Below are positions 1-64,000 of a stretch of 64,000 bases of DNA, piece by piece. The translations under genes and the position numbers were made by a program. The stretch's first letter is position 1. Each line of letters begins with the position of its first letter. The DNA comes from an uncultured Prevotellaceae bacterium. Its GTDB lineage: Bacteria; Bacteroidota; Bacteroidia; Bacteroidales; Muribaculaceae. A model generated the notes under the pieces. The model was not told the DNA's origin. It made no database searches and was given only the letters and a program-made list of their open reading frames with translations. The stretch covers positions 58,066 to 122,065 of the forward strand of contig ONGE01000019.1 of assembly GCA_900317325.1 (NCBI GenBank). Reading direction: 5' to 3'.

Positions 1-468
1 CATCATTTGCCCGTACCCGAAGATGCCGTTTTGGTTGTCAATGGTGCGTCCTATCCATTATCAAATCTTGACACCACAATAACCATCACTGGCTTACCCA
101 GTCATTTCAAATACAGGGAAATTCCCGTTTCATTTAGCGCCACTTATTATTCAAACACTGACAGTTGCACATCTTCTCATCTCAGTTTTCGTGCTCATAT
201 GATATTACCTCTCAAGCGAGATAAGACTTTCGCCATCTTCGCAGGAAAAGTTATAGACGAGCACAATGAACCAGTCTCAGAAGCAACAGTTCAGATTGGT
301 GATACTGCAACCCAAAGCAGTAATGACGGAACATTCAAAATAAGTTTCAAGGCAGCAGACCAATCCGAAATCAAACCTGTTAAAATCTCAAAAACAGGAA
401 AAAAGACAATTTTTCGTGAAGATGAATGCCCCGGAGAAGAACTCATTTATATTCTGCACAATCAGTGA
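1..468 (+). CDS. secreted protein with C-terminal CarboxypepD_reg-like domain, 5' partial
   Basis: The reading frame is open from the window edge to the stop at 466-468, so the N-terminus lies outside and the TTG at 7 need not be a start. The C-terminal part (from about base 230) has the beta-sandwich signature of carboxypeptidase-regulatory-like domains: GKVIDEHNEPVSEATVQIGD, then a NDGTFKISF strand, the arrangement seen at the N-terminus of SusC proteins and in many Bacteroidota surface proteins. The stretch before it is beta-rich with no recognisable motif. Codon use is visibly more AT-rich than in sppA downstream. I cannot say what the full protein does; the domain class points to an exported or outer-membrane-associated structural role. 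Confidence 0.7.
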   Translation, partial: HHLPVPEDAVLVVNGASYPLSNLDTTITITGLPSHFKYREIPVSFSATYYSNTDSCTSSHLSFRAHMILPLKRDKTFAIFAGKVIDEHNEPVSEATVQIGDTATQSSNDGTFKISFKAADQSEIKPVKISKTGKKTIFREDECPGEELIYILHNQ

Positions 469-699
469 GTATCATGATGCCTATCGACAAGTCGGTAAAG
501 GCATAAGTATAAAATGTGACAAAGCAAATAATCTACTCAACAATGTCAAGAAAAATGTTATTTTTTTCTTGCCATTGTGTTCGTCTTGCAGTATCTTTGC
601 AAATTGGAGTGTTGTGTTCTAGTGACATGAAGCCTTCACTTCGCTGCAATGGTTTGATAACAAACATTTTAGATTAATAATACAAAATCCTATACAGTT
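469..699. other. intergenic region before sppA
   Basis: Holds a hairpin at 478-503 (TGCCT/AGGCA outer and CGAC/GTCG inner pairs) that may end the upstream transcript, although no T-run follows directly, and the sppA promoter at 592-599. A frame at 416-622 overlaps the upstream gene out of phase and has no recognisable features. Confidence 0.5.
592..599 (+). promoter_or_regulatory. Bacteroidota -7 promoter element for sppA
   Basis: TATCTTTG matches TAnnTTTG. A TTG 20 nt upstream (569-571) can serve as the -33 element. Predicted leader is about 95 nt. Confidence 0.6.
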
Positions 700-2493
700 A
701 TGATGAAGAAATTTATCCTTATCGTTTGCGGCTCGTTTGTGGGCGCATTCTTGGCCTTAATCTTTTTGTTCATGTCGATGATCATCAGTTTTGCCGTGAT
801 GGGTGCCATGGGCATGGGCGGCAAGAGCTCAACTGCTGTTTCCAAGCACTCGATTCTGAAAATCGACCTGGGCACCGAAATCAGTGAGCGTGGCGGCGAT
901 GAGCCGGTCGACATGATGGCGATGATGATGAACCAAGGCGTGCCCAGCAGCTTGGGACTGAACACTGTGTTGTCGGCCATCGAGAATGCCGCCGAGAACG
1001 ATAAGGTTGAGGGCATCTATATCGAGTGCAACGGCGTGAGCGCCGCTCCCGCCACCCTCAAGACCATGCGCCGCGCCTTGAAGGAATTCAAGAAAAGCGG
1101 TAAGTGGATTGTGGCCTACGGCTACGAGGGCATCAACCAGGCCGACTATTACCTGGCCAGTGTTGCCGACAGCATCTACCTCAACCCGGTGGGTTCTGTT
1201 GACCTGCACGGTATGGCATCGGTAACGCCCTACATGAAAAAGATGTTTGACAAGATTGGCGTGGAGATGCAGGTGGTGCGCGTGGGCACGTTCAAGAGCG
1301 CTGTCGAGCCTTACATGCTCGAGGACATGAGCGATGCCAACCGCTTGCAGCAAGAGCACTACCTGGGCACCATCTGGAAAGAGATGCTCGACAGCATCGC
1401 CGCCGACCGCAAGTTGACATACGATGCCTTGAATTCGCTGTGCGACAGTGTTGTCATGACTTTCTCGGCCGACGTCCTCATGCAGGACAAGCTGGTGGAC
1501 AAGCTGGCTTACCGTGCCCAGATGGATGATATCCTGCGCGCCCGCACCAAAGTTGACAAGGATAAAGACCTGAAGTTCGTCACCCCCGATGACTTGGCCT
1601 CGTCGTTAGAGGACCCCGTGCTCGGCGACCACATCGCTGTGGTGTATGCCGTGGGTGAGATTGACGGCTCGGGCAGCTTCGGTTCCACCGAGGAGGGCAT
1701 CAACAGCGAGAAGTTGAGCGAGACCATCCACGACCTGATGAAAGACGATAATGTCAAGGGCATGGTGCTGCGCGTGAATTCGCCGGGCGGCAGTGCCTTT
1801 GGCAGCGAGCAGATCTGGAAGGCCGTCCAGGACTTCAAGGCTGCCGGCAAGCCGGTTGCCGTGTCGATGGGTGACTATGCCGCATCAGGCGGTTACTATA
1901 TCTCCTGCGGCGCCGACCGCATCTTTGCCGAGCGCACGACCATCACCGGCTCGATCGGCATCTTCGGTGTCATCCCCAGCTTCAATGAACTCGTCGAGAA
2001 CAAGCTGGGTGTTCACATGGCATCGGTCAAGACCAACGAGAACGGCGACATGGCCGCTGTGGGCAAGAAGCTGACTCCTGCTCAGCGTGCAGCATTGCAG
2101 AACATGGTCAACGAGGGCTACGAGCTGTTCACCAAGCGCTGCGCCGACGGTCGCCACGTGACCCAAGACTCCATCAAGCAGATTGCCGAGGGTCGCGTGT
2201 GGGACGGCATCACCGCCAAGCAGATCGGTCTGGTTGACGAGTTCGGCGGCATTCGCGAGGCCGTGGCATGGGTGGCCAAGAAGGCCAAGCTGGGCGACGA
2301 CTACAAGACGCAGAACTACCCCGCTATGGAGGATCAGTTCATGGCCTTGCTCGACAAGTACATGGTGACCCGCTACGAGTCACGCCTGCAGGGCGAGATG
2401 GGCCTGTTGTATGACTGGCACAAGCAGCTGCAGCGCATCCTGGGTCGCGACCGCATCCTCTGCCTGATGACCGATGGCGAAGTGGAACTTTAA
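700..2493 (+). CDS. sppA: signal peptide peptidase SppA, 67K type
   Basis: Membrane-anchored serine protease (family S49) that cleaves leftover signal peptides in the cytoplasmic membrane. The 597-aa protein has the two tandem S49 domains of the long SppA type. Residues 1-30 form one hydrophobic anchor. The catalytic dyad is visible: Lys199 in GTFKSAVEPY of the N-terminal domain and Ser396 in GDYAASGGYYIS of the C-terminal domain, preceded by the oxyanion motif LRVNSPGGSAFGSE. Start ATG at 700 follows an AT-rich leader. It is the first gene of a same-strand run with lpxK, a purine nucleoside phosphorylase gene and thiL, an order I know from Bacteroides genomes. Confidence 0.95.
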   Translation: MMKKFILIVCGSFVGAFLALIFLFMSMIISFAVMGAMGMGGKSSTAVSKHSILKIDLGTEISERGGDEPVDMMAMMMNQGVPSSLGLNTVLSAIENAAENDKVEGIYIECNGVSAAPATLKTMRRALKEFKKSGKWIVAYGYEGINQADYYLASVADSIYLNPVGSVDLHGMASVTPYMKKMFDKIGVEMQVVRVGTFKSAVEPYMLEDMSDANRLQQEHYLGTIWKEMLDSIAADRKLTYDALNSLCDSVVMTFSADVLMQDKLVDKLAYRAQMDDILRARTKVDKDKDLKFVTPDDLASSLEDPVLGDHIAVVYAVGEIDGSGSFGSTEEGINSEKLSETIHDLMKDDNVKGMVLRVNSPGGSAFGSEQIWKAVQDFKAAGKPVAVSMGDYAASGGYYISCGADRIFAERTTITGSIGIFGVIPSFNELVENKLGVHMASVKTNENGDMAAVGKKLTPAQRAALQNMVNEGYELFTKRCADGRHVTQDSIKQIAEGRVWDGITAKQIGLVDEFGGIREAVAWVAKKAKLGDDYKTQNYPAMEDQFMALLDKYMVTRYESRLQGEMGLLYDWHKQLQRILGRDRILCLMTDGEVEL

Positions 2494-2503
2494 TCTATTA
2501 CTG

Positions 2504-2536
2504 TAAATGGCTAAAGGCTAAAAGCTAAAGGCTAGA
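2504..2536 (+). repeat. short degenerate heptamer-like repeat before lpxK
   Basis: The spacer repeats GGCTAAA/AAGCTAAAGGCTAGA imperfectly right up to the lpxK ATG. Related A/G-rich TTAGAG/TAAAGG repeats occur at 4595-4624, 25973-26012, 63614-63650 and 63747-63768. Confidence 0.5.
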
Positions 2537-2537
2537 A

Positions 2538-3689
2538 ATGAACATTGACCTGTCCAAGATACTGAACAAGGAACAGCGCAAATCTATCATGAACGCGCTG
2601 CTCACTCCATTCTCATGGGGCTATGGTGCCGGTGTGTGGTTGCGCAATACCGCATTCAGCATCGGGCTGCTGCCTCAAGAGGAATTTGACATCCCTGTGG
2701 TGTCGGTGGGCAACATTACCGTGGGCGGCACGGGCAAAACACCACACGTAGAGTATATCGTCGAGGCGCTATACCGCCGCTACCACATGGCTGTGCTCAG
2801 CCGTGGTTACAAGCGCATGACCAAAGGCTTCATCCTGGCGAGCAACAACATGTCGCCTCGCGACATCGGTGACGAGCCTTATCAGATCTACCGCAAGTAT
2901 GGCGGGCTGATCACCCTTGCCGTGTGCGAGAACCGCCGCAAGGGCATCCGTCAGCTCATGCGCATTGACCCCGAGATCAACCTCATCCTGCTGGATGACG
3001 GTTTCCAGCACCGCTATGTGAAACCCAAGGTCAACATCGTGCTGATGGACTACAACCGTCCATCCTACGATGACAAACTGATGCCCCTAGGCACCCTGCG
3101 TGAGCCAGTGACAAGCCTGACACGCTGCGACATCGTGGTGGCAACCAAGTGCCCCACCGGCTTGTCGCCCGTTGACATCAGGATGATGAAGAAGAACCTG
3201 GAGCAATACATGTTCCCGCCGCCCTCGCAGCAGCTGTTCTTCAGCAACATCCGCTATGCCGACCCCGTCCCCGTCTTCCCGGTGCAGTCGCCGCAGCTGA
3301 CCTCGCTCAACTGGCTACACCCCGATGACGCCGTGCTGTGCCTGACGGGTATCGCCACGCCCAAGCCGCTGGTGCGCTACCTGCGCCAGTTTGCAGCGCC
3401 GGTCAAGGTGATGCACTTCGACGACCACCATTTCTTTACCCGCCGCGACTTCAGTGACATCTTCAAGGTGTTCAAGAGCCTCGAGGGGAAGCGCAAGTTC
3501 ATCATCACCACCGAGAAAGACGCCGTTCGCATCATGAACAACCCATATTTCCCGCCCACCAAGCGCAACTGCATCTACTACATTCCCATGCGGGTGGGTT
3601 TCCTCGAGAGCGAGGGTCCCAATTTCATCGAGTGGCTTGTCGGTCTCATCGACAGGCAGGGTGACTCGAGCTTAACGACAAACAATTAA
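2538..3689 (+). CDS. lpxK: tetraacyldisaccharide 4'-kinase LpxK
   Basis: Phosphorylates the 4' position of the lipid A disaccharide precursor on the inner face of the cytoplasmic membrane, a late step of the Raetz pathway. At 383 aa it has normal family length. The P-loop is VGNITVGGTGKTP (about residues 57-69), followed by LSRGYKR and by LLDDGFQHR (about 152-160), the hallmark of LpxK with its catalytic Asp. The C-terminal half carries FDDHHFFTRRDF and TTEKDAVR. A hydrophobic, amphipathic N-terminal helix fits peripheral membrane attachment. It lies 44 nt after sppA in a likely operon, and the start is set by the ATG straight after the repeat-rich spacer. Confidence 0.95.
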   Translation: MNIDLSKILNKEQRKSIMNALLTPFSWGYGAGVWLRNTAFSIGLLPQEEFDIPVVSVGNITVGGTGKTPHVEYIVEALYRRYHMAVLSRGYKRMTKGFILASNNMSPRDIGDEPYQIYRKYGGLITLAVCENRRKGIRQLMRIDPEINLILLDDGFQHRYVKPKVNIVLMDYNRPSYDDKLMPLGTLREPVTSLTRCDIVVATKCPTGLSPVDIRMMKKNLEQYMFPPPSQQLFFSNIRYADPVPVFPVQSPQLTSLNWLHPDDAVLCLTGIATPKPLVRYLRQFAAPVKVMHFDDHHFFTRRDFSDIFKVFKSLEGKRKFIITTEKDAVRIMNNPYFPPTKRNCIYYIPMRVGFLESEGPNFIEWLVGLIDRQGDSSLTTNN

Positions 3690-3732
3690 TTATTATCCTA
3701 CCAAAAAACTTAAACAAGAAAGGACTGTTCTT

Positions 3733-4575
3733 ATGGTTAACGAGAAAAACTTGCTGGAGAAGATTCAAGAGACCAGCGAATTCATCAAGCAACGCGTAAA
3801 CAATAAGTTACCCAAGACTGCCATCATCCTGGGCACCGGCCTGGGCGCCGTGGTGGAACATATCAACATCGAAGTCGAGATCCCCTACGGTGAAATTCCC
3901 AATTTCCCCGTCTCGACGGTACAGGGCCACAAGGGCCGCCTCATCTTCGGCACGCTGGGCAACAAGTATATCATGGCGATGCAGGGCCGTTTCCATTATT
4001 ACGAGGGCTACTCGATGCTGCAGGTGACCTTCCCCGTGAGGGTGATGAAAGCCATCGGCATCAAGACCGTCTTTGTCTCCAACGCATCGGGCGGCATGAA
4101 TCCCGCCTTCAAGGTGGGTGACCTGATGGTCATCACCGACCACATCAACGTCTTCCCCGAGCACCCGTTGCACGGCAAGAACATCGACGAGCTGGGCCCG
4201 CGTTTCCCGGCCATGGTCGATGCTTACAGCCCCCGCTTGATCCAGATGGCACGCGACATTGCCAAGGAAAAGGGCATCCGTCTGATGGAGGGTGTGTATG
4301 TGGGCACCCAGGGTCCCACCTTCGAGACCCCGGCCGAGTATCGCTACTTCTGGCGCATCGGCGGCGACGCCGTGGGCATGAGTACCGTTCCCGAGGTGAT
4401 TGTGGCCCGTCACGGCGACATGGAGGTATTCGGCATTTCTATCATCACCGACCTGGGTGTTGAAGGCGCTGTCGAGAAGGCTTCCCACGAGGAGGTGCAG
4501 AAGGCTGCCGCTGCAGCCCAGCCCATCATGGCCATGCTCGTCCAGGAGATGATCAACCGCTTCGAGGAACTGTAA
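3733..4575 (+). CDS. purine nucleoside phosphorylase, PunA/PNP family 2
   Basis: Cleaves purine nucleosides with phosphate to free base and ribose-1-phosphate (purine salvage, cytoplasm). The 280-aa length is typical of trimeric PNPs. Visible motifs: ILGTGLGAVV (phosphate loop, about residue 32), GRFHYYEGYSM, VSNASGGMNP, DHINVFPEHPLHGKN and the base-binding GTQGPTFETPAEYR, followed by GMSTVPEVIVARH. An AG-rich ribosome-binding stretch (AAGAAAGGA) lies about 10 nt before ATG 3733. It sits between lpxK (44 nt upstream) and thiL (95 nt downstream) on the same strand. Confidence 0.93.
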   Translation: MVNEKNLLEKIQETSEFIKQRVNNKLPKTAIILGTGLGAVVEHINIEVEIPYGEIPNFPVSTVQGHKGRLIFGTLGNKYIMAMQGRFHYYEGYSMLQVTFPVRVMKAIGIKTVFVSNASGGMNPAFKVGDLMVITDHINVFPEHPLHGKNIDELGPRFPAMVDAYSPRLIQMARDIAKEKGIRLMEGVYVGTQGPTFETPAEYRYFWRIGGDAVGMSTVPEVIVARHGDMEVFGISIITDLGVEGAVEKASHEEVQKAAAAAQPIMAMLVQEMINRFEEL

Positions 4576-4594
4576 TATGCGGTCTGCGCCCGCA

Positions 4595-4624
4595 GGTTAG
4601 AGTCTAGGGGTTAGAGTTTAGAGA
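4595..4624 (+). repeat. short TTAGAG-type repeat between PNP gene and thiL
   Basis: Imperfect tandem units GGTTAGAG, GTCTAGG, GGTTAGAG, TTTAGAG. Same flavour as the repeats at 2504 and 63614. Confidence 0.5.
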
Positions 4625-4670
4625 AGCTTCTGCCCGCCGAACTGATAACAGACAACATAAAACATCATTA

Positions 4671-5723
4671 ATGAAAGAAACCGAAATATCGACCTTGGGT
4701 GAATTCGGCTTGATCGATCACCTCACCAAGTCATTCCCGGTGCGCAACGAGTCCACACGACGCGGTGTGGGCGACGATTGTGCCGTCATCAACTACGGCA
4801 AGGACCGCGAGACACTCGTCACCACCGACCTGTTGCTCGAAGGCATCCACTTCGACCTGACCTACGTGCCACTGATGCACCTGGGCTACAAGGCCATCGT
4901 GGTGAACCTGAGCGACGTGTATGCCATGAACGGCACGCCGCGCCAGGTGACCGTTTCGCTGGGCATCAGTAAGCGATTCACACTGGAGCACATCGAGCAA
5001 CTGTACGAGGGCATGCGCATCGCCTGTGAGCACTACGGTGTGGACCTCGTGGGTGGCGACACCAGCGCCTCGGTCACGGGACTCATCATCAGTGTGACTT
5101 GTCTGGGCGAGGCCGCCAAGGACGATATCGTGTATCGGACCGGCGCCAAGGACACCGACCTGATCTGCGTGAGCGGCAACTTGGGAGCAGCCTACATGGG
5201 CCTCCAATTGCTGGAACGTGAGCGACAAGTGAGCGCCCAGATGAAAGACAAGGAATTTGAACCCGATTTCTCGGGCAAGGAATACATCATCGAGCGCCAG
5301 CTCAAGCCCGAAGCACGCCGCGACGTCGTTGAGGAACTGCGTGAGTTGGGCATCCGTCCCACTGCGATGATGGACGTGAGCGACGGCCTGTCGAGCGAGC
5401 TGCTGCACATCTGCAAGGACTCGGGCGTGGGCTGCCGCGTGTATGAGGACCGCATCCCCATCGACTATCAGACGGCCCTCATGGCCGAGGAACTGAACAT
5501 GAATCTCGTCACCGCTGCCATGAACGGCGGCGAGGACTACGAGCTGCTGTTCACCGTTCCCCTGGCTGATCACGAGAAGGTGGCGCGAATGAAGACCGCC
5601 CGTCTCATCGGCCGCATCACCAAGCCCGACTTGGGCGCCTACATGGTCACGCGCGATGACCAGGAACTCGCCATCAAGGCCCAGGGCTGGAATGCCTTTA
5701 CCCCCGAAAGCGATAAAGCCTGA
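4671..5723 (+). CDS. thiL: thiamine-monophosphate kinase ThiL
   Basis: ATP-dependent phosphorylation of thiamine monophosphate to thiamine diphosphate, the last step of cofactor synthesis. The 350-aa protein has the PurM/ThiL fold signatures: GVGDDCAVI near residue 33, TTDLLLEGIHFD (metal and substrate site), VVNLSDVYAMNGTPR, LVGGDTSAS, and the C-terminal MMDVSDGLSSEL plus NGGEDYELLFTV. All the Asp-rich metal sites look intact. A strong hairpin terminator follows 28 nt after the stop, so thiL probably closes the sppA-lpxK-PNP-thiL unit. Confidence 0.95.
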   Translation: MKETEISTLGEFGLIDHLTKSFPVRNESTRRGVGDDCAVINYGKDRETLVTTDLLLEGIHFDLTYVPLMHLGYKAIVVNLSDVYAMNGTPRQVTVSLGISKRFTLEHIEQLYEGMRIACEHYGVDLVGGDTSASVTGLIISVTCLGEAAKDDIVYRTGAKDTDLICVSGNLGAAYMGLQLLERERQVSAQMKDKEFEPDFSGKEYIIERQLKPEARRDVVEELRELGIRPTAMMDVSDGLSSELLHICKDSGVGCRVYEDRIPIDYQTALMAEELNMNLVTAAMNGGEDYELLFTVPLADHEKVARMKTARLIGRITKPDLGAYMVTRDDQELAIKAQGWNAFTPESDKA

Positions 5724-5750
5724 TCACACGTCTCACAGACCGACATCATG

Positions 5751-5793
5751 ATTGCACAAGCGATGAAGCACTCATCCTTGTGCAATTCTTTTT
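5751..5793 (+). terminator. intrinsic terminator after thiL
   Basis: Perfect 10-bp stem (ATTGCACAAG at 5751-5760, complement at 5777-5786) followed by TTCTTTTT. Confidence 0.85.
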
Positions 5794-5947
5794 ACCCCAT
5801 CCACAAAAGCCCATTTTTCGGTTTCAAAATGACATCAAACGATGTATTATTATGATATTTCAATGATTTTTGGTCGTTTTTTGCTAAATTGTGTTAATTT
5901 CAGTCATTTTTTCGTCATTTTATTAGGAACGAAAAAACAAATGGCCT

Positions 5948-5955
5948 TATATTTG
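5948..5955 (+). promoter_or_regulatory. Bacteroidota -7 promoter element for the candidate short transcript
   Basis: TATATTTG followed by C matches TAnnTTTGC. A good -33 box is not evident. Confidence 0.5.
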
Positions 5956-6013
5956 CAATGGTTTTCATGGTATTAGTTTTTTAAGATTGAGAAAACTTGC
6001 GCTAACTCAGTGT

Positions 6014-6136
6014 ATGATTTCTGTTTCAATGACCGAGTTTCAGCCAAGTTTCAAGAAAATCAAGTTGTCGGGAGACAAGTCGGTTTTCAACATGTTTAAG
6101 GTTTATGTTAATGGTATTAGAAGGTTAATTAGTTAA
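6014..6136 (+). CDS. possible 40-aa small protein
   Basis: ATG 6014 opens a frame that ends at TAA 6134-6136, five nucleotides before the terminator stem. The peptide starts MISVSMTEFQPSFKK and ends VYVNGIRRLIS; it is basic, with no membrane segment or known motif. The frame stays open upstream past a TTG at 5987. There is no clear ribosome-binding site. It may be chance; its support is the fit between promoter, frame and terminator. Confidence 0.3.
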   Translation: MISVSMTEFQPSFKKIKLSGDKSVFNMFKVYVNGIRRLIS

Positions 6137-6140
6137 AAAC

Positions 6141-6176
6141 AGGCCCATGACGTTGAGTCAAGGGTCTGCTTTTTTT
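6141..6176 (+). terminator. intrinsic terminator of the candidate short transcript
   Basis: Stem of about 10 pairs (6142-6151 with 6157-6166, one A-A mismatch), loop GTTGA, then GC and seven T. Confidence 0.8.
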
Positions 6177-6372
6177 AGCATCCCCTGTCCTGATGACCAT
6201 ACACGATTTCATTAAACTTTCCCGGCTATCTCAAGTCTTAACTGTACATATACAAAAAACGGCAAGCCCTTCGCTCAGTCGGATTCCCGAGGCATGTCAT
6301 GCCCCTCGCGTCCCGAACCCGACAGGGCCACTGAAATGTGAGAATAAATTTGGCATTTCACTCGGCTTGCAG

Positions 6373-6380
6373 TAATTTTG
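6373..6380 (+). promoter_or_regulatory. -7 promoter element, near-leaderless start
   Basis: TAATTTTG lies only 8 nt before ATG 6389, so the mRNA should begin within a few nucleotides of the start codon. Confidence 0.65.
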
Positions 6381-6388
6381 CAGAGAGA

Positions 6389-7168
6389 ATGAGAAGTGTT
6401 GTTATCATAGGCTCAGGAAATGTAGCCACCAGCCTGGCGCACGGGTTGGCCGCACATTGCCGTGTGGTGCAAATCTACAGCCGACGGTTGGAGCATGCCC
6501 AGATGCTGGCCGATGCCGTGGGCTGCCCAGACGCCACCGATGACCTGCAGGCCCTCGCCACCGGAGCCGACGCCTATATCATCGCGGTGAGCGACGACGC
6601 CATAGCCGATGTGATTGCAGCAACCCCCGACAACGGAGCGCTGTGGGTGCACACCTCTGGCAGCAAGCCGATAGACCTGTTCGCCGGCCGCCGTGCCCAT
6701 TGCGGCGTGATGTGGCCGATGCAATCCTTCTCCCGCCAAGTGGTGACACCGCTCGACGAGGTGCATTTCTTTATCGAAGCCAGCGACAGCGACACCCTAG
6801 CCGAAATGCGCTCGCTAGGCAACATGATCTCGCGCCACGTCACCGAGGCCGACAGCGAGCAACGGCTGCGACTGCACATCGCTTCGGTCTTCTCATGCAA
6901 CTTTGCCAACCACATGTGGACTCTGGCCCACGAGGTGCTGAGCGACGCCGGCCTGCCTTTTGAAGCCCTGATGCCGCTCATCCGCACCACGGTTGATAAA
7001 CTGGATCGCCTGACGCCCGCCCAAAGCCAAACAGGGCCAGCCATACGCCACGACGTCCAGGTAATCGCCCGTCACCTGGCGATGCTTGACGGCGACAAGC
7101 GAGACATTTACCGCTTGTTGTCCGACTCTATCATGAATCACAACCCACAAGACGACCATGCTCAATAA
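6389..7168 (+). CDS. Rossmann-fold DUF2520 domain protein
   Basis: 259 aa from ATG 6389. The frame extends upstream to 6338, but the promoter box at 6373 excludes that start. The N-terminus MRSVVIIGSGNVATSLAH is a nucleotide-binding Rossmann motif (GxGNVA), followed by a dinucleotide-fold domain and a helical C-terminal DUF2520 domain (HIASVFSCNFANHMWTLA). It is related to the pyrroline-5-carboxylate reductase and F420/NADP-oxidoreductase superfamily; no substrate is known to me. It overlaps the next gene (Maf) by 11 nt, implying coupled translation. In Bacteroides I recall kdsC between these two; it is absent here. Confidence 0.85.
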   Translation: MRSVVIIGSGNVATSLAHGLAAHCRVVQIYSRRLEHAQMLADAVGCPDATDDLQALATGADAYIIAVSDDAIADVIAATPDNGALWVHTSGSKPIDLFAGRRAHCGVMWPMQSFSRQVVTPLDEVHFFIEASDSDTLAEMRSLGNMISRHVTEADSEQRLRLHIASVFSCNFANHMWTLAHEVLSDAGLPFEALMPLIRTTVDKLDRLTPAQSQTGPAIRHDVQVIARHLAMLDGDKRDIYRLLSDSIMNHNPQDDHAQ

Positions 7169-7733
7169 TCTCAAGAAATATGATGTGGTGCTGGGCAGCA
7201 ATTCGCCCCGCCGCCGGGAACTGCTCAACGACATGGGCGTGACATTCCGTGTCGAGGCCATCAAGGGCATAGACGAGAGCTATCCTGAGAGCCTGCCTGT
7301 AGAGGAAATCCCTGTCTATCTCGCCCGTATCAAGGCCGAGGGCCATCCGCTGCAGTCCAACGAGCTGCTCATCACCGCCGACACCGTAGTCGTGCTCGAC
7401 GAGGCCGTGCTGGGCAAGCCCACAGGCGAAGCCGATGCCCATCGCATGCTGCGTGCCCTCTCGGGACGCGCCCACCGGGTCATCAGCGGCGTGTGCGTCA
7501 CCACGGCTGAGCGCTGCGAGTCGTTTGCCGACACCAGCATCGTGCACTTCGCCGAGCTGACCGACGACGAGATTGACTACTACATCGAGCATTACCGCCC
7601 GCTGGACAAGGCTGGCGCCTATGGCATCCAGGAATGGATCGGCAACATCGGCATCAGCGGCATCAACGGCGACTTTTACAACGTGATGGGTCTGCCCACA
7701 CGCAAACTATACCAATTATTGAAATCATTCTAA
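7158..7733 (+). CDS. Maf-family nucleoside triphosphate pyrophosphatase
   Basis: House-cleaning enzyme that hydrolyses non-canonical or dTTP/UTP-type nucleotides to monophosphate and pyrophosphate. At 191 aa it has family length. The signature is complete: LGSNSPRRRELLNDMG near residue 13, ITADTVVVLDEAVLGKP (catalytic Asp), ALSGRAHRVISGV, and the C-terminal DKAGAYGIQEW. By sequence it is closest to the YhdE-like (dTTP/UTP) group. Its ATG at 7158 sits inside the end of the DUF2520 gene. Confidence 0.92.
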   Translation: MLNNLKKYDVVLGSNSPRRRELLNDMGVTFRVEAIKGIDESYPESLPVEEIPVYLARIKAEGHPLQSNELLITADTVVVLDEAVLGKPTGEADAHRMLRALSGRAHRVISGVCVTTAERCESFADTSIVHFAELTDDEIDYYIEHYRPLDKAGAYGIQEWIGNIGISGINGDFYNVMGLPTRKLYQLLKSF

Positions 7734-7745
7734 AGTATCATCGTT

Positions 7746-8465
7746 ATGGAAAAAAGTAAATTATTCATATTGATGGCGCTGGCGCTGATGATGTGCCCGG
7801 TGAGCCATCTTGCCGCCCAGGACATAAGACAAGAGGCCGCATCTCTTCTCGACCCCGACACCGTGGCCACACGCAACGACACCGTGTATTTCTACGACAC
7901 CTGGCAACAGATGTTCAACATGCAACCTGCTGCAATGTTCACCACTCCCGATGCCGAGGTCTATTCGATCAGCGAAATCTATATCAGGTCGGACCGTGAC
8001 AGCCTTAACGACATCATCCAGAATTTACACATCGCCCTATCGGTAAGCGACAGCATCTGGCTGGTGAACTGCGATTACCTGAAAAAGCAGTTCAAGGTTG
8101 ATTACAAGGACATCCAGCGATATAATCCTGTATTCTTTTCCGATAAGGCTGCATTCTTTATGGCTTATACGACCTTGACCTTGAAAGACTTGCTCAATGG
8201 CGACATCGATGACACTTCTTACCAGTCGACCGTGGCCTATTATTACATCGACTTCAAGAACCGCAAAATTGACCGAGTCACCCACAAATACATGAGCAAA
8301 CTGCTCGCCGATTATCACGACCTGCAGATGCGCTACGAGGGCATGAAGGACTACAAGAAGCCCCATGTCATCCAGGAGTTCTTGTTCCGATACATTGATC
8401 GAGCCTCCGAGGACGTCACGCGCCCCTCGATTCCCGATCTCATTGCAGCTTGGCCAGATAATTAA
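7746..8465 (+). CDS. secreted protein of unknown function, tandem paralog A
   Basis: 239 aa with a clear Sec signal peptide (MEKSKLFILMALALMMCPVSHLAAQ). I do not recognise the family. It shares with the next gene two strong blocks, NDTVYFYDTWQQ (about residue 43) and DYHDLQMRYEGMKDYKK (about 192), as well as the sequence between them, so the two arose by tandem duplication. There is no lipobox; the product is probably periplasmic or released. It lies 12 nt after maf and 33 nt before its copy, so the run may be one operon leading into the ABC importer. Confidence 0.75.
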   Translation: MEKSKLFILMALALMMCPVSHLAAQDIRQEAASLLDPDTVATRNDTVYFYDTWQQMFNMQPAAMFTTPDAEVYSISEIYIRSDRDSLNDIIQNLHIALSVSDSIWLVNCDYLKKQFKVDYKDIQRYNPVFFSDKAAFFMAYTTLTLKDLLNGDIDDTSYQSTVAYYYIDFKNRKIDRVTHKYMSKLLADYHDLQMRYEGMKDYKKPHVIQEFLFRYIDRASEDVTRPSIPDLIAAWPDN

Positions 8466-8498
8466 CTGAGAATAAAAAGAAAAAAAACAGTTCAAGAT

Positions 8499-9173
8499 AT
8501 GAAATATAGTTTGAGATATCTGTTCATCATGGCGGTTGCGGCGATGTGCTCACTGCACTGTTACGCCGACGAAGCCACACCCAACGACACGGTCTATTTC
8601 TACGACACGTGGCAACAACTGTTTGATCATGACCCCATGGGATTCAGCGTCACACCGCCTTTATACGCCCTCACGCCTTACGAGGTTTATTTTGACACCG
8701 GTGACTACGATCTCGACGAAATGATGTTGAGAAACCACCTTGCCATGTCATTGGGCGACAGCATTATGCTCATGAGCAGTCAATACCTCAAGAAGAATTT
8801 CAAGGGCGATGCCAAGAATCTTGAAGGCTTTGTCCCCGTATATTTCAATGAGAAGACAGCGTTTCTCACCTTTCAAAGCACGTCGCTGAGAGATATCTTA
8901 TTCGGGAAAAGCCTCAATGATGAAGAGACAAAATACACTGTCGAATTTTACTATATCGACTTTGTCAAACATGAGGTCAGAAAAGTCACCCCCAGCTATC
9001 TGAGCGAGTTGCTTGAGGATTATCACGACTTGCAGATGCGCTATGAGGGCATGAAGGACTACAAGAAACAATACATCATCCAGGACTACTTCTACAAGTA
9101 TGTGGACCGGGCCACCCGAGACTTCATGCGCCCCTACATCCTTGACCTTGTCGAGAACATTTCAGTCGAATAA
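8499..9173 (+). CDS. secreted protein of unknown function, tandem paralog B
   Basis: 224 aa with signal peptide MKYSLRYLFIMAVAAMCSLHCYA. Paralog of the preceding gene: it keeps NDTVYFYDTWQQ (about residue 28), DYHDLQMRYEGMKDYKK (about 176) and the YYIDF strand, but the N-terminal third has diverged. The Cys in CSLHCYA does not form a proper lipobox. It ends 14 nt before the ABC-importer binding protein, so a role alongside that importer is possible but rests on position only. Confidence 0.75.
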   Translation: MKYSLRYLFIMAVAAMCSLHCYADEATPNDTVYFYDTWQQLFDHDPMGFSVTPPLYALTPYEVYFDTGDYDLDEMMLRNHLAMSLGDSIMLMSSQYLKKNFKGDAKNLEGFVPVYFNEKTAFLTFQSTSLRDILFGKSLNDEETKYTVEFYYIDFVKHEVRKVTPSYLSELLEDYHDLQMRYEGMKDYKKQYIIQDYFYKYVDRATRDFMRPYILDLVENISVE

Positions 9174-9187
9174 TTTCAGTTGTCATA

Positions 9188-10306
9188 ATGAGAAGATTAC
9201 TGCTGTTAACCCTACTCCTCCCCACCCTGCTGATGACCGCCTGTTACAGGAGCGGGAACGGTGCGGGCAAGGCTCTTGATACAAAAGACTCGGTGATCAC
9301 GGCCGCCAAACTGCTGTCGATGCAGCGCATGGCCGATTACACGCTGGTCACCGTGGGAGACCCATGGAAAGGCGGCGTGCTGCACCGCTATGTGCTGGTG
9401 CCCCGCGACACCGAACTGCCCAAGAACCTGCCCGAGGGCACCGTGGTGCGTACCCCTATCGGACGCGCGCTGGTCTATTCGTCGGTGCACACGAGTCTGC
9501 TCGACGAGTTGGGCGCCATCGGTGCCGTGCGCGGCGTGGTTGACAGCCAATATTTTATCGATACTGTCATCGTTCAAGGCCTAGAGTGCGGATTCATCGC
9601 CGATTGCGGCAACTCGATGAATCCCACTGTGGAAAAAGTCATCGACATACAGCCCGACGCCATCTTGCTCTCACCCTACCAGGATGCCAGCTACGGCCAG
9701 ATTGCCAATCTGGACATCCCCATCATCGAGTGCGCCGACTATCTGGAATATGACCCGCTGGGACGCGCCGAGTGGGTGAAATTCTACGGCGAGCTGGTGG
9801 GCAAGCGTGCCGAGGCCGACAGCCTGTACAACGTCGTTGTCGCCGCCTATAACGACATGAAACAGAAAGCCGCAGGAGCCAAGGACCACCCCACCGTCGT
9901 GACCGAGATGGTCATCAGCGGCGTGTGGAACGTGCCCGGCGGACAGAGCTACATGGCCCGCATCCTGGGCGATGCCGGCGGCAAGTACCTGTGGGCCGAC
10001 GACAAGAATACAGGGTCACTGGCACTGGACTTCAACCAAGTTCTCGCTGTGGCCCACGATGCCGACTACTGGTTCATCAAGTGGACCAACATCAATTCGC
10101 TCAAGGACCTGCAGGGAGCCTACGACCTGAACAAGGAGATGGCGGCCTTCAAGAATAAGCGCGTGTATGTGTGCGACACCGACAAGACCCGCTTCTTTGA
10201 CCGCATCCCTTTCCACCCCGAGGTGCTGCTGCGTGAGTTCTCGGCCATCCTGCACCCCGAGTTGTTCCCCGACTACCAAAACCAGATGTATCACCACATT
10301 GACTGA
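9188..10306 (+). CDS. FecB/BtuF-type periplasmic substrate-binding lipoprotein
   Basis: Binding component of an iron-chelate, heme or cobalamin ABC importer. The 372-aa precursor begins MRRLLLLTLLLPTLLMTAC, with a lipobox ending at Cys19, so the mature protein is lipid-anchored. The fold shows in GRALVYSSVHTSLLDELG, then GNSMNPTVEKVIDIQPDAIL and the C-terminal KNKRVYVCDTDKTRFFDRIPFHPEVLLREF, the usual end of the PF01497 family. It is followed directly by its permease and ATPase. The substrate cannot be read from the sequence; no riboswitch or Fur-like site stands out and no TonB receptor gene is adjacent. Confidence 0.88.
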   Translation: MRRLLLLTLLLPTLLMTACYRSGNGAGKALDTKDSVITAAKLLSMQRMADYTLVTVGDPWKGGVLHRYVLVPRDTELPKNLPEGTVVRTPIGRALVYSSVHTSLLDELGAIGAVRGVVDSQYFIDTVIVQGLECGFIADCGNSMNPTVEKVIDIQPDAILLSPYQDASYGQIANLDIPIIECADYLEYDPLGRAEWVKFYGELVGKRAEADSLYNVVVAAYNDMKQKAAGAKDHPTVVTEMVISGVWNVPGGQSYMARILGDAGGKYLWADDKNTGSLALDFNQVLAVAHDADYWFIKWTNINSLKDLQGAYDLNKEMAAFKNKRVYVCDTDKTRFFDRIPFHPEVLLREFSAILHPELFPDYQNQMYHHID

Positions 10307-10313
10307 TTCACCG

Positions 10314-11348
10314 ATGACATATCGCCGCTTCACCATCACCATCATCGCCATGACGGTGCTGCTGGTGTTGCTGGGCGTAGCTTGTCTGCTGTTCGGCTCG
10401 GTGGACATTCCCGCCGATAAGATAACCGACATCGTCACCGGCAAGGGCAGCGGCAACAAGGCATGGGACATCATCATCCTGCAATCGCGCATCCCCATGA
10501 TCATCACGGCAGCACTGGCTGGTGCCGCACTGTCGATCTCGGGCTTGCTGTTGCAGACGACTTTCAACAACCCGCTGGCCGGGCCGTCGATACTGGGTGT
10601 GTCGTCGGGAGCCGGACTGGGCGTCGCCATCGTCATCCTGGCGATGGGCGGTTCGCTGGGCGGTTTGCTGGGAGAGGGAGCCGGCAGTTATATGGCCATC
10701 CTGGTGGGAGCGCTGCTCGGAGCCGGCATGGTACTGGTCACGCTCATCGCTTTCTCGGCCATCGTGCGCAGCAACACGATGCTGCTCATCATCGGTATCC
10801 TCGTGAGCTACCTGACCTCGAGCGTCGTGCAGCTGCTCAACTCGGTGGCTACCGAGGAAGGCGTGCACAACTATGTGGCATGGGGCTTCGGCAACTTCTC
10901 GGGCGTGAGCGCGGCTCAGATGCCTGTCTATGCCGGCGTCATCATCCTGGCGCTCATCGGCTCGGCACTCATGGTCAAGCCCTTGAACGCCTTGCTGCTG
11001 GGCACACGCTATGCCCGCAACCTGGGCATCAACGTGTCGCGCACGCGCAACAGCCTGCTGCTCATCACCGGCATCTTGACCGCCGTGGTGACGGCCTATT
11101 GCGGCCCCATCGGCTTTATCGGCCTGGTCGTGCCGCACATCGCACGCATGTCATTAGGCACCAGTAACCATGCCCGCCTCGTGCCCGCCACCATTCTGGC
11201 AGGAGCCGACATCGCCTTGTTGTGTGCACTGGTGAGCGTGAACAACCCGCACGGCATCATTCCCATCAATGCCATCACACCCATCATCGGTGTGCCCATC
11301 ATCCTGTATATCATCCTTAACCGTCGACGCATTCAATACTTCAACTGA
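10314..11348 (+). CDS. FecCD-family ABC importer permease
   Basis: Multi-pass inner-membrane permease that moves siderophore, heme or vitamin B12 from the binding protein into the cytoplasm. I place the start at ATG 10314 (MTYRRFTITIIAMTVLL), 7 nt after the binding-protein stop; the longer frame from 10167 would overlap that gene and has no membrane character. This gives 344 aa, normal for the family. Signatures: LQTTFNNPLAGPSILGVSSGA, LGTRYARNLGIN and GPIGFIGLVVPHIARM, the loops that contact the binding protein and ATPase. Its stop overlaps the ATPase start by one base (TGATG). Confidence 0.93.
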   Translation: MTYRRFTITIIAMTVLLVLLGVACLLFGSVDIPADKITDIVTGKGSGNKAWDIIILQSRIPMIITAALAGAALSISGLLLQTTFNNPLAGPSILGVSSGAGLGVAIVILAMGGSLGGLLGEGAGSYMAILVGALLGAGMVLVTLIAFSAIVRSNTMLLIIGILVSYLTSSVVQLLNSVATEEGVHNYVAWGFGNFSGVSAAQMPVYAGVIILALIGSALMVKPLNALLLGTRYARNLGINVSRTRNSLLLITGILTAVVTAYCGPIGFIGLVVPHIARMSLGTSNHARLVPATILAGADIALLCALVSVNNPHGIIPINAITPIIGVPIILYIILNRRRIQYFN

Positions 11349-12133
11349 TGAACAACGATAACGCCATATTGACAACACATGACCTCTCGGTGGGCTACCG
11401 CAACGGGAGCCAGCAAGTGACATTGCTCAGCGGGCTGAACCTCGCCCTGGAGAAAGGTAAACTCGTGGCCCTCTTGGGCCAGAACGGTGCCGGCAAATCC
11501 ACCCTGCTGCGCGCCCTCACCTGCGACGATCACCCGCTGGACGGCACAATAGAGATCAACGGCAGGAACATGCACGAGATGAGCCAGAAAGACCGTTCGC
11601 GCCTCATCGGCCTGGTCTCGACCGAGCGCATCCAGGCAGGTGCCCTCACCGTTACCGAGCTGGTGGGCCTCGGCCGCCAGCCCCACACGGGATTCCTGGG
11701 AAGGCTCGACGATGAGGACCGCAAGATCGTTCATCAGTCAATGGTCGATGCCGGCATCATCGGCAAGGCCAATGAGTACATGGCCTCGCTGAGCGACGGC
11801 GAGCGGCAGAAGGCCATGATAGCCCGTGCGCTGGCCCAACAGACGCCTATCATCATCCTCGACGAGCCCACGGCCTTCCTCGATGTCGCCAGCCGTATCG
11901 AGACGATGCGCCTGCTGCAGACCCTCGCCCACGAGCGTGGCAAGGCCGTTTTGCTTTCCAGCCATGACATCTCCCAATCGCTGATGCTGGCCGACGAGCT
12001 GTGGCTCATCACCACCGACCGCCAAGTGCTCACCGGCACCCCCAAGAAACTGATTGCCGACGGAGCCATGGATCACCTGTTCACCAACCGCTCCATCCAC
12101 TTCAACCACGACATCCTCGACTACTCCTTCTAG
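11348..12133 (+). CDS. FecE/BtuD-type ABC importer ATPase
   Basis: Energises the importer encoded just upstream. The 261-aa protein has Walker A GQNGAGKST (about residue 42), signature motif LSDGERQKAMIARAL, Walker B IIILDEPTAFLD and the switch His in SSHDISQS. The C-terminal tail (DHLFTNRSIHFNHDI) is of the ferrichrome/cobalamin type. Translationally coupled to the permease by a TGATG overlap, it completes a binding-protein/permease/ATPase set. Confidence 0.94.
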   Translation: MNNDNAILTTHDLSVGYRNGSQQVTLLSGLNLALEKGKLVALLGQNGAGKSTLLRALTCDDHPLDGTIEINGRNMHEMSQKDRSRLIGLVSTERIQAGALTVTELVGLGRQPHTGFLGRLDDEDRKIVHQSMVDAGIIGKANEYMASLSDGERQKAMIARALAQQTPIIILDEPTAFLDVASRIETMRLLQTLAHERGKAVLLSSHDISQSLMLADELWLITTDRQVLTGTPKKLIADGAMDHLFTNRSIHFNHDILDYSF

Positions 12134-12337
12134 TAGGTTTTTCATACTTCTTGCTTTACTTTTCCTGTGGACCGAAAACCATAGGATTTTGCTGTTTGCC
12201 ACCAATTTCGGTAGTCGATTCTTTATTTGTCGCCAAACCAACATAACATCCTATCAATAAGCGTTTTAACATCGTTTCAAGGCATGGTCGAGGGGCATTT
12301 TTCGGGCTGAAAATTTGGTCAATTCAGAAGTTTATCG

Positions 12338-12345
12338 TACCTTTG
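12338..12345 (+). promoter_or_regulatory. -7 promoter element
   Basis: TACCTTTG with TTTG at 12314-12317, 20 nt upstream: a full -33/-7 Bacteroidota promoter for the gene at 12373. Confidence 0.75.
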
Positions 12346-12372
12346 CACTAACGAACCAATTACTAACAACTT

Positions 12373-12765
12373 ATGCTAAAACGATTTTTATTAGCTCTTG
12401 CTGTTGTAATTGCTGTGTCTGCCATGGGGCAGGATTATAAACTGCATGCCACCAAATATCACCCTGGACAGGGCGGTGCTGGTTGGGTAACAGCAAGTGG
12501 AGACCGAATCAATTATGATAAGTTGAAAAACTATCAGATTCGATGGGTTGCACTCTCACCTGACATGTTTCACAAACATGGCTTCAAGTTGGGAGATGTG
12601 ATTATTGTAGAGAGTGAGTCCACTCCGTCGATCAACGGTGAGTGGATTGTGAAGGACAAGATGAGTCCACGCTTGAGCAAGCGCATCGACTTCCTCACTC
12701 CGCGTGGTGACAAGTACAACTTCCGCAACGGAGCGGTCACCATTCGCAAGAAGAAAAAAGATTGA
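12373..12765 (+). CDS. small secreted 3D/RlpA-like double-psi beta-barrel protein
   Basis: 130 aa with signal peptide MLKRFLLALAVVIAVSAMGQ. The mature part reads HATKYHPGQGGAGWVTASGD, then WVALSPDMF and IVKDKMSPRLSKRIDFL, the pattern of 3D and RlpA-like double-psi barrels, which cut or bind peptidoglycan (lytic transglycosylase-like). The order of T-A-S-G-D and the late V-x-D with R-I-D fits 3D best. I infer a cell-wall role; activity is not shown. It has its own promoter and a terminator shared with the converging S41 operon. Confidence 0.65.
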   Translation: MLKRFLLALAVVIAVSAMGQDYKLHATKYHPGQGGAGWVTASGDRINYDKLKNYQIRWVALSPDMFHKHGFKLGDVIIVESESTPSINGEWIVKDKMSPRLSKRIDFLTPRGDKYNFRNGAVTIRKKKKD

Positions 12766-12805
12766 ACTCTGAAAGAAACCTCCTGAGGTTCCAGAAAAGA
12801 AACAT

Positions 12806-12844
12806 GATTGGGACGGGACAGATCACCTCTGCCTCGTCCCGATC
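12806..12844. terminator. hairpin between convergent genes
   Basis: 10-bp stem: 12806-12815 (GATTGGGACG) pairs with 12835-12844. A weak T-rich stretch follows on the plus strand. Confidence 0.5.
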
Positions 12845-12870
12845 GTTTATATCGTGCGATAATAAAGCGG

Positions 12871-14496
12871 CTAATCGGTGATCGGGAATGCGGCCTTGTG
12901 GCGGTTAAGGGCTTTGAGAGCCTCTTGGACGGTTTTGTCGTTACGGTTCACGATGGCGGAATAGGCCTCTGGGCCGAAGATGTCGTGGGCGATAATTGAC
13001 TTAATCTTGGTCAAAATCAAATCATGAGAATGATTGATATAGTACCATCGCGGAACTATGCCATTGGCTGCGGCAAAATTGGCAAATTCTTTAATCAGAT
13101 CGTTGTCAATAGGAGTTGTGCGCAGGAATTGCTTGTAATCGCTCATTTGCTTAAGTGTCTTGCGGTTTTTCTCACAATAGGTGAAGGCAAAACGCTGCAA
13201 TAGGCCAGCATTATCAACATCAATGAAGTACTTGTTGATCCCTGCCGTGTCTCGAGCAACAAAGACGTCGGGGATAATGCCACCCCCGCCATAGACAGTT
13301 CGGCCATGTCGTGTAGTAAATGCAAGGCTTTTGTCTATCCTGATGCTATCTTTGTTGAAGAATTCGCCGTGCTTGAAGCGCTCCAGCAGTTCGTCTTCAT
13401 AAAAGCGGGTTTCATGATAATTGTAATTCTTCTGGATGCAGCGGCCGCTGGGGGTATAGTAGCGGGCGACAGCCAAACGCAGGATGCTACTGTCGGGGAG
13501 CATGAAGTCATTCTGCACCAGTCCCTTACCAAAGGAGCGACGACCCACAATGAGGGCACGGTCATTATCCTGGAGAGCACCTGCAAAAATCTCACTGGCA
13601 CTGGCGCTATACTCATCGACAAGGACAGCAAGCTCTACATTCTGGAATTTTCCTTTACCATCACTGTTGTATGGCTGATTGTATTGCTTGCGCCTACCGC
13701 GTGTAGTGACGATAGTTTGTTTTGCCGGCAAGAACTCGTTGGCCATGAGCACCGCAGTTTCCATATAGCCTCCACCATTGCCTCTCAGGTCTATCATAAA
13801 GCGCTTGGCCCCTTGGGCTTGCAGTTGAGTTAATGCCTGAACAAATTCGTTATAAGTGTTACGCTCAAACTGGTTGACCTTAATATACCCCGTGTTCTTG
13901 TCAAGCAAGTAGTAAGAATCAAGGGTTCTCTTTATAATCCTGTTGCGTGTCACTGTGAAGTCAAGAATCTTGGGATAGCCATGGCGCAGCACACTCAACG
14001 TGACCGTGCTACCGTTAGGTCCACTCAAGAGTTTGAATATCTCACCTGAGGCTTTATTGATGTTGGCGGTTGGCTGCCCGTCAATCTTCACGATACAGTC
14101 ACCAGGCAGGATGCCGGCAATATCGCTTGGACCAGCGGGAACTATGCATTCAACATGGACAGTGTCGTTGAAGATGATGAAGACGATGCCGATATCGGGA
14201 ATCACGCCATCAGTTCTCTCTCGGGGAATCTTGGAATTATGGCTATCAAAATAACTGGTGTGAGGGTCAAGACCTTTCAACATTAAGGGTATGCTCCTCT
14301 CAATGAGTTGGTCAGGGTTAAGGGAATCCACATACTCGTCCAAGATAAGGTCAATAATGGCCTTGATTTTAGGATTTCTGGCTTCTTCAGTGGCTTTTGG
14401 AACTGCATTTACATGATGAAAGTCGATGAGCAGGCCCGTCACAAATGCAGCCACGGCAATAGCTATTGTTAACCAGATGGGCGTGCTCTTTTTCAT
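12871..14496 (-). CDS. S41 C-terminal processing peptidase, tandem copy 3
   Basis: Periplasmic, membrane-anchored serine protease of the CtpA/Prc type that trims C-termini of exported proteins. 541 aa: an N-terminal anchor (MKKSTPIWLTIAIAVAAFVTGLL), a PDZ domain with PAGPSDIAGILPGDCIVKIDG, and the protease core with DLRGNGGGYMETAVLMANEF. The Ser/Lys dyad is intact: Ser299 in the SASASE motif and Lys324 in SFGKGLVQ. It is the last gene of a dCMP deaminase-S41-S41-S41 operon, 11 nt after the middle copy. Its DNA is clearly more AT-rich than the other two copies, so the duplication is old or its history differs. Confidence 0.93.
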   Translation of the reverse strand: MKKSTPIWLTIAIAVAAFVTGLLIDFHHVNAVPKATEEARNPKIKAIIDLILDEYVDSLNPDQLIERSIPLMLKGLDPHTSYFDSHNSKIPRERTDGVIPDIGIVFIIFNDTVHVECIVPAGPSDIAGILPGDCIVKIDGQPTANINKASGEIFKLLSGPNGSTVTLSVLRHGYPKILDFTVTRNRIIKRTLDSYYLLDKNTGYIKVNQFERNTYNEFVQALTQLQAQGAKRFMIDLRGNGGGYMETAVLMANEFLPAKQTIVTTRGRRKQYNQPYNSDGKGKFQNVELAVLVDEYSASASEIFAGALQDNDRALIVGRRSFGKGLVQNDFMLPDSSILRLAVARYYTPSGRCIQKNYNYHETRFYEDELLERFKHGEFFNKDSIRIDKSLAFTTRHGRTVYGGGGIIPDVFVARDTAGINKYFIDVDNAGLLQRFAFTYCEKNRKTLKQMSDYKQFLRTTPIDNDLIKEFANFAAANGIVPRWYYINHSHDLILTKIKSIIAHDIFGPEAYSAIVNRNDKTVQEALKALNRHKAAFPITD

Positions 14497-14507
14497 TTGT
14501 CTATTTC

Positions 14508-16127
14508 TCAGTCGGTGATCGGGAATGCGGCCTTGTGGGCGTTCAAGGCTTTGAGCGCGGCTTGAACGGTATTGTCCTGCCTGTTCACGATGGGATAGAA
14601 AGCCTGGTTGCCGAAGATGTCACGGGCGATCAAGGCCTTGAGATTGGTCACTATCACATCACGGGACTGGTTGATGTAGTACCATCGCGGGGCGACACCG
14701 TTGCGGGCGGCATAATCGACAAAATCCTTGAGGAGGACATCGTCGCCGGGCGCCATGCTCAAGAACTGCTTGTAGTCTTCCAGCTTGTTGAGCATCGCGC
14801 GGTTTTTGTTGCAATAATAGAACGCGTAGCGCTGCAACAAGCCGGCGTTGGCCACCTCGATATAATAGCTGGACAGTCCTGTCGTGTCGCGAGCCACAAA
14901 GATGTCAGGCACGATGCCACCGCCGCCATAGACCGTGCGGCCATACAGCGTGTTGAACACCTGGCTCTTGTCGATCTTCATACTGTCGCGGCTGTATAGC
15001 TCACCGCTGAGGTAACGCTCCAGCACCTCTTTCTCGTAATTGAGCATTCCCTCCTTGTAATCCTTCTGGATGCAACGACCGCTGGGCGTGTAGTAACGGG
15101 CCGTGGTCAGGCGGATGGCGCTGTTGTCGGGCAGCATGAACTCCTTTTGTACCAGTCCCTTGCCAAACGAACGGCAGCCCACGATGAGGCCACGGTCATT
15201 GTCCTGCAAGGCGCCCGCAAAAATCTCGCTGGCGCTGGCGCTGAACTCATCGATGAGCACGGCCACCTCGGCATCCTGGAATGAGCCGTTACCGTCACTC
15301 CACACCTCACCGTCGTCGTGCTTGTAGCGACCCTTGGTGAACACAATGGGCTGATCGGCGGGCAGGAACTCGTTGACCATCAGCACGGCCATTTCCATGA
15401 AACCGCCACCGTTGCCACGCAGGTCGATCATGTAACGCTCGGCCCCCTCGTCGGCGAGGCTGGCCATGGCCGTGATGAACTCATCGTAGGTGTGACGGCC
15501 GAACTGGTTGATCTTGATATAACCCGTGGTGTTGTCAATCATGTAGTAGGTATCGACCGAATTGACGGGGATGTCGCCTCGCGTCACGGTAAAGGTGAGC
15601 AGTTTGCTGGTGTTCTGGCGTTTGATGCCCAGTTTCACCTTGGTGCCCTTGTCGCCACGCAGGCGTTTCATCACCTCGGTGTTGGTCATCTTGGAGCCCG
15701 TGGCAACCGAGTCATCAATCATGACAATCTGGTCACCGGCCATGAGTCCCACCTTCTCGCTGGGACCGCCGGGAATGACCTCCACCACGCCGATGGTGTC
15801 GTTGACCATCATGAACGAGATGCCGATACCGCTGAACGAACCGTTCAGGTCGTCGGTAGCAGCCTTCAGGTCCTCGGCAGTGAAATAACTCGTGTGAGGA
15901 TCCAGGTTGCTCAAAATCTCGGGGATGCTCAACTCGATGAGGTCGTGCAGATTGGTCGTGTCCACATAGTCAGTCGCTATCAAGTTGAGGATAGCGTTGA
16001 GCTTGCGGTCGTTCTCGGCAACCTTGTTGTTATTCGAGAAACGGCTGCCAAAGAAAATACCCGTCACCAACGCTATCGCGAGGGCGAGAGGAAGCCAGAT
16101 GAATTGACGTTTGGGCCGTGTGTTCAT
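14508..16127 (-). CDS. S41 C-terminal processing peptidase, tandem copy 2
   Basis: 539 aa from the ATG at 16127 (MNTRPKRQFIWLPLALAIALV), 10 nt after the previous stop; a longer frame from 16166 would run into the upstream gene. Same layout as its neighbours: one membrane anchor, PDZ (PGGPSEKVGLMAGDQIVMID), DLRGNGGGFMEMAVLMVNEF, Ser298 in SASASE and Lys323 in SFGKGLVQ. The C-terminal helical domain ends in ALKALNAHKAAFPITD, nearly the same as copy 3. All catalytic residues are present, so it should be active, with substrate choice probably set by the diverged PDZ and C-terminal parts. Confidence 0.93.
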   Translation of the reverse strand: MNTRPKRQFIWLPLALAIALVTGIFFGSRFSNNNKVAENDRKLNAILNLIATDYVDTTNLHDLIELSIPEILSNLDPHTSYFTAEDLKAATDDLNGSFSGIGISFMMVNDTIGVVEVIPGGPSEKVGLMAGDQIVMIDDSVATGSKMTNTEVMKRLRGDKGTKVKLGIKRQNTSKLLTFTVTRGDIPVNSVDTYYMIDNTTGYIKINQFGRHTYDEFITAMASLADEGAERYMIDLRGNGGGFMEMAVLMVNEFLPADQPIVFTKGRYKHDDGEVWSDGNGSFQDAEVAVLIDEFSASASEIFAGALQDNDRGLIVGCRSFGKGLVQKEFMLPDNSAIRLTTARYYTPSGRCIQKDYKEGMLNYEKEVLERYLSGELYSRDSMKIDKSQVFNTLYGRTVYGGGGIVPDIFVARDTTGLSSYYIEVANAGLLQRYAFYYCNKNRAMLNKLEDYKQFLSMAPGDDVLLKDFVDYAARNGVAPRWYYINQSRDVIVTNLKALIARDIFGNQAFYPIVNRQDNTVQAALKALNAHKAAFPITD

Positions 16128-16137
16128 ATCTCTCGTT

Positions 16138-17835
16138 TTACAGTTGCCAGTATTTCTTGATTTCACTCAATAACCCGCGCCGCTGAGCGATGGATTTGAG
16201 TTCCAGATTCTCGGTTATCGGGAAGACTGCCTTGTGCTTGTTCAGCGCCTTCAAGGCCTGTTGCACAGTCTTGTCGTTGCGGTTAAGGATGGGATAGTAG
16301 GCCTGGGTTCCGAAGACATCCCTTGCAATCAGCGCTTTGAGCTTTGTCACGATCACATCACGGGAGATGTTGATATAGTACCAACGCGGAACGACGCCGT
16401 TCTTCTCGGCAAAATCGGCAAACATATTGATCAGCTCTTCATCGCTGGGAGCCATGCGCAAGAACTGCTTGTAATCGGTCATCTTGTTGAGTGACTCGCG
16501 GTTGTCGTTGATATAGGAGAATGCGAACTGCTGCAACAAGCCGGCGTTGTCAACGTCGATATAGTAGCCGGTCACTCCGCTGGTGTCGCGCGGCACAAAA
16601 ACGTCGGGCACAATGCCTCCGCCACCATAGACGATGCGGCCATGGGCGGTGGTGAACATCTGGTTCGTATCAACCCTGATGCTGTCGCTGTAGTCCATCT
16701 CGCCATGCCTGTAGCGCTCCACCAGTTCATTGTCATACTCGTCATTGAAGCCGCGCCTGAAATCCTTCTGGATACAACGTCCGCTGGGCGTGTAATAACG
16801 CGCTGTCGTCAAGCGGATGGCACTGCTGTCGGGCAGGATGAACTCCTTCTGCACCAGCGCCTTGCCATAGGAGCGGCATCCCACGATCAAACCGCGGTCG
16901 TTGTCCTGCAAGGCTCCGGCGAAAATCTCGCTGGCGCTGGCGCTGAACTCATCGATGAGCACTGCGACCTCTACATCCTGGTACTTGCCTGTGCCATCGC
17001 TCCAGGCCTCGTTGTCGTCGCGCTTGTAGCGGCCGTGAATGCTGACGATCAACTCGTCGGCGGGCAAGAACTCGTTGGCCATGCGCAAGGCCATCTCCAC
17101 AAATCCGCCGCTGTTTCCGCGCAGGTCGATCATATAACGCTTGGCGCCCTCATCGCTGAGGCTCGCCATGGCAGTCATGAACTCCTCATAAGTATTGCGT
17201 CCGAACTGATTGACCTTGATATAGCCCGTGTTCTTGTCCAGCATATAGTGGGCAGCGACTGTATTCTGCGGGATGGGACCGCGCGTGACAGTGAATGTGA
17301 AAGTCTTGCTGCCCATGTGGCGCTTGACACCTAGCTTCACCGTGCTGCCCTTGGGACCGCGCAGGCTCTTCATGACGCCCCCCTTGGTGATTCGCTCTCC
17401 GACGGTTGTCGTGTCGTCGATCGACACGATGCGGTCACCTGCCATCAAGCCCACCTTGGCTCCGGGTCCACCGGGAATCACCTCGACAATGACGACAGTA
17501 TCCTTCATCAAGTCGAACTGGATGCCGATGTCACACATCGAGCCGGTCTGGTTCTCGGCCATTGTGCGCAGTTTAAGTTCCTCGGCGCTGATATAGGTGG
17601 TGTGGGGATCGAGATTGCTCAAGATTTCGGGAATGCTCATCTCCACCAGATCATTCAGGTTGGTGGAATCCACATAATCCTGATTGATGAGGCTCAAGAT
17701 CGCATTCACCTTGCGGTCATTATCGGCGATATAGTTGTTGGGCGAGATTTGGTTACCGATCAACAAGCCCACAACCACCGCCACCGATATGGCGAAGGGA
17801 ATCCAGATTGGATGACGTGTGTACTTCTCCTTCAT
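16138..17835 (-). CDS. S41 C-terminal processing peptidase, tandem copy 1
   Basis: 565 aa, first of the three copies and directly behind the dCMP deaminase gene (25-nt gap). Anchor MKEKYTRHPIWIPFAISVAVVVGLLI, PDZ with PGGPGAKVGLMAGDRIVSID, DLRGNSGGFVEMALRMANEF, Ser300 in SASASE and Lys325 in SYGKALVQ (the other copies have GKGLVQ). It carries about 20 extra C-terminal residues after AVFPITENLE that the other copies lack. A dCMP deaminase gene followed by a single S41 gene is an arrangement I know in Bacteroides; here the peptidase has been amplified. Confidence 0.93.
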   Translation of the reverse strand: MKEKYTRHPIWIPFAISVAVVVGLLIGNQISPNNYIADNDRKVNAILSLINQDYVDSTNLNDLVEMSIPEILSNLDPHTTYISAEELKLRTMAENQTGSMCDIGIQFDLMKDTVVIVEVIPGGPGAKVGLMAGDRIVSIDDTTTVGERITKGGVMKSLRGPKGSTVKLGVKRHMGSKTFTFTVTRGPIPQNTVAAHYMLDKNTGYIKVNQFGRNTYEEFMTAMASLSDEGAKRYMIDLRGNSGGFVEMALRMANEFLPADELIVSIHGRYKRDDNEAWSDGTGKYQDVEVAVLIDEFSASASEIFAGALQDNDRGLIVGCRSYGKALVQKEFILPDSSAIRLTTARYYTPSGRCIQKDFRRGFNDEYDNELVERYRHGEMDYSDSIRVDTNQMFTTAHGRIVYGGGGIVPDVFVPRDTSGVTGYYIDVDNAGLLQQFAFSYINDNRESLNKMTDYKQFLRMAPSDEELINMFADFAEKNGVVPRWYYINISRDVIVTKLKALIARDVFGTQAYYPILNRNDKTVQQALKALNKHKAVFPITENLELKSIAQRRGLLSEIKKYWQL

Positions 17836-17860
17836 TGCGGCCGTAAGAATCCCGATGAGT

Positions 17861-18379
17861 TTACTTTGATGCTGCGATACATTTCTCCACTTCCTGGTAA
17901 TGGCTCTCGCTGTTGTCGCCGGTGATCTCCACTACCTCATACTCGCCGTTGCGCATCCACAGGTGTACCACCTCGATACCGGCGCGGCACAACAGATCCA
18001 CACCGTCGTGCATGCGGTAATACTCACCGAAAACCACACGGCGGATGCCGGCCTGGATGATGAGCTTGCTGCACTCCATGCAAGGCGATGTCGTGACATA
18101 GAGCGTTGCCCCGTCGCTGCTGTTGTTGCTGCGGGCGACCTTGGTGATGGCGTTGGCCTCGGCATGCAGGACATAGGGCTTCGAGTGGTCGGCGTCTTCC
18201 TCGCACACATTCTCAAAGCCAGCAGGAGTACCGTTATAGCCATCGCTGATGATCATCTTGTCCTTGACCAGCAACGCACCCACTTGACGACGGCGGCAAT
18301 AGGAATTCTCGGCCCAAATCTGCGTCATGCGCAGGTATCTTGAGTCGAGCAACAACTGTTTTTTCTCGCGTGCGTCCAT
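17861..18379 (-). CDS. deoxycytidylate (dCMP) deaminase, ComEB family
   Basis: Zinc enzyme that converts dCMP to dUMP for thymidylate synthesis. 172 aa from ATG 18379 (MDAREKKQLLLDSRYLRM); the frame opens at 18412, but that would lie at or before the predicted transcription start. Zinc ligands are clear: YVLHAEANAI (His-Ala-Glu) and TSPCMECSKLII (Cys-x-x-Cys). GYNGTPAGFENVCEEDADHS is the substrate loop. It is the first gene of a four-gene minus-strand operon; its promoter lies at 18399-18406. Confidence 0.94.
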   Translation of the reverse strand: MDAREKKQLLLDSRYLRMTQIWAENSYCRRRQVGALLVKDKMIISDGYNGTPAGFENVCEEDADHSKPYVLHAEANAITKVARSNNSSDGATLYVTTSPCMECSKLIIQAGIRRVVFGEYYRMHDGVDLLCRAGIEVVHLWMRNGEYEVVEITGDNSESHYQEVEKCIAASK

Positions 18380-18398
18380 TATCTTCAATTTTAATCTG

Positions 18399-18406
18399 CA
18401 AAGATA
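18399..18406 (-). promoter_or_regulatory. -7 promoter element of the dCMP deaminase-S41 operon
   Basis: TATCTTTG (then C) on the minus strand, 19 nt before the ATG. Confidence 0.7.
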
Positions 18407-18490
18407 CTGCAAGTCCAGCGCAGAACAAAAGATTTGCTCTTTTTTTATTCCAAAAACAAATTAAAACTTGTTTTTATTGTCGGCTTGCAC

Positions 18491-18498
18491 TACTTTTG
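18491..18498 (+). promoter_or_regulatory. -7 promoter element of msrA
   Basis: TACTTTTG with a TTG about 20 nt upstream (near 18467). Confidence 0.65.
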
Positions 18499-18520
18499 TG
18501 ACAAAGAAACAAGAATAATC

Positions 18521-19024
18521 ATGAAAGAAATTTATTTTGCCGGAGGATGCTTCTGGGGAACAGAGCATTACTTCAAACTGGTCAACGGTGTGATTGAGAC
18601 TCAAGTGGGCTATGCCAACGGACACACCGAGAATCCTACTTATCAAGACGTGTGCACCGACAAGACCGGCTTTGCCGAGACTGTTCGTGTGGCCTATGAC
18701 CCCGAGGTCATCTCGCTGGAGTTCCTGACCGAGATGTATTTCAAGGCCATCGACCCGACGAGCGTCAACCAGCAGGGACACGACAAGGGCACCCAGTACC
18801 GCACGGGCATCTACTACACCGACGAGGCCGATGTGCCGACGCTCAAGGCCGTCTATAACCGCGTTCAGGCCGAAGTGAAGCTCCGCCTGGCCGTTGAACT
18901 GCTGCCGCTCAAGAACTTCTATGACGCCGAGGAATACCATCAGGACTACCTCGACAAGAACCCTGACGGCTATTGCCACCTGCCGCTGGAACTGTTCGAG
19001 ATGGCCAAGCGTGCCAACCGATAA
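18521..19024 (+). CDS. msrA: peptide methionine-S-sulfoxide reductase MsrA
   Basis: Repairs methionine-S-sulfoxide in proteins. 167 aa from ATG 18521; an earlier in-frame ATG at 18434 precedes the promoter and is excluded. MKEIYFAGGCFWGTEHYF carries the catalytic Cys at residue 10, and GYANGHTENPTYQDVCT, NQQGHDKGTQYRTGIYY and EEYHQDYLDKNPDGYC follow; the last contains the resolving-type Cys region. Followed after 6 nt by a VanY-type carboxypeptidase gene, probably co-transcribed. Confidence 0.95.
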   Translation: MKEIYFAGGCFWGTEHYFKLVNGVIETQVGYANGHTENPTYQDVCTDKTGFAETVRVAYDPEVISLEFLTEMYFKAIDPTSVNQQGHDKGTQYRTGIYYTDEADVPTLKAVYNRVQAEVKLRLAVELLPLKNFYDAEEYHQDYLDKNPDGYCHLPLELFEMAKRANR

Positions 19025-19030
19025 GCGTTC

Positions 19031-19990
19031 ATGAAACCTATTTCACAGTACATCAAGCACTGGACCTCACGCGACAACCGCTGGCTGGCATTGCCTTGCA
19101 CTGCCGCAGCATTGTTTGTGCTGCTGGTGATGGTCAAGAGTTGCCAGGGCATCGCCTATAACTTCACTAACGAATGCAGGATTTACAAGTTGGGCTATCC
19201 CATCGAGGAGGCCCGTACCCTGGCTGCCGTGCTGAATGATGCGCAAGCCGACTCCCTGGTTGCCCGCCAGGAGCATGACACAATCGCCATCCCCGTCATT
19301 CATGCCCGGTATTTTATCGCCGACAACTTTGACCGATATCTAGCCTATCACAAGAAAGACACGACCTGCGCGCCACTCGACAACATCATTGCGCTGGTCA
19401 ACGTGGGATATGACCGCGACCGGGAATCGAGCGCAGTGCCCTGCGACACCACTAAGGGCCAGCTGATGCTGGTCAACGGCCGTCATTACCTGGACGAGAA
19501 CTACAAGCCAGCCGGTCTTGTGACATTCAGCAGGGACTATAGCTATGAGGAGCAAAAGGCTCAGCGAGTCGTGGTTGATGCCTTCCTAGCTATGCAAAAG
19601 GCCTGCAAGGAGCAGACCGATGCCCAGCTGATGGTCAACTCGGCCTACCGCTCCTATCAGGAACAGATAGGGACCCACAAGCGCAACCCAAAAGGATATG
19701 CTGCTCGCGCAGGAAGCAGTGAGCACCAGACGGGGTTCGCCCTCGACATCACGTCGCGGGAGCATCCCATGAGATGGCCTTTCGATAAATCAGTGGAAGG
19801 CGTGTGGATGCGGGAACATTGCCACGAATATGGCTTCATCTTGCGCTATCCCGAAAGGCAGTCACACATCTTCGGGTTCGCCTACGAGCCGTGGCACCTG
19901 CGCTACGTGGGCAAGGAGGTGGCCAAACGCATCCACGACGAAGACATCACCTTCGACGAGTACTACGCTTTCTATTTAGATAAGAGATAA
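19031..19990 (+). CDS. M15 (VanY-type) D,D-carboxypeptidase
   Basis: Peptidoglycan-trimming zinc peptidase. 319 aa with a single N-terminal membrane segment around residues 18-37 (WLALPCTAAALFVLLVMVKS), so the enzyme is tethered in the periplasm. The M15 core is complete: SAYRSYQEQ, SSEHQTGFALDI (His and Asp zinc ligands) and EPWHLRYVGKEVA (catalytic Glu and His ligand). The region between the anchor and the core (about 40-170) has no motif I know. It sits 6 nt after msrA and converges on the ATP-grasp-like gene. Confidence 0.9.
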   Translation: MKPISQYIKHWTSRDNRWLALPCTAAALFVLLVMVKSCQGIAYNFTNECRIYKLGYPIEEARTLAAVLNDAQADSLVARQEHDTIAIPVIHARYFIADNFDRYLAYHKKDTTCAPLDNIIALVNVGYDRDRESSAVPCDTTKGQLMLVNGRHYLDENYKPAGLVTFSRDYSYEEQKAQRVVVDAFLAMQKACKEQTDAQLMVNSAYRSYQEQIGTHKRNPKGYAARAGSSEHQTGFALDITSREHPMRWPFDKSVEGVWMREHCHEYGFILRYPERQSHIFGFAYEPWHLRYVGKEVAKRIHDEDITFDEYYAFYLDKR

Positions 19991-20005
19991 TAGTTCCTAT
20001 AGATA

Positions 20006-21037
20006 CTATAACAGGAGCACTTGATAGTCGGGGGTGCTTTCTATCTTGAAACGGCCGCGAAGGCCATGACGGCTACCCATGGCAGCGGTGACCATGCCCA
20101 TGGTCATGCGCAGGTTTACTTCGACACAGGGATTCAACGCGATTTTGCCGTTTTCATTCCAATAGAGCATCATGTCGATGCCCACCGGGCCGTCGTAGTG
20201 CGGTGCAATCAAGTCACCTATAACCATCAACACTTGGCCAATCACCGGGTCGAGATCGGGATACATACCGAGCAACAACTCGTGCAGTTCTTCCATCGGG
20301 GCCACCCTACCCGTCCCGAACTGGCTGTGGAAGTCGCTGTCGAATACCGAATAGCCCATGAACATGGTGCTGCCTCCACGGCAGATGCACTCGATGGCAA
20401 AGTCCTGCACCCGGTCCAGCCCCACCTCGCACAAGAGAGAGCCCTGACGGCGCAGCGCACCGTCAATCCAGCGCGGCACATGGTTGTCGCCCATCGGGTC
20501 AATGACGCGATAGATGCCCTTGCCGCTGCCCGACCACGGCATCTTGAGGTAGCAGCCGGGATGACGGGTCGCGAAAGCGATGACCTCGTCAACAGTGGTC
20601 AGTTCCACAGGGCATGGCGAGTAAGCCTCGCCTAAAGCCTGATGCACAGCGATGCTTGTGCGACGATGCGACAGGCGGCGAATCCAGTCCAACTGCTCGT
20701 CGGTGGGCAAATAATCGGGCAAAACACCTGCTTGAAGCAGTTGATAACGCAGCGCAGCATCCCACCCCCACGGATGGATGTGGCAAGCGCCCAAATCAGC
20801 AATCCTGCTCACGGGAACAGGGGTAATGTCAAGCCGATGATCGCCGAGCCAGCGGCGGTCGTCGTCAAGCGGCGCATCGTCAGGCACAGCGACAAACGAG
20901 CCAGCGGGAGCCACCCAAGCGGGCAGCAAGCGCAGGTCGTGGCGCAACTGTCGGGCAAACGGCGGCGCAGTGTAGTTGTGCGCCCCATGAGCCAGCGCCA
21001 AGTCATGCTCGGGATTAAAAAGATAAACCTCCTTCAT
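20006..21037 (-). CDS. ATP-grasp-like protein of unknown function
   Basis: 343 aa from ATG 21037 (MKEVYLFNPEHDLALAHGA); the frame opens at 21088, but the promoter box at 21045 excludes that start. The middle has YLKMPWSGSGKGIYRV, a lysine plus glycine-rich loop as in ATP-grasp enzymes. The end has GPVGIDMMLY and NPCVEVNLRMTMG, matching the E-x-N-x-R metal-binding strand of that fold. I therefore infer an ATP-dependent carboxylate-amine/thiol ligase of unknown substrate. The N-terminus PEHDLALAHGAHNYTAPPFA recalls conserved uncharacterised Bacteroidales proteins. No partner gene is obvious. The promoter position predicts a leaderless mRNA. Confidence 0.65.
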   Translation of the reverse strand: MKEVYLFNPEHDLALAHGAHNYTAPPFARQLRHDLRLLPAWVAPAGSFVAVPDDAPLDDDRRWLGDHRLDITPVPVSRIADLGACHIHPWGWDAALRYQLLQAGVLPDYLPTDEQLDWIRRLSHRRTSIAVHQALGEAYSPCPVELTTVDEVIAFATRHPGCYLKMPWSGSGKGIYRVIDPMGDNHVPRWIDGALRRQGSLLCEVGLDRVQDFAIECICRGGSTMFMGYSVFDSDFHSQFGTGRVAPMEELHELLLGMYPDLDPVIGQVLMVIGDLIAPHYDGPVGIDMMLYWNENGKIALNPCVEVNLRMTMGMVTAAMGSRHGLRGRFKIESTPDYQVLLL

Positions 21038-21044
21038 CTCGCTG

Positions 21045-21052
21045 CAAAGGTA
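21045..21052 (-). promoter_or_regulatory. -7 promoter element, near-leaderless start
   Basis: TACCTTTG on the minus strand, 7 nt before ATG 21037. Confidence 0.7.
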
Positions 21053-21159
21053 GCAATCATTTTGCCCAAATGTAAAATATTTTGACATTATATTGTAAAA
21101 AAATTAGACATTCGCGTTTTTTGAAGCAAAAATACTTGCTGCACCTCAAATCCCCTCTT

Positions 21160-21167
21160 TATCTTTG
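21160..21167 (+). promoter_or_regulatory. -7 promoter element
   Basis: TATCTTTG with TTG at 21136-21138, about 21 nt upstream; ATG at 21206. Confidence 0.7.
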
Positions 21168-21205
21168 TGCCAGTCAAGAACACTAACCACTAAAACAATA
21201 CAATT

Positions 21206-22840
21206 ATGAAACTTACAACATTTTTCCAACGGGCAGCCCTGCTCAGCGTGTTAGCCACAGTGATGGCCTTCAACAGCACCAACGCACAAGTGCCCACCGA
21301 CTCGATCGTGGCCGATTTCAATGAGTTTGTCAGGTTGCTGGAAGAGACACACCCCGACCCCTATACCAACTACGGCGGCCGTCCCTTCTTCCGTCGTGCA
21401 GCGATGGAAACCCGATACGGGCTTGTCATGGATTCGGTGACCAGCCCCGACGTGCTGGCCAATCGCATCCGGGAATTCCTCGCTCCCCTTGGAGATGGCC
21501 ACACCAACATCCAGAGGGGGCGGTCGGAATGGTGGAGGCACGCCCAAGCACGTTTTCTGCCCATGAACCAAGGCATCATCTATACCCAGATTTTACCTGC
21601 TCAATATAAAAATCTGATAGGCAGCAAGTTAGTCGGTATTGAGAATATGTCCATCCAGGATGTTCTGACAGGTTTCAACAAACATGAAGCCGCTGAGAAT
21701 GAAATGGGTCGTATGATACTGTTATGCTGGGATTGTGTAAGCTTGGATAAAGTGATACCCAACATCCCTGAAGATTCCATCACCTATCATCTTGAGACCC
21801 CCGAGGGCAAACAGGTGGCACTGACACTGCCTTTCAAGATGAAATTTGATTCCATTTCATGGCAAGAACAATGTGGACTTCCCTACACTGATATTTTCCC
21901 ATCCAAGCAACTTCAATTTGATTTTGTGGGTAAAGGCAAGAACACGATGTACCTGAGCGTGAAAAGCATCATGGCTCGTGACTGCATTGAGTATATGCGT
22001 GATAATGGTTGGGATTATGAAGATAAACTCAAGTGGGTATTCAGACAAGTGTATCGCAATCAGGAAATGCCCAGCGACCTCAATGAAGCTATCGCCATGC
22101 TGCCCTCTTTCAGTGGCGAATTTGAGAAGATGCTCCTCCAGATGAAAGCAAACGGCAGCAAAAACCTGATTATTGACCTGCGCTGGAACGATGGCGGTTT
22201 CACTCCTATTGTAATCCCGACGTTGTATCAGATGTGGGGCGACGAATTCATAAAGAAGAATTCATCGTTCAACACCGAGGGCTATACCATGATTTCTCCC
22301 TTGTTAATGAAGAAGTACAACACTAGTCTCGAACAGTTGAATGCCGAAAGTCCTGTCAAGATCGAGTATGGTGATTATCAATACCGTGGAGAGAATGGAC
22401 CCACGATTACCCAAGTTACTGATGAAATCCGCAACGAGGTTATATCTCAGATGATGAGCAGTGTAAAGGAGAAGCTCATGGCACAAAAGGGCAAACCCGT
22501 CTACACACCCGAGCATGTGTACGTGCTGACAAATGAAAGCACCTTCAGCGCCGCATTCCACTACGCATTCTACCTGAAGAAGATGGGGGCAACCATTGTT
22601 GGTGTCACCTGCAGACAGGCTCCTAACACCTATATGGAGGCCACGCCGTTTGAACTGACTCGCACTGGACTGAGTGGCAACATCTCCAACTCGTTGCAAC
22701 TGTTCTTGCCGGTGGATGACCCGCGCGCCAAGGATTTCTACCCCGACCTGATGCCGACCTACGAGGACTTCAAGCGCTACAACTTTGATGAGAACACCAT
22801 CCCGATGTACCTGATGGACATCATCGACGGCCCGAAGTAA
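21206..22840 (+). CDS. secreted S41-like peptidase family protein
   Basis: 544 aa with signal peptide MKLTTFFQRAALLSVLATVMAFNSTNAQ. It resembles the non-CTP branch of family S41 (tricorn/IRBP-like): an N-terminal helical part with APLGDGHTNIQRG, then NLIIDLRWNDGG and a late VLTNESTFSAAFHYAFYLKKMGATIVG, where the Ser of STFSAA is at the usual nucleophile place. There is no SASASE and no GKG-Lys, so it does not use the CTP dyad and belongs to a different branch from the operon at 12871-17835. The gene is compositionally uneven: ends GC-rich, middle (about 21590-22560) AT-rich. Substrate unknown. Confidence 0.75.
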   Translation: MKLTTFFQRAALLSVLATVMAFNSTNAQVPTDSIVADFNEFVRLLEETHPDPYTNYGGRPFFRRAAMETRYGLVMDSVTSPDVLANRIREFLAPLGDGHTNIQRGRSEWWRHAQARFLPMNQGIIYTQILPAQYKNLIGSKLVGIENMSIQDVLTGFNKHEAAENEMGRMILLCWDCVSLDKVIPNIPEDSITYHLETPEGKQVALTLPFKMKFDSISWQEQCGLPYTDIFPSKQLQFDFVGKGKNTMYLSVKSIMARDCIEYMRDNGWDYEDKLKWVFRQVYRNQEMPSDLNEAIAMLPSFSGEFEKMLLQMKANGSKNLIIDLRWNDGGFTPIVIPTLYQMWGDEFIKKNSSFNTEGYTMISPLLMKKYNTSLEQLNAESPVKIEYGDYQYRGENGPTITQVTDEIRNEVISQMMSSVKEKLMAQKGKPVYTPEHVYVLTNESTFSAAFHYAFYLKKMGATIVGVTCRQAPNTYMEATPFELTRTGLSGNISNSLQLFLPVDDPRAKDFYPDLMPTYEDFKRYNFDENTIPMYLMDIIDGPK

Positions 22841-22880
22841 ACCTCAACAACCGGTTAGAACAAAAAACTGAGTATAAAAA

Positions 22881-22947
22881 ACAACTGAATCATCTGAAAT
22901 GTCTGAGCCTTTCGGCAAAACTCAGATTCTTCAGATGATTCAGTTGT
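22881..22947. terminator. bidirectional hairpin terminator
   Basis: 18-bp perfect outer stem (22881-22898 with 22930-22947) continued by TCTGAG/CTCAGA (22902-22907 with 22921-22926). A T-run follows on the plus strand and an A-run precedes it, so it can stop both converging genes. Confidence 0.9.
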
Positions 22948-22955
22948 TTTTTCTT

Positions 22956-25364
22956 TTACTTGACGGTGATGTTGACGCTGGATTTCAGGCCTGTGGCGGG
23001 ATCCTTGACGGTGAGAGTCATCACGCCAGGGGTTTTACCGGCTTGGCAAACGACAACCAGCTGGCCGTGGAAGAGGCTCATCTGTGGCTGGGTGAACGGT
23101 TCCAGCGAGGTGGCATCGCCGTTGCAGGCGGCCTTGTAGGCGCCAGCACCCGTCACGCTGAATTCAAGCCTGTTGGCGGCGTCGGGGCACAGGGTGCCGT
23201 TCTTGTCCACGAAGCTCACGGTGATGTAGGCCAGGTCGTTGCCGTCGGCATTGATGATCTTGCGCTCGGGCTCCAGTAAAAGCTTTTTGGGTTTGCCGGC
23301 AGTCTTTATTACCTGCTGCCCTGCCTTGTTGCCGTTCTCGTCATAGACAACCACCTTGAGTTCGCCGGGCTGATAAACGACGTCGCGCCAACGCAGGCGG
23401 TAACGATCCAAACGAGTGGTATCATTCTTGGTGATGCGGCCCTGGCTCTTGCCGTTGACAAAGAGTTCGGCACTAGGATAGTCGGTATAGCAATAGACGG
23501 GGGTCACTTTACCCTTGCGGTCGGGCCACGTCCAGTGCGGCAACAAGTGGATGGTGTGCTCATTCTTGTTCCAGTGGCTGCGGTATAGATAGTAGCGATC
23601 CTTAGGAAGGCCTGCCAGGTCGCAGATGCCGAAGTAGCTGCTGCGTGAGGGCCAATATTCATCGTAGGGCGTCGGTTCACCCAGATAGTCGTAACCCGTC
23701 CACACGAACTCGCCCACGGTCCAGTCGCGGTCCTCCTGCATCTTCCAATCATCGTCGGGCAGGTTGCTCCACCAGCAGTATTCCACGTCATAACCCGAGC
23801 ACTGACCGTCGGGCCAAGCCTTATTAGTGGCGACAGTATCAGGGAAATAGTAGTGGCCGCGTGTGCTCACGGTCGATGCGGTCTCGCTGCCCAGGATAAA
23901 GCCCTGAGGCAAGCGCTCAAACAACTCATCATACCTGTGGAGGCGGTAGTTAAAGCCAGGCACATCAGCCATTTGGGCAAAACCGCACCAAACATCGCCG
24001 TCGGGCTGGTCCATACCACAGGTCACCATGCGCGAGGGGTCATAGTAGTGACACAGAGCGATGAGGTCCTTGTAGCGCTTCACGCCCTCGGGCTTCCACT
24101 GCTCGGGAATCTCGTTACCCACGCTCCACAGGATGATGCTGGGATGGTTGCGGTGATTGAGCACCAGGTTGCGGATGTCCTGCTGCCACCACTCATCCCA
24201 ATAGTTGCCGTAGCCGTTGCGCACCTTGGGCTCCTTCCAGCCGTCAAAGCTCTCGGCCATCACCATCATGCCCAGGCTGTCGCAGATCTCCATCTGCATC
24301 GTCGAGGGCATGTTGTGGCTGGTGCGGATGGCATCGGCACCCATGGCCTTCATCATCTCGATCTGGCGGATGAGGGCCGTCTTGTTGATGGCGGCGCCCA
24401 GCGGGCCGAGGTCATGATGCAGGCACACACCCTTGATCTTGCGGCGCACGCCGTTGAGCTGGAAACCGCCTTCCTTGCTGAAGGAGACCGTGCGGATACC
24501 CACCTTCTGCGTCTGGCGGTCAATCTCCTCATCGTCACATTTCAGGACGGCAGTGATATTGTAAAGATAGGGATGCTCGGGAGACCACAACTGGGGATTC
24601 TCGACATACAACGTCATGGCATAATGACAAACACCATCAGGCTTGGACCAGTTTCTTGCCACTTCGCGGCCAGTGGCATCCTTGAGCGAAACCTCCAATA
24701 CATAATTACACTCATATCCCTTTAACGGCCATGAATCATGCTCAACTTTCAGATGTGCAAAGCCATACTCATCCATTGTCTCAAGAGTCTGCACAAAAAG
24801 CCCCCAGGTTTGCAATGCATTCTCTCCACGCGACATCACTAGTTTGACGGGGCGGTAAATGCCGCCACCAGGATACCAGCGGTTGCTCTCTTCTTTATTT
24901 TCCAGGCTTACTTCCAAAGTGTTCGGAGTACCATCGTTCTCTAAATTGGAGACATTGACGATAAAGGCGTTATATCCGTAGGCCCAATGCCCCGCCTCGC
25001 GACCGTTGACATAGACATGAGCATCGGCCATAGCACCATCAAAGACCAATTCGGCATGTTTGTATTCCTCAGGCACGGTGAACGTGGTCCTGTAATAACC
25101 CTTGCCAATCCAAGGCAGCGCGCCAGAGCGGCCCGACTTCTCAGTGGCGACGTTCTCGCCGTTTTCCTTGATGGCGACGACCTGAAGGTCCCATTTCTTG
25201 TCAAACGGGCCGCTGATGGCCCAATCATGAGGCACGGTCACGGGTTGCCATGTGATGGAGTCACGTGAAAACTCCCAACCCTCGTTGAGGAATAACTCGC
25301 GATGGCTTTGTGCCACTGCAGTGATGGCGACAAGCACCGTTATCAGGATGAATAACTTTCTCAT
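22956..25364 (-). CDS. glycoside hydrolase family 2 beta-galactosidase-like enzyme
   Basis: 802 aa, exported ([19 protein letters not shown] signal peptide). Order of domains: N-terminal sugar-binding jelly roll ([24 protein letters not shown]), immunoglobulin-like domain, TIM barrel from about residue 300, then DUF4982/Ig-like C-terminal domains ([16 protein letters not shown]). The catalytic acid/base Glu lies in [10 protein letters not shown] and the nucleophile Glu in [15 protein letters not shown]; the barrel also has IRTSHNMPS. It probably acts on beta-galactosides of host or plant glycans in the periplasm. Its ATG overlaps the engB stop by 4 nt, so it is transcribed with an unrelated cell-division GTPase gene. 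Confidence 0.9.
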
Positions 25365-25966
25365 TGTTCCTTCAGTTGTTTGTTGATCGTATCAATGTAA
25401 TTCAGCAGCTCATCGCGGCCACGGGCGTCCTCGCTCGAGGTCATGAAGACGGGAGGCAGTTCTTCCCAGGTCTTGCGCAGCACCTTCTTGTATTCCTCGA
25501 CAGCGGCAGGACCGGCGACCTTACCGAGCTTGTCCATCTTGGTAAACACGATGGAGAAGGGCACGCCGTGTTCGCCCAGCCACTCCATGAACTCGAGGTC
25601 TATCTTCTGCGGCTTGATGCGGCTGTCCACTAGCACAAACAGGTTGGTCATCTGCTCGCGTCCCAGGACATAGCCTTGGATCATGCGCCACAGCTTGTCG
25701 CGTTCTTCCTTGCTGCGCTTGGCGAAGCCGTAGCCGGGCAGATCCACGATATACCAGTCGCCATTGATGAGAAAATGATTGATGAGCATCGTCTTGCCCG
25801 GGGTGGCACTGGTCTTGGCCAAGGCCTTGCGTCCCGTGAGCATATTGATGAGCGACGACTTGCCCACATTACTGCGTCCGATGAAGGCATACTCGGGCAA
25901 CTTGGTGTCAGGGCACTTGCGATAGTCGCTGTTGCTGATGGTAAATTCTGCTGATTTGATATTCAT
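25361..25966 (-). CDS. engB: ribosome biogenesis GTPase EngB (YsxC/YihA)
   Basis: Small essential GTPase for large-subunit assembly. 201 aa, family length. G1 loop [14 protein letters not shown] (about residue 31), G2/G3 [11 protein letters not shown] and [19 protein letters not shown]4 FTKMDKLGK (TKxD), G5 [13 protein letters not shown]. The start ATG 25966 follows a spacer made of short repeats. It overlaps the GH2 gene downstream by 4 nt (ATGA). Confidence 0.95.
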
Positions 25967-25972
25967 ATTGTA

Positions 25973-26012
25973 GTCCTTAGTTGTTAGTCCTTAGTCCTTA
26001 GTTGTTAGTTGA
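25973..26012 (-). repeat. short TTAGTCC/TTAGTTG repeat between TIGR04076 gene and engB
   Basis: Plus-strand text repeats TAGTCCTTAGTTGT and TAGTCCTTAG imperfectly. Similar in style to the repeats at 2504, 4595 and 63614. Confidence 0.5.
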
Positions 26013-26334
26013 TGGTTTCAAGATAGAACGAGACGGGGCGGAAGCCGTCGTTGCAAGAAATCATCGCCGACTGGGGATTCTGCATCCAGCCGTCGTAGAA
26101 ATTGCCCTCGCCGCGGGCCAGAGCCTCAACAAAGAGGCGCATCGACTCCCACGCGCTCTCGCACAAGCCATCGGGGCGCTTGCCGTCGATCGAGACAAAC
26201 GTCTGCCCCACACTGATGTCGCACGTGTGCTCAATAGGGTTCTCATACCGCTCCATCAGGTCGCGATAGACGGTCTGGCGCATCGCCGTGATGCGCACAG
26301 GCTTTAAGCTGCTATTGTGTTGATTATCGTTCAT
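26005..26334 (-). CDS. TIGR04076 family protein
   Basis: 109 aa from ATG 26334 (MNDNQHNSSLKPVRITAMRQ); the frame opens at 26379, but a promoter box lies between. The pattern VRITAMRQTVYRDLMERY, CDISVGQTFVS, GLCESAWESMRLFVEALARGEG, then SCNDGFRPVSFYLE matches TIGR04076 (conserved Trp-x-x-x-R and C-x-D-G-x-RPV). Function unknown; conserved Cys residues suggest metal or redox binding, which is my inference. Predicted leaderless. It lies 38 nt before engB. Confidence 0.75.
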   Translation of the reverse strand: MNDNQHNSSLKPVRITAMRQTVYRDLMERYENPIEHTCDISVGQTFVSIDGKRPDGLCESAWESMRLFVEALARGEGNFYDGWMQNPQSAMISCNDGFRPVSFYLETIN

Positions 26335-26339
26335 GTGTG

Positions 26340-26347
26340 CAAAGTTA
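26340..26347 (-). promoter_or_regulatory. -7 promoter element, leaderless start
   Basis: TAACTTTG on the minus strand, 5 nt before ATG 26334. Confidence 0.7.
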
Positions 26348-26426
26348 CAACAAATCCCCCGAAATCGCAAAAAAAGCAAAGTCGGGGGAAATAGATACCA
26401 TTAAGAAAATGCCGTCATCTTCAGTT

Positions 26427-26448
26427 CGCCTGACAGCTCTATCAGGCG
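26427..26448 (-). terminator. hairpin after the dockerin protein gene
   Basis: 7-bp stem CGCCTGA (26427-26433) with TCAGGCG (26442-26448). No T-run on the minus strand, so terminator function is uncertain. Confidence 0.35.
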
Positions 26449-26454
26449 ATGAGA

Positions 26455-28284
26455 TCAATGCGTCAGAAGGTAGTCTATCAGAGCGTTGATATCGCCTATA
26501 TCCGCATCTATTATATCATCAAGGATCAAGTCGAGAAGAGCGTTTAAGTCAGCGATGCTCACCTCGCCATCGCCATTCACGTCAAGCAGGTCGTAAATAA
26601 ATACATCCTCTTGCTGAATGATGTTATAATCCAGATAAGCACCACCAGGGCTCTCAAAGCGAACCACCACCTCGCGATAATGCAAATCTTGCGGCAGAGG
26701 CTCGGCAATCACCAAGGCATTGACGCGGTAGTTGAACTCACCATCCTCCTCGCCATCGGTGAGCTTGATGCTCAGCCAGTCGGGGACGTCGCCACCATTG
26801 CAGGTCACTGTCCACCCCTCGTCGGCGCCCTCAAACCAAGAGAAGAACTCAATGCTGCGGGAGACGATAGGCTGCTGATTTTCATCGTAGAAAACTTTCT
26901 CCATCACGCCACCTTCAGGGGTGAAGGTGTACTTGCCATTCTCCTGTTTATAGTAAAAGGTCATGAATGGATTCTCGATGTCCAGGAAAATGGACAAACC
27001 GGTCTTCATCTCACCACTAACGAAGAAATTGTTCAGACCAACCCATTCATAGTTACCGCTGAAAGTGCCATCCTCATTGTACAAACCGTGCTTGAGGTAA
27101 GCCAGTTCACCGAAACCTTCGTCTTGATGAATATTGGAGAATATCATGGCGGTGAAATTCTGCAGATTCTCCATGCCGGGATCGTTGTAGCCATCGATGG
27201 CGACAAGTATGTCGCTGTCAATCGTGGGAGTGCACTCAATCTCAAGACCGTCATCCTCTTCATAGATGGTGAAGACGATAAGGTCTTCGGTCTCAGGAGT
27301 CACAGTAGCACGGCCGTAGGCGATGAGTTCTCCGGGTTCCTCGGGCAGGACAGCCACGCCGTCCTCTTTATAGGAGGGGATACCATCGGCAATCTTGTAA
27401 ATCTTGCAGGTCATGTCAACCGGGCCAAGCACCGCGAGATTGGCAGCGTCGAGAACGACACGCTTGAGCAGATAGGGAAAGCTGGGCTTTTCAAAGGCCT
27501 GGGCAATGCCGTCGATGCACAGGTTGCTGACAACGCCGGTCTGGGCGTTGGTTACGGTGCCGCCGTTCTTGCCAAACCAGTATCCACTCGGATTGTTACC
27601 ATAGGGGTCCATGCCGCCGTAATAGCTGAAGGGAACAGCTACGTTATCATCAACATCTTCCCAGGTTAGAGTCTTTGACGATACCAAGATGGCACCACCC
27701 TCGTCGATGTCGCTGAAAACAGCGGCTGCATTGGGAGCCGACATGATATGGGCCGGATACTCATTCCCATGGGCAATTCCATGAATCTGGTAATCATACA
27801 TATTGTCGCCGTCTTTTACCCAAAGAATGGGAAACGGATATATACCGTATCCAAACTTGCAAGTGATATACTTACCGTAGCCTGTTTCCCAAACTATATC
27901 GGAGGACTTGTTCATGTGCGGGATATCCCATTCAAATTGGGTTCCACCATCATAGATGGCCTTGAACGTATAGGGGACAAAAGGCTTGGCGGCAAAGTAG
28001 GGAGCATAAAACAAACCGTCGAATGAACCGTCGGGAGCAATAAGCACCGAGCCGGGATACATGCCGGCGGGACGATTGTAATAAACCTTGTGAATCTCGG
28101 CCTTTTTGGGAGCCTTAACCGCAGGGGTGCCGGGCGCGCGCATCTGCGCTGTTTCCAGCTTGGAAGCAGTCATCCCTCGTGACTCGGGAGCGGCAACCTT
28201 ATGAGGGGATGAAACCTTGGGTTGTGCACCGGCCGAAGACGCCATGAGTGCAGCTGCCACTAAAAATAATAATACTTTTTCCAT
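26455..28284 (-). CDS. large secreted protein with degenerate C-terminal dockerin repeats, paralog 1
   Basis: 609 aa with signal peptide MEKVLLFLVAAALMASSAGAQ. I do not recognise the central region, which is beta-rich and shared along its length with the gene at 29098 (YYNRPAG, DPYGNN, GIAQAFEKPS.PYLLKRVVLD, EDDGLE.E.TPTID, GFGELAYLK, SIEFFSW). The C-terminus reads YDLLDVNGDGEVSIADLNALLDLIL, a good first dockerin calcium loop, while the second repeat (DADIGDINALIDYLL) has lost its DxNxDG loop. Dockerins bind cohesins; no cohesin is visible here, so surface or self-association roles are open. Promoter at 28326-28333. Confidence 0.75.
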   Translation of the reverse strand: MEKVLLFLVAAALMASSAGAQPKVSSPHKVAAPESRGMTASKLETAQMRAPGTPAVKAPKKAEIHKVYYNRPAGMYPGSVLIAPDGSFDGLFYAPYFAAKPFVPYTFKAIYDGGTQFEWDIPHMNKSSDIVWETGYGKYITCKFGYGIYPFPILWVKDGDNMYDYQIHGIAHGNEYPAHIMSAPNAAAVFSDIDEGGAILVSSKTLTWEDVDDNVAVPFSYYGGMDPYGNNPSGYWFGKNGGTVTNAQTGVVSNLCIDGIAQAFEKPSFPYLLKRVVLDAANLAVLGPVDMTCKIYKIADGIPSYKEDGVAVLPEEPGELIAYGRATVTPETEDLIVFTIYEEDDGLEIECTPTIDSDILVAIDGYNDPGMENLQNFTAMIFSNIHQDEGFGELAYLKHGLYNEDGTFSGNYEWVGLNNFFVSGEMKTGLSIFLDIENPFMTFYYKQENGKYTFTPEGGVMEKVFYDENQQPIVSRSIEFFSWFEGADEGWTVTCNGGDVPDWLSIKLTDGEEDGEFNYRVNALVIAEPLPQDLHYREVVVRFESPGGAYLDYNIIQQEDVFIYDLLDVNGDGEVSIADLNALLDLILDDIIDADIGDINALIDYLLTH

Positions 28285-28325
28285 AAATCTACACTATTAG
28301 AAACAATCACTAATATCTTAAATCG

Positions 28326-28333
28326 CAAATGTA
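28326..28333 (-). promoter_or_regulatory. -7 promoter element
   Basis: TACATTTG (then C) on the minus strand, 41 nt before ATG 28284. Confidence 0.6.
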
Positions 28334-28397
28334 CTGATTTTTTCATAAAATAACAAGAATTATAAAGAAAAATAACAAATGATACACAAATAAATAA

Positions 28398-28877
28398 TAT
28401 TGGTGTCCGGTAAACATCGATGATGTTAGCGGTTCGAAGAACCGATTTCAATATGAAAGACCATGCAAGAACCTCTCCGAGGTTCGCAGCTTGGTCACAA
28501 AGCAGAACGCAAATGTGCCTCGAAGAGGAACTTTTTGATTGACAAGCTTTTGACAGATATAGAAGTTCGTCTACGACGCACTTGCCACTTGATATGGCTA
28601 CCACCAAGCTGCGCTCATCTTCGATGAGTTTGCATGGTGTTTCCCATAAAAGTCGAGTCTTCGACCCGACCTGCCTCTTCGAGGCAAAAGCCAAGGCCAT
28701 GATACAGCTTAAATAGCCCCATTGGGGGGCGACAGACTGTTTGTCAATGGTTTACTGCCGCCCCGATGGGGCTTGAATGGGAGTGTGTTCGATTACAGGG
28801 GTTGCACTCGGCTTCGCCTCGTTACACCCCAGCCTATGCCCTGACCGCTCCTAACGGAGCTTTACCGGACACCAATA
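28398..28877. mobile_element. MITE-like non-coding element with 17-bp terminal inverted repeats and hairpin array
   Basis: Perfect 17-bp terminal inverted repeats: TATTGGTGTCCGGTAAA at 28398-28414 and its complement at 28861-28877. The outer TA on each side could be a TA target duplication. Inside are at least nine stem-loops: 28414-28426, 28430-28444, 28469-28485, 28518-28528, 28614-28628, 28652-28670, 28672-28686, a long one at 28715-28773, and 28847-28860. Most of the short ones have a three-base loop GAA, TTC or TCC. No transposase is encoded. I recall related hairpin text in intergenic regions of other Bacteroidales, so it is probably one copy of a dispersed repeat family. Confidence 0.75.
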
Positions 28878-28990
28878 ACAAAAATCATAGACATGATGCG
28901 ACTCAAGAGAAAACAGCAGGGGAAAAAGAGCTATTAGGCCCTCGACAGGGGCAACCAGGTATAGCGGCATCAAGAGGTGAGATATAAAAC

Positions 28991-29023
28991 GAGACGGGAA
29001 GCCTTCCACAGGCGCCCCGTCTC
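28991..29023 (-). terminator. terminator of the second dockerin paralog
   Basis: Stem GAGACGGG (28991-28998) with CCCGTCTC (29016-29023), inner GCC/GGC pairs; GTTTTATA follows on the minus strand. Confidence 0.75.
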
Positions 29024-29097
29024 TACAGGTAATAGATGATATGTTAAGAAACTGTAATAATTATCAGTTTATTGATTCTCTATTACGAATGGGTTGA

Positions 29098-30951
29098 TTA
29101 CATCGAGAGGATGTAGTCGATCAGAGCGTTAACGTCGGCGATATTCACCTCACCGTCACCGTTCACGTCACCGTTAGAACTCTCGTTGCCAGTCAGGATC
29201 ATGTCGATGCAAGCATTCACATCACCAATGTTTACCTCACCGTCACCGTTTACATCGAACGGGTTAACGACAGGATTACCCTGCTTGAACGTGTAATCCA
29301 GGTAAGCACCGGGGAACTCAAAGCGAACAACAGCCTCGCGATAAGGTACGCCGTCGGGCAGGGGCTCAGCAACAACCTCGGCATTAACGTGGTTGTCGAA
29401 CTCGCCGTTCTCCTCACCGTCGGTGAGGGTGATGCTCAACCAATCGGGAACGTCCTCACCGTTGCAGCTCAAGGTCCAGTTCTCATCAGCGCTCTCTACC
29501 CATGAGAAGAACTCAATGCTGCGGGTGATGAGCTGCTCCTGACCATCGTCATAGAGAACCTTCTCCATCAGACCGCCCTCGTTGGGGAAGGTGAACTCAC
29601 CATCCTCAAGATTCCAGCTGAAGGTCAAGAAGGGATTCTCAATCTCCATGAAAATCGAGAAACCGGACATCATTTCACCGCTGGTGAAGAAGTTGTTCAG
29701 ACCAGCCCACAGGTAGTGGTCAAGGTTGCCATCCTCGTCGTGAACACCATACTTGAGGTAAGCCAACTCACCGAAACCTTCGTCGTGATCTATATCACTG
29801 CTGATCAAGGCCGAGAAGTTCTTCAGGTTCTCCATGTCGGGATCGTTGTAGCCGTCAATTACAATCAGGATAGCCTCATCGATGGTGGGGGTGTACTCAA
29901 CCTCCAGACCGTCTTCCTCATCATAGATGGTGAAGATGATGTACTCATCGGTCTCGGGAGTAAGGGTTGCACGACCGGTAGCGATCAACTCACCGGGCTC
30001 ATCGGGCAGAACAACCTCATCGTTGGGAATGTAACCAGGAATACCATCAGCAAGCTTGTAGATCTTGCAAGTCATATCCACCTGGTCAAGAACCTCGAGT
30101 TCGGTAACATCCAGAACGACACGCTTGAGCAGATAGGGATAAGAGGGCTTCTCAAAGGCCTGAGCAATACCGTCGATGCGGAGCTTGCGCACTTCACCGG
30201 TCTCGGGGTTGGTCGAAGTACCACCGTTCTTACCGAACCACCAGCCATTCTCATTGTTACCATAGGGGTCGATACCACTAATGTAGGTGAAGGGACGTTC
30301 GTGGTTGTTGGCAAAGCCACCCCAGCAGAAGTTCTTGCTGGAAACCAGAATTGAACCGCCATCCATATCCGAGAAGATGTCATCGGCAGTGGGAGCAGCC
30401 ATCATGTGAGAAGGATACTTTTTACCCTCATAGTTACCAGAGAGCTGATAATCAATCAACTTGGGGGCATCAGTTACCCAAAGCACAGGTGCCTCTTCAA
30501 CAGAGTAATTCCAGGCGTAAGAAACAGTCTTGCCTTCGAGTGTCTCCCATTCGTCAGTCTTTGACTGTGAATCCCAATATTGCATATCCCATTCATAGAT
30601 GGTTTCCTCATCACCCATATCATAGATAGCCGTAAACTCATAAGGAGAATAGGGCTTGATGTGGAAATAGGGAGCAAATGCCATACCATCGGCCTGTCCA
30701 TCATAGGTCATGAACATACTGCCAGGGAAAGCACCAGCGGGACGATTGTAGTATGCATCGTGATACTCAATCTTCTTGGGAGCCTTAGCAACAACAGGGG
30801 TGCCAGGAGTGCGCATCTCCATCCTCTCCATCTTGGGAGCAGGAACCTCATGACGTGCAGGAGCAGCAAACTTCTGCGCTGAAGCCTTAAGCTGGGCACT
30901 GGCTGTAGTTGCCATAAGTGCAACAGCTGCTAAAAGTAAAACCTTTTTCAT
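29098..30951 (-). CDS. large secreted protein with two C-terminal dockerin repeats, paralog 2
   Basis: 617 aa with signal peptide MKKVLLLAAVALMATTASAQ. Paralog of the 26455 gene over its whole length. Here both dockerin-type EF-hand repeats are intact: NPFDVNGDGEVNIGDVNACIDM and then NGDVNGDGEVNIADVNALID near residues 564-615, each with the D-x-N-x-D-G calcium loop. After the signal peptide is a Pro/Ala/Lys-rich stretch (VPAPKMERMEMRTPGTPVVA). The function of the 450-residue body is unknown. A terminator at 31014-31060 separates it from the SusCD operon, so it is expressed separately; I could not find a clean TAnnTTTG box in front of it. Confidence 0.75.
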   Translation of the reverse strand: MKKVLLLAAVALMATTASAQLKASAQKFAAPARHEVPAPKMERMEMRTPGTPVVAKAPKKIEYHDAYYNRPAGAFPGSMFMTYDGQADGMAFAPYFHIKPYSPYEFTAIYDMGDEETIYEWDMQYWDSQSKTDEWETLEGKTVSYAWNYSVEEAPVLWVTDAPKLIDYQLSGNYEGKKYPSHMMAAPTADDIFSDMDGGSILVSSKNFCWGGFANNHERPFTYISGIDPYGNNENGWWFGKNGGTSTNPETGEVRKLRIDGIAQAFEKPSYPYLLKRVVLDVTELEVLDQVDMTCKIYKLADGIPGYIPNDEVVLPDEPGELIATGRATLTPETDEYIIFTIYDEEDGLEVEYTPTIDEAILIVIDGYNDPDMENLKNFSALISSDIDHDEGFGELAYLKYGVHDEDGNLDHYLWAGLNNFFTSGEMMSGFSIFMEIENPFLTFSWNLEDGEFTFPNEGGLMEKVLYDDGQEQLITRSIEFFSWVESADENWTLSCNGEDVPDWLSITLTDGEENGEFDNHVNAEVVAEPLPDGVPYREAVVRFEFPGAYLDYTFKQGNPVVNPFDVNGDGEVNIGDVNACIDMILTGNESSNGDVNGDGEVNIADVNALIDYILSM

Positions 30952-31013
30952 AAAACGTTAAATAAAAGTTAGGTTAATAAAATATGATTAATATTGTAAT
31001 TCTCGATAGAAAA

Positions 31014-31060
31014 CAACGGCCAGGGATTCAGCGCCACGGGCAACATCGCCCTGGCCGTTG
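31014..31060 (-). terminator. terminator of the SusCD-DUF4302 operon
   Basis: 12-bp perfect stem (31014-31025 with 31049-31060), then TTTTCTATC on the minus strand. Confidence 0.85.
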
Positions 31061-31073
31061 ATGATAAATCTCA

Positions 31074-32402
31074 TTACAGGATGTTCCAAATCATGTAGTC
31101 GGAACCCTGGGTGAGCTTCATGTTGATAGGAGCCAACAGTGAATTGGCGCTCAACTGGTAGGTACCAGAACCCATCGCGTCAACAAAGGCACGCATCGAG
31201 GGCACCTTCTCGGCATAGAGTTCACCGGCACGGTCACCCTCGCCCATATTGATCTTAATTTGAGTATCACTTTGAGCATTCATCGTGAAGTAATAAGTAG
31301 GATTGATCTTGGTCGAACCCTTCTTCACGTTGAACGTGACGGCATAGGTTGAATTGGCGGGAATATAAGCGATCTGGGCATACACGAGTGTGGACTTGTT
31401 GTAAGACGTCAACTCGCTGGTAATCTTAGGCAGCAATTCGGCGAAGACGCCACCCAGATTAGTCAGGTCAAGTCGCCACGTCAAGGTAGTACCCTGGAAG
31501 ACGGTTGCCAACGGGTCGGCGGTCATCGTGGTCTGATTGTCGTCGCGGCACAGCAATGAGCCATCGGCCTGACGGATGAAGTTCTGGATCAAGTAACCGT
31601 CGATTGAAATCGGATTCATGAACGACAAGCCGTCGTGGGTGATGATGACGTTGTGAGTCTCGGCGGTCGAGATCTCATCGGCACCCTCACGGAACATCTT
31701 CAAGATGCTGGTTGCACCATTCTTGACGATCCAGCGCACACCGTTCGGCAGGTTGATGTAAACCTGAGGAATCTTGGCATTGAAGAAGGAGTCGGCCATA
31801 GCCACAACCTCGTTGATGTAAACCTCGTCTTCGACATTAGCGGGCACGCGGGTCATGATCATGTCGATGCCATACTTCTTGCCGGTGATGTAGAGTGTAT
31901 CGTTAGAATACTTCATCAGGTCGAACTCGTAGTCACCCTCGTGGCCGTAACCGGTCTCGTCGGTGGCCTCGGTATCGGTGCTGGGGATGTCCTCGGGATC
32001 AGCGAACAAGTGGAAGAACTTGTTGAAACTGCTCAACGAGAGCACAGGACCGTTATCGGTAATCACATCCCACAACGAAGTCTCGCTGCCATAACCCAGG
32101 GTACCGAAATTCTGTCCCTGGACCAGGCCGATCCACTGGTTCTTGCCCGAGATGGTCACCGAACCGTTCTTGTTGAACGTCATCAGGTAAATGTAACCGG
32201 GCTCGTCACTGTTGGCATAATACTCCATCTGCCACTTGCCGCCATTGCTGGTGAGGATATCGATATACTCGGTCTTAGCTTTCTCCAATCGAGCTACGGC
32301 ATCCTCGTCAAAAATCTCGTCAACCTCGTTTTTGCAGGAACCCAGCATGAGCGATGAGATTGCAACGAGCGACAAAAGAGAAATATTTAAAAACTTTTTC
32401 AT
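31074..32402 (-). CDS. DUF4302 lipoprotein of a SusCD locus
   Basis: 442 aa from ATG 32402 (MKKFLNISLLSLVAISSLMLGSC), preceded by an AAAAGAAA ribosome-binding stretch; an earlier in-frame ATG at 32438 would overlap the upstream stop. The lipobox LGSC makes it an outer-membrane or surface lipoprotein. The N-terminal half (YIDILTSNGGKWQMEYYANSDEPGYIYLMTFN) is typical of DUF4302 proteins, which occur next to RagA/RagB-type receptors in Bacteroidota. It is probably a ligand-binding partner of the SusC/SusD pair upstream; the ligand is not known. Confidence 0.85.
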   Translation of the reverse strand: MKKFLNISLLSLVAISSLMLGSCKNEVDEIFDEDAVARLEKAKTEYIDILTSNGGKWQMEYYANSDEPGYIYLMTFNKNGSVTISGKNQWIGLVQGQNFGTLGYGSETSLWDVITDNGPVLSLSSFNKFFHLFADPEDIPSTDTEATDETGYGHEGDYEFDLMKYSNDTLYITGKKYGIDMIMTRVPANVEDEVYINEVVAMADSFFNAKIPQVYINLPNGVRWIVKNGATSILKMFREGADEISTAETHNVIITHDGLSFMNPISIDGYLIQNFIRQADGSLLCRDDNQTTMTADPLATVFQGTTLTWRLDLTNLGGVFAELLPKITSELTSYNKSTLVYAQIAYIPANSTYAVTFNVKKGSTKINPTYYFTMNAQSDTQIKINMGEGDRAGELYAEKVPSMRAFVDAMGSGTYQLSANSLLAPINMKLTQGSDYMIWNIL

Positions 32403-32437
32403 TTTCTTTTCATCGTTATTAATGGTGAAACAACACA

Positions 32438-33538
32438 TTATTGAATGTCATAAACCAGCTTGCGCAACTCATTGATGTTGTAAGAGGCTTGACGGGTCTG
32501 AACCTCGTTACGCAGCTCATCCAGATCTACGCCCCACGAGTCTTTGAGCCAAGTGCGAGCGATCTGCACCTTCTTCAGGATAGCCTCGGCGCCATCGATC
32601 TTGTCATTGTCCTCAACATCATAGACCACGATGCGGTTGCCCTCAGGATCCCTGAAGTTACGCCAGTACTTGTGAACATTGCCTTCCTCGTCGGTCTCGA
32701 TGAAGACGTTGTGCTCGTCCACGTAAACCAGATCCTGGGTGGCATCATTATCGGGATAGTAGTAGTAGCAGTAGAACTGGCTGGTCACGTCGTCCTCGTC
32801 ACCCGAGGCCCAACCACGGCTTGCCATGTCCAGGATGTGGTTCCACTGGGCGTCGGTCTTAACGATGTAGTTGGCGATGGTCTCGGCAAAGTCCTCACGG
32901 AACTCACTCGAGGCGTAGGTCGTCACGAAGCCGAGCGAAGCCACCTGACCCTCGCTGCGGTCCTGCCAGTTGTTGCTGTCATAGTGACCGATCGAGATGG
33001 TGTTGAACTCGCTGGGATAGGTCTTGGTCTGGTGCAAGATGTGAATCATGTTGAAGTCGCTGATGCGCATTGCGTTAACCTTGAACAGCGACACCTTGAT
33101 ACCACCCTCGGCAAGACCGACGATCTCGGTACCCGAAGTGGGGTTATAGGCGGGTGAGCCAATCAAAAGGATGATGCGGGGACCATAGGACTTCAAGAAG
33201 TCCTCGCCGGCAACCTTGTCATACACGTCGAACCACAAGTACTTGCAGAGCACTGCAAGGTCAACCGAGTTCTCGTAGGTGGCGGGCACCAGGTTGTAGT
33301 TCATGTTGGTGCTCACATCCGGCATCTTGTACAAGAATGTGAGGTTGTACTTCTGCAGATAGTTCTCGCGGAGGAACTTATCCAGCTGATAGGTATAGGA
33401 TGTGGGGTCGAGTCTCTCATCAACATCGGGGAAGATGGTAGGACCCAGCTTGTCCTCACTGCACGAGGAGAGCGACATGGCCGCTACTGCCACGAGCATT
33501 AAAGCAGATATATAATATTGAATCTTTTTCATAGTCAT
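32438..33538 (-). CDS. Mx1-family (TIGR04549-like) lipoprotein, catalytic motif apparently lost
   Basis: 366 aa; ATG at 33538 or, equally likely, 33532 (MKKIQYYISALMLV). The lipobox LSSC ends the signal peptide. It belongs to the putative zinc metallopeptidases that accompany SusC/SusD: DPTSYTYQLDKFLRENYLQKYN, the HILHQTKTYPSEFNTI core and REDFAETIANYI. In the family as I know it the core reads HExxHILHQ; here the preceding residues are FNMI, so the first His and the catalytic Glu are missing and no other HExxH exists in the protein. It may be a binding protein rather than an enzyme. Confidence 0.75.
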   Translation of the reverse strand: MTMKKIQYYISALMLVAVAAMSLSSCSEDKLGPTIFPDVDERLDPTSYTYQLDKFLRENYLQKYNLTFLYKMPDVSTNMNYNLVPATYENSVDLAVLCKYLWFDVYDKVAGEDFLKSYGPRIILLIGSPAYNPTSGTEIVGLAEGGIKVSLFKVNAMRISDFNMIHILHQTKTYPSEFNTISIGHYDSNNWQDRSEGQVASLGFVTTYASSEFREDFAETIANYIVKTDAQWNHILDMASRGWASGDEDDVTSQFYCYYYYPDNDATQDLVYVDEHNVFIETDEEGNVHKYWRNFRDPEGNRIVVYDVEDNDKIDGAEAILKKVQIARTWLKDSWGVDLDELRNEVQTRQASYNINELRKLVYDIQ

Positions 33539-33553
33539 TAATAGTGATGAGAA

Positions 33554-35308
33554 TTAATCAGAAACTCGTACATTCTCGCTGCCGCTGATAGCAACATAGC
33601 TATTCTCGGCAGTAGTGGTCACACGCGGGTTGGGCTCCAGACCGGCACCGATAACCTCGTTGGGGATCTGGATAGCATAACGCGGGTCAAGAGTCTCGAG
33701 GGTGTAAACGTCCTCAATACCCATCTTGTGCTTGATGGAGAAGCCGAAGCGCTTGATGTCGAACCAACGGTTACCCAGGTGAACCATCTGGATGCGGCGG
33801 AAGTGCTGTACGCACTGCATGTAAGGCTCGATCTCGTTGGTCATGTGATACTTGTCACTCGGGCAAACCTCGTCGATGTTGAACTTCATCACGATGTTGT
33901 AACCGGGATCCTTGCGATCGGGGTTGCTGTAGTAGCTATAGAAGTTCAGGATCTGATCCTTGGTGAGCTGTACATGGTTGTAGTTGCGCGACTCGTCCTC
34001 GGAGAGGTGCTCCTGGTTCCAGATGTACAGGTCATCGAATGCAGCATCGATGTTGCCGAGGAACAGGTTGGCCTCAGCACGCATGAGCAGGTTCTCCTCG
34101 ACGGTGAACTCGGGACGAATCTCATGGCAATAACCGATACCCGAAATCTTGTCGGTGTACTCGAACTGCTCGAAGCAGTTGCCGGCAAAATATGCACCGT
34201 ACTCCTGACCACCGGCACTACCGCAAACGCCATTGAAGCAAGGCATCATCGCGAATTTCTCCTTGGTCTTGGTGTTCTGGTACTGGCAACGTGCCCACGA
34301 CGGGCCGGGGCCCTGGATGGTACCGCGCTTGGCGTCACGGTTGCAAGTGAAGCGGTAACCCAGGAAGCGACGCCACCAGGTGCTGTAGTTGGTGAACAAC
34401 TGGAGGTTGCAGGGGCGCTCGATGCTGGTGAAGTAGCGGCCGATGTCACTGATGTAGTAGAAATCGTCCTGCCACCAACCGTCGTTGAGCATGGTGCTGG
34501 GATCACCACCCTTGAATGCGGCGTTTACATACTCAACCACCTTGTCATACTCACGCTTCATGAGGTAGAAACGAGCGGCGAAAGAGTAGGAAGAAGCCAC
34601 GTTGAAGTGGTTCTTGGGCACCTGATAATACTCATCGGTGATATACTTCAGACCATTCTGCAGGTCGGCCTCGATCATATCATAGGTCTCCTGGAGAGTG
34701 CCACGGTCATACTTGGGATCCAATTCCTTCTCGGGAACAGTGGTATAAGGAATACCGGGCAACGTCTTGCTGATGGCCTCACCACGATAAGGCATGCAGA
34801 AGATTTGAGCCAGGATGAAGTGGTGATAAGCACGAATCATGTAAGCCTCACCCTTGATGGCGTCCATACGGGCCTGGTCGGCGGCCGAGATGGGCTCACC
34901 CTCGATCATGCCGGTAGCCTCAAATTCATCGGTCCTCTCAAGCACGGCATTGGCAACGGCGATAGCGCCATAGCAACCGTTCCAGATACCTGACGGGGTG
35001 TCGCTGCTGGAAATATCCAGATCCACGTCCTCCCAGGCATAAACCTGCTCATCGGCTTGGCTGTAAAAGCCCAAGTGATAGCGCACGCCATCGTCACTGG
35101 GCGAGTTGTTGTCAATCACGTTATCGCTTGACAATTCACCCACGAGCGCATAGTTAGAATCGGTGTAACCGGTCACGAGCAACTGCTGCAACTGATCAAG
35201 GTTCACCAGATAAACGCGAGTGTCAGGCACCTTGTCAAGGAAGTCCTTGCAAGAGCTCAAGCCAATCAGCGCCACTGCGAGAAATAAGATTTTATATCGT
35301 AATTTCAT
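33554..35308 (-). CDS. SusD/RagB outer-membrane nutrient-binding lipoprotein
   Basis: 584 aa from ATG 35308 (MKLRYKILFLAVALIGLSSCKDFLDKVPD); the longer frame to 35338 is not supported. Lipobox LSSC, then the typical CKDFLDKVPD start. TPR-like helices (AYMIRAYHHFILAQIF) and the C-terminal RRIQMVHLGNRWFDIKRFG block are hallmarks of SusD/RagB. It forms the lid of the SusC channel and captures the ligand. The subtype, with QKVDKR-type SusC, Mx1 lipoprotein and DUF4302 partners, differs from the usual glycan-utilisation loci: no glycoside hydrolase is in the operon, so peptide or another ligand is as likely as sugar. Confidence 0.93.
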   Translation of the reverse strand: MKLRYKILFLAVALIGLSSCKDFLDKVPDTRVYLVNLDQLQQLLVTGYTDSNYALVGELSSDNVIDNNSPSDDGVRYHLGFYSQADEQVYAWEDVDLDISSSDTPSGIWNGCYGAIAVANAVLERTDEFEATGMIEGEPISAADQARMDAIKGEAYMIRAYHHFILAQIFCMPYRGEAISKTLPGIPYTTVPEKELDPKYDRGTLQETYDMIEADLQNGLKYITDEYYQVPKNHFNVASSYSFAARFYLMKREYDKVVEYVNAAFKGGDPSTMLNDGWWQDDFYYISDIGRYFTSIERPCNLQLFTNYSTWWRRFLGYRFTCNRDAKRGTIQGPGPSWARCQYQNTKTKEKFAMMPCFNGVCGSAGGQEYGAYFAGNCFEQFEYTDKISGIGYCHEIRPEFTVEENLLMRAEANLFLGNIDAAFDDLYIWNQEHLSEDESRNYNHVQLTKDQILNFYSYYSNPDRKDPGYNIVMKFNIDEVCPSDKYHMTNEIEPYMQCVQHFRRIQMVHLGNRWFDIKRFGFSIKHKMGIEDVYTLETLDPRYAIQIPNEVIGAGLEPNPRVTTTAENSYVAISGSENVRVSD

Positions 35309-35345
35309 AATCTTTATATATATAATAAGGTGTAACAACTATCGA

Positions 35346-38300
35346 TTACATACCCAGACGCACGGTCAAGGTGAACTGTTTGGGGTTGGGCGAAGCAACA
35401 CCACCACTGTTGAAGAACTCAGGATCCTGACCGTTCAACTTCTTGTCGGCATAAAGCAGGCAGATGTTGGTGGCAGCGAACTTGATCGAAGCCGTGCTCA
35501 GACGCAGGTGCGAAATCAAAGACTTGGGCACGTCATAGGTAAGCGAGACCTCTTTCAGGCGGATAAAGTCGCCATTGGCGATACGAGCAGTGCTGTAGTT
35601 ATAGGCATTGTAGGCCATGCCCAGGTAGTCGTTAGAATAAGCCTGACGACGTGATGCGATGGCGGGAATGTCGGTAAGAGCCTCGTCACCGGGAAGAGCC
35701 CAACGGTTCTTGAAGTCCTTGGTGAAGGAAGTCAGGTCGCTGTAGGCAGCCGAGAAGACGGGATCAAGACGCAGCTTGTTGCCGAACGAATAGGTCATGA
35801 AGACGTTCAGGTGGAATCCCTTGAAGTCGAACATGTTGCCGAAACCACCAGTGTAGGGAGGATCAACGGGACCCTCATACTTGAGGAAGCCGAGGTTCTC
35901 ATACTCCTGGAAGTTCACACCCTGGTTAGAGATGCTACCGGTCTCGTCATAAACGAGGGGAAGACCATGGCTGTCAAGACCTGCGAAGGGGATCGAGAAG
36001 ATGGCACGGTGGGGATAATCCTGCAAGGGGAAACCGCTACCGGTCACCAGGTCGATGACGCGTGAACGTGACTGCAGCTTGCTGATCTTGGTCACGGCAT
36101 AGGAGAACGTCAAGTCGGTGCTCCAACCGAAGCCACCGGGACGTGAGGGCTCGATGTTGCGCGACGAGAAGGTGAACTCGACACCATGCGACTTCATCTC
36201 GGCCACGTTACCATACTTAGAGGTGATACCACCGACACCCTGGGTGCGGATAAGACCAATCAGGTCGTAGTTGTTACGGAAGTACCAGTCGAATACGATA
36301 TTGAAGCGGTTGTACATGAAACCGAGGTCAACACCGAGGTCGAACTCGTGCTTCTTCTCGTAGGTCAGCTCGCTGTTACCCAGACCTGCCAGATACAGAC
36401 CGGTCTCATAGGCCGAAGTCTCCTGGCGCCAGGGACGGGTGGGATAATAGAGGGCCTCGGCATTGGCATAGCCCGCGGGGCCGCTCTCACCGGTCAGCGA
36501 GTAGCTCAAGCGCAGCTTGGCGTGTGAAAGGGTACCCTTCTGGTACAGGGGCATGTTCTGGAAGAAGGGCTCGTCATAGATGTTCCATGCAGCCGAAATG
36601 TTCCAGGTGGGGAGCCAACGGCTCTGGTCGGTCTTACCCATCAGGTTAGAGCCCTCGTAACGAACGGTTCCGTTGATGACGTAGCGGCCGAGGAGCGCGT
36701 AGTTGGCGTTGGCAAAGTAAGCCATATTGCGGCGATGGGTGTTACCCACGCTATAGTAGGCACCGTTCTCTTCCTGCATCTGCTTGAAGAGCTTGTAGTT
36801 CAAAGCGGGCAAGTTACCGTTGTCATAAACAACGCCCCAAGCCTCGAAGTTCTCATAGAAACGGTCAACGCGGCTGGCCTCCATACCTGCATACAGGTTA
36901 ATGAGGTGCTGGCCGTTGTTGAAATCCTTCATGTACTGACCAGTGGCACGGAAGTCAAAGGTCTTAAGGCTGTTCTTGGAGAAGAACAACATACCACCTT
37001 CCTTCATGACACTCTCGGGCAGTGCGTTGGGCACGTCGATATCGGTGTAGAGGTAGGTGTTGGACGAACGGATGATAGCGTTCTCGGGAATGATACCGGC
37101 GCGGTAAGCGTTGGCCTGGTTACTGTTCTCGAGCACGTAGTGGTTCTGCTCAGAGTTCACCGAACGCATCGAACCCAGGATGTTGAACTCAAGAGACTGA
37201 TCCTGCTTGAGGATGGGCTTGAAGTTCAATTCGCCCTGGAACTTAAGGTCGGTCACCTCAACGTCGATGTAGTTGGACTCCAGCTCATCGAAGATGTTGA
37301 AGTTGGTGTAGTTACGGATATAACGCCTGTTGGGGTCAAGGGTGCGTGCGGTGTTCAACGCGAAGCTGTAGGGGTTGATATCGAAGTCACGCTTTACCTC
37401 ACCGTAAACAACGTCAACATTCTGGCTCAAGGTACCGGGAGCCTTCTGGTCACGGAAACTGTTGCTGTTCAGAATCTTGACCCTGATCTTGTCAGTCAGG
37501 TTGTAGATTGCATTGGCATTAAAGGTATAACGCTCAACGCGGCTGCTCTTGTACCAACCCGGATCGGTCATCACCGATGCCGAGGTGTAGAACGAGCCCT
37601 TCTCGGTACCACCCGAGATGCTGACTGCATGGTTCTGCATCACGTTGTTGTTGAACAGCAGGTCAAACCAGTCGGTGTTGCGCATCTCGGCCTCACGCAG
37701 ATACTGGTTGCGGGCGTTCTGGGTATTGGGCAGACCGTAGCCGGTAACCGGATCATAGGTGTCCATCAAGGTATACATCTGACCGTAGATACCCGACGTG
37801 GTGCTGTTCACCAGGCTGGCATACTCGAGCCAACCCTTCTGCTCCATCTCACGCAAGATACTCATCTGCTCCTGAGAGTTGCAGATGTTGAAGTCGCGGT
37901 AGTTGGGCTTCAAGCGATAGGTGAACTCACCAGTGTAGTTGATTGAAGAAGTACCCTTGCGACCGGTCTTGGTCGTGATAACGATCACACCGGCGTTGGC
38001 CTTAGCACCGTAGATAGATGTTGCTGAACCATCCTTCAGGATCTGGAAGCTCTCGATATCGTCGGCGTTAAGACCGGCAACAGCCGAGGCGATCAGCGTG
38101 GTAGCGTCACCCGACGACAGATCGTCGGCGCTGATGTCCACGTTATCCTCCAGAATCACACCATCCACAACCCACAGGGGCTTGGAGCTACCGTAGATAG
38201 AGGTAGCACCACGCACGCGGATCTTGGGTGCAGTACCAAAGGTACCTGACACGTTCTGTACCTGCACACCCGACACGCGGCCCTCAAGACCACGGCTGAC

Positions 38301-38696
38301 GTCGGCAACACCCGAGAGTTTTGTCTTCTCGGCGTCGACGCTCTGGGTAGCACCGGTAAAGAGTCGCTTGTCCACCTTCTGGTAACCGGTGACAACGACC
38401 TCGTTAAGCATCTCACCCTTGGGCTTAAGAACGATGGTCATGCCGGCCTTAGCAGCCACGATGGCATCCTCATAACCCACATAGGTGACTTTAATCTTCG
38501 TGCCTGCCGGCACATTCAATGTGAAATGACCGTCAAAGTCGGTAGCCACGCCGTTCTTGGGATTGCTCTGCTGAACGACCGAAGCGCCGATGACAGGTTC
38601 GTTGTTCTCGTCATACACCGTTCCGCTCACCTGTGCCGAAACACCAAGCGCGGCAAGTGCCATGACAAGGAACAAGAGTAAATGTTTAAGACTCAT
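35346..38696 (-). CDS. SusC/RagA TonB-dependent outer-membrane receptor
   Basis: 1116 aa. Signal peptide MSLKHLLLFLVMALAALGVSAQ, then a CarboxypepD_reg-like domain (VSGTVYDENNEPVIGASVV), a TonB-box/plug region (NEVVVTGYQKVDKRLFTGAT, RVSGVQVQNVSGTFG, RIRG-like KIRVRGATSIYGSSKPLWVV) and the 22-strand barrel ending in TLTVRLGM with a terminal hydrophobic residue. It imports a ligand handed over by SusD, energised by TonB-ExbBD encoded elsewhere. First gene of a four-gene operon; transcription starts about 220 nt upstream (box at 38919). Confidence 0.95.
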   Translation of the reverse strand: MSLKHLLLFLVMALAALGVSAQVSGTVYDENNEPVIGASVVQQSNPKNGVATDFDGHFTLNVPAGTKIKVTYVGYEDAIVAAKAGMTIVLKPKGEMLNEVVVTGYQKVDKRLFTGATQSVDAEKTKLSGVADVSRGLEGRVSGVQVQNVSGTFGTAPKIRVRGATSIYGSSKPLWVVDGVILEDNVDISADDLSSGDATTLIASAVAGLNADDIESFQILKDGSATSIYGAKANAGVIVITTKTGRKGTSSINYTGEFTYRLKPNYRDFNICNSQEQMSILREMEQKGWLEYASLVNSTTSGIYGQMYTLMDTYDPVTGYGLPNTQNARNQYLREAEMRNTDWFDLLFNNNVMQNHAVSISGGTEKGSFYTSASVMTDPGWYKSSRVERYTFNANAIYNLTDKIRVKILNSNSFRDQKAPGTLSQNVDVVYGEVKRDFDINPYSFALNTARTLDPNRRYIRNYTNFNIFDELESNYIDVEVTDLKFQGELNFKPILKQDQSLEFNILGSMRSVNSEQNHYVLENSNQANAYRAGIIPENAIIRSSNTYLYTDIDVPNALPESVMKEGGMLFFSKNSLKTFDFRATGQYMKDFNNGQHLINLYAGMEASRVDRFYENFEAWGVVYDNGNLPALNYKLFKQMQEENGAYYSVGNTHRRNMAYFANANYALLGRYVINGTVRYEGSNLMGKTDQSRWLPTWNISAAWNIYDEPFFQNMPLYQKGTLSHAKLRLSYSLTGESGPAGYANAEALYYPTRPWRQETSAYETGLYLAGLGNSELTYEKKHEFDLGVDLGFMYNRFNIVFDWYFRNNYDLIGLIRTQGVGGITSKYGNVAEMKSHGVEFTFSSRNIEPSRPGGFGWSTDLTFSYAVTKISKLQSRSRVIDLVTGSGFPLQDYPHRAIFSIPFAGLDSHGLPLVYDETGSISNQGVNFQEYENLGFLKYEGPVDPPYTGGFGNMFDFKGFHLNVFMTYSFGNKLRLDPVFSAAYSDLTSFTKDFKNRWALPGDEALTDIPAIASRRQAYSNDYLGMAYNAYNYSTARIANGDFIRLKEVSLTYDVPKSLISHLRLSTASIKFAATNICLLYADKKLNGQDPEFFNSGGVASPNPKQFTLTVRLGM

Positions 38697-38918
38697 AAAT
38701 TTTAGTTTAATTGATTAATTATTAATGTTTTAAAAGTTTTTACTTCATTTGTGGTATTACCCATCTTTCAATAAAGGTTTTCAAAACATAAAACTAGCGT
38801 AAAACCTGGGCGGCATTAATTCCAGGCTTTACTTCAGATTCAGGCTCCAATCTATACAACAGATTGATTATCTACAGTTTCTTTGTTTCTTAACAGCATC
38901 TTTAAAAAGATAGGCTTG

Positions 38919-38926
38919 CAAAGTTA
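38919..38926 (-). promoter_or_regulatory. -7 promoter element of the SusC operon
   Basis: TAACTTTG (then C) on the minus strand, leaving a long leader of about 215 nt. Confidence 0.65.
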
Positions 38927-39105
38927 CTACTATTTTTTTATAAATAATGTAATTTTGTCAAAAAGTTTCTATTTTTTTTGCCATAATGCTACCGGAAATG
39001 TCAAAAAATATTGATTCACAACATTTTAACTGATATGCCCCGAAATTCAACGAAAACTATCGGAATTTATGGTCCCTGACAGGCCACAAATTGGAAGAAA
39101 GACAG

Positions 39106-39113
39106 TAACTTTG
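39106..39113 (+). promoter_or_regulatory. -7 promoter element
   Basis: TAACTTTG (then C), 33 nt before ATG 39147. Confidence 0.65.
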
Positions 39114-39146
39114 CACGGCCGCACACAACGACGCGCACACAACGAC

Positions 39147-39812
39147 ATGGAAATCGTATATGAAGACAACCACATCATCATCGTCAACAAGAGCGCTGGC
39201 GAACTGGTGCAGGGCGACCGCACCGGCGACCCCTCGCTCCTCGACACGGTGAAAGCATGGATCAAGGAGAAATATGACAAGCCCGGCAATGTGTTCCTGG
39301 GCGTGACCCACCGCATCGACCGCCCCACCTGCGGCCTCGTGGTGATGGCCAAGACCAGCAAGGGCCTGTCGAGGATGAATGAGCTCTTCCGCAAGGGCGA
39401 GGTCCACAAGACCTACTGGGCCGTAGTCGGCAACCAGCCGCCCGAACAGGAAGCCACCCTCACTCACTACCTCAAGAGCGTGGAAAGCAACAACAAGACC
39501 CGCGTGAGCATCGTGCCGCGCGAGGGCCACCAGAAGGCGGTGCTGCACTACCGCGTCATCGCCGCCAGCCAGCGTTACTGGCTCCTCGAGGTGGACCTGA
39601 TCACCGGACGCAAGCACCAGATTCGCGCCCAGCTGTCGGCCATCGGCTGCCCCATTAAGGGTGACCTCAAGTACGGCGCGCCGCGCAGCAACCCCGACGG
39701 CGGCATCTCGCTGCAGGCCCACCGCATCCGCTTCACCCACCCCGTCAGCGGCAACGAAATCGATATCACCGCTCCGCTTCCCGACGACTTCAAGCGCCTC
39801 GGCTTCGCCTGA
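39147..39812 (+). CDS. RluA-family pseudouridine synthase
   Basis: 221 aa from ATG 39147 (MEIVYEDNHIIIVNKSAGELVQGD); the frame opens at 39069, upstream of the promoter, so that start is excluded. The catalytic Asp lies in GVTHRIDRPTCGLVVMAKTS, and LLEVDLITGRKHQIRAQLSAIG is the second RluA signature. There is no S4 domain, so it is the short type. It makes pseudouridine in rRNA or tRNA; the exact site cannot be told from sequence alone. Confidence 0.92.
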   Translation: MEIVYEDNHIIIVNKSAGELVQGDRTGDPSLLDTVKAWIKEKYDKPGNVFLGVTHRIDRPTCGLVVMAKTSKGLSRMNELFRKGEVHKTYWAVVGNQPPEQEATLTHYLKSVESNNKTRVSIVPREGHQKAVLHYRVIAASQRYWLLEVDLITGRKHQIRAQLSAIGCPIKGDLKYGAPRSNPDGGISLQAHRIRFTHPVSGNEIDITAPLPDDFKRLGFA

Positions 39813-39889
39813 CCGGTGCACGAGGGCGGTTCTTTTGTCCCGAATCGCGGTTTTTGAGACACAGAATTCGGTGATTCGAAGATTTTTGT

Positions 39890-39897
39890 TAATTTTG
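39890..39897 (+). promoter_or_regulatory. -7 promoter element of the fumarase gene
   Basis: TAATTTTG (then C), 44 nt before ATG 39942. Confidence 0.65.
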
Positions 39898-39941
39898 CGA
39901 CAAGAAATAATCAATCAACCTAATAACTTTCGAACTAAATT

Positions 39942-41567
39942 ATGGCAAACAACCCTGAATTCCGCTATGCGCCCATGTTCCAGTTGGGCAAAGATGACAC
40001 TGAATACTACAAACTGACCAGCGACTACGTGTCGGTGGGCGAGTTTGAAGGCAAACCCATCCTCAAAATCGAGCCCGAGGCCCTGACGATGCTCGCCCAG
40101 CAGGCATTCCGCGACGTGAACTTCCTGCTGCGCCGTTCACACAACGAGCAAGTGGCCAAGATATTGCGCGACCCCGAGGCCAGCGACAACGACAAGTATG
40201 TGGCACTGACCTTCCTGCGCAATGCCGAGGTGGCCGCCAAGGGTCAGCTCCCCTTGTGCCAGGACACAGGCACCGCCATCATCCATGGCGAGAAAGGCCA
40301 GCAGGTGTGGACGGGCTTCTGTGACGAGGAGGCCCTGGCCCGCGGCGTTTACAACACCTACACCCAAGAGAACCTGCGCTACTCGCAGAATGCCCCGCTG
40401 AGCATGTATGAGGAGGTGAACACCCGTTGCAACCTGCCGGCTCAGATCGATCTGGAATGCACCGAGGGCATGGAGTACCACTTCCTGTGCGTCACCAAGG
40501 GTGGCGGCAGCGCCAACAAGACCTACCTGTATCAGATGACCAAGGCCGTGCTCAATCCCGGCACACTGGTGCCCTTCCTGGTTGAAAAGATGCGCAGCCT
40601 GGGCACTGCAGCCTGCCCACCCTACCACATCGCGTTTGTCATCGGCGGTACCAGTGCCGAGAAGAACTTGCTGACCGTTAAGTTGGCCTCGACCCACTAC
40701 TACGACAACTTGCCCACCACCGGCGACGAGACGGGCCGCGCCTTCCGCGACGTGGAACTGGAGAAGCAAGTGTTTGAGGAAGCCTGCAAAATCGGCTTGG
40801 GCGCCCAATTCGGCGGCAAATTCATGGCTCACGACGTGCGCATCGTGCGTCTGCCGCGTCACGGAGCATCCTGCCCCATCGGCCTGGGCGTGAGCTGCAG
40901 CGCCGACCGCAACATCAAGGCTAAGATCAACAAGGACGGCGTGTGGATCGAGAAACTCGACGACAAGCCCACCGAGCTGATTCCCGAGGAGCTGCGTCAG
41001 GCTGGCGAGGGCGACGGCGTCAAGATCGACCTGGACAAGCCCATGAGCGAGACGCTCGCCATCCTCGACAAGTATCCCGTATCGACCCGCCTGTCGCTGA
41101 GCGGCACCATCATTGTGGGTCGTGACATCGCCCACGCCAAGTGGAAAGAGCGCTACGACCGTGGCGAGGGTATCCCCCAGTACATCAAGGACCACCCCGT
41201 GCTCTATGCCGGTCCCGCCAAGACCCCGAAGGGTATGCCGTGCGGCTCGATGGGCCCGACGACAGCCAACCGCATGGATCCCTATGTTGACCTGTTCCAG
41301 AGCCTGGGCGGCAGCATGGTGATGATTGCCAAGGGCAACCGCAGCCAGGAGGTTACCGATGCCTGCAAGAAACACGGCGGTTTCTACCTGGGCAGCATCG
41401 GCGGTCCCGCCGCCATCCTGTCGCAGGAGAGCATCAAGAGCATCGAGTGCGTCGAGTATCCCGAGCTGGGCATGGAAGCCGTATGGAAAATCCGCGTCGT
41501 GGACTTCCCGGCCTTCATCCTCGTGGACAACAAGGGCAACGATTTCTTCAAGAAGATCGGTCTGTAA
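39942..41567 (+). CDS. fumarate hydratase, class I (iron-sulfur)
   Basis: Interconverts fumarate and malate in the C4 branch used for fumarate respiration and succinate production in Bacteroidales. 541 aa, the fused alpha+beta form. The alpha part has [28 protein letters not shown] and [39 protein letters not shown], containing the 4Fe-4S Cys ligands. The beta part has [38 protein letters not shown] and the end [15 protein letters not shown]. Monocistronic, with its own promoter and terminator. Confidence 0.95.
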
Positions 41568-41603
41568 TCCCCGTCACCGAGTCTTGAAACACGACATCAT
41601 TGA

Positions 41604-41634
41604 GGGCTGCGCCGACGTTGGTGCAGCCCTTTTT
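41604..41634 (+). terminator. terminator after the fumarase gene
   Basis: Stem GGGCTGC (41604-41610) with GCAGCCC (41623-41629), followed by TTTTT. Confidence 0.9.
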
Positions 41635-41731
41635 CGCCTTTTTACCGGCCAAAACACTATGGTTTCTGGTAAAAATATGTTAAAAAACACATTTTTTGGG
41701 CTTCAACGCTTGCCAGGTTGAAAAAAAGCAG

Positions 41732-41739
41732 TACTTTTG
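41732..41739 (+). promoter_or_regulatory. -7 promoter element of the initiator tRNA
   Basis: TACTTTTG (then C), 11 nt before the tRNA 5' end. Confidence 0.7.
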
Positions 41740-41750
41740 CACTCGCAAAT

Positions 41751-41822
41751 TGCGGGATGGAGCAGTGGCAGCTCGTTGGGCTCATAACCCAAAGGTCGTC
41801 AGTTCGAGTCTGGCTCCCGCTA
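41751..41822 (+). tRNA. initiator tRNA-fMet (CAT)
   Basis: 72-nt cloverleaf without encoded CCA. Acceptor pairs 2-7 are GCGGGA with TCCCGC, while positions 1 and 72 (T and T) do not pair, the mark of a bacterial initiator. The anticodon stem has three consecutive G-C pairs (TTGGG-CTCATAA-CCCAA), and the T arm is GTCAG-TTCGAGT-CTGGC. The sequence aligns with E. coli tRNA-fMet apart from a D loop two bases shorter. Confidence 0.93.
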
Positions 41823-41830
41823 CTAACGAG

Positions 41831-41862
41831 GAGGTTGAGCGCAAGCTTGACCTCTTTTTTTT
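41831..41862 (+). terminator. terminator after the initiator tRNA
   Basis: 10-bp stem with two G-U pairs, GCAA tetraloop, then an eight-T run. Confidence 0.9.
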
Positions 41863-41917
41863 GTGCCGTTTTGTGACTTAATGAGAGCCGCGTCTTGCAC
41901 AGTTGTCAAAAGTTGTG

Positions 41918-41936
41918 TAAATTTGCCTTCGGCAAA
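41918..41936 (+). promoter_or_regulatory. -7 promoter element overlapping a palindrome
   Basis: TAAATTTG at 41918-41925 drives the GT4 gene. Its TTTGCC is the left arm of the palindrome TTTGCC-TTC-GGCAAA (41922-41936), which spans the predicted start site: a possible operator or 5'-end hairpin. Confidence 0.55.
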
Positions 41937-41953
41937 ACAAAAAACACCAAGTT

Positions 41954-43132
41954 ATGAAACAAATTGCGGTACTCTTTGAAGGCGACATCAATCGGCGGCT
42001 CGGCGTGTTCAACGCGGTCATCAGCCGTGTGAAGCATCTGCAGCAAATCGCTGATTACAAGATAGATGTCCACATGTTACAAGTCTATGACGGCTGGCTG
42101 ATGAGACATGTGAGGCACACGCGCAAAGTCGATTTCCGCCCCGATTACATCGAGGCCGACGGCGTGAACGTGCACGTCACCTGGTTCAGGCGCCGATGGG
42201 GCGACGCCATCATGCACCGGCTCTTCAACAAGCCGCCGCGCCAGCTGCTACACCGCCTGCATCGCCTGGGCTGGGAGATGCGCGGCCACGACTTGGTGAG
42301 TGCCCACGACCGCATCATGGGCCATGTCGCCGTCTTCGCCGGCAAGAAACTCCACATTCCCAGTTTCATCACCTGGCATGGCGCCAGTATCTACACCGAC
42401 CCGCCTCGCGACCCGATGATAAAAGACTTGACCATCAAGCTATTGCATAGCGCTACCTGCAATTTCTTCGTCAGTCAGGGCCTGCTCGACAAAGCGCACG
42501 CCGAGCTCACGACAGGTTTCCCTGCCGATGTCCTGCTCAATGGTGCCAGCGAGCAATTCCGCCGCTACAGTGACGAGGAACGCGCCCGCTTGCGTGACAA
42601 ATACAACGTCAACTACGGCCAAAAGGTTGTCGCATTCGTGGGCCGCTTCGAGCCCGTGAAGAATGTAACCCTGCTGCCCTGTATCTACAAGATGCTCGAA
42701 ACAAAGTATGGCAGCGAATTGACATTCTGGGCGATTGGCGACGGCATCCAGCTTGAAGAGACGCGCCGACTGATGAAAGAAAAAGGTGTGAAATGCCATT
42801 TCACCGGCAAGGTGCCGCCCGAAGAGATCCCCGACCTGCTCAACTGTGTGGACCTGCTTGTGCTGCCCAGCAGTCTCGAGGGCCTGCCCCTCGTGGTCAT
42901 CGAGGCCCTGTCGTGCGGAGCCCACGTTGTAGCCACCAACGTCATCGGCACTGCCGAGGCCGTTGGTCGTGAAAACGCCATCGATCTGGGTGACAATTTT
43001 GTGGAGCGTTTCACCGACCGCGCCGTGCAGTTGCTCACCGGCGACATCGACCAGCAACTGCCGCCCGAGGTGAGCTGGACCGCCACTGCCGTCAAAGAAA
43101 ACCGCATTTATCATCAATATCTTGATAAATAA
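41954..43132 (+). CDS. GT4-family glycosyltransferase
   Basis: 392 aa, GT-B fold, retaining. N-terminal domain MKQIAVLFEGDINRRLGVFNAVISR (acceptor side), SFITWHGASIYTDPP, then KVVAFVGRFEPVKN, the nucleotide-sugar domain start, and LLVLPSSLEGLPLVVIEALSCG, the E-x7-E donor motif. It is an ordinary envelope-polysaccharide or lipopolysaccharide enzyme by family; the sugar and acceptor are unknown. It stands alone between the initiator tRNA and priA, not in a polysaccharide cluster. Confidence 0.88.
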   Translation: MKQIAVLFEGDINRRLGVFNAVISRVKHLQQIADYKIDVHMLQVYDGWLMRHVRHTRKVDFRPDYIEADGVNVHVTWFRRRWGDAIMHRLFNKPPRQLLHRLHRLGWEMRGHDLVSAHDRIMGHVAVFAGKKLHIPSFITWHGASIYTDPPRDPMIKDLTIKLLHSATCNFFVSQGLLDKAHAELTTGFPADVLLNGASEQFRRYSDEERARLRDKYNVNYGQKVVAFVGRFEPVKNVTLLPCIYKMLETKYGSELTFWAIGDGIQLEETRRLMKEKGVKCHFTGKVPPEEIPDLLNCVDLLVLPSSLEGLPLVVIEALSCGAHVVATNVIGTAEAVGRENAIDLGDNFVERFTDRAVQLLTGDIDQQLPPEVSWTATAVKENRIYHQYLDK

Positions 43133-43143
43133 TAAACACAAAG

Positions 43144-43258
43144 TTGATTATCAGTCAATTTATCAGCAATCATTAAAGTGATTATTTAATATAGAATCAG
43201 ATTATTACAATTTGACAGACGAATTGTTACTTTTCAATGATTATAAGCTGATAATCAA
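43144..43258. repeat. inverted repeats upstream of priA
   Basis: 11-bp inverted repeat TTGATTATCAG (43144-43154) and CTGATAATCAA (43248-43258). A second pair, GACGAATT (43218-43225) with AATTCGTC (43292-43299), reaches almost to the priA start. Strongly AT-rich. No clean TAnnTTTG promoter is seen. Confidence 0.5.
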
Positions 43259-43306
43259 TGAAAATAAATTGTAAACTTCAAGTAAAAATTTAATTCGTCA
43301 ATATTT

Positions 43307-45769
43307 ATGCCCAAATTCGCCGAAACACTGCTCCCGTTGGCCCTTCCGGGGACCTATACCTATCGTATTCCCGAGGGGATGACGCTGTCGATAGGGATGC
43401 GTGTTTTGGTGCCTTTCGGCCGCAAGAAAATCTTCACTGCCATCGTGATGAGTTTGCACGACAGGGAGCCCAAAGGCTATGACGTGAAGGAGATTTTGGG
43501 CACCCTTGACGACAAACCCATCGTGCGTCATCCGCAACTGGACTTCTGGCAGTGGATCGCCGATTATTACCTCTGCTCGATGGGCGAGGTGTATAAGGCC
43601 GCTGTTCCCTCGGGACTGAAAGTGGAGAGCGAGACGACCATCAGCGTCAATCCCGACTTTGAGGAGAGCGAACCCGGGCAACTCACTGATCACGAGCGTG
43701 TCATCCTCGACTTCACGGCGCAACGTGGACGCGTCCAGATTGCCGAAATCGCCAAGGCAACCGGCTTCAAGACCGTAGAACGAAACGTCAGCCGCTTGCT
43801 CGATATGGACGCATTGCACGTGAGCGAGCGCGTCATCGACAACTATCGTCCAAAAACCGAGCCCTGTGTCCGTCTAACCGTTGCCCGTGACAACGAACAG
43901 GCTCTGCATCAATACTTTGACCAACTCAAGCGGGCACCCAAACAAGAAACGCTGCTGCTGGCCTACCTGGACATGTCGCACTGGCTGCAGGGCGGTGAAG
44001 TCAAGGAGGTGAGCAAGGAGAACCTGTTGAAACGCGCCGGCGTGAGCAGTGCCGTGCTCCACGAAGCCGTGAAACGTGGCATATTTGAGATTTACAAGAA
44101 GGAAATCAACCGTTTTGCCGAACTGGGCAGCATACTGGAAGCGCCGCCCGCCTTGAGCGAGGAGCAAAAACGAGCGTATAGCGAGATCCATCAATCGATG
44201 CGCCAGCATGCCATCACCCTGCTGCACGGCGTTACCAGCAGCGGCAAGACATCGGTCTATATGCACCTGATTACCGACGCCCTGCAGCTGGGCAAGCAAG
44301 TACTGTACCTCGTGCCCGAGATCGCGTTGACCACCCAGCTCACCCGCCGGTTGCGCCGCGTATTCGGCGACCGCCTGCTCATCTACCACTCCAAGTTCAG
44401 CGACAACGAGCGCGTTGACATCTGGAAACGGCTGTTAGGGTCCAACGAGCCCTGCGTGGTCATCGGCGTGCGTTCATCGGTGTTTCTCCCCTACTCCAAC
44501 CTGGGTCTGGTCATCGTCGACGAGGAGCACGACAGCAGCTATAAGCAGCAAGATCCAGCCCCGCGCTATAACGGCCGCAACACCGCGCTGGTGCTGGCCC
44601 AGATGCACGGCGCCAAGACCGTCCTGGGCTCGGCGACACCTGCCATCGAGGTCTATCACTTGGCCCAGGAAGGCCGCTATGGCCTGGTGAAACTGATGAC
44701 TCGCTACGGCGACATCAAGATGCCCGATGTCAAGGTCATCGACACCATCGAAGCCCGCAAGCGCCGCGAGATGAGCGGCCTGTTCAGCCACGAACTCATC
44801 GCCAATTGCCGCAAGGCGCTCAATAACGGCGAGCAAGTCATCCTGTTCCAGAACCGACGCGGCTACTCCCCCATGGTGCGTTGCAAAGAATGTGGCTGGG
44901 TGCCCAAATGTGAGAACTGCGACGTGTCGCTCACCTATCACAAGCACAACCGCAGCCTGGTGTGCCACTACTGCGGCTACACCATCTCGTTACCCGACCT
45001 ATGTCCCGCATGCCAACTACCTGGCATCGAGATTGTTGGCTACGGCACCGAACGCATTGAGGACGACATCGACGCCGTGTTCCCCGGCGAGAAGATCTCC
45101 CGCATGGACCTGGACACCACGCGCAGCAAGAACAGCTACGACCGCATCATCGACGAGTTTTCCCAGCACCGCACCAACATCCTGGTGGGCACCCAGATGG
45201 TGACTAAGGGACTGGACTTTGACGCGGTGAGCATCGTGGGCATCCTCAATGCCGACACGATGATTAATTTCCCTGACTTCCGCAGCCACGAGCGGGCTTT
45301 CGACATGCTGGAACAAGTGTCGGGCCGTGCCGGCCGAGCCCACAAGCAAGGCCAGGTCATCATCCAGACCAGCCAGCCCGACCACGACGTCATCAAGTAT
45401 GTCCAAGCACATGATTACGAGGGCTTCTACCAGCATGAACTGGCTGATCGTAAGCAGTTTGGGTACCCGCCGTTCACCAAGGTCATCAACATCTACCTCA
45501 AGCACCGCGAAGACATTACCGTGGGCGAATTGGCCGTGCGTTACAGCAGCCTGCTCAGGCAGGTATTCGGCATGCGCGTGTTAGGCCCCATGGCTCCCTT
45601 CGTGTCAAAGGTCCAGAACCTCTACATCCGCCAGATCACCCTCAAAATGGAGACAGCCGCCTCGATGACCAAGGTCAAGAAAATCCTGCGCGACCTCTAC
45701 GAGCAGATGATTGCCGCCGACGCCCGCATGAAGACCGTCAAACTCTACTACGACGTCGATCCCGTGTAA
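43307..45769 (+). CDS. priA: primosomal replication restart helicase PriA
   Basis: 3'-5' helicase that reloads the replisome at collapsed forks. 820 aa. N-terminal DNA-binding domain (PKFAETLLPLALPGTYTYRIPEGM), winged-helix part, Walker A LHGVTSSGKTSVY (about residue 306), Walker B VDEEHDSSYKQ, GSATPAIE motif III. The zinc region is complete: CKECGWVPKCENC and CHYCGY/CPACQ, eight cysteines for two zinc ions. Helicase motifs V/VI (ILVGTQMVTKGLDFDAV, SGRAGRAHKQGQVIIQT) follow. Start ATG 43307 leads straight into the conserved N-terminus. Confidence 0.95.
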   Translation: MPKFAETLLPLALPGTYTYRIPEGMTLSIGMRVLVPFGRKKIFTAIVMSLHDREPKGYDVKEILGTLDDKPIVRHPQLDFWQWIADYYLCSMGEVYKAAVPSGLKVESETTISVNPDFEESEPGQLTDHERVILDFTAQRGRVQIAEIAKATGFKTVERNVSRLLDMDALHVSERVIDNYRPKTEPCVRLTVARDNEQALHQYFDQLKRAPKQETLLLAYLDMSHWLQGGEVKEVSKENLLKRAGVSSAVLHEAVKRGIFEIYKKEINRFAELGSILEAPPALSEEQKRAYSEIHQSMRQHAITLLHGVTSSGKTSVYMHLITDALQLGKQVLYLVPEIALTTQLTRRLRRVFGDRLLIYHSKFSDNERVDIWKRLLGSNEPCVVIGVRSSVFLPYSNLGLVIVDEEHDSSYKQQDPAPRYNGRNTALVLAQMHGAKTVLGSATPAIEVYHLAQEGRYGLVKLMTRYGDIKMPDVKVIDTIEARKRREMSGLFSHELIANCRKALNNGEQVILFQNRRGYSPMVRCKECGWVPKCENCDVSLTYHKHNRSLVCHYCGYTISLPDLCPACQLPGIEIVGYGTERIEDDIDAVFPGEKISRMDLDTTRSKNSYDRIIDEFSQHRTNILVGTQMVTKGLDFDAVSIVGILNADTMINFPDFRSHERAFDMLEQVSGRAGRAHKQGQVIIQTSQPDHDVIKYVQAHDYEGFYQHELADRKQFGYPPFTKVINIYLKHREDITVGELAVRYSSLLRQVFGMRVLGPMAPFVSKVQNLYIRQITLKMETAASMTKVKKILRDLYEQMIAADARMKTVKLYYDVDPV

Positions 45770-45776
45770 CACTCAC

Positions 45777-46850
45777 ATGGACATGAATAATAACGACGAA
45801 CAGCAATATCTAATCAGCGATGGCAAACTACTCGTTAAAGGATTAGGTTACTGGAAATTGATTGAGCACATGAACAAGTTTGCCCTGGAGGAAAGTGGTT
45901 GCGGACTAGACTATTGTGCCACTATTCACGAGTTGCAAACAGATGAAGATTATCTGGTTACATTCCACGGCAGAATGCCTCTTGAAGCCCTAACTGATTT
46001 AGTCTGGGAATTGAATGAATGTGACGACGCTGAGCGAACGGTCATAGCCTACACCAACTGTAACCGCTATGGCCTTCCGGCTAATGCCATGTTATGCATG
46101 AATGAAAGAATCTCAGAATATGAAGCCATTGCCGTCGATAATCAAGGTCACGTCTATATCATTGACGATGATAGCGAATCCCTTAACTACAAATTAACGA
46201 ACAAGACGACTCATTACACATCATGCCCCATGAGGGGTATGGTTGAAAAAGAAAGCATAACCATAACAGCATTAAAGCCAGGACTAATCAGACGCTTAAA
46301 ATTGAAAATTCGGGCGCTCTTTGGAGCCAGCCTTGCTCCCGCAGTGGACGACGACGATGAACCCCGATGGTGCTTTTATTTACAACTAGCATTCTGGATT
46401 GCATTCTTCGCTTCAATGGGGCTATCACAATGGATGAAGCTGCCCAAACTTTATTATTTTTTAGATGATTTTTTATTTGATTCGGCAGCAGGCGTAATTA
46501 TCGTATTCGCCTTTATCGGGTTGTGCTTTTTCATGAACGGAAAGGGATACATCAAGCTCGGACCGTTCACCATACTACCAATGATTGCTTTCCCGTTTAT
46601 CCTCAGTATTCTGGCGAATTATTATATCACACCCGTGCAACGTGAGCGAGTGGCTATCATCACCGACAAAACCGTTGACGGAGACAACACCTGGGCCTGG
46701 GTTGAATGGAAATATACCGACGACAACAGTTCATTTGTCATGAGTGATGATGACATCCATGATCCACTCCAAGTGGGTGACACTTGTATTGTGGACTGGC
46801 GTCAAGGAGTGTTGGGGTGGCCCGTTGTTCGCGGGATTGTGAAAAAATGA
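45777..46850 (+). CDS. membrane protein of unknown function
   Basis: 357 aa, 7 nt after priA. No recognisable domain. A soluble N-terminal part (residues 1-195) ends in an acidic stretch (VDDDDEPRW), then come hydrophobic segments near 200-215, 235-252 and 263-282, followed by a soluble C-terminal part with a short beta-type end (DPLQVGDTCIVDWRQGVLGWPVV). Base composition is markedly more AT-rich than priA or folD, suggesting a different origin. Position suggests read-through from priA, but a functional link is not implied. Confidence 0.65.
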   Translation: MDMNNNDEQQYLISDGKLLVKGLGYWKLIEHMNKFALEESGCGLDYCATIHELQTDEDYLVTFHGRMPLEALTDLVWELNECDDAERTVIAYTNCNRYGLPANAMLCMNERISEYEAIAVDNQGHVYIIDDDSESLNYKLTNKTTHYTSCPMRGMVEKESITITALKPGLIRRLKLKIRALFGASLAPAVDDDDEPRWCFYLQLAFWIAFFASMGLSQWMKLPKLYYFLDDFLFDSAAGVIIVFAFIGLCFFMNGKGYIKLGPFTILPMIAFPFILSILANYYITPVQRERVAIITDKTVDGDNTWAWVEWKYTDDNSSFVMSDDDIHDPLQVGDTCIVDWRQGVLGWPVVRGIVKK

Positions 46851-46937
46851 GGAGTATCCGTGCCATAATTTAACAACAAAACCAACAGCATTATTGAAAA
46901 GTTGGCCGTAAAGCCGTCCTATTTCACAAAAAATGAG

Positions 46938-46945
46938 TAATTTTG
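46938..46945 (+). promoter_or_regulatory. -7 promoter element of folD
   Basis: TAATTTTG, 49 nt before ATG 46995. Confidence 0.65.
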
Positions 46946-46994
46946 TGGATTGATTCTAAGCGACAATTAGTAAACAACTGATAAAGAGACGATA

Positions 46995-47870
46995 ATGAAA
47001 CTTATAGACGGAAAAGCTACTGCAGCGGCCATCAAGGAAGAGATCAAGGCCGAAGTGGACCAGATGATAGCCGCGGGAATGAAGCGCCCGCACCTGGCCG
47101 CCGTGCTCGTGGGTCACGACGGCGGCTCAGAAGCCTACGTGAAGAACAAGGTGATTGCCTGTGAGAAGTGCGGCTTCAAGTCGTCTCTCATCCGCATGGA
47201 TGAGGACACCACCGAAGAGCAGCTTCTGGACTGCATCAAGAAGTTGAACGATGATGACGACGTTGATGGCTTCATCGTGCAGCTGCCGTTACCCAAGCAT
47301 ATCGACGAGCAAAAAGTCATCAACACCATCAACTACCGCAAGGACGTGGACGGCATCCACCCGATGAACGCTGGCCGCATGGCGCTGGGTCTGCCCAGTT
47401 TCATCTCGGCAACGCCTCTGGGCATCATCACGCTGCTGCAGCGCTACAACATCCCCACTTCGGGCAAGAAGTGTGTGGTGCTGGGCCGCAGCAACATCGT
47501 GGGCAAGCCCATGGCTCAGCTCATGCTCCAGAAGCAACACGGGGATGCTACCGTTACCATCTGCCACAGCCACTCGGCCACCCTGAAGGAAGAGTGCCGC
47601 CAGGCCGACATCATCATTGCCGCTATCGGCCGTCCCAACTTTGTGACCGCCGACATGGTGAAGGATGGTGCTATTGTTATTGACGTGGGCACTACCCGCG
47701 TTGCCGACCCCGAGAGCAAGACCGGCTACCGTCTGAACGGTGACGTGAAGTTTGACGAGGTGGCTCCCAAGTGCGAGTACATCACCCCCGTCCCCGGCGG
47801 TGTTGGTCCCATGACCATCTGCTCGCTGATGAAGAACACCCTCGCTGCCGCCAAAAAAGAAATTTATTAA
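46995..47870 (+). CDS. folD: methylenetetrahydrofolate dehydrogenase/cyclohydrolase FolD
   Basis: Bifunctional one-carbon enzyme: 5,10-methylene-THF to methenyl-THF (NADP-dependent) to 10-formyl-THF. 291 aa. Signatures: [22 protein letters not shown] (catalytic Tyr and Lys), [30 protein letters not shown], then the Rossmann part [18 protein letters not shown] and [16 protein letters not shown]. Monocistronic with its own promoter; shares a strong terminator with the convergent PBP1A gene. Confidence 0.95.
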
Positions 47871-47900
47871 TACATTAATACAGTAGTATTTATCTAACTA

Positions 47901-47938
47901 AACAAGAAAGTCGAGCCAGATGGCTCGACTTTCTTGTT
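47901..47938. terminator. bidirectional terminator between folD and the PBP1A gene
   Basis: 17-bp perfect stem (47901-47917 with 47922-47938), AGAT loop, T-rich on both exits. Confidence 0.92.
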
Positions 47939-47939
47939 T

Positions 47940-50399
47940 TTAGTCAAAGACGCCTTCGACTGCGTCGTCGTGGTCGCCTCCGCCACCACCGCCGTCGCCG
48001 TCACCACCGCCGCCACCGCCGCCGTGCCAGCTACCGCCGCCACTTCCGGCATAAGCGCCGAGTTCGTCGCCACAAGCGTTGAAGTTCTTGGGGAATTCAA
48101 ATTTGGTGCTCTGCTTGTAAGGCAGGTTCTTGTCGTCATAGATCCACTTCATGAAGTAACCCAGGATGGGAAGTGCAGCCTCGGCACCTTGACCCATCGC
48201 CATGCTGTTGAAGTGGATGTAGCGCTCTTCACCACCTACCCACACACCGGTCACCAGCTCGGGCGTGAAGCCCATGAACCAACCGTCGCTGTGGAAGTTG
48301 GTCGTACCGGTCTTGCCGCCCATGTCGGCCGTGATGCCATAAGCATAGCGCAGACGTGCACCAGTACCCTCGTTCACAACATTGAGGAGCATCGAGAGCA
48401 TCTTCAGGTAAGTGTCCTCACTCATGATCTCGGTCTGGCTTCCGGTGAACTCGGCCAGCACATTACCGCGATTGTCGGTGATGCGTGACACATAGACGGG
48501 CTCAACGCGCATGCCACCATTGGCAAACGCCGAGTAAGCAGCAACCATCTCACGCAACGACACCTCACACGCGCCCAAGCTCAACGAAGGCACAGGATCG
48601 AGGTAACTCGTGATACCGAAGCTGTGCATCCACTTGGCCAGTTCAGAGGGGGCCATCGTGTAATAACCGTTGCGTTCAATCCAGTTCTCGCGTGTACCAC
48701 GCATGAAGCCTGCAGAGATCCAGTTCTTGGAGTAGGTCAACGCCTGTTTCAAGGTCATTCCGCCACCACTACCCTCATTGGCCGGGTTATACACCTCGTT
48801 GTTCCAGATAATGTTGGGGGCACCGCCGGGGCGTGTCGAACACGGTGTCAGGCCACCGAACTCAATGGCCTGGGAATAGACGAACGGTTTTACCGTCGAA
48901 CCAATCTGGCGGCGTCCGGTCGATACCATGTCATACTTGAAGAAGCGGAAATTGGGACCGCCCACATAGGCCTTGACAAAGCCGGTAACGGGGTCCATCG
49001 ACATCATGGCGCAACGCAAGAACGACTTGGTGTAGAGCAGCGAGTCGAGCGGTGACATCTGGGCGTCAAAGCCGCCCTCGTAGTTGAACAAGTGCATCTG
49101 CACAGGCTTCTTGAAGTTATCCATGATCTGAGCATCGCTCATGCCCTGCTCCTTGAGCACACGGTAGCGCTCGCTGTGACGGATGGCAGCGTTGATGAGC
49201 GCTTGCTTGCCAGCGCTGGAGAGCTCCTGCTTGTTGTTGGTATAAGGATTCTTGGTACCGCCGCGCTCACGCAGGAAGGCAGGCTGCAACGTCTTGCTCA
49301 TGTGCTTGTGCACGGCCTTCTCGGCATAATCCTGCATGCGGGAGTCGATGGTCGTGTAAATCTTCAAACCATCGGTGTAGATATCATAATGTGAACCGTC
49401 GGGCTTGGTGTTCTTGTTACACCAGCCGAAGAGGGGATTCACGGCCCAAGCCACCGAGTCATCGATAAAGGCCTGCTGGTTCCACGAGGGATAGTCCTTG
49501 CGGTTGGGCTTCTTGGCCATCATCACGCGACGCAGTTCCTCACGGAAGTAGGGCGCCGGGCCATCGTTGTGGTCCAGTTTCTTGAACTTGATGACCAGCG
49601 GCAAAGTCTTGAGCTGCTCACACTCGGCCTGGCTCAGATAGCCAGCCTTGACCATCTGCTCGAAAACCACATTGCGACGCTGACGCGTACGCTCGGCATG
49701 ACGCACTGGGTTGAAGTAAGACGGGTTCTTGCACATGCCCACCAGCGTAGCAGCCTCCTGGATGTTCAAGTCCTTGGGGTCCTTATCAAAATACACCTCG
49801 CTGGCCATCTTGATGCCCACCGCGTTGTTGAGGAAGTCAAACTGGTTGAAGTACATCTTGATGATCTCGTCCTTGGTGTAGTAACGCTCTAGCTTGACGG
49901 CGATTACCCACTCCACAGGTTTCTTCAGGGCGCGTTCGAAGATGTTGTGAGACTCGGGCGAATACAACTGCTTGGCCAGCTGCTGCGTGATGGTACTGCC
50001 ACCACCGGCGCTCTTCTGTCCCATGATGATGCGCTTGATCACGGCACGCATGATAGCACGCACGTCAATGCCCGAGTGCTCGTCAAAGCGCGAGTCCTCG
50101 GTGGCGATCAGCGCGTCGGTCAAGTGCGGGGACATCTCGTCGAAGTCCACATAGATGCGGTTGCTGCGGCTGCGGTAATAACGTCCCATCTCCACACCGT
50201 CGGCACTGTAGATGGTCGAGGCGAACTTGTCGGTGGGATTCTTCAACTGATCGATAGCCGGCATGTAACCGATCACACCGTTGTAGATCAGCACGAACAG
50301 CAGCACAATCAGGCCCACAAAGATGGCAAACCAGGTCCACATTTTGCGGACAATGCTGCGACGCTTGTTTTTCTTCTTTCCAGTAGTCTTTTCGCTCAT
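47940..50399 (-). CDS. bifunctional penicillin-binding protein 1A with Gly/Asp-rich tail
   Basis: Class A PBP that polymerises and cross-links peptidoglycan. 819 aa. Cytoplasmic basic start and membrane anchor at about 22-43; GT51 glycosyltransferase with ATEDSRFDEHSGIDVRAI and GGGSTITQQLAKQL; transpeptidase with the nucleophile Ser501 in GSTVKPFVY, SKNW as the SxN box, and GGKTGTTNFHSDGWF as KTG box. The C-terminus is unusual: after ACGDELGAY comes a low-complexity run of Gly, Asp, Ser and His (about residues 780-812) in a GC-rich stretch (47960-48050). Promoter on the minus strand at 50487-50494. Confidence 0.94.
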   Translation of the reverse strand: MSEKTTGKKKNKRRSIVRKMWTWFAIFVGLIVLLFVLIYNGVIGYMPAIDQLKNPTDKFASTIYSADGVEMGRYYRSRSNRIYVDFDEMSPHLTDALIATEDSRFDEHSGIDVRAIMRAVIKRIIMGQKSAGGGSTITQQLAKQLYSPESHNIFERALKKPVEWVIAVKLERYYTKDEIIKMYFNQFDFLNNAVGIKMASEVYFDKDPKDLNIQEAATLVGMCKNPSYFNPVRHAERTRQRRNVVFEQMVKAGYLSQAECEQLKTLPLVIKFKKLDHNDGPAPYFREELRRVMMAKKPNRKDYPSWNQQAFIDDSVAWAVNPLFGWCNKNTKPDGSHYDIYTDGLKIYTTIDSRMQDYAEKAVHKHMSKTLQPAFLRERGGTKNPYTNNKQELSSAGKQALINAAIRHSERYRVLKEQGMSDAQIMDNFKKPVQMHLFNYEGGFDAQMSPLDSLLYTKSFLRCAMMSMDPVTGFVKAYVGGPNFRFFKYDMVSTGRRQIGSTVKPFVYSQAIEFGGLTPCSTRPGGAPNIIWNNEVYNPANEGSGGGMTLKQALTYSKNWISAGFMRGTRENWIERNGYYTMAPSELAKWMHSFGITSYLDPVPSLSLGACEVSLREMVAAYSAFANGGMRVEPVYVSRITDNRGNVLAEFTGSQTEIMSEDTYLKMLSMLLNVVNEGTGARLRYAYGITADMGGKTGTTNFHSDGWFMGFTPELVTGVWVGGEERYIHFNSMAMGQGAEAALPILGYFMKWIYDDKNLPYKQSTKFEFPKNFNACGDELGAYAGSGGGSWHGGGGGGGDGDGGGGGGDHDDAVEGVFD

Positions 50400-50486
50400 A
50401 TCTTGGTATTGTTATATACTTAATTAATCCATTATCATTCAGCCCATTGAAACAAATCAGCAGGCAAAACGACACTTATCAAACTG

Positions 50487-50494
50487 CAAATATA
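50487..50494 (-). promoter_or_regulatory. -7 promoter element of the PBP1A gene
   Basis: TATATTTG (then C) on the minus strand, 87 nt before ATG 50399. Confidence 0.6.
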
Positions 50495-50584
50495 GACAAA
50501 AGTTTTCAGTTGCTGCAGTTTTGCCCAGATAATTATCCAACAAAAAAACTGATTGCCCGAGCCTGAAAACTGACAACTAAATCG

Positions 50585-50592
50585 TACCTTTG
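50585..50592 (+). promoter_or_regulatory. -7 promoter element, leaderless start
   Basis: TACCTTTG, 5 nt before ATG 50598. Confidence 0.7.
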
Positions 50593-50597
50593 CAGCC

Positions 50598-51524
50598 ATG
50601 CAATACGTCGGTGAACTGATTTCAATAGGAGTGGCATTCTCGTGGACGGCCACAGCATTGTTAAGCGAGTTTGGCAGCAAGCGCATGGGCAACCTGACGC
50701 TGAACCTCACGCGCATGGTCATCACACTCATTTTCTCGGGCATCCTGTTCTGGTTCATGGGGGGCACTCCCCTGCCCGCTCAAGCCAGCACCGAAGCCTA
50801 CCTGTGGATGATGCTGTCGGGCCTCGTGGGTTATGTAATCGGCGACTTCTGCCTGTTCCAGTGCTACATCATCATCGGTTCCAAGTTCGGCCAGCTTTTC
50901 ATGACACTGGCGCCCATCACCGCAGCCATCATGGCGTGGTTCACCCTAGGTCAACAAATTCGCCCTTCGGCAATGCTGGCGATGCTGGTCACGCTGGCGG
51001 GTATCGCCATCAGCGTGCTGGGACGCGGTGACGGGCACAAACTGTCGCTGAAGCTACCGTTGTCGGGCGTGCTGTTCGCCATCGGAGCCGCCATTTGTCA
51101 AGGTGTGGGATTGGTGTTGAGCAAAATCGGCATGGACCATTATGAGGCCTCACTCACGTCCGACTTGGCCGGCTGGTTGTTGCCGTTCCATGCCAACTTC
51201 TTCCGTTGCATTGCCGGCACCATCGGCTTCGCATTGCTGATGGCCCTGCGCGAGGGATTCGGGCCGTTGCGCAATGGGCTGCATGACCGCAAGGGCATGA
51301 CGGCCGCTGTTGCGACTACCATCTTCGGGCCGTTCGTCGGTGTGGGCGCCTCGTTGCTTGCAGTGCAATACACGGCAGCAGGCATTGCCAGTACCCTGAT
51401 GGCCTTGACGCCCATCATTATCATCCTGCCCGCCTGGTGGTTGTTCAAGCAGCCCATCACATTGAAGAGCATCCTCGGTGCCCTCATCTCGGTCATCGGC
51501 GTGTCGCTGTTCTTCCTGCTGTGA
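50598..51524 (+). CDS. DMT/EamA-family transporter
   Basis: 308 aa with about ten hydrophobic segments and two EamA repeats: the first from residue 1 to about 137 (ending LAGIAISVLGRG), the second from about 150 to 308 (PIIIILPAWWLFKQPITLKSILGALISVIGVSLFFLL). This family exports or exchanges small metabolites such as amino acids and nucleotide sugars; the substrate is not predictable here. Single gene, predicted leaderless mRNA, bidirectional terminator downstream. Confidence 0.88.
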   Translation: MQYVGELISIGVAFSWTATALLSEFGSKRMGNLTLNLTRMVITLIFSGILFWFMGGTPLPAQASTEAYLWMMLSGLVGYVIGDFCLFQCYIIIGSKFGQLFMTLAPITAAIMAWFTLGQQIRPSAMLAMLVTLAGIAISVLGRGDGHKLSLKLPLSGVLFAIGAAICQGVGLVLSKIGMDHYEASLTSDLAGWLLPFHANFFRCIAGTIGFALLMALREGFGPLRNGLHDRKGMTAAVATTIFGPFVGVGASLLAVQYTAAGIASTLMALTPIIIILPAWWLFKQPITLKSILGALISVIGVSLFFLL

Positions 51525-51569
51525 CAAGGCACAACCATGCCAAAGCAATCATCGTCCATTAATGAACAA

Positions 51570-51600
51570 AAAAGGAGCCATCTTGGCTCCTTTTATTTTT
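51570..51600. terminator. bidirectional terminator between the DMT gene and thrC
   Basis: 11-bp perfect stem (51570-51580 with 51584-51594), three-base loop TCT, A-run before and T-rich after. Confidence 0.9.
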
Positions 51601-51622
51601 CACGCAAACAACTCAGGATTCC

Positions 51623-52930
51623 TCAAGCGTTGTCAAGCAGCAGGCGCTTGAAAGCAGTGAAGCCGTTGGGCATCTTTTTGACACTCAGGTCGCTGCTGAC
51701 GAAGCTAGCCAGTTGTGAGGGAAGTATCACAGGTTCCTCGATGATGTTTTCCATCAAGTGCTGGAGTTTGGCAGGGTGAGCCGTGGCGAGTGTGACACCG
51801 GTCTCTCCCGGCTGCAGGTCCTCGGCAAGGGCGCGGTAAGCCACAGCACTATGGGGATCAAGCAGATAACCCTCGTCATCATAGGTGCGCATGATGGTAT
51901 CGATGATCTGGTTGTCGTTATAGCTATAGGCGTGAATGTGACGGCAAAGGTTCTCGTAAGAGCCCATGATCTCTACCACACGGCCGAAGTTGTTCGGGCA
52001 ACCGGCATCCAGAGCCGGAGCGATGCTGTATTGAGTGGGCTTAGGCGTGAAAACACCTGTCTTGACATAGTTGTAAAAGATGTTGTTCTGATTCTCAACA
52101 CTGACAAAGCGCTTGACCGGCAAGCCCATCGCCTGAGCCATCAGTCCGCTGGCCAGATTGCCCAAGTTGGAACACGGCACCGCAAACACCAAGTTACTCG
52201 TATCCACCTGATAACGAACCAGTTGAGCATAGGCCCAGAAATAATACACCATCTGCGGGACAATGCGGGCATAGTTGATGGACATGGCGCTGGTGAGACG
52301 CATCGCGTCATTGAGCTCGGGATCCATGAAGGCTTTCTCGACCAGCGACTTGCAGTCGTCGAACGAGCCGTTCACCTCGAGGGCTGTCACGTTGAAACCC
52401 AGCGACGCGAACTGCGACTTCTGTATCTTATTCACCGCGCCGCGAGGATAGAGCACATAGACATTGACACCCGGCATGCGCCAGAAACTGTTGGCAACGG
52501 CACTGCCCGTGTCACCGCTGGTGGGCACCAGCACATTGAGGGTGCTCCACTCGGGATGCAACTTGCGGTAATAGTCGAGCAAACGAGCCATGAAGCGCGT
52601 GCCCACATCCTTGAACGCCATCGTAGGGCCGTGGAAGAGTTCAAGCACATAATGTCCGCCTGTTGTCTTGACCAAGGGGATGTCGAAATCGAAAGCGTCG
52701 AACACGATATCGTGCAACACATCGGTCGGCACATCACCGTTGAGGGCAAACGAGGCGATGGCATAAGCCACCTCCTGCAAGGTCATGCCGCTCATGTTGA
52801 GCAAAACGGCCTTGGGCAAGCGGGGCAACCTTTCAGGCATATACAAGCCGCCGTCAGGAGCAAGCCCCTTGGTGACCGCCTGCTCCAGCGTTGCAGTAAA
52901 CTGCCTGTTCGAAGTACTGTAATACCTCAT
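51623..52930 (-). CDS. thrC: threonine synthase ThrC
   Basis: PLP enzyme converting O-phosphohomoserine to threonine. 435 aa. MRYYSTSNRQFTATLEQAVTKGLAPDGGLYMPE is the classic N-terminus; the PLP lysine lies in FHGPTMAFKDVGTRFMARLL; VPTSGDTGSAVANSFW is the phosphate-binding loop. Its ATG directly follows the stop of the aspartokinase gene with no spacer. In Bacteroides I recall thrA-apgM-thrC; the homoserine kinase apgM and homoserine dehydrogenase are not here. Confidence 0.95.
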   Translation of the reverse strand: MRYYSTSNRQFTATLEQAVTKGLAPDGGLYMPERLPRLPKAVLLNMSGMTLQEVAYAIASFALNGDVPTDVLHDIVFDAFDFDIPLVKTTGGHYVLELFHGPTMAFKDVGTRFMARLLDYYRKLHPEWSTLNVLVPTSGDTGSAVANSFWRMPGVNVYVLYPRGAVNKIQKSQFASLGFNVTALEVNGSFDDCKSLVEKAFMDPELNDAMRLTSAMSINYARIVPQMVYYFWAYAQLVRYQVDTSNLVFAVPCSNLGNLASGLMAQAMGLPVKRFVSVENQNNIFYNYVKTGVFTPKPTQYSIAPALDAGCPNNFGRVVEIMGSYENLCRHIHAYSYNDNQIIDTIMRTYDDEGYLLDPHSAVAYRALAEDLQPGETGVTLATAHPAKLQHLMENIIEEPVILPSQLASFVSSDLSVKKMPNGFTAFKRLLLDNA

Positions 52931-53821
52931 TTAGTCAACGATTACGGTACCGGGTGCCGATGGATTGAAAGTATTCTTGACCCAAACGGGAATCTTCTTC
53001 ATGGCAACAGGTGCTATAGTGGGCGGGTAGATGACCTTTGCACCGGCATCACACATCTCTTGGGCCTGCGCATAAGTCATCTGCGGGATGACGGTGGCAT
53101 CGGGATGGGTGCGCGGGTCGGCTGTCATAAAACCGTCCACGTCGGTCCAAATCTCCAGGGCCTCGGCATCCAGCAAGGTGGCCAAGATGGCGGCCGTATA
53201 GTCACTACCGCCTCGTCCAAGATTGGTGACGGCGCCCGAAGTCTTATCACGCGAGATGAAACCTTGAGCCACGTGCACACCCTGGTCCAGCGAAGTGAAG
53301 TCCTCTTTCACCAGCCGCTCGGTCTCCTCCCAGTCCAGGACACGGCCACCGGCATCGGGCACCGTGCGCATGTAGTTGAGCGACAGGTGAGGCACACCGT
53401 CCTCGAACATTCCCGCCACGATGGCCGACGACAGGATCTCGCCGTGAGCGACAATGGCGTCGCACACGCGCTCAATCTCCTCGACCGGCATGTGGGGATT
53501 GGTGGCCAGGGCCAGATAATAAGGCTTCAAGCTCTCGTCAACAAAGCGGTCGATGGTGGCATGCACCTCGTCGCGCATCGACTCGACGACAACGCCATCG
53601 ATGGCATCGTGATGGCGCTTGCGTGCCGCCTCGAGCGTATCCAGGCACGAGATGTCGCGCTGCTGCGCCTGCTCGCACATCGCCAGCAACTGGTTGGTGA
53701 AACCACCCATGGCCGAAACGACGACCACTACCGGTTTGGTCTCGGCATTAACTATATCCCTGAGGTTGAGCAGGCTCTCGATGCTTCCGACCGAGGTCCC
53801 GCCGAATTTCATGACTTTCAT
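52931..53821 (-). CDS. monofunctional aspartokinase lacking ACT domains
   Basis: Catalyses aspartate to aspartyl-phosphate, the first step to Thr, Met and Lys. 296 aa covers the amino-acid-kinase domain completely: MKVMKFGGTSVGS, VVVVVSAMGGFTNQL, LGRGGSDYTAAILA, IWTDVDGFMTADPR and VKNTFNPSAPGT at the end. Ordinary aspartokinases continue with about 150 residues of ACT domains that bind Lys or Thr, and ThrA-type enzymes add homoserine dehydrogenase; both are absent. The stop abuts the thrC ATG, so this looks like a real shortened gene and not a sequencing break. It should be feedback-insensitive. Confidence 0.85.
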   Translation of the reverse strand: MKVMKFGGTSVGSIESLLNLRDIVNAETKPVVVVVSAMGGFTNQLLAMCEQAQQRDISCLDTLEAARKRHHDAIDGVVVESMRDEVHATIDRFVDESLKPYYLALATNPHMPVEEIERVCDAIVAHGEILSSAIVAGMFEDGVPHLSLNYMRTVPDAGGRVLDWEETERLVKEDFTSLDQGVHVAQGFISRDKTSGAVTNLGRGGSDYTAAILATLLDAEALEIWTDVDGFMTADPRTHPDATVIPQMTYAQAQEMCDAGAKVIYPPTIAPVAMKKIPVWVKNTFNPSAPGTVIVD

Positions 53822-54101
53822 TGCTATCAGTTGTAGTATTCTTTTTATTATATAACGTGAAAAACGGCGATTTATTAGAGAAAAACAAAGAAAAAATCAC
53901 CTCTTCCACCGGCAGATTTCATGCCGGCCGCCGAGAGTGGATTGTCGCGTTTGAGCCATGCCCGGACCAGCGATTATCATTACTGTTTTTTGACTTGCAG
54001 CAATGGAATAAAACCGCGGTTTTGCCCGTAACAGAATGGCCAGTCATGACCAACAACGATAATAAACACGCATTGTATTCGCTTTATCGGGAATTTTACA
54101 C

Positions 54102-54109
54102 TACCTTTG
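54102..54109 (+). promoter_or_regulatory. -7 promoter element, leaderless start of the YqgE gene
   Basis: TACCTTTG (then C), 5 nt before ATG 54115. Confidence 0.7.
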
Positions 54110-54114
54110 CAAGC

Positions 54115-54720
54115 ATGAACGACTGGGATCAGGACATCTATCACCTCAACGACGAGCAACCTCAACCCCAAAGAGGATCGCTGCTGGTCGCCAAGCCCAC
54201 GGTGGGCGACTTCTTCTTCAAGAAATCGCTCGTGCTCATTGTGGACCCCGATGAAGGAGAAGGCGCCATGGGAGTGATAGTGAACCACTACACGGGATAC
54301 AACCTGCGGGACATCATGCCCGAAATCGAGACCGTGGAGGAGATTCCCTTGTTCCTGGGCGGACCTGTAGGGACCCAAATGCTGTTCTACATGCACACAT
54401 TGGGGCCCGAAATCGTTCCCGAGGCCATCGATGTGGGCGACGGCGTGTGGTTTGGAGGCGACTTTGAAGCCATCAGACGTTATGTTGAGCTGGGCGGTCC
54501 TGTCGAGGGGCGCGTCAAGTTCATCGTCGGCTACAGCGGTTGGGAGAAAGACCAGATAGCCAGCGAGCTCAAGCGGCACGACTGGGCAGTGCTCCACGAT
54601 GGCGGCCATGACCTGCTCATGGGCGAAGGCGACGATGAGCAGTGGCGGGAGGCTGTGGAACGTTTCGGCGACCGCTATCGACTGTGGTTGAATCTGCCCA
54701 ATGACCCCTTGTGCAATTGA
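54115..54720 (+). CDS. YqgE/AlgH family protein (DUF179)
   Basis: 201 aa from ATG 54115 (MNDWDQDIYHLNDEQPQPQRG). The frame is open back to 53821, but the text before 54115 has no conserved character and the promoter sits at 54102. Family marks: GSLLVAKPTVGDFFFKKSLVLIVD, GAMGVIVNHYTGYNL, LFLGGPVGTQMLFYMHTL and VGYSGWEKDQIASEL. Widely conserved, of uncertain function (linked to alginate regulation in Pseudomonas). Confidence 0.88.
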   Translation: MNDWDQDIYHLNDEQPQPQRGSLLVAKPTVGDFFFKKSLVLIVDPDEGEGAMGVIVNHYTGYNLRDIMPEIETVEEIPLFLGGPVGTQMLFYMHTLGPEIVPEAIDVGDGVWFGGDFEAIRRYVELGGPVEGRVKFIVGYSGWEKDQIASELKRHDWAVLHDGGHDLLMGEGDDEQWREAVERFGDRYRLWLNLPNDPLCN

Positions 54721-54781
54721 TTTGCAGACTGGAGACCCAAAATCGACATTTAGAGAAAAAACTGACAACTAGAGAGATACA

Positions 54782-55615
54782 ATGAGCATAGTCATCGGCA
54801 TAGATACGGGCATCAGCTCCACCAAAATCATCGGCATCGAGAACGGCAAGCGCATCATAGCGCCCATGTCCATTTCGTGCCATGACGATATCGCAGCCAT
54901 CTATGGCGCACTCGGCAGTTACCTGCAGACGAACAACATCACCCTCGACAACATTGAGCACATCATGCTCACCGGCATTGGAGCCAAGGGCGTGACATTC
55001 CCCCTCCTCGAGTGTCCCACAACCTTTATTGACGAATTCAAAGCCAACGGATTGGGGGCACGTTTTGACAGCGGGCTGGATCACATCATCGTGGTGTCGA
55101 TGGGTTCAGGGACCTCGCTGGTGCGCGTTGATGGTGACGACATCAGCCACATCGGCGGCATCGGGATGGGTGGCGGCACCTTATTGGGCTTATCCAAACT
55201 GCTGCTCGGTACCACCAATATCGAGGAAATCAAAACGTTGGCCGATAATGGTTACCCCGAGCTGATCAACCTGAGGATCCGTGATGTGTGTGACGGCGGT
55301 TATGACACTTTGTTCCGCGACGCCACCGCATCACTGTTCGCCAATGTGCTTAACATCACACCGAACAAGAACGACATCGCCTCGGGCATCGTCCACATGG
55401 TGCTGGAGACCATCGGCTCGGCCGCTGTGCTGTCCCAAATCAACGGTGGATTCAAGGACTTCGTGCTCATCGGCAAACTCACCGAACTGACATCGTGCAA
55501 ATACATTTTCCCGATGTTGGAAAACTTGTATAAAGTGACTTTCCACATTCCCAAGTATGCCCCCTACTGCACCGCTCTGGGAGCAGCCTTGAGTTATGGA
55601 TATGAGAATAATTAA
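54782..55615 (+). CDS. type II pantothenate kinase-like protein
   Basis: 277 aa of the ASKHA fold. IGIDTGISSTKIIGIENGK is the phosphate-1 loop, VVSMGSGTSLVRVDGDDISHIGG the phosphate-2 region and IGMGGGTLLGLSKLLLG the conserved glycine segment of the eukaryotic/staphylococcal (CoaW) type II kinases. It would make 4'-phosphopantothenate for CoA. Many Bacteroidota use type III (CoaX) instead, so this is either a replacement or a relative with a different substrate. Followed after 21 nt by a GT2 gene. Confidence 0.78.
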   Translation: MSIVIGIDTGISSTKIIGIENGKRIIAPMSISCHDDIAAIYGALGSYLQTNNITLDNIEHIMLTGIGAKGVTFPLLECPTTFIDEFKANGLGARFDSGLDHIIVVSMGSGTSLVRVDGDDISHIGGIGMGGGTLLGLSKLLLGTTNIEEIKTLADNGYPELINLRIRDVCDGGYDTLFRDATASLFANVLNITPNKNDIASGIVHMVLETIGSAAVLSQINGGFKDFVLIGKLTELTSCKYIFPMLENLYKVTFHIPKYAPYCTALGAALSYGYENN

Positions 55616-55636
55616 CCGCGTGGAATCATTGCAGCT

Positions 55637-56758
55637 ATGGAACTGACTGTCGTCATCGTCAACTACCGCGTGAAGTATCTGCTGGAGCAGACGCTGCGCT
55701 CGGTCGAGCAAGCCATGCAGGGCATCGCGGGCGAGGTCATCGTCGTCGATAACCTGTCGGGCGATGACAGCATCGCCTTCTCGCGTGAGCGCCATCCAGG
55801 CGTCACCTATATCGAGAACCAGGAGAATGTGGGGTTTGCCCGCGCCAACAACCAGGCCATCATGCAGGCCCGTGGCGAGTACACCCTCATCCTCAACCCC
55901 GATACCATCATCACGCCGCGCTGTCTGCAAGACGGCATCGCGTGGATGCGGTCGCACCCCAAGTGCGGTGCCATCGGCGCCCGCATGATGGACGGCAACG
56001 GCGTGTTCCTTCCCGAGAGCAAGCGTTCCTTCCCCACCCCGTGGGTATCGTTCTGCAAGATTTTCGGTCTCTCCAAGCTGTTCCCGCGCTCGCCATGGTT
56101 CGCCAAGTATCACTTGCGCTACCTGAGCGACCTGGAGCCGCAATGCATCGACATCCTCTCGGGCGCCTATATGCTGTGCCGCACAAACGTGCTGCAGCAG
56201 TTGGGCGGATTTGATGAGGACTTCTTCATGTACGGCGAGGACATCGACTTGAGCTACCGTATCGTCAAGGCAGGTTACGAGAACTGGTTCCTACCCACGC
56301 CCATGGTGCATTACAAGGGCGAGAGCACGCACAAGGACTCGATGCGCTATGTGCGCGTGTTCTATGATGCGATGCTCATCTTCTACCGCAAGCATTTCCC
56401 GCGCTTCAACGTGATTTTCTACCCCATCGTCAAACTGGGTGTGATGGTGCGCGCCGGCATGGCGATGGCCAAGCGGCTGGTCAAGCGCATGCTGCCCAAG
56501 GGCGGCAAGCCCGTCACCGAATTGTGGCCCTGGGTCATCATCAGCGACAATCCACAAGTTGTGGCCGAGCGAGCCGGCATCGGCAGTTTCCAGGCCAGCA
56601 TCCCCACGACCGGCAACTGCAACGTGCTCATCGACGACGGTTGCCACAGCTATGCCCAAGTGGTGGACTTCATTCGCGAGCACAGCGACAGCAGCCGCCT
56701 GGCTTATCATATCTTTGCCGACCGCCACGGCATCATCATCTCCCCTAAAATGTCTTGA
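55637..56758 (+). CDS. GT2-family glycosyltransferase
   Basis: 373 aa, GT-A fold. MELTVVIVNYRVKYLLEQTLRSV opens the nucleotide-binding domain; NVGFARANNQAI and LILNPDTIITPRCL carry the DxD-like metal site; LSGAYMLCRTNVLQQLGGFDEDFFMYGEDIDLSYRI is the acceptor ED motif typical of rhamnosyltransferase-like enzymes. A C-terminal extension (about 275-373) with a basic amphipathic helix probably binds the membrane. It starts a tight run with the GNAT and acyltransferase genes. Confidence 0.9.
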   Translation: MELTVVIVNYRVKYLLEQTLRSVEQAMQGIAGEVIVVDNLSGDDSIAFSRERHPGVTYIENQENVGFARANNQAIMQARGEYTLILNPDTIITPRCLQDGIAWMRSHPKCGAIGARMMDGNGVFLPESKRSFPTPWVSFCKIFGLSKLFPRSPWFAKYHLRYLSDLEPQCIDILSGAYMLCRTNVLQQLGGFDEDFFMYGEDIDLSYRIVKAGYENWFLPTPMVHYKGESTHKDSMRYVRVFYDAMLIFYRKHFPRFNVIFYPIVKLGVMVRAGMAMAKRLVKRMLPKGGKPVTELWPWVIISDNPQVVAERAGIGSFQASIPTTGNCNVLIDDGCHSYAQVVDFIREHSDSSRLAYHIFADRHGIIISPKMS

Positions 56759-56760
56759 TC

Positions 56761-57285
56761 ATGAGCCAGTTGCTGAGTAATGACACCGTGACCTTGCGTG
56801 CACTCGAGCCCACCGACCTCGACACGCTTTATCGTTGGGAGAACGACACGGCCTTGTGGACCGTGAGCGACACGGCGGCACCCTATTCCCGCGAAGCCTT
56901 GTGGAGCTATCTGCAACAGTACACGGGCGACATCTACGCCCAGCGGCAGTTGCGCCTGATGATCACCTTGAGCAGCGACGGCACCCCCGTCGGCACCGTT
57001 GATTTCCTGTATTTTGACCCGCTGAACAACCGCGCCGAATTGGGACTGTTCATCGCCGATGAATGGCGGGGCAAGGGGCTGGGTCGTCAAGCCTTGGAGA
57101 GACTCACTGCCTATGCCCGCGACCACATCGGCCTGCGCCAGCTCTATGTCTTCATCGCGCTTGACAACGAGGTGTGCCTCAAGCTGTTTGAAGACTATGG
57201 ATACAGCCGCTGCGGTATTCTCAAGTCGTGGGTCAAACGCGGTAACACCTATCGCGATGTAGCGTTACTTCAAATGATATTCTGA
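56761..57285 (+). CDS. GNAT-family N-acetyltransferase (RimJ/RimL-like)
   Basis: 174 aa from ATG 56761, 2 nt after the GT2 stop. NDTVTLRALEPTDLDTLYRWEND is the typical start; ELGLFIADEWRGKGLGRQALERL contains the acetyl-CoA pyrophosphate loop (RGKGLG), and VFIALDNEVCLKLFEDYGYSRCGILK is the C-terminal beta-bulge region. Substrate may be a protein N-terminus, a polyamine or an amino sugar; context with GT2 and acyltransferase would suit a sugar, but that is inference. Confidence 0.88.
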   Translation: MSQLLSNDTVTLRALEPTDLDTLYRWENDTALWTVSDTAAPYSREALWSYLQQYTGDIYAQRQLRLMITLSSDGTPVGTVDFLYFDPLNNRAELGLFIADEWRGKGLGRQALERLTAYARDHIGLRQLYVFIALDNEVCLKLFEDYGYSRCGILKSWVKRGNTYRDVALLQMIF

Positions 57286-57291
57286 TTCGCC

Positions 57292-58260
57292 ATGGCCAGA
57301 GACAACAGGTTAGATACGCTCAAGGGATTCCTGATCATCCTGGTCATCATGGGTCACATCATCCAGACGATTGACCCAGGCGATTTCATCAATCATGGCG
57401 TCATGGGGCTCATCTATATCTTCCACATGCCCCTTTTCATCCTCATCTCAGGTTATCTGACCCATTCGCCCGAGCAAGAACCGCCGCGCGTCATGTGGCG
57501 CAGGATACTCGACATCTTTGTCACACTGCTCACTTTCCATGCCATCAGCGTCCTGTGGGTCGTGATTGACCACGGCGATTACGTGCGAGCCGCAATCGCA
57601 TTCCCATTCGGCATCCTGTGGTACCTGCTGAGTCTCATCTACTGGAGAATCATGCTGTACTACTCGCCCCGATGGCTACGTAACAGACCTGTCGTCTATC
57701 TCGCCATCGCCCTGCTGGTCTCGGTCGTGGTGGGCTTCACCTGGTGGGGAAACACGCTGTCGATAAAACGTGCACTCAATTTCTATCCGTTCTTCCTGCT
57801 GGGCTACTTCTACCATCAGGGCTTGATCAACAAGCGCTGGTGGAGCAACTCCAAGCTGCATGCCGCGGTATCGGTTGTGCTGCTGGGACTCATCTTCTGG
57901 CAGTTTCCCGATTGCGGCAAAGTGATGAATGGCGCCGATCACTATGACTTGGCCGGAGTGCCCGAGAAACTCGCCATCCTAGCCTGCTCGTTCTCCATGT
58001 GCCTGTTCTTCGTCAACATCGTCAGGAACGTTAAGTGGCTGCGCGACATCGGCAAGGAGAGCATGTTTTATTACCTGTACCACATCTTCCTCGTGTGCAT
58101 TCCCCTGTATGAACTCATCAAGGTATTTGATCTGCCCAGCACCTTCCCCTATATGGTGCTCTATACCGCAGCCGTCACGTTGACGTTGTTCCTGATGAGC
58201 AAGGTGAAGTTCTTCCAGTGGCTCACCCACCCCACAAGAAAATCCCTACAGCACAAATGA
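57292..58260 (+). CDS. acyltransferase family 3 membrane protein
   Basis: 322 aa with about ten membrane segments. RDNRLDTLKGFLIILVIMGHIIQ carries the catalytic-type His of acyltransferase-3 proteins, and YIFHMPLFILISGYL is the next conserved helix. These enzymes acetylate surface sugars (O-antigen, peptidoglycan, succinoglycan). 6 nt after the GNAT gene; the run GT2-GNAT-acyltransferase looks like a small surface-glycan decorating unit. Confidence 0.88.
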   Translation: MARDNRLDTLKGFLIILVIMGHIIQTIDPGDFINHGVMGLIYIFHMPLFILISGYLTHSPEQEPPRVMWRRILDIFVTLLTFHAISVLWVVIDHGDYVRAAIAFPFGILWYLLSLIYWRIMLYYSPRWLRNRPVVYLAIALLVSVVVGFTWWGNTLSIKRALNFYPFFLLGYFYHQGLINKRWWSNSKLHAAVSVVLLGLIFWQFPDCGKVMNGADHYDLAGVPEKLAILACSFSMCLFFVNIVRNVKWLRDIGKESMFYYLYHIFLVCIPLYELIKVFDLPSTFPYMVLYTAAVTLTLFLMSKVKFFQWLTHPTRKSLQHK

Positions 58261-58264
58261 CATA

Positions 58265-58305
58265 AAGAAACCGGGACTTCCTGAACGGAAATCCCGGTTT
58301 CTTTT
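58265..58305. terminator. bidirectional terminator
   Basis: Stem AGAAACCGGGA with TCCCGGTTTCT plus inner TTCC/GGAA pairs, T-run on the plus side. Confidence 0.9.
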
Positions 58306-58325
58306 ATCGTCAACGTCCGACCGAT

Positions 58326-58808
58326 TCACTTGACACTCGCCAGCGTCTTGGCATCGGGGTCAATCGCCACGATGCGGCCCTGGCCATCGATCAGGAACGA
58401 GTGATAACCCTCATTCAGGCGCCAGCTCTTGATGATGGCATCCTGAGCATCCAACGATGTGCCGAACTGAGCCGAGCGGTTGAGGTCATCAAGCTTGACA
58501 ATGCTGTTGAACACACCCGCGCTGCGGTCCAGATTGACCGACACGTGCACATAGCCCGAATTGTCCTGACGCGAAAGGCGGTCGTAGCGCATATTATCCA
58601 ATCGGGACTGGGCATCGGCCGAAGTCCAGAAGGTGAGCAGCACATTCTCGCCACGGTGTTGGAGAAGCGGTGACAGACCATTGTTGTTGTCCAGTACCAG
58701 GGCAGGAGCCTTGTAACCGATGCGTCCATCGGCAGGTGTAGAATAATAAGCCGATGTGAGCAACATCAGCAACCCTGAAACGGCAATCGTCAATAACGTC
58801 TTGTTCAT
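58326..58808 (-). CDS. exported thioredoxin-fold protein without CxxC
   Basis: 160 aa with signal peptide MNKTLLTIAVSGLLMLLTSAYYS. The pattern GYKAPALVLDNNNG, GENVLLTFWTSADAQSRLDNM, YVHVSVNLD, SFLIDGQGRIVAIDP follows TlpA/AhpC-TSA-type thioredoxin folds (membrane-facing disulfide reductases). Where TlpA has W-C-x-x-C after the FW, this has WTSADAQSR, and the mature protein has no Cys at all, so it cannot do thiol chemistry. It may act as a scaffold or binding protein. Its mRNA starts with a predicted pseudoknot (58885-58923). Confidence 0.65.
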   Translation of the reverse strand: MNKTLLTIAVSGLLMLLTSAYYSTPADGRIGYKAPALVLDNNNGLSPLLQHRGENVLLTFWTSADAQSRLDNMRYDRLSRQDNSGYVHVSVNLDRSAGVFNSIVKLDDLNRSAQFGTSLDAQDAIIKSWRLNEGYHSFLIDGQGRIVAIDPDAKTLASVK

Positions 58809-58842
58809 TAATTCAATGTTTTGTTCTACAAAAACGAGGTTT

Positions 58843-58923
58843 TATCGGCCTGACATGTCACATGAGGCCCCCCGCGCCGATTCTCGGCAACCCTATTCCA
58901 ACCCTTGCCGATTTGAATAGGGT
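58843..58923 (-). promoter_or_regulatory. structured 5' leader with predicted H-type pseudoknot
   Basis: On the minus-strand RNA, ACCCTATTC (58923-58915) pairs with GAATAGGGT (58898-58890). The loop element CGGCAA (58910-58905) pairs with TTGCCG (58890-58885) beyond that stem, giving an H-type pseudoknot. A second hairpin, GGCCT-CATG...CATG-AGGCC, lies around 58846-58868. The predicted transcription start falls at the first pseudoknot base. No known riboswitch consensus recognised. Confidence 0.5.
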
Positions 58924-58926
58924 CTG

Positions 58927-58934
58927 CAAAAGTA
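58927..58934 (-). promoter_or_regulatory. -7 promoter element
   Basis: TACTTTTG (then C) on the minus strand; start predicted near 58920-58923. Confidence 0.65.
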
Positions 58935-59164
58935 ATCAAAAAAAGTTATTAACAAGAGTTTTTAGCAGATTTTTGTGCTTTTTACAATATTTTTTTGAAA
59001 ACGCCAGTTGACCCATTCAAGCATTAACTTCATACACATCAGAGAATTATCCCTCATACGGCCAGAAAAACACAAATAAGGGTAATATGTACCTGCGGCT
59101 CGTCAAAAAATATTTAAGGAGGGAATATTTCGAACTATTCTCCGCGTAATCACAAAATTATGAC

Positions 59165-59172
59165 TAACTTTG
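59165..59172 (+). promoter_or_regulatory. -7 promoter element
   Basis: TAACTTTG (then C), 29 nt before ATG 59202. Confidence 0.65.
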
Positions 59173-59201
59173 CACATTCTTAAAAGACTTATACACAGAA
59201 T

Positions 59202-59666
59202 ATGAAATCCCTGTTCAGAATTACACTTTTGATAACATGCATGATGCTTGCGTCAGGAGCATTCACATCATGTGAATTTGACACGAGTCCGGAGTATGAT
59301 CATCCCCTCTACGTCACCTATGCCATCTCGGCCGGCAATCTCGAATTCGTTGGTCCCGAGCAACTCCTTGTTGACATGAACGCATGGATCAAGAGCAATC
59401 AAATCGTGTATGACAAACAAGTCAACTACAGCACGGGTGATGCTTCGGAGTTCGCCAAGACCGATGCCGAGGCCATCCAACAGTACGGCACTTTCCTTCC
59501 TACATTTAAGGCCTATCTCGACGAGGTGAGGGGCAAGCTTGCCACCGGCACCTACGGAGAACTGACGGAACCGGTTAAGGCCATCTTCTACGTCAGTGCG
59601 TCGCGCACCCAAGGCAAGGAAGGCCACTTGAAGTATGAACAGATTACATTCAATTATCCCGAGTAA
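59202..59666 (+). CDS. small lipoprotein of unknown function
   Basis: 154 aa; signal peptide MKSLFRITLLITCMMLASGAFTSC with a probable lipobox (FTSC). The mature part is acidic, of mixed alpha/beta character, with ATGTYGELTEPVKAIFYVSAS near the end. No family recognised. Followed after 21 nt by the DUF695 gene on the same strand. Confidence 0.65.
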   Translation: MKSLFRITLLITCMMLASGAFTSCEFDTSPEYDHPLYVTYAISAGNLEFVGPEQLLVDMNAWIKSNQIVYDKQVNYSTGDASEFAKTDAEAIQQYGTFLPTFKAYLDEVRGKLATGTYGELTEPVKAIFYVSASRTQGKEGHLKYEQITFNYPE

Positions 59667-59687
59667 ACCCATCAACCGCAGCACATC

Positions 59688-60137
59688 ATGGCCAAGTTGA
59701 GAATCAGCGATGACTGGTGGACCGCTCCCGCCGAGGGCGAGAACGGTACCCTCATCCTTGTCACCGGAAGGCGTGCAATGAACAATGTCATCCAGACAGG
59801 GCTTTACCGCTACCGCGTTGAAGTGACATGGCCCTACGAGGGCGACGAGAAAGGCCTGCCCGTGTATGCCGACAGCAAGGTGATGGAAGAGGTCACCGAT
59901 GCCCTGAACGAGAGTTTTGACCGTGACCCTGTGGCCGTGATGACGGGCATCTACACCGGTGACAGACAGCGCAACTGGGTGTTCTACACCCGCTCGCTGC
60001 ACATCTTCCAGCGCAAGTTCAACGAGGTGATGGCGCCCTTCCCCGCCCTGCCCCTGCAGTTCGAGGCCGAAGAAGACCCTGACTGGCAGGAATACCGTGA
60101 AATGTCGCTCTGTGAAGTCGCCGACGGCGAGGAGTAA
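59688..60137 (+). CDS. DUF695 family protein
   Basis: 149 aa. DDWWTAPAEGENGTLILVTGRRAMN, YRVEVTWPYEGDEKGLPV, AVMTGIYTGDRQRNWVFYTRSLHIF fit the DUF695 pattern (W-x-x-P, G-M/L-P, v-x-T-G-x-T/R-R-x-W-x-Y). Cytoplasmic, function unknown. Probably co-transcribed with the lipoprotein before it. Confidence 0.7.
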   Translation: MAKLRISDDWWTAPAEGENGTLILVTGRRAMNNVIQTGLYRYRVEVTWPYEGDEKGLPVYADSKVMEEVTDALNESFDRDPVAVMTGIYTGDRQRNWVFYTRSLHIFQRKFNEVMAPFPALPLQFEAEEDPDWQEYREMSLCEVADGEE

Positions 60138-60206
60138 CAGATGTTTACATGCAAGCCACAGGCTTGCAAGACATCGACATTAAATACAACCGCAGACAAC
60201 AACTGT

Positions 60207-60268
60207 CGATAGATACCACAACCGGTTCATGAACACAAACATTCATGAACCGGTTGTGGTATCTATCG
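60207..60268. repeat. 27-bp perfect inverted repeat between convergent genes
   Basis: Arms 60207-60233 and 60242-60268 are exact complements around the 8-base loop CACAAACA. Unlike the other convergent gaps here, no T-run flanks either side, so it is not a textbook terminator. Confidence 0.8.
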
Positions 60269-60291
60269 GTGTGAGGCAGTGGCTGCCTTGA

Positions 60292-61038
60292 TTACATGTT
60301 CATGCCGCCGTCGACCTGGATGACCTGACCAGTGACGTAGCTCGACATGTCGCTGGCGAGGAAGGTAGCCACGTTGGCGATATCCTCGACGGTGCCGCCA
60401 CGGCGCAGGGGGATGCGCTGGCACCATTCCTTGCGAACCTCGTCACTGAGGGCCTGAGTCATGGCAGTGTCGATGAAGCCGGGAGCGATGGCGTTGGCGC
60501 GGATGCCGCGGCTACCCATCTCCTGGGCAATGCTCTTGGCCAGAGCGATAAGGCCGGCCTTGCTGGCAGCGTAGTTGGCCTGGCCAGCGTTGCCATGAAC
60601 ACCCACTACCGATGCCATGTTGACGATGGAACCGGCACGCTGGCGCATCATGATGGGCACCAGGGCGTGGATGAAGTTGAATGCGCTCTTGAGGTTAACT
60701 GCGATAACTGCGTCCCACTGCTGCTCGGTCATGCGCAGCATGATACCGTCCTTGGTGATACCGGCGTTGTTGACCAGAATGTCGATGTGGCCGAAGTCCT
60801 CGTGAATCTGCTTCACGACAGCCTCGGTCTCCTCAAAGTTGGCAGCGTTGCTGGCATAACCCTTGGCCTTAACGCCCAGGGCTGCGATTTCCTGCTCGGT
60901 CTGCTTGCCGCTGTCGTCAATGACGAGGTCGGTGAATGCGATGTCGGCACCCTCGGCAGCAAACTTCAGTGCGATGGCCTTGCCGATGCCTCTGGCAGCT
61001 CCAGTGATGAGCGCCACTTTTCCTTCTAACAATTTCAT
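60292..61038 (-). CDS. fabG: 3-oxoacyl-[acyl-carrier-protein] reductase FabG
   Basis: NADPH-dependent reduction of beta-ketoacyl-ACP in fatty acid elongation. 248 aa from ATG 61038 (MKLLEGKVALITGAARGIGKAIA); the TTG at 61050 is a poorer start. Short-chain dehydrogenase marks: TGAARGIG, NNAG(ITKDG), catalytic Ser in IVNMASVVG, YxxxK as YAASKAG, and RANAIAPGFIDTAMT. The promoter is at 61112-61119, and a perfect hairpin lies at the start of the mRNA. Confidence 0.94.
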   Translation of the reverse strand: MKLLEGKVALITGAARGIGKAIALKFAAEGADIAFTDLVIDDSGKQTEQEIAALGVKAKGYASNAANFEETEAVVKQIHEDFGHIDILVNNAGITKDGIMLRMTEQQWDAVIAVNLKSAFNFIHALVPIMMRQRAGSIVNMASVVGVHGNAGQANYAASKAGLIALAKSIAQEMGSRGIRANAIAPGFIDTAMTQALSDEVRKEWCQRIPLRRGGTVEDIANVATFLASDMSSYVTGQVIQVDGGMNM

Positions 61039-61086
61039 TTGTCTTTTCAATTATATGGTTATTATTGTTGTTTAATTCAAACGAAT

Positions 61087-61119
61087 GCACGGCTTTTCGG
61101 AAAAAGCCGTGCAAAGATA
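61087..61119 (-). promoter_or_regulatory. fabG -7 promoter element plus 5'-end hairpin
   Basis: TATCTTTG on the minus strand at 61119-61112, directly continued by GCACGGCTTTT/AAAAGCCGTGC (61112-61087), an 11-bp hairpin at the predicted RNA start. Confidence 0.6.
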
Positions 61120-61162
61120 GTGCAACTTGAGCGTAGAACAAAAAGAAATCATTCTTTTTTTA

Positions 61163-63502
61163 TCATGAGGCACTGAGCACTAAGCTGATCAGTGCAGTCA
61201 CATCGCTGATATTGACAGCACCGTCATTATTTACATCAGCACCCGCCAGATTTACGCCCGATTCATTCTCGGTCATCAGATAATTAATCAAGACTGTCAC
61301 GTCGCTGATGTTTCTCACACCATCAGAGTTCACGTCACCAGGCAGGACCTTGGGCCTAATCTGAATATTGTCCAAGGCGAAGTAGTCGCCCACGCCATCA
61401 TCGCTGACATCCTTGTGATAGTACCAACGTATCTGGTAGGTGACATTGGGCTGCAGTTCATAAGTGAAGGTCTCCCAATCGTTGTCACGGGCGCCGTAAC
61501 GGAACACCGAAGTGCCGTTCACCATAAACACGCACTCATCATAGGTTGTGTTTGGATTGTCCGGTGCACTTTCACCCCAAGCCTTGAAATCAAACGACAA
61601 GATGGATGGTACAGAGACTTTGACCGTGGTCGACAGTATAGAAGAGCTATTATGCACGCCTGCATTGCCTGACATGGCAAAGAGTCTCTCGCCATCGTTC
61701 CACACGATCCAGGAATAGTCGCTTTCTATAAAGTGGATGTTGCCACCAGGCACATTCAAGGCTTCGTCCAGCGTGTGCATACCCACAATATTGTAGAAAT
61801 TCCGCCATCCCACAGCGGACTGATAGGCAGGAAGTGACATAACCGCGGCATATAACGTGGCCTGATTATAGGTATCATTAGAGAATACATCTACATCGAT
61901 CACAGGCGGAATGAGCGGATAACTGATTATTCTATTGAGATTGTTACAACGGTAAAACCCATATTTTTCAATCTGCTCTACACCAGCTCCCAAGAAAAGA
62001 TCCTGGAGACTACTACAGCCATAGAAAGCACCATACCCGATGGATTTCACTGTATTGGGTATCAAAAACGACTGCAGGCTTGTGCATTCACGGAAAGCCA
62101 GTCTACCGATACTGGTCACACCTTCGGAGAAATTGATGGTCTCCAATTTGTCACAGAAGCCAGCAGCATGGGGTTCGATGCTCTGGATGCTACTGGGCAA
62201 CGAGAGTTCCTTCATGTCCCACTCATAGAATGCAAAACATCCAACCCGATTGACGGTATACTCAACCCCATCGTAGGTAACAGAGCGCGGAACGTTTATA
62301 ACCTCCTGCTTGGAAAAAGCGCTGTACAGTCTTGTAGTATCGACAGACATGGCATAGGCCGACACCTCCACGGTATTCACATAGGAGTTGATTCCATAAT
62401 AGACACCGTCAATGATGAAGTCATAGCCATAAAACAGATGATTCTCGTTAAAGTTCTTCCAATAGTTCGCAGACGTGTATCTACCATAGGCCATGCGCGG
62501 TATCCACAGGTTGACATTATCAAGCGTTTCCTGGGCAAAAGTGTTTGACGCGATTGAGGGAGGCATCATCGCGTGACAGTTAATGATATTAAGCGTGTTC
62601 TCGGTACCCACAAAAGCGAGTCCGCCGATAGAGCTTACCTTATTTCCCAACTCGATGTATAAGAGATTGGACGAATAGAAAGCATAGGTTCCGATGGAGG
62701 TCACTGTATTGGGCAATGTGACGAACAAATACCTATCGGCATCGTGACATTCCCTGAATGCCGATTCGCCAATTCCGGTCACGGTATAGGTCACGCCATG
62801 ATAGGTCACGGTTTCAGGAATAACCACATTGCCATAGTAGCTGCAATAAGTCGGCGAATCCCTGTAGGTCACGCTAACGTTATTGCCGCCGGTTACCGTG
62901 TAATAGATGCCGTCAACAACAAACTTATTGATCTCCTGAATGTTGGAGAACTGTGACCAAGCTGCAGTGCTCTGGTAGCTGCTCTTGGAGCCTTGAGGGA
63001 CATAGAGCGTGGCGTTGGCATAGGTGCTTGTATCAAAGTTGTTGGCATTGAACGACTCGGCTGTTTCGCTCAAGCAGGTGATGCTCGTCAGCGAGGTGCA
63101 ACCGACAAAGGCGTAGTTATAAATAGCGTACATGGTGCTGGGCAGGGTGATTTTGGTCAGCGAGGTGCAACCAGCAAAACTCTCGTTCAACAGCATCGTG
63201 ACACCCTCAGGAATCGTGACACCAGTAAGATGAGTACAATTCTTGAACGCCTGGTAGCCAATACCCGTTACAGGGTAATAAACGTCATTGTATTGAACGC
63301 TGTCGGGAATGTTGACAACGCCTGAATAGGTGTTGAACGACCCGTTGTTCTGTACAGTGAGAACACCTCTACCGTCGGAGTAAGTTGTCAACTGGTAGTA
63401 AATGCCGTCTTTCGAGAAAGTTTCTGTTGCCGCGCTGGCTCCCAACGCGCACGTCAGGAACACCATCAGAGCAATGGTCTTGAAAAGTAATTTATTCTTC
63501 AT
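61163..63502 (-). CDS. BspA-like leucine-rich repeat surface protein with C-terminal dockerin pair
   Basis: 779 aa. Signal peptide MKNKLLFKTIALMVFLTCALGASA. Residues 30-570 are LRR_5/BspA-type repeats in two or three blocks (LTGVTIPEGVTMLLNESFAGCTSL, TSIGTYAFYSSNLL, VTSIGRLAFRECTSL), each block opened by a VDGIYY-type strand. Then comes a jelly-roll-like domain (FSFDFKAWGES ... YFALDNIQIRPK) and two intact dockerin EF-hands, GDVNSDGVRNISDVTVLINYL and ADVNNDGAVNISDVTALISLVL. BspA-like proteins mediate adhesion to host or other bacteria; the dockerin pair suggests docking to another surface protein. Promoter at 63543. Confidence 0.85.
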   Translation of the reverse strand: MKNKLLFKTIALMVFLTCALGASAATETFSKDGIYYQLTTYSDGRGVLTVQNNGSFNTYSGVVNIPDSVQYNDVYYPVTGIGYQAFKNCTHLTGVTIPEGVTMLLNESFAGCTSLTKITLPSTMYAIYNYAFVGCTSLTSITCLSETAESFNANNFDTSTYANATLYVPQGSKSSYQSTAAWSQFSNIQEINKFVVDGIYYTVTGGNNVSVTYRDSPTYCSYYGNVVIPETVTYHGVTYTVTGIGESAFRECHDADRYLFVTLPNTVTSIGTYAFYSSNLLYIELGNKVSSIGGLAFVGTENTLNIINCHAMMPPSIASNTFAQETLDNVNLWIPRMAYGRYTSANYWKNFNENHLFYGYDFIIDGVYYGINSYVNTVEVSAYAMSVDTTRLYSAFSKQEVINVPRSVTYDGVEYTVNRVGCFAFYEWDMKELSLPSSIQSIEPHAAGFCDKLETINFSEGVTSIGRLAFRECTSLQSFLIPNTVKSIGYGAFYGCSSLQDLFLGAGVEQIEKYGFYRCNNLNRIISYPLIPPVIDVDVFSNDTYNQATLYAAVMSLPAYQSAVGWRNFYNIVGMHTLDEALNVPGGNIHFIESDYSWIVWNDGERLFAMSGNAGVHNSSSILSTTVKVSVPSILSFDFKAWGESAPDNPNTTYDECVFMVNGTSVFRYGARDNDWETFTYELQPNVTYQIRWYYHKDVSDDGVGDYFALDNIQIRPKVLPGDVNSDGVRNISDVTVLINYLMTENESGVNLAGADVNNDGAVNISDVTALISLVLSAS

Positions 63503-63542
63503 AATCCATAGATTTTAGTGGGTTATTAATGTTTATTTGTTG

Positions 63543-63550
63543 CAAAAATA
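63543..63550 (-). promoter_or_regulatory. -7 promoter element
   Basis: TATTTTTG (then C) on the minus strand, 40 nt before ATG 63502. Confidence 0.55.
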
Positions 63551-63613
63551 CAAAATATTACCGAAAAACGAAAGAAAACAGAGAAAAAACAAGAACTATG
63601 CGAGCAAGCTCGC

Positions 63614-63768
63614 AGGTTAGAGGTTAAAGGTTAGAGGTTAAAGGTTAAAGAGGCATCCGCACTCAGCCAAGAGACGGAGTGCGGATGCAACTAAGTTAAA
63701 ATATCTTTGCGCCTTAGCGGCTTAGCGTGGAGCTACAGGACGCGGATGCCCTCTAAACCCTAAACTCT
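63614..63768. repeat. TTAGAGG/TTAAAGG tandem units and related CTCTAAAC repeat
   Basis: 63614-63650 is built of GGTTAGA/GGTTAAA heptamers; 63747-63768 has the inverted form CTCTAAACCCTAAACTCTAAAC. The two are about 100 bp apart and roughly complementary. They lie in the 293-bp gap before glyA, where I see no gene. Confidence 0.6.
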
Positions 63769-63795
63769 AAACTGCGAGCGCAGTGGGCATGAGGA

Positions 63796-64000
63796 TTACC
63801 ATGCGAACATGGGATAGTCCTTCATCATGTCGTTGACCTTACCACGAACGGCGGCGATAACAGCCTCGTCCTCGGGAGCGCGGAGCACGGTGTCGATGAG
63901 CTCGACGATGTCGCCCATCTTGTCCTCCTTGAGGCCACGGGTGGTGATGGCGGGAGTACCCAGACGCAGACCGCTGGTCTGGAAGGCGCTGCGGTCATCG
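63796..64000 (-). CDS. glyA: serine hydroxymethyltransferase, C-terminal part
   Basis: Only the last 67 codons are in the window; the 5' end lies beyond 64000. The translated end contains [20 protein letters not shown], the highly conserved GlyA C-terminal motif with the Arg that binds the substrate carboxylate, and closes in KDYPMFAW. The enzyme makes glycine and methylene-THF from serine, the substrate used by FolD (46995). Confidence 0.92.

Follow-up and report, generated by a model that had tools for sequence, protein, structure and literature searches.

The REP, BIME and REPIN repeats and their RAYT transposases (TnpAREP, class 2) are characterized in the relevant passages of PMC6006769 by inverted pairs of imperfect palindromes, found around a low-copy Y1 gene and scattered over the genome, with a family-specific pairing of gene and repeat. 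The same passages (Quentin 2018) give Y...Q..HH as the signature of TnpA(Y1) subclass 1.2, for which the REP entry in Table 1 is 'no', the subclass being described as having neither IS properties nor REPs. They also give GGGG[AT][CG]A[CG] as the inverted-repeat consensus of TIRYT elements. Nesting of REPs has been described as well: the passage concerned in Di Nocera 2013 (PMC3733652) places dimers of GTAG-15 (A. variabilis), GTAG-23 (T. roseum) and CGTC-1 (H. neapolitanus) within longer palindromic tracts. Finally, the Bacteroidales are host to BrickBuilt, a MITE of Porphyromonas gingivalis with a repeated interior, which in the part of PMC4596501 that describes it is a 23-nt tandem minisatellite.

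We analyzed a stretch of 64,000 nucleotides (hereafter the window) from a gut-type Bacteroidales draft genome (G000; 44 contigs, 94% complete), and in it an intergenic element at 28398-28877. This element is, with good probability, a gene-less IS4-type MITE that carries REP-like arrays of two subclass-1.2-like Y1 clades. With IS4-family insertion sequences and MITEs it shares the YATTRGTGTCCGGTAAA terminal repeat, the 9-bp duplication in related copies, and the absence of a gene from an intergenic element, but its interior consists of the hairpin arrays of other transposases and not of a deleted IS4 gene. The likeness to REP/RAYT systems lies in the inverted palindromes around a low-copy Y1 gene, their dispersal, and the specific pairing of gene and repeat. 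However, the unit of the larger of these arrays (the A unit) is about 122 nt long and has four hairpins, whereas a REP is, in the part of the REP literature used here, a single hairpin of 20-40 nt, and many dispersed A copies lie inside DDE-type shells. Moreover, the A units are without the GT[AG]G foot (none was conserved at the four A hairpins in alignment A2, judged by eye), and the Y1 motif is Y...Q..HH where class 2 has Y...NP, both of which argue against membership in REP proper. The shared features with subclass 1.2, as far as the passages of PMC6006769 describe it, are the HUH and Y...Q..HH motifs, a short protein, occurrence in Bacteroidetes, and a low copy number; in contrast to the REP entry 'no' in that source, most Y1 genes studied here are flanked by inverted repeats. 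The REP dimers of Di Nocera 2013 are likewise nested within longer palindromes, but in the passage on them (PMC3733652) the outer palindromes are not tied to a DDE transposase, whereas the shell described here has ends of IS4 type, related copies show duplications and empty sites, and one cargo is found in several shell types. BrickBuilt differs in that its interior is a tandem minisatellite (PMC4596501, same part) and not a set of Y1-linked inverted hairpin arrays.

An IS4-type shell with a chimeric interior

The earlier note on this DNA had proposed an inverted-repeat element with exact 17-bp ends and further copies, and both proposals were borne out. The left arm (28398-28414, + strand; T-ATTGG-TGTCCGGTAAA) and the right arm (28861-28877, - strand) are 100% complementary, and relatives of the element occur in the same genome, where the element DNA gave 21 matches and the core TGTCCGGTAAA occurs 10 times versus 0 times for the reversed pattern. 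Other copies with paired ends in this genome measure about 327, 323, 198 and 174 bp. The left repeat is of IS4 type (consensus YATTRGTGTCCGGTAAA), with an identical end on autonomous IS4-family elements. Autonomous elements with window-type ends were found in G048 (TIR CACTGTTGTCCGGTAAAAG, 1389 bp), in G040 (ends CATTGTTGTCCGGTAAAC and CATTAGTGTCCGGTAAA, with the perfect 9-bp duplication ATTTGGGTT), and in G006, which belongs to the same genus (CATTAGTGTCCCGTTAAA, with the perfect 9-bp duplication ACTTGCGGT). The protein of the G048 element combines DUF4372 with DDE_Tnp_1 and scores 221.7 bits, against an NCBI IS4-family cut-off of 115 bits. An IS4 transposase query gave no match in the window genome itself, a draft that is 94% complete.

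Duplications of 9 bp were frequent among related copies. A 9-mer repeated with at most 2 mismatches was present at 20 of 59 candidate end pairs, a set that was collected with up to 4 mismatches allowed, includes chance pairs, and leaves out loci L303-L369; the corresponding share among mispaired flanks was 3.2% (p 9e-7). A TA target duplication, and with it an IS630/Tc1-like autonomous partner, had been suggested from the TA at both element ends. These TA dinucleotides belong to the TIR (Y-ATTRG), and the 9-bp duplications in related copies rule out this option, the combination of TIR and 9-bp duplication being that of the IS4 family (DUF4372 + DDE_Tnp_1). Empty sites were observed for two other copies of the window genome. 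Copy C20:278804-279116 is absent without residue in G025, G032, G006 and G024 (by eye), with a different sequence at this site in G009, and copy C20:147030-147346 is cleanly absent in G025 (junction judged by eye). Searching with the 65-bp right tail, a weak query, we found no IS4-type MITE that is without hairpin module A (described below); the tail matched in 3 of 37 genomes, every time at a known A-carrying site. In G004 there are 27 occurrences of TGTCCGGTAAA, several of them near contig ends, with IS4-type ends around an AT-rich interior (TGTCCGGTAAAAAAAGAAAATATTTTT); these probably represent a further MITE family whose many copies interrupt the assembly.

The interior of the element is rich in secondary structure. 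The two strands of 28398-28877 fold with -212 and -212.9 kcal/mol, whereas shuffled sequences average -139.1 and -145.3 (z -10.9 and -11.2), and 0 of 100 shuffles folded equally well. All seven hairpins to which positions had been assigned in the earlier note are present there: 28430-28444 (GAA loop), 28469-28485 (TCC), 28518-28528 (GAA), 28614-28628 (TTC), 28672-28686 (TTC), 28652-28670 (TTC, with one stem mismatch), and a longer stem at 28715-28773 with arms AGCCCCAT/ATGGGGCT. We found that the interior is made up of two repeat modules, A and B. In module A (28414-28685), two units of ~122 nt face each other in inverted orientation. Its left unit (28414-28534, + strand), for which alignments, pair counts and loops also speak, is a covariance-model match (G000:C40:86479-86599, E 2e-25) with hairpins at 28414-28426 (loop GAT), 28430-28444 (GAA), 28459-28496 (inner hairpin 28469-28485, TCC) and 28513-28533 (GAA). 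The right unit (28562-28685, - strand; G000:C40:86627-86750, E 1.7e-26) has, on the - strand, the loops GAA, GAA, GAA and GTA. Between the units is a spacer of 27 bp (28535-28561), a place that is occupied at Y1 loci by the transposase gene: the distance between A units is 27-32 nt in 34 of 42 pairs versus 511-532 nt at 10 Y1 loci. Module B (28712-28860, - strand) represents a second inverted hairpin pair, of which the right arm and a portion of the left arm are present, with the hairpins GCCCC..GGGGC, GGCGAAGCC (GAA loop on the - strand) and GCTCCGTTAGGAGC (GTTA loop on the - strand). It matches the flanks of a separate Y1 clade as well as a complete B-type element at G000:C20:147030-147346.

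The two genes that flank the element, 26455-28284 (-) and 29098-30951 (-), match the same relatives and look like paralogs, as had been noted before; of the accompanying dockerin assignment only the second half stood, with the 29098-30951 protein matching Pfam Dockerin_1 (E 9.5e-10) and the 26455-28284 protein having no Pfam match at 0.001. Since the locus holds a single gene in five of the seven other genomes checked, the adjacent pair looks like a local duplication. Six of these seven syntenic loci are without the element: in G006, G024, G021, G032 and G033 one gene stands in place of the two in the window, and in G009 both genes are present around a gap free of A or B. At these six loci no junction could be aligned because the gap DNA is too diverged, so that the clean junctions sought at homologous loci exist for the two other copies above and not for the window copy. 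The seventh genome, G036 (L443, 2069-2754), has both genes, and the gap between them holds an A-type element in opposite orientation beside a separate B stretch. For these reasons it looks like an independent insertion, and the same spot was apparently hit twice. No 9-bp duplication is recognizable at the window copy (best 3 mismatches), and the orthologous region of G025 (91% identity over 9.8 kb) also carries the element; the window copy is therefore older.

The comparison with G025 also bears on how the two modules came together. The G025 orthologue has two right TIRs 49 bp apart, and its outer right end has the tail that A-type elements of 377-380 bp carry in G024, G032, G033 and G036. The window copy is without the 49 bp between these two right ends, as expected from recombination between them at TTTACCGGACA. 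The window element thus appears to be an A-type element in which a B-type right half was acquired and the original tail subsequently lost.

Clade-specific arrays shared with the flanks of Y1 genes

The earlier note had raised a possible link to a REP-associated tyrosine transposase, and such a link was found. There is one Y1_Tnp (PF01797) match in all in G000, the sole Y1 gene found in this draft genome (78390-78728), and it is surrounded by A units at C29:78182-78304(+) and 78834-78957(-). These units are in inverted orientation and without IS4-type ends, and no outer repeat was detected at this locus by local alignment. The protein, which is 147 aa long and has an orthologue in G025, carries the motifs GNHIH and YIINQRQHH, and the nearest solved chains are the transposases 2f4f, 2fyx and 2xm3, which we take to be of IS200/IS605 type. 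Module B adjoins Y1 genes of another clade (e.g. G009:C11); a B-type Y1 gene was not found in the G000 draft.

Next to this single locus, we considered 70 Y1 genes from the genus and the order. In 61 of them the upstream flank and the reverse-complemented downstream flank were more alike than in all 40 shuffles; three of the nine others are without downstream sequence. In a tree of 68 Y1 proteins (two rows of <120 aa were left out), the 14 A-flanked and the 9 B-flanked proteins formed groups with support values of 79 and 95, respectively, where L210 was labeled 'other' as only one of its flanks matched B. Each flank type requires one change on this tree (0/500 shuffles), and each array family is specific to one Y1 clade. 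The Y...Q..HH signature was present in 64 of the 68 proteins. On the basis of this motif and the nearest solved structures, we regard the Y1 proteins as subclass-1.2-like. In a phylum-wide sample, from which loci with short flanks were left out, inverted-alike flanks (beyond 40 shuffles) occurred at 37 of 59 genes with the motif and at 1 of 6 without it, and among the earlier loci these numbers were 54 of 58 and 2 of 5. Inverted flanks are thus common with the Y...Q..HH motif, with the remark that the contrast group without the motif is small.

Several Y1 loci have additional repeats around them. The A-type Y1 genes and arrays at L242 (G005) and L203 (G030) lie inside GGGACACC/GGGACACCTGCAAAAACC-type inverted repeats, as does the A-type Y1 gene at L240 (G016) with just one end on the contig (all by eye), and the GGGACACCTGCAAAAACC-type repeats recall TIRYT elements. 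The A-type Y1 gene of L204 (G034), at 1407-1851, is bordered on either side by CACTGTAGCGTCTTCGAACC-like tandem repeats of ~20 bp that have the same CTTCG core. Very long inverted repeats (alignment scores 186 and 183) surround the subclass-1.2-like Y1 genes at L387 and L416 (G244).

The A units are far more widespread than the window and the G000 Y1 locus. With the covariance model under stricter filters we detected 7 units in G000, 59 in G005, 30 in G014, 26 in G003 and 14 in G024, and 21 of 41 genomes contained A units. Outside the genus there was a single weak match in one of 16 genomes. The numbers of A units away from A-type Y1 genes were 4, 5, 6, 12, 24, 26 and 57 in the seven genomes that have an A-type Y1 gene, and thus higher than the 0-12 in 18 others (p 8e-4, by a statistic that ignores kinship, and with degenerate Y1 remnants such as G009:C13 and G002:C93 left untyped). 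In G036, A-bearing matches are present at ten places while no short Y1 gene was found in this genome. It follows that Y1 is not needed for the present abundance there, and that the shells are able to spread the cargo on their own. The A-unit core was also present in 67 stretches of named genome records, all metagenome assemblies labeled as Muribaculaceae, Prevotellaceae, Porphyromonadaceae or Bacteroidales; where the record title names a source, it points to the ruminant gut (goat, sheep, water buffalo, roe deer).

To describe the shells we scored the ends around 42 A pairs by a pattern test with a shuffled control. These pairs come only from loci that were fetched as matches and include L178, which has a shortened Y1 gene, so that the shares of the shell types are no census. 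IS4-type ends on both sides were present at 12 of the 42 pairs, where shuffles predict 0.75, although one of the 12 (L045) looks like chance. Five pairs, all of G005, have GGGACACC[TC]GCAAAA ends, and by eye an 8-bp duplication was exact in one of them and had one mismatch in another. The third pattern, GTAACTATTCAGCGATT, was present on both sides of two pairs and on one side of four, and another 12 pairs fit none of the three patterns. Plain local alignment caught only long outer repeats (6 of 42 A pairs and 0 of 10 Y1 loci), since the IS4 TIR is short. A pairs therefore occupy at least two inverted-repeat shells besides the IS4 type, that is, one cargo in different shells. The pairs at L054 (G027), L043 (G028) and L297 (G003) lie in or beside a GTAACTATTCAGCGATT shell end.

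Covarying stems and strand-specific GNA loops

The earlier note had held the hairpins to be a family of units and not filler, a view that is supported by covariation of the stems. In 49 distinct A units we counted 193 double-change cells, compared to 55.9 in shuffles (0/500), with standard pairs in 96.1% of pair cells, and sliding the pairing partners abolished the covariation signal. The loops follow a common pattern: 132 of 196 A-unit loops are GAA, and 179 of 196 conform to GNA. In the window this holds for six of the eight A loops, the exceptions being hairpins 1 and 3 of the left unit with GAT and TCC. The GAA, TTC and TCC loops reported before are all present, but they are essentially one class rather than separate ones. 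Positions 28430-28495 and 28603-28668 are 71% complementary across 66 nt, so that the units with GAA hairpins on the left recur on the right in reversed orientation with TTC hairpins, TTC being GAA on the other strand; TCC is an inverted loop that reads GGA in the G025 orthologue. This inner loop at 28469-28485 (+) was flipped inside an intact stem (TCC in the window, GGA at L106 of G025), and comparable flips, both giving TTC, were seen in the fourth hairpin of L099 and the third of L037. Such flips suggest that the hairpins extrude or template-switch in vivo.

The loops also have a strand polarity with respect to the Y1 gene, which we scored as sense upstream and antisense downstream. The A flanks of Y1 genes contained 49 GNA versus 4 TNC triloops and those of 45 other Y1 genes 75 versus 12, whereas in distant DNA of the same loci, taken as a control, the GNA:TNC ratios were 5:6 and 12:14. 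Polarity was weak for the B flanks (6:3). In the phylum-wide sample no GNA polarity was observed (34 GNA versus 25 TNC), from which we conclude that the GNA rule is a feature of the lineage of the window. The part of PMC4686876 that deals with DNA mini-hairpins ascribes extraordinary stability to those with GNA or GNNA loops, with GCGAAGC melting at 78 C, and according to a passage in PMC8266576 a reversed loop in one REP severely impaired its cleavage by TnpAREP. A DNA loop that is strand-specific, on a stem that drifts freely yet stays paired, is as expected for the binding site of a single-strand transposase. An Rfam search of the element gave no match at E up to 1, which speaks against a known RNA family.

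Alternative explanations and a possible mode of dispersal

We considered three alternatives to a MITE that carries Y1-linked arrays, all of them improbable. The first is that of an ordinary IS4-type MITE with palindromic filler inside, whose likeness to Y1 flanks would result from chance capture without any working link. The IS4 ends would suffice for dispersal, and the many copies in G036, where the short Y1 gene is absent, fit this as well. Filler would, however, be at odds with stems that covary across 49 units, with GNA in 179 of 196 loops, with A pairs in several different shells, and with the capture of both A and B from different Y1 clades; we therefore give this explanation little chance. 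Somewhat less credible still is the possibility that the A units are a structured RNA (an attenuator, a processed small RNA, or an mRNA 3' stabilizer) carried in MITEs, through which the Y1 gene would regulate itself. The covariation is of the kind seen in RNA, and the element lies between two genes transcribed in the same direction, but the loops obey the DNA GNA rule, there is no Rfam match at E up to 1, and inverted units on both sides of a Y1 gene are more readily understood as ends of a single-strand element than as a leader; RNA processing is not favored for the first two of these reasons. Least plausible, and hardly to be expected, is that the outer inverted repeats are TIRYT-like ends of the Y1 transposase itself, with shell and arrays as one system and IS4 irrelevant: this is in line with the TIRYT consensus given above and with the A-type Y1 genes inside GGGACACC-type inverted repeats in G005, G030 and G016 (by eye; one end in G016), but the ends of the window copy recur on autonomous IS4-family elements that have 9-bp duplications, a product not known from HUH transposition, the Y1 locus of G000 showed no outer repeat, and A pairs occur in different shells.

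Returning to the IS4-type MITE with Y1-linked cargo, we propose the following course of events. An IS4-family DDE transposase (DUF4372 + DDE_Tnp_1) would act in trans and cut the YATTRGTGTCCGGTAAA ends, and insertion of the element would produce a 9-bp target duplication. The cargo is not filler but comprises a complete inverted pair (A) and a partial one (B) of REP-like hairpin arrays, each belonging to a different Y1 clade. When single-stranded, on the lagging strand or after extrusion, one strand of an array would be recognized by the Y1 protein via its rigid GNA triloops, and selection would preserve loop and pairing while the stem letters drift together. The arrays spread in part as passengers of MITEs, for which there are at least three types of ends, and the Y1 gene stays at low copy number. 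Judged from sequence comparison, the arrays are candidate substrates that the Y1 protein may bind, cut or read. The Y1 protein may also have placed the arrays in MITEs, and some part of this may be active today.

A broader idea, which we put forward only tentatively, is that the subclass-1.2 Y1 proteins of Bacteroidota might constitute a separate REP-type system, with clade-specific arrays of several hairpins that can be read on a single strand (built in this genus on DNA-specific GNA triloops) and that are packaged in MITEs of several unrelated DDE transposases. In the open-licence literature, as represented by titles and the first parts of abstracts, we found neither a REP-like repeat for subclass 1.2 nor a REP array within an IS4-type MITE. 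Given the precedent in the passage of PMC3733652, the nesting of REPs itself is not new; what had no match in the titles and abstract openings searched is the linkage of such repeats to a DDE shell that brings ends and duplications of its own, to several shell types, and to subclass 1.2. If this idea is true, repeats of a single-strand transposase are carried by double-strand transposases. The element itself points to one class of mobile DNA that is dispersed inside the shells of another, and TnpA(Y1) subclass 1.2 gains candidate cognate repeats, by which its function becomes testable. Some 50 naturally diverged candidate substrates, in which the loop is constant and the stems vary, are suited to studies of hairpin recognition by HUH enzymes. 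Such nesting would also explain the presence of REP-like repeats in genomes without a cognate gene.
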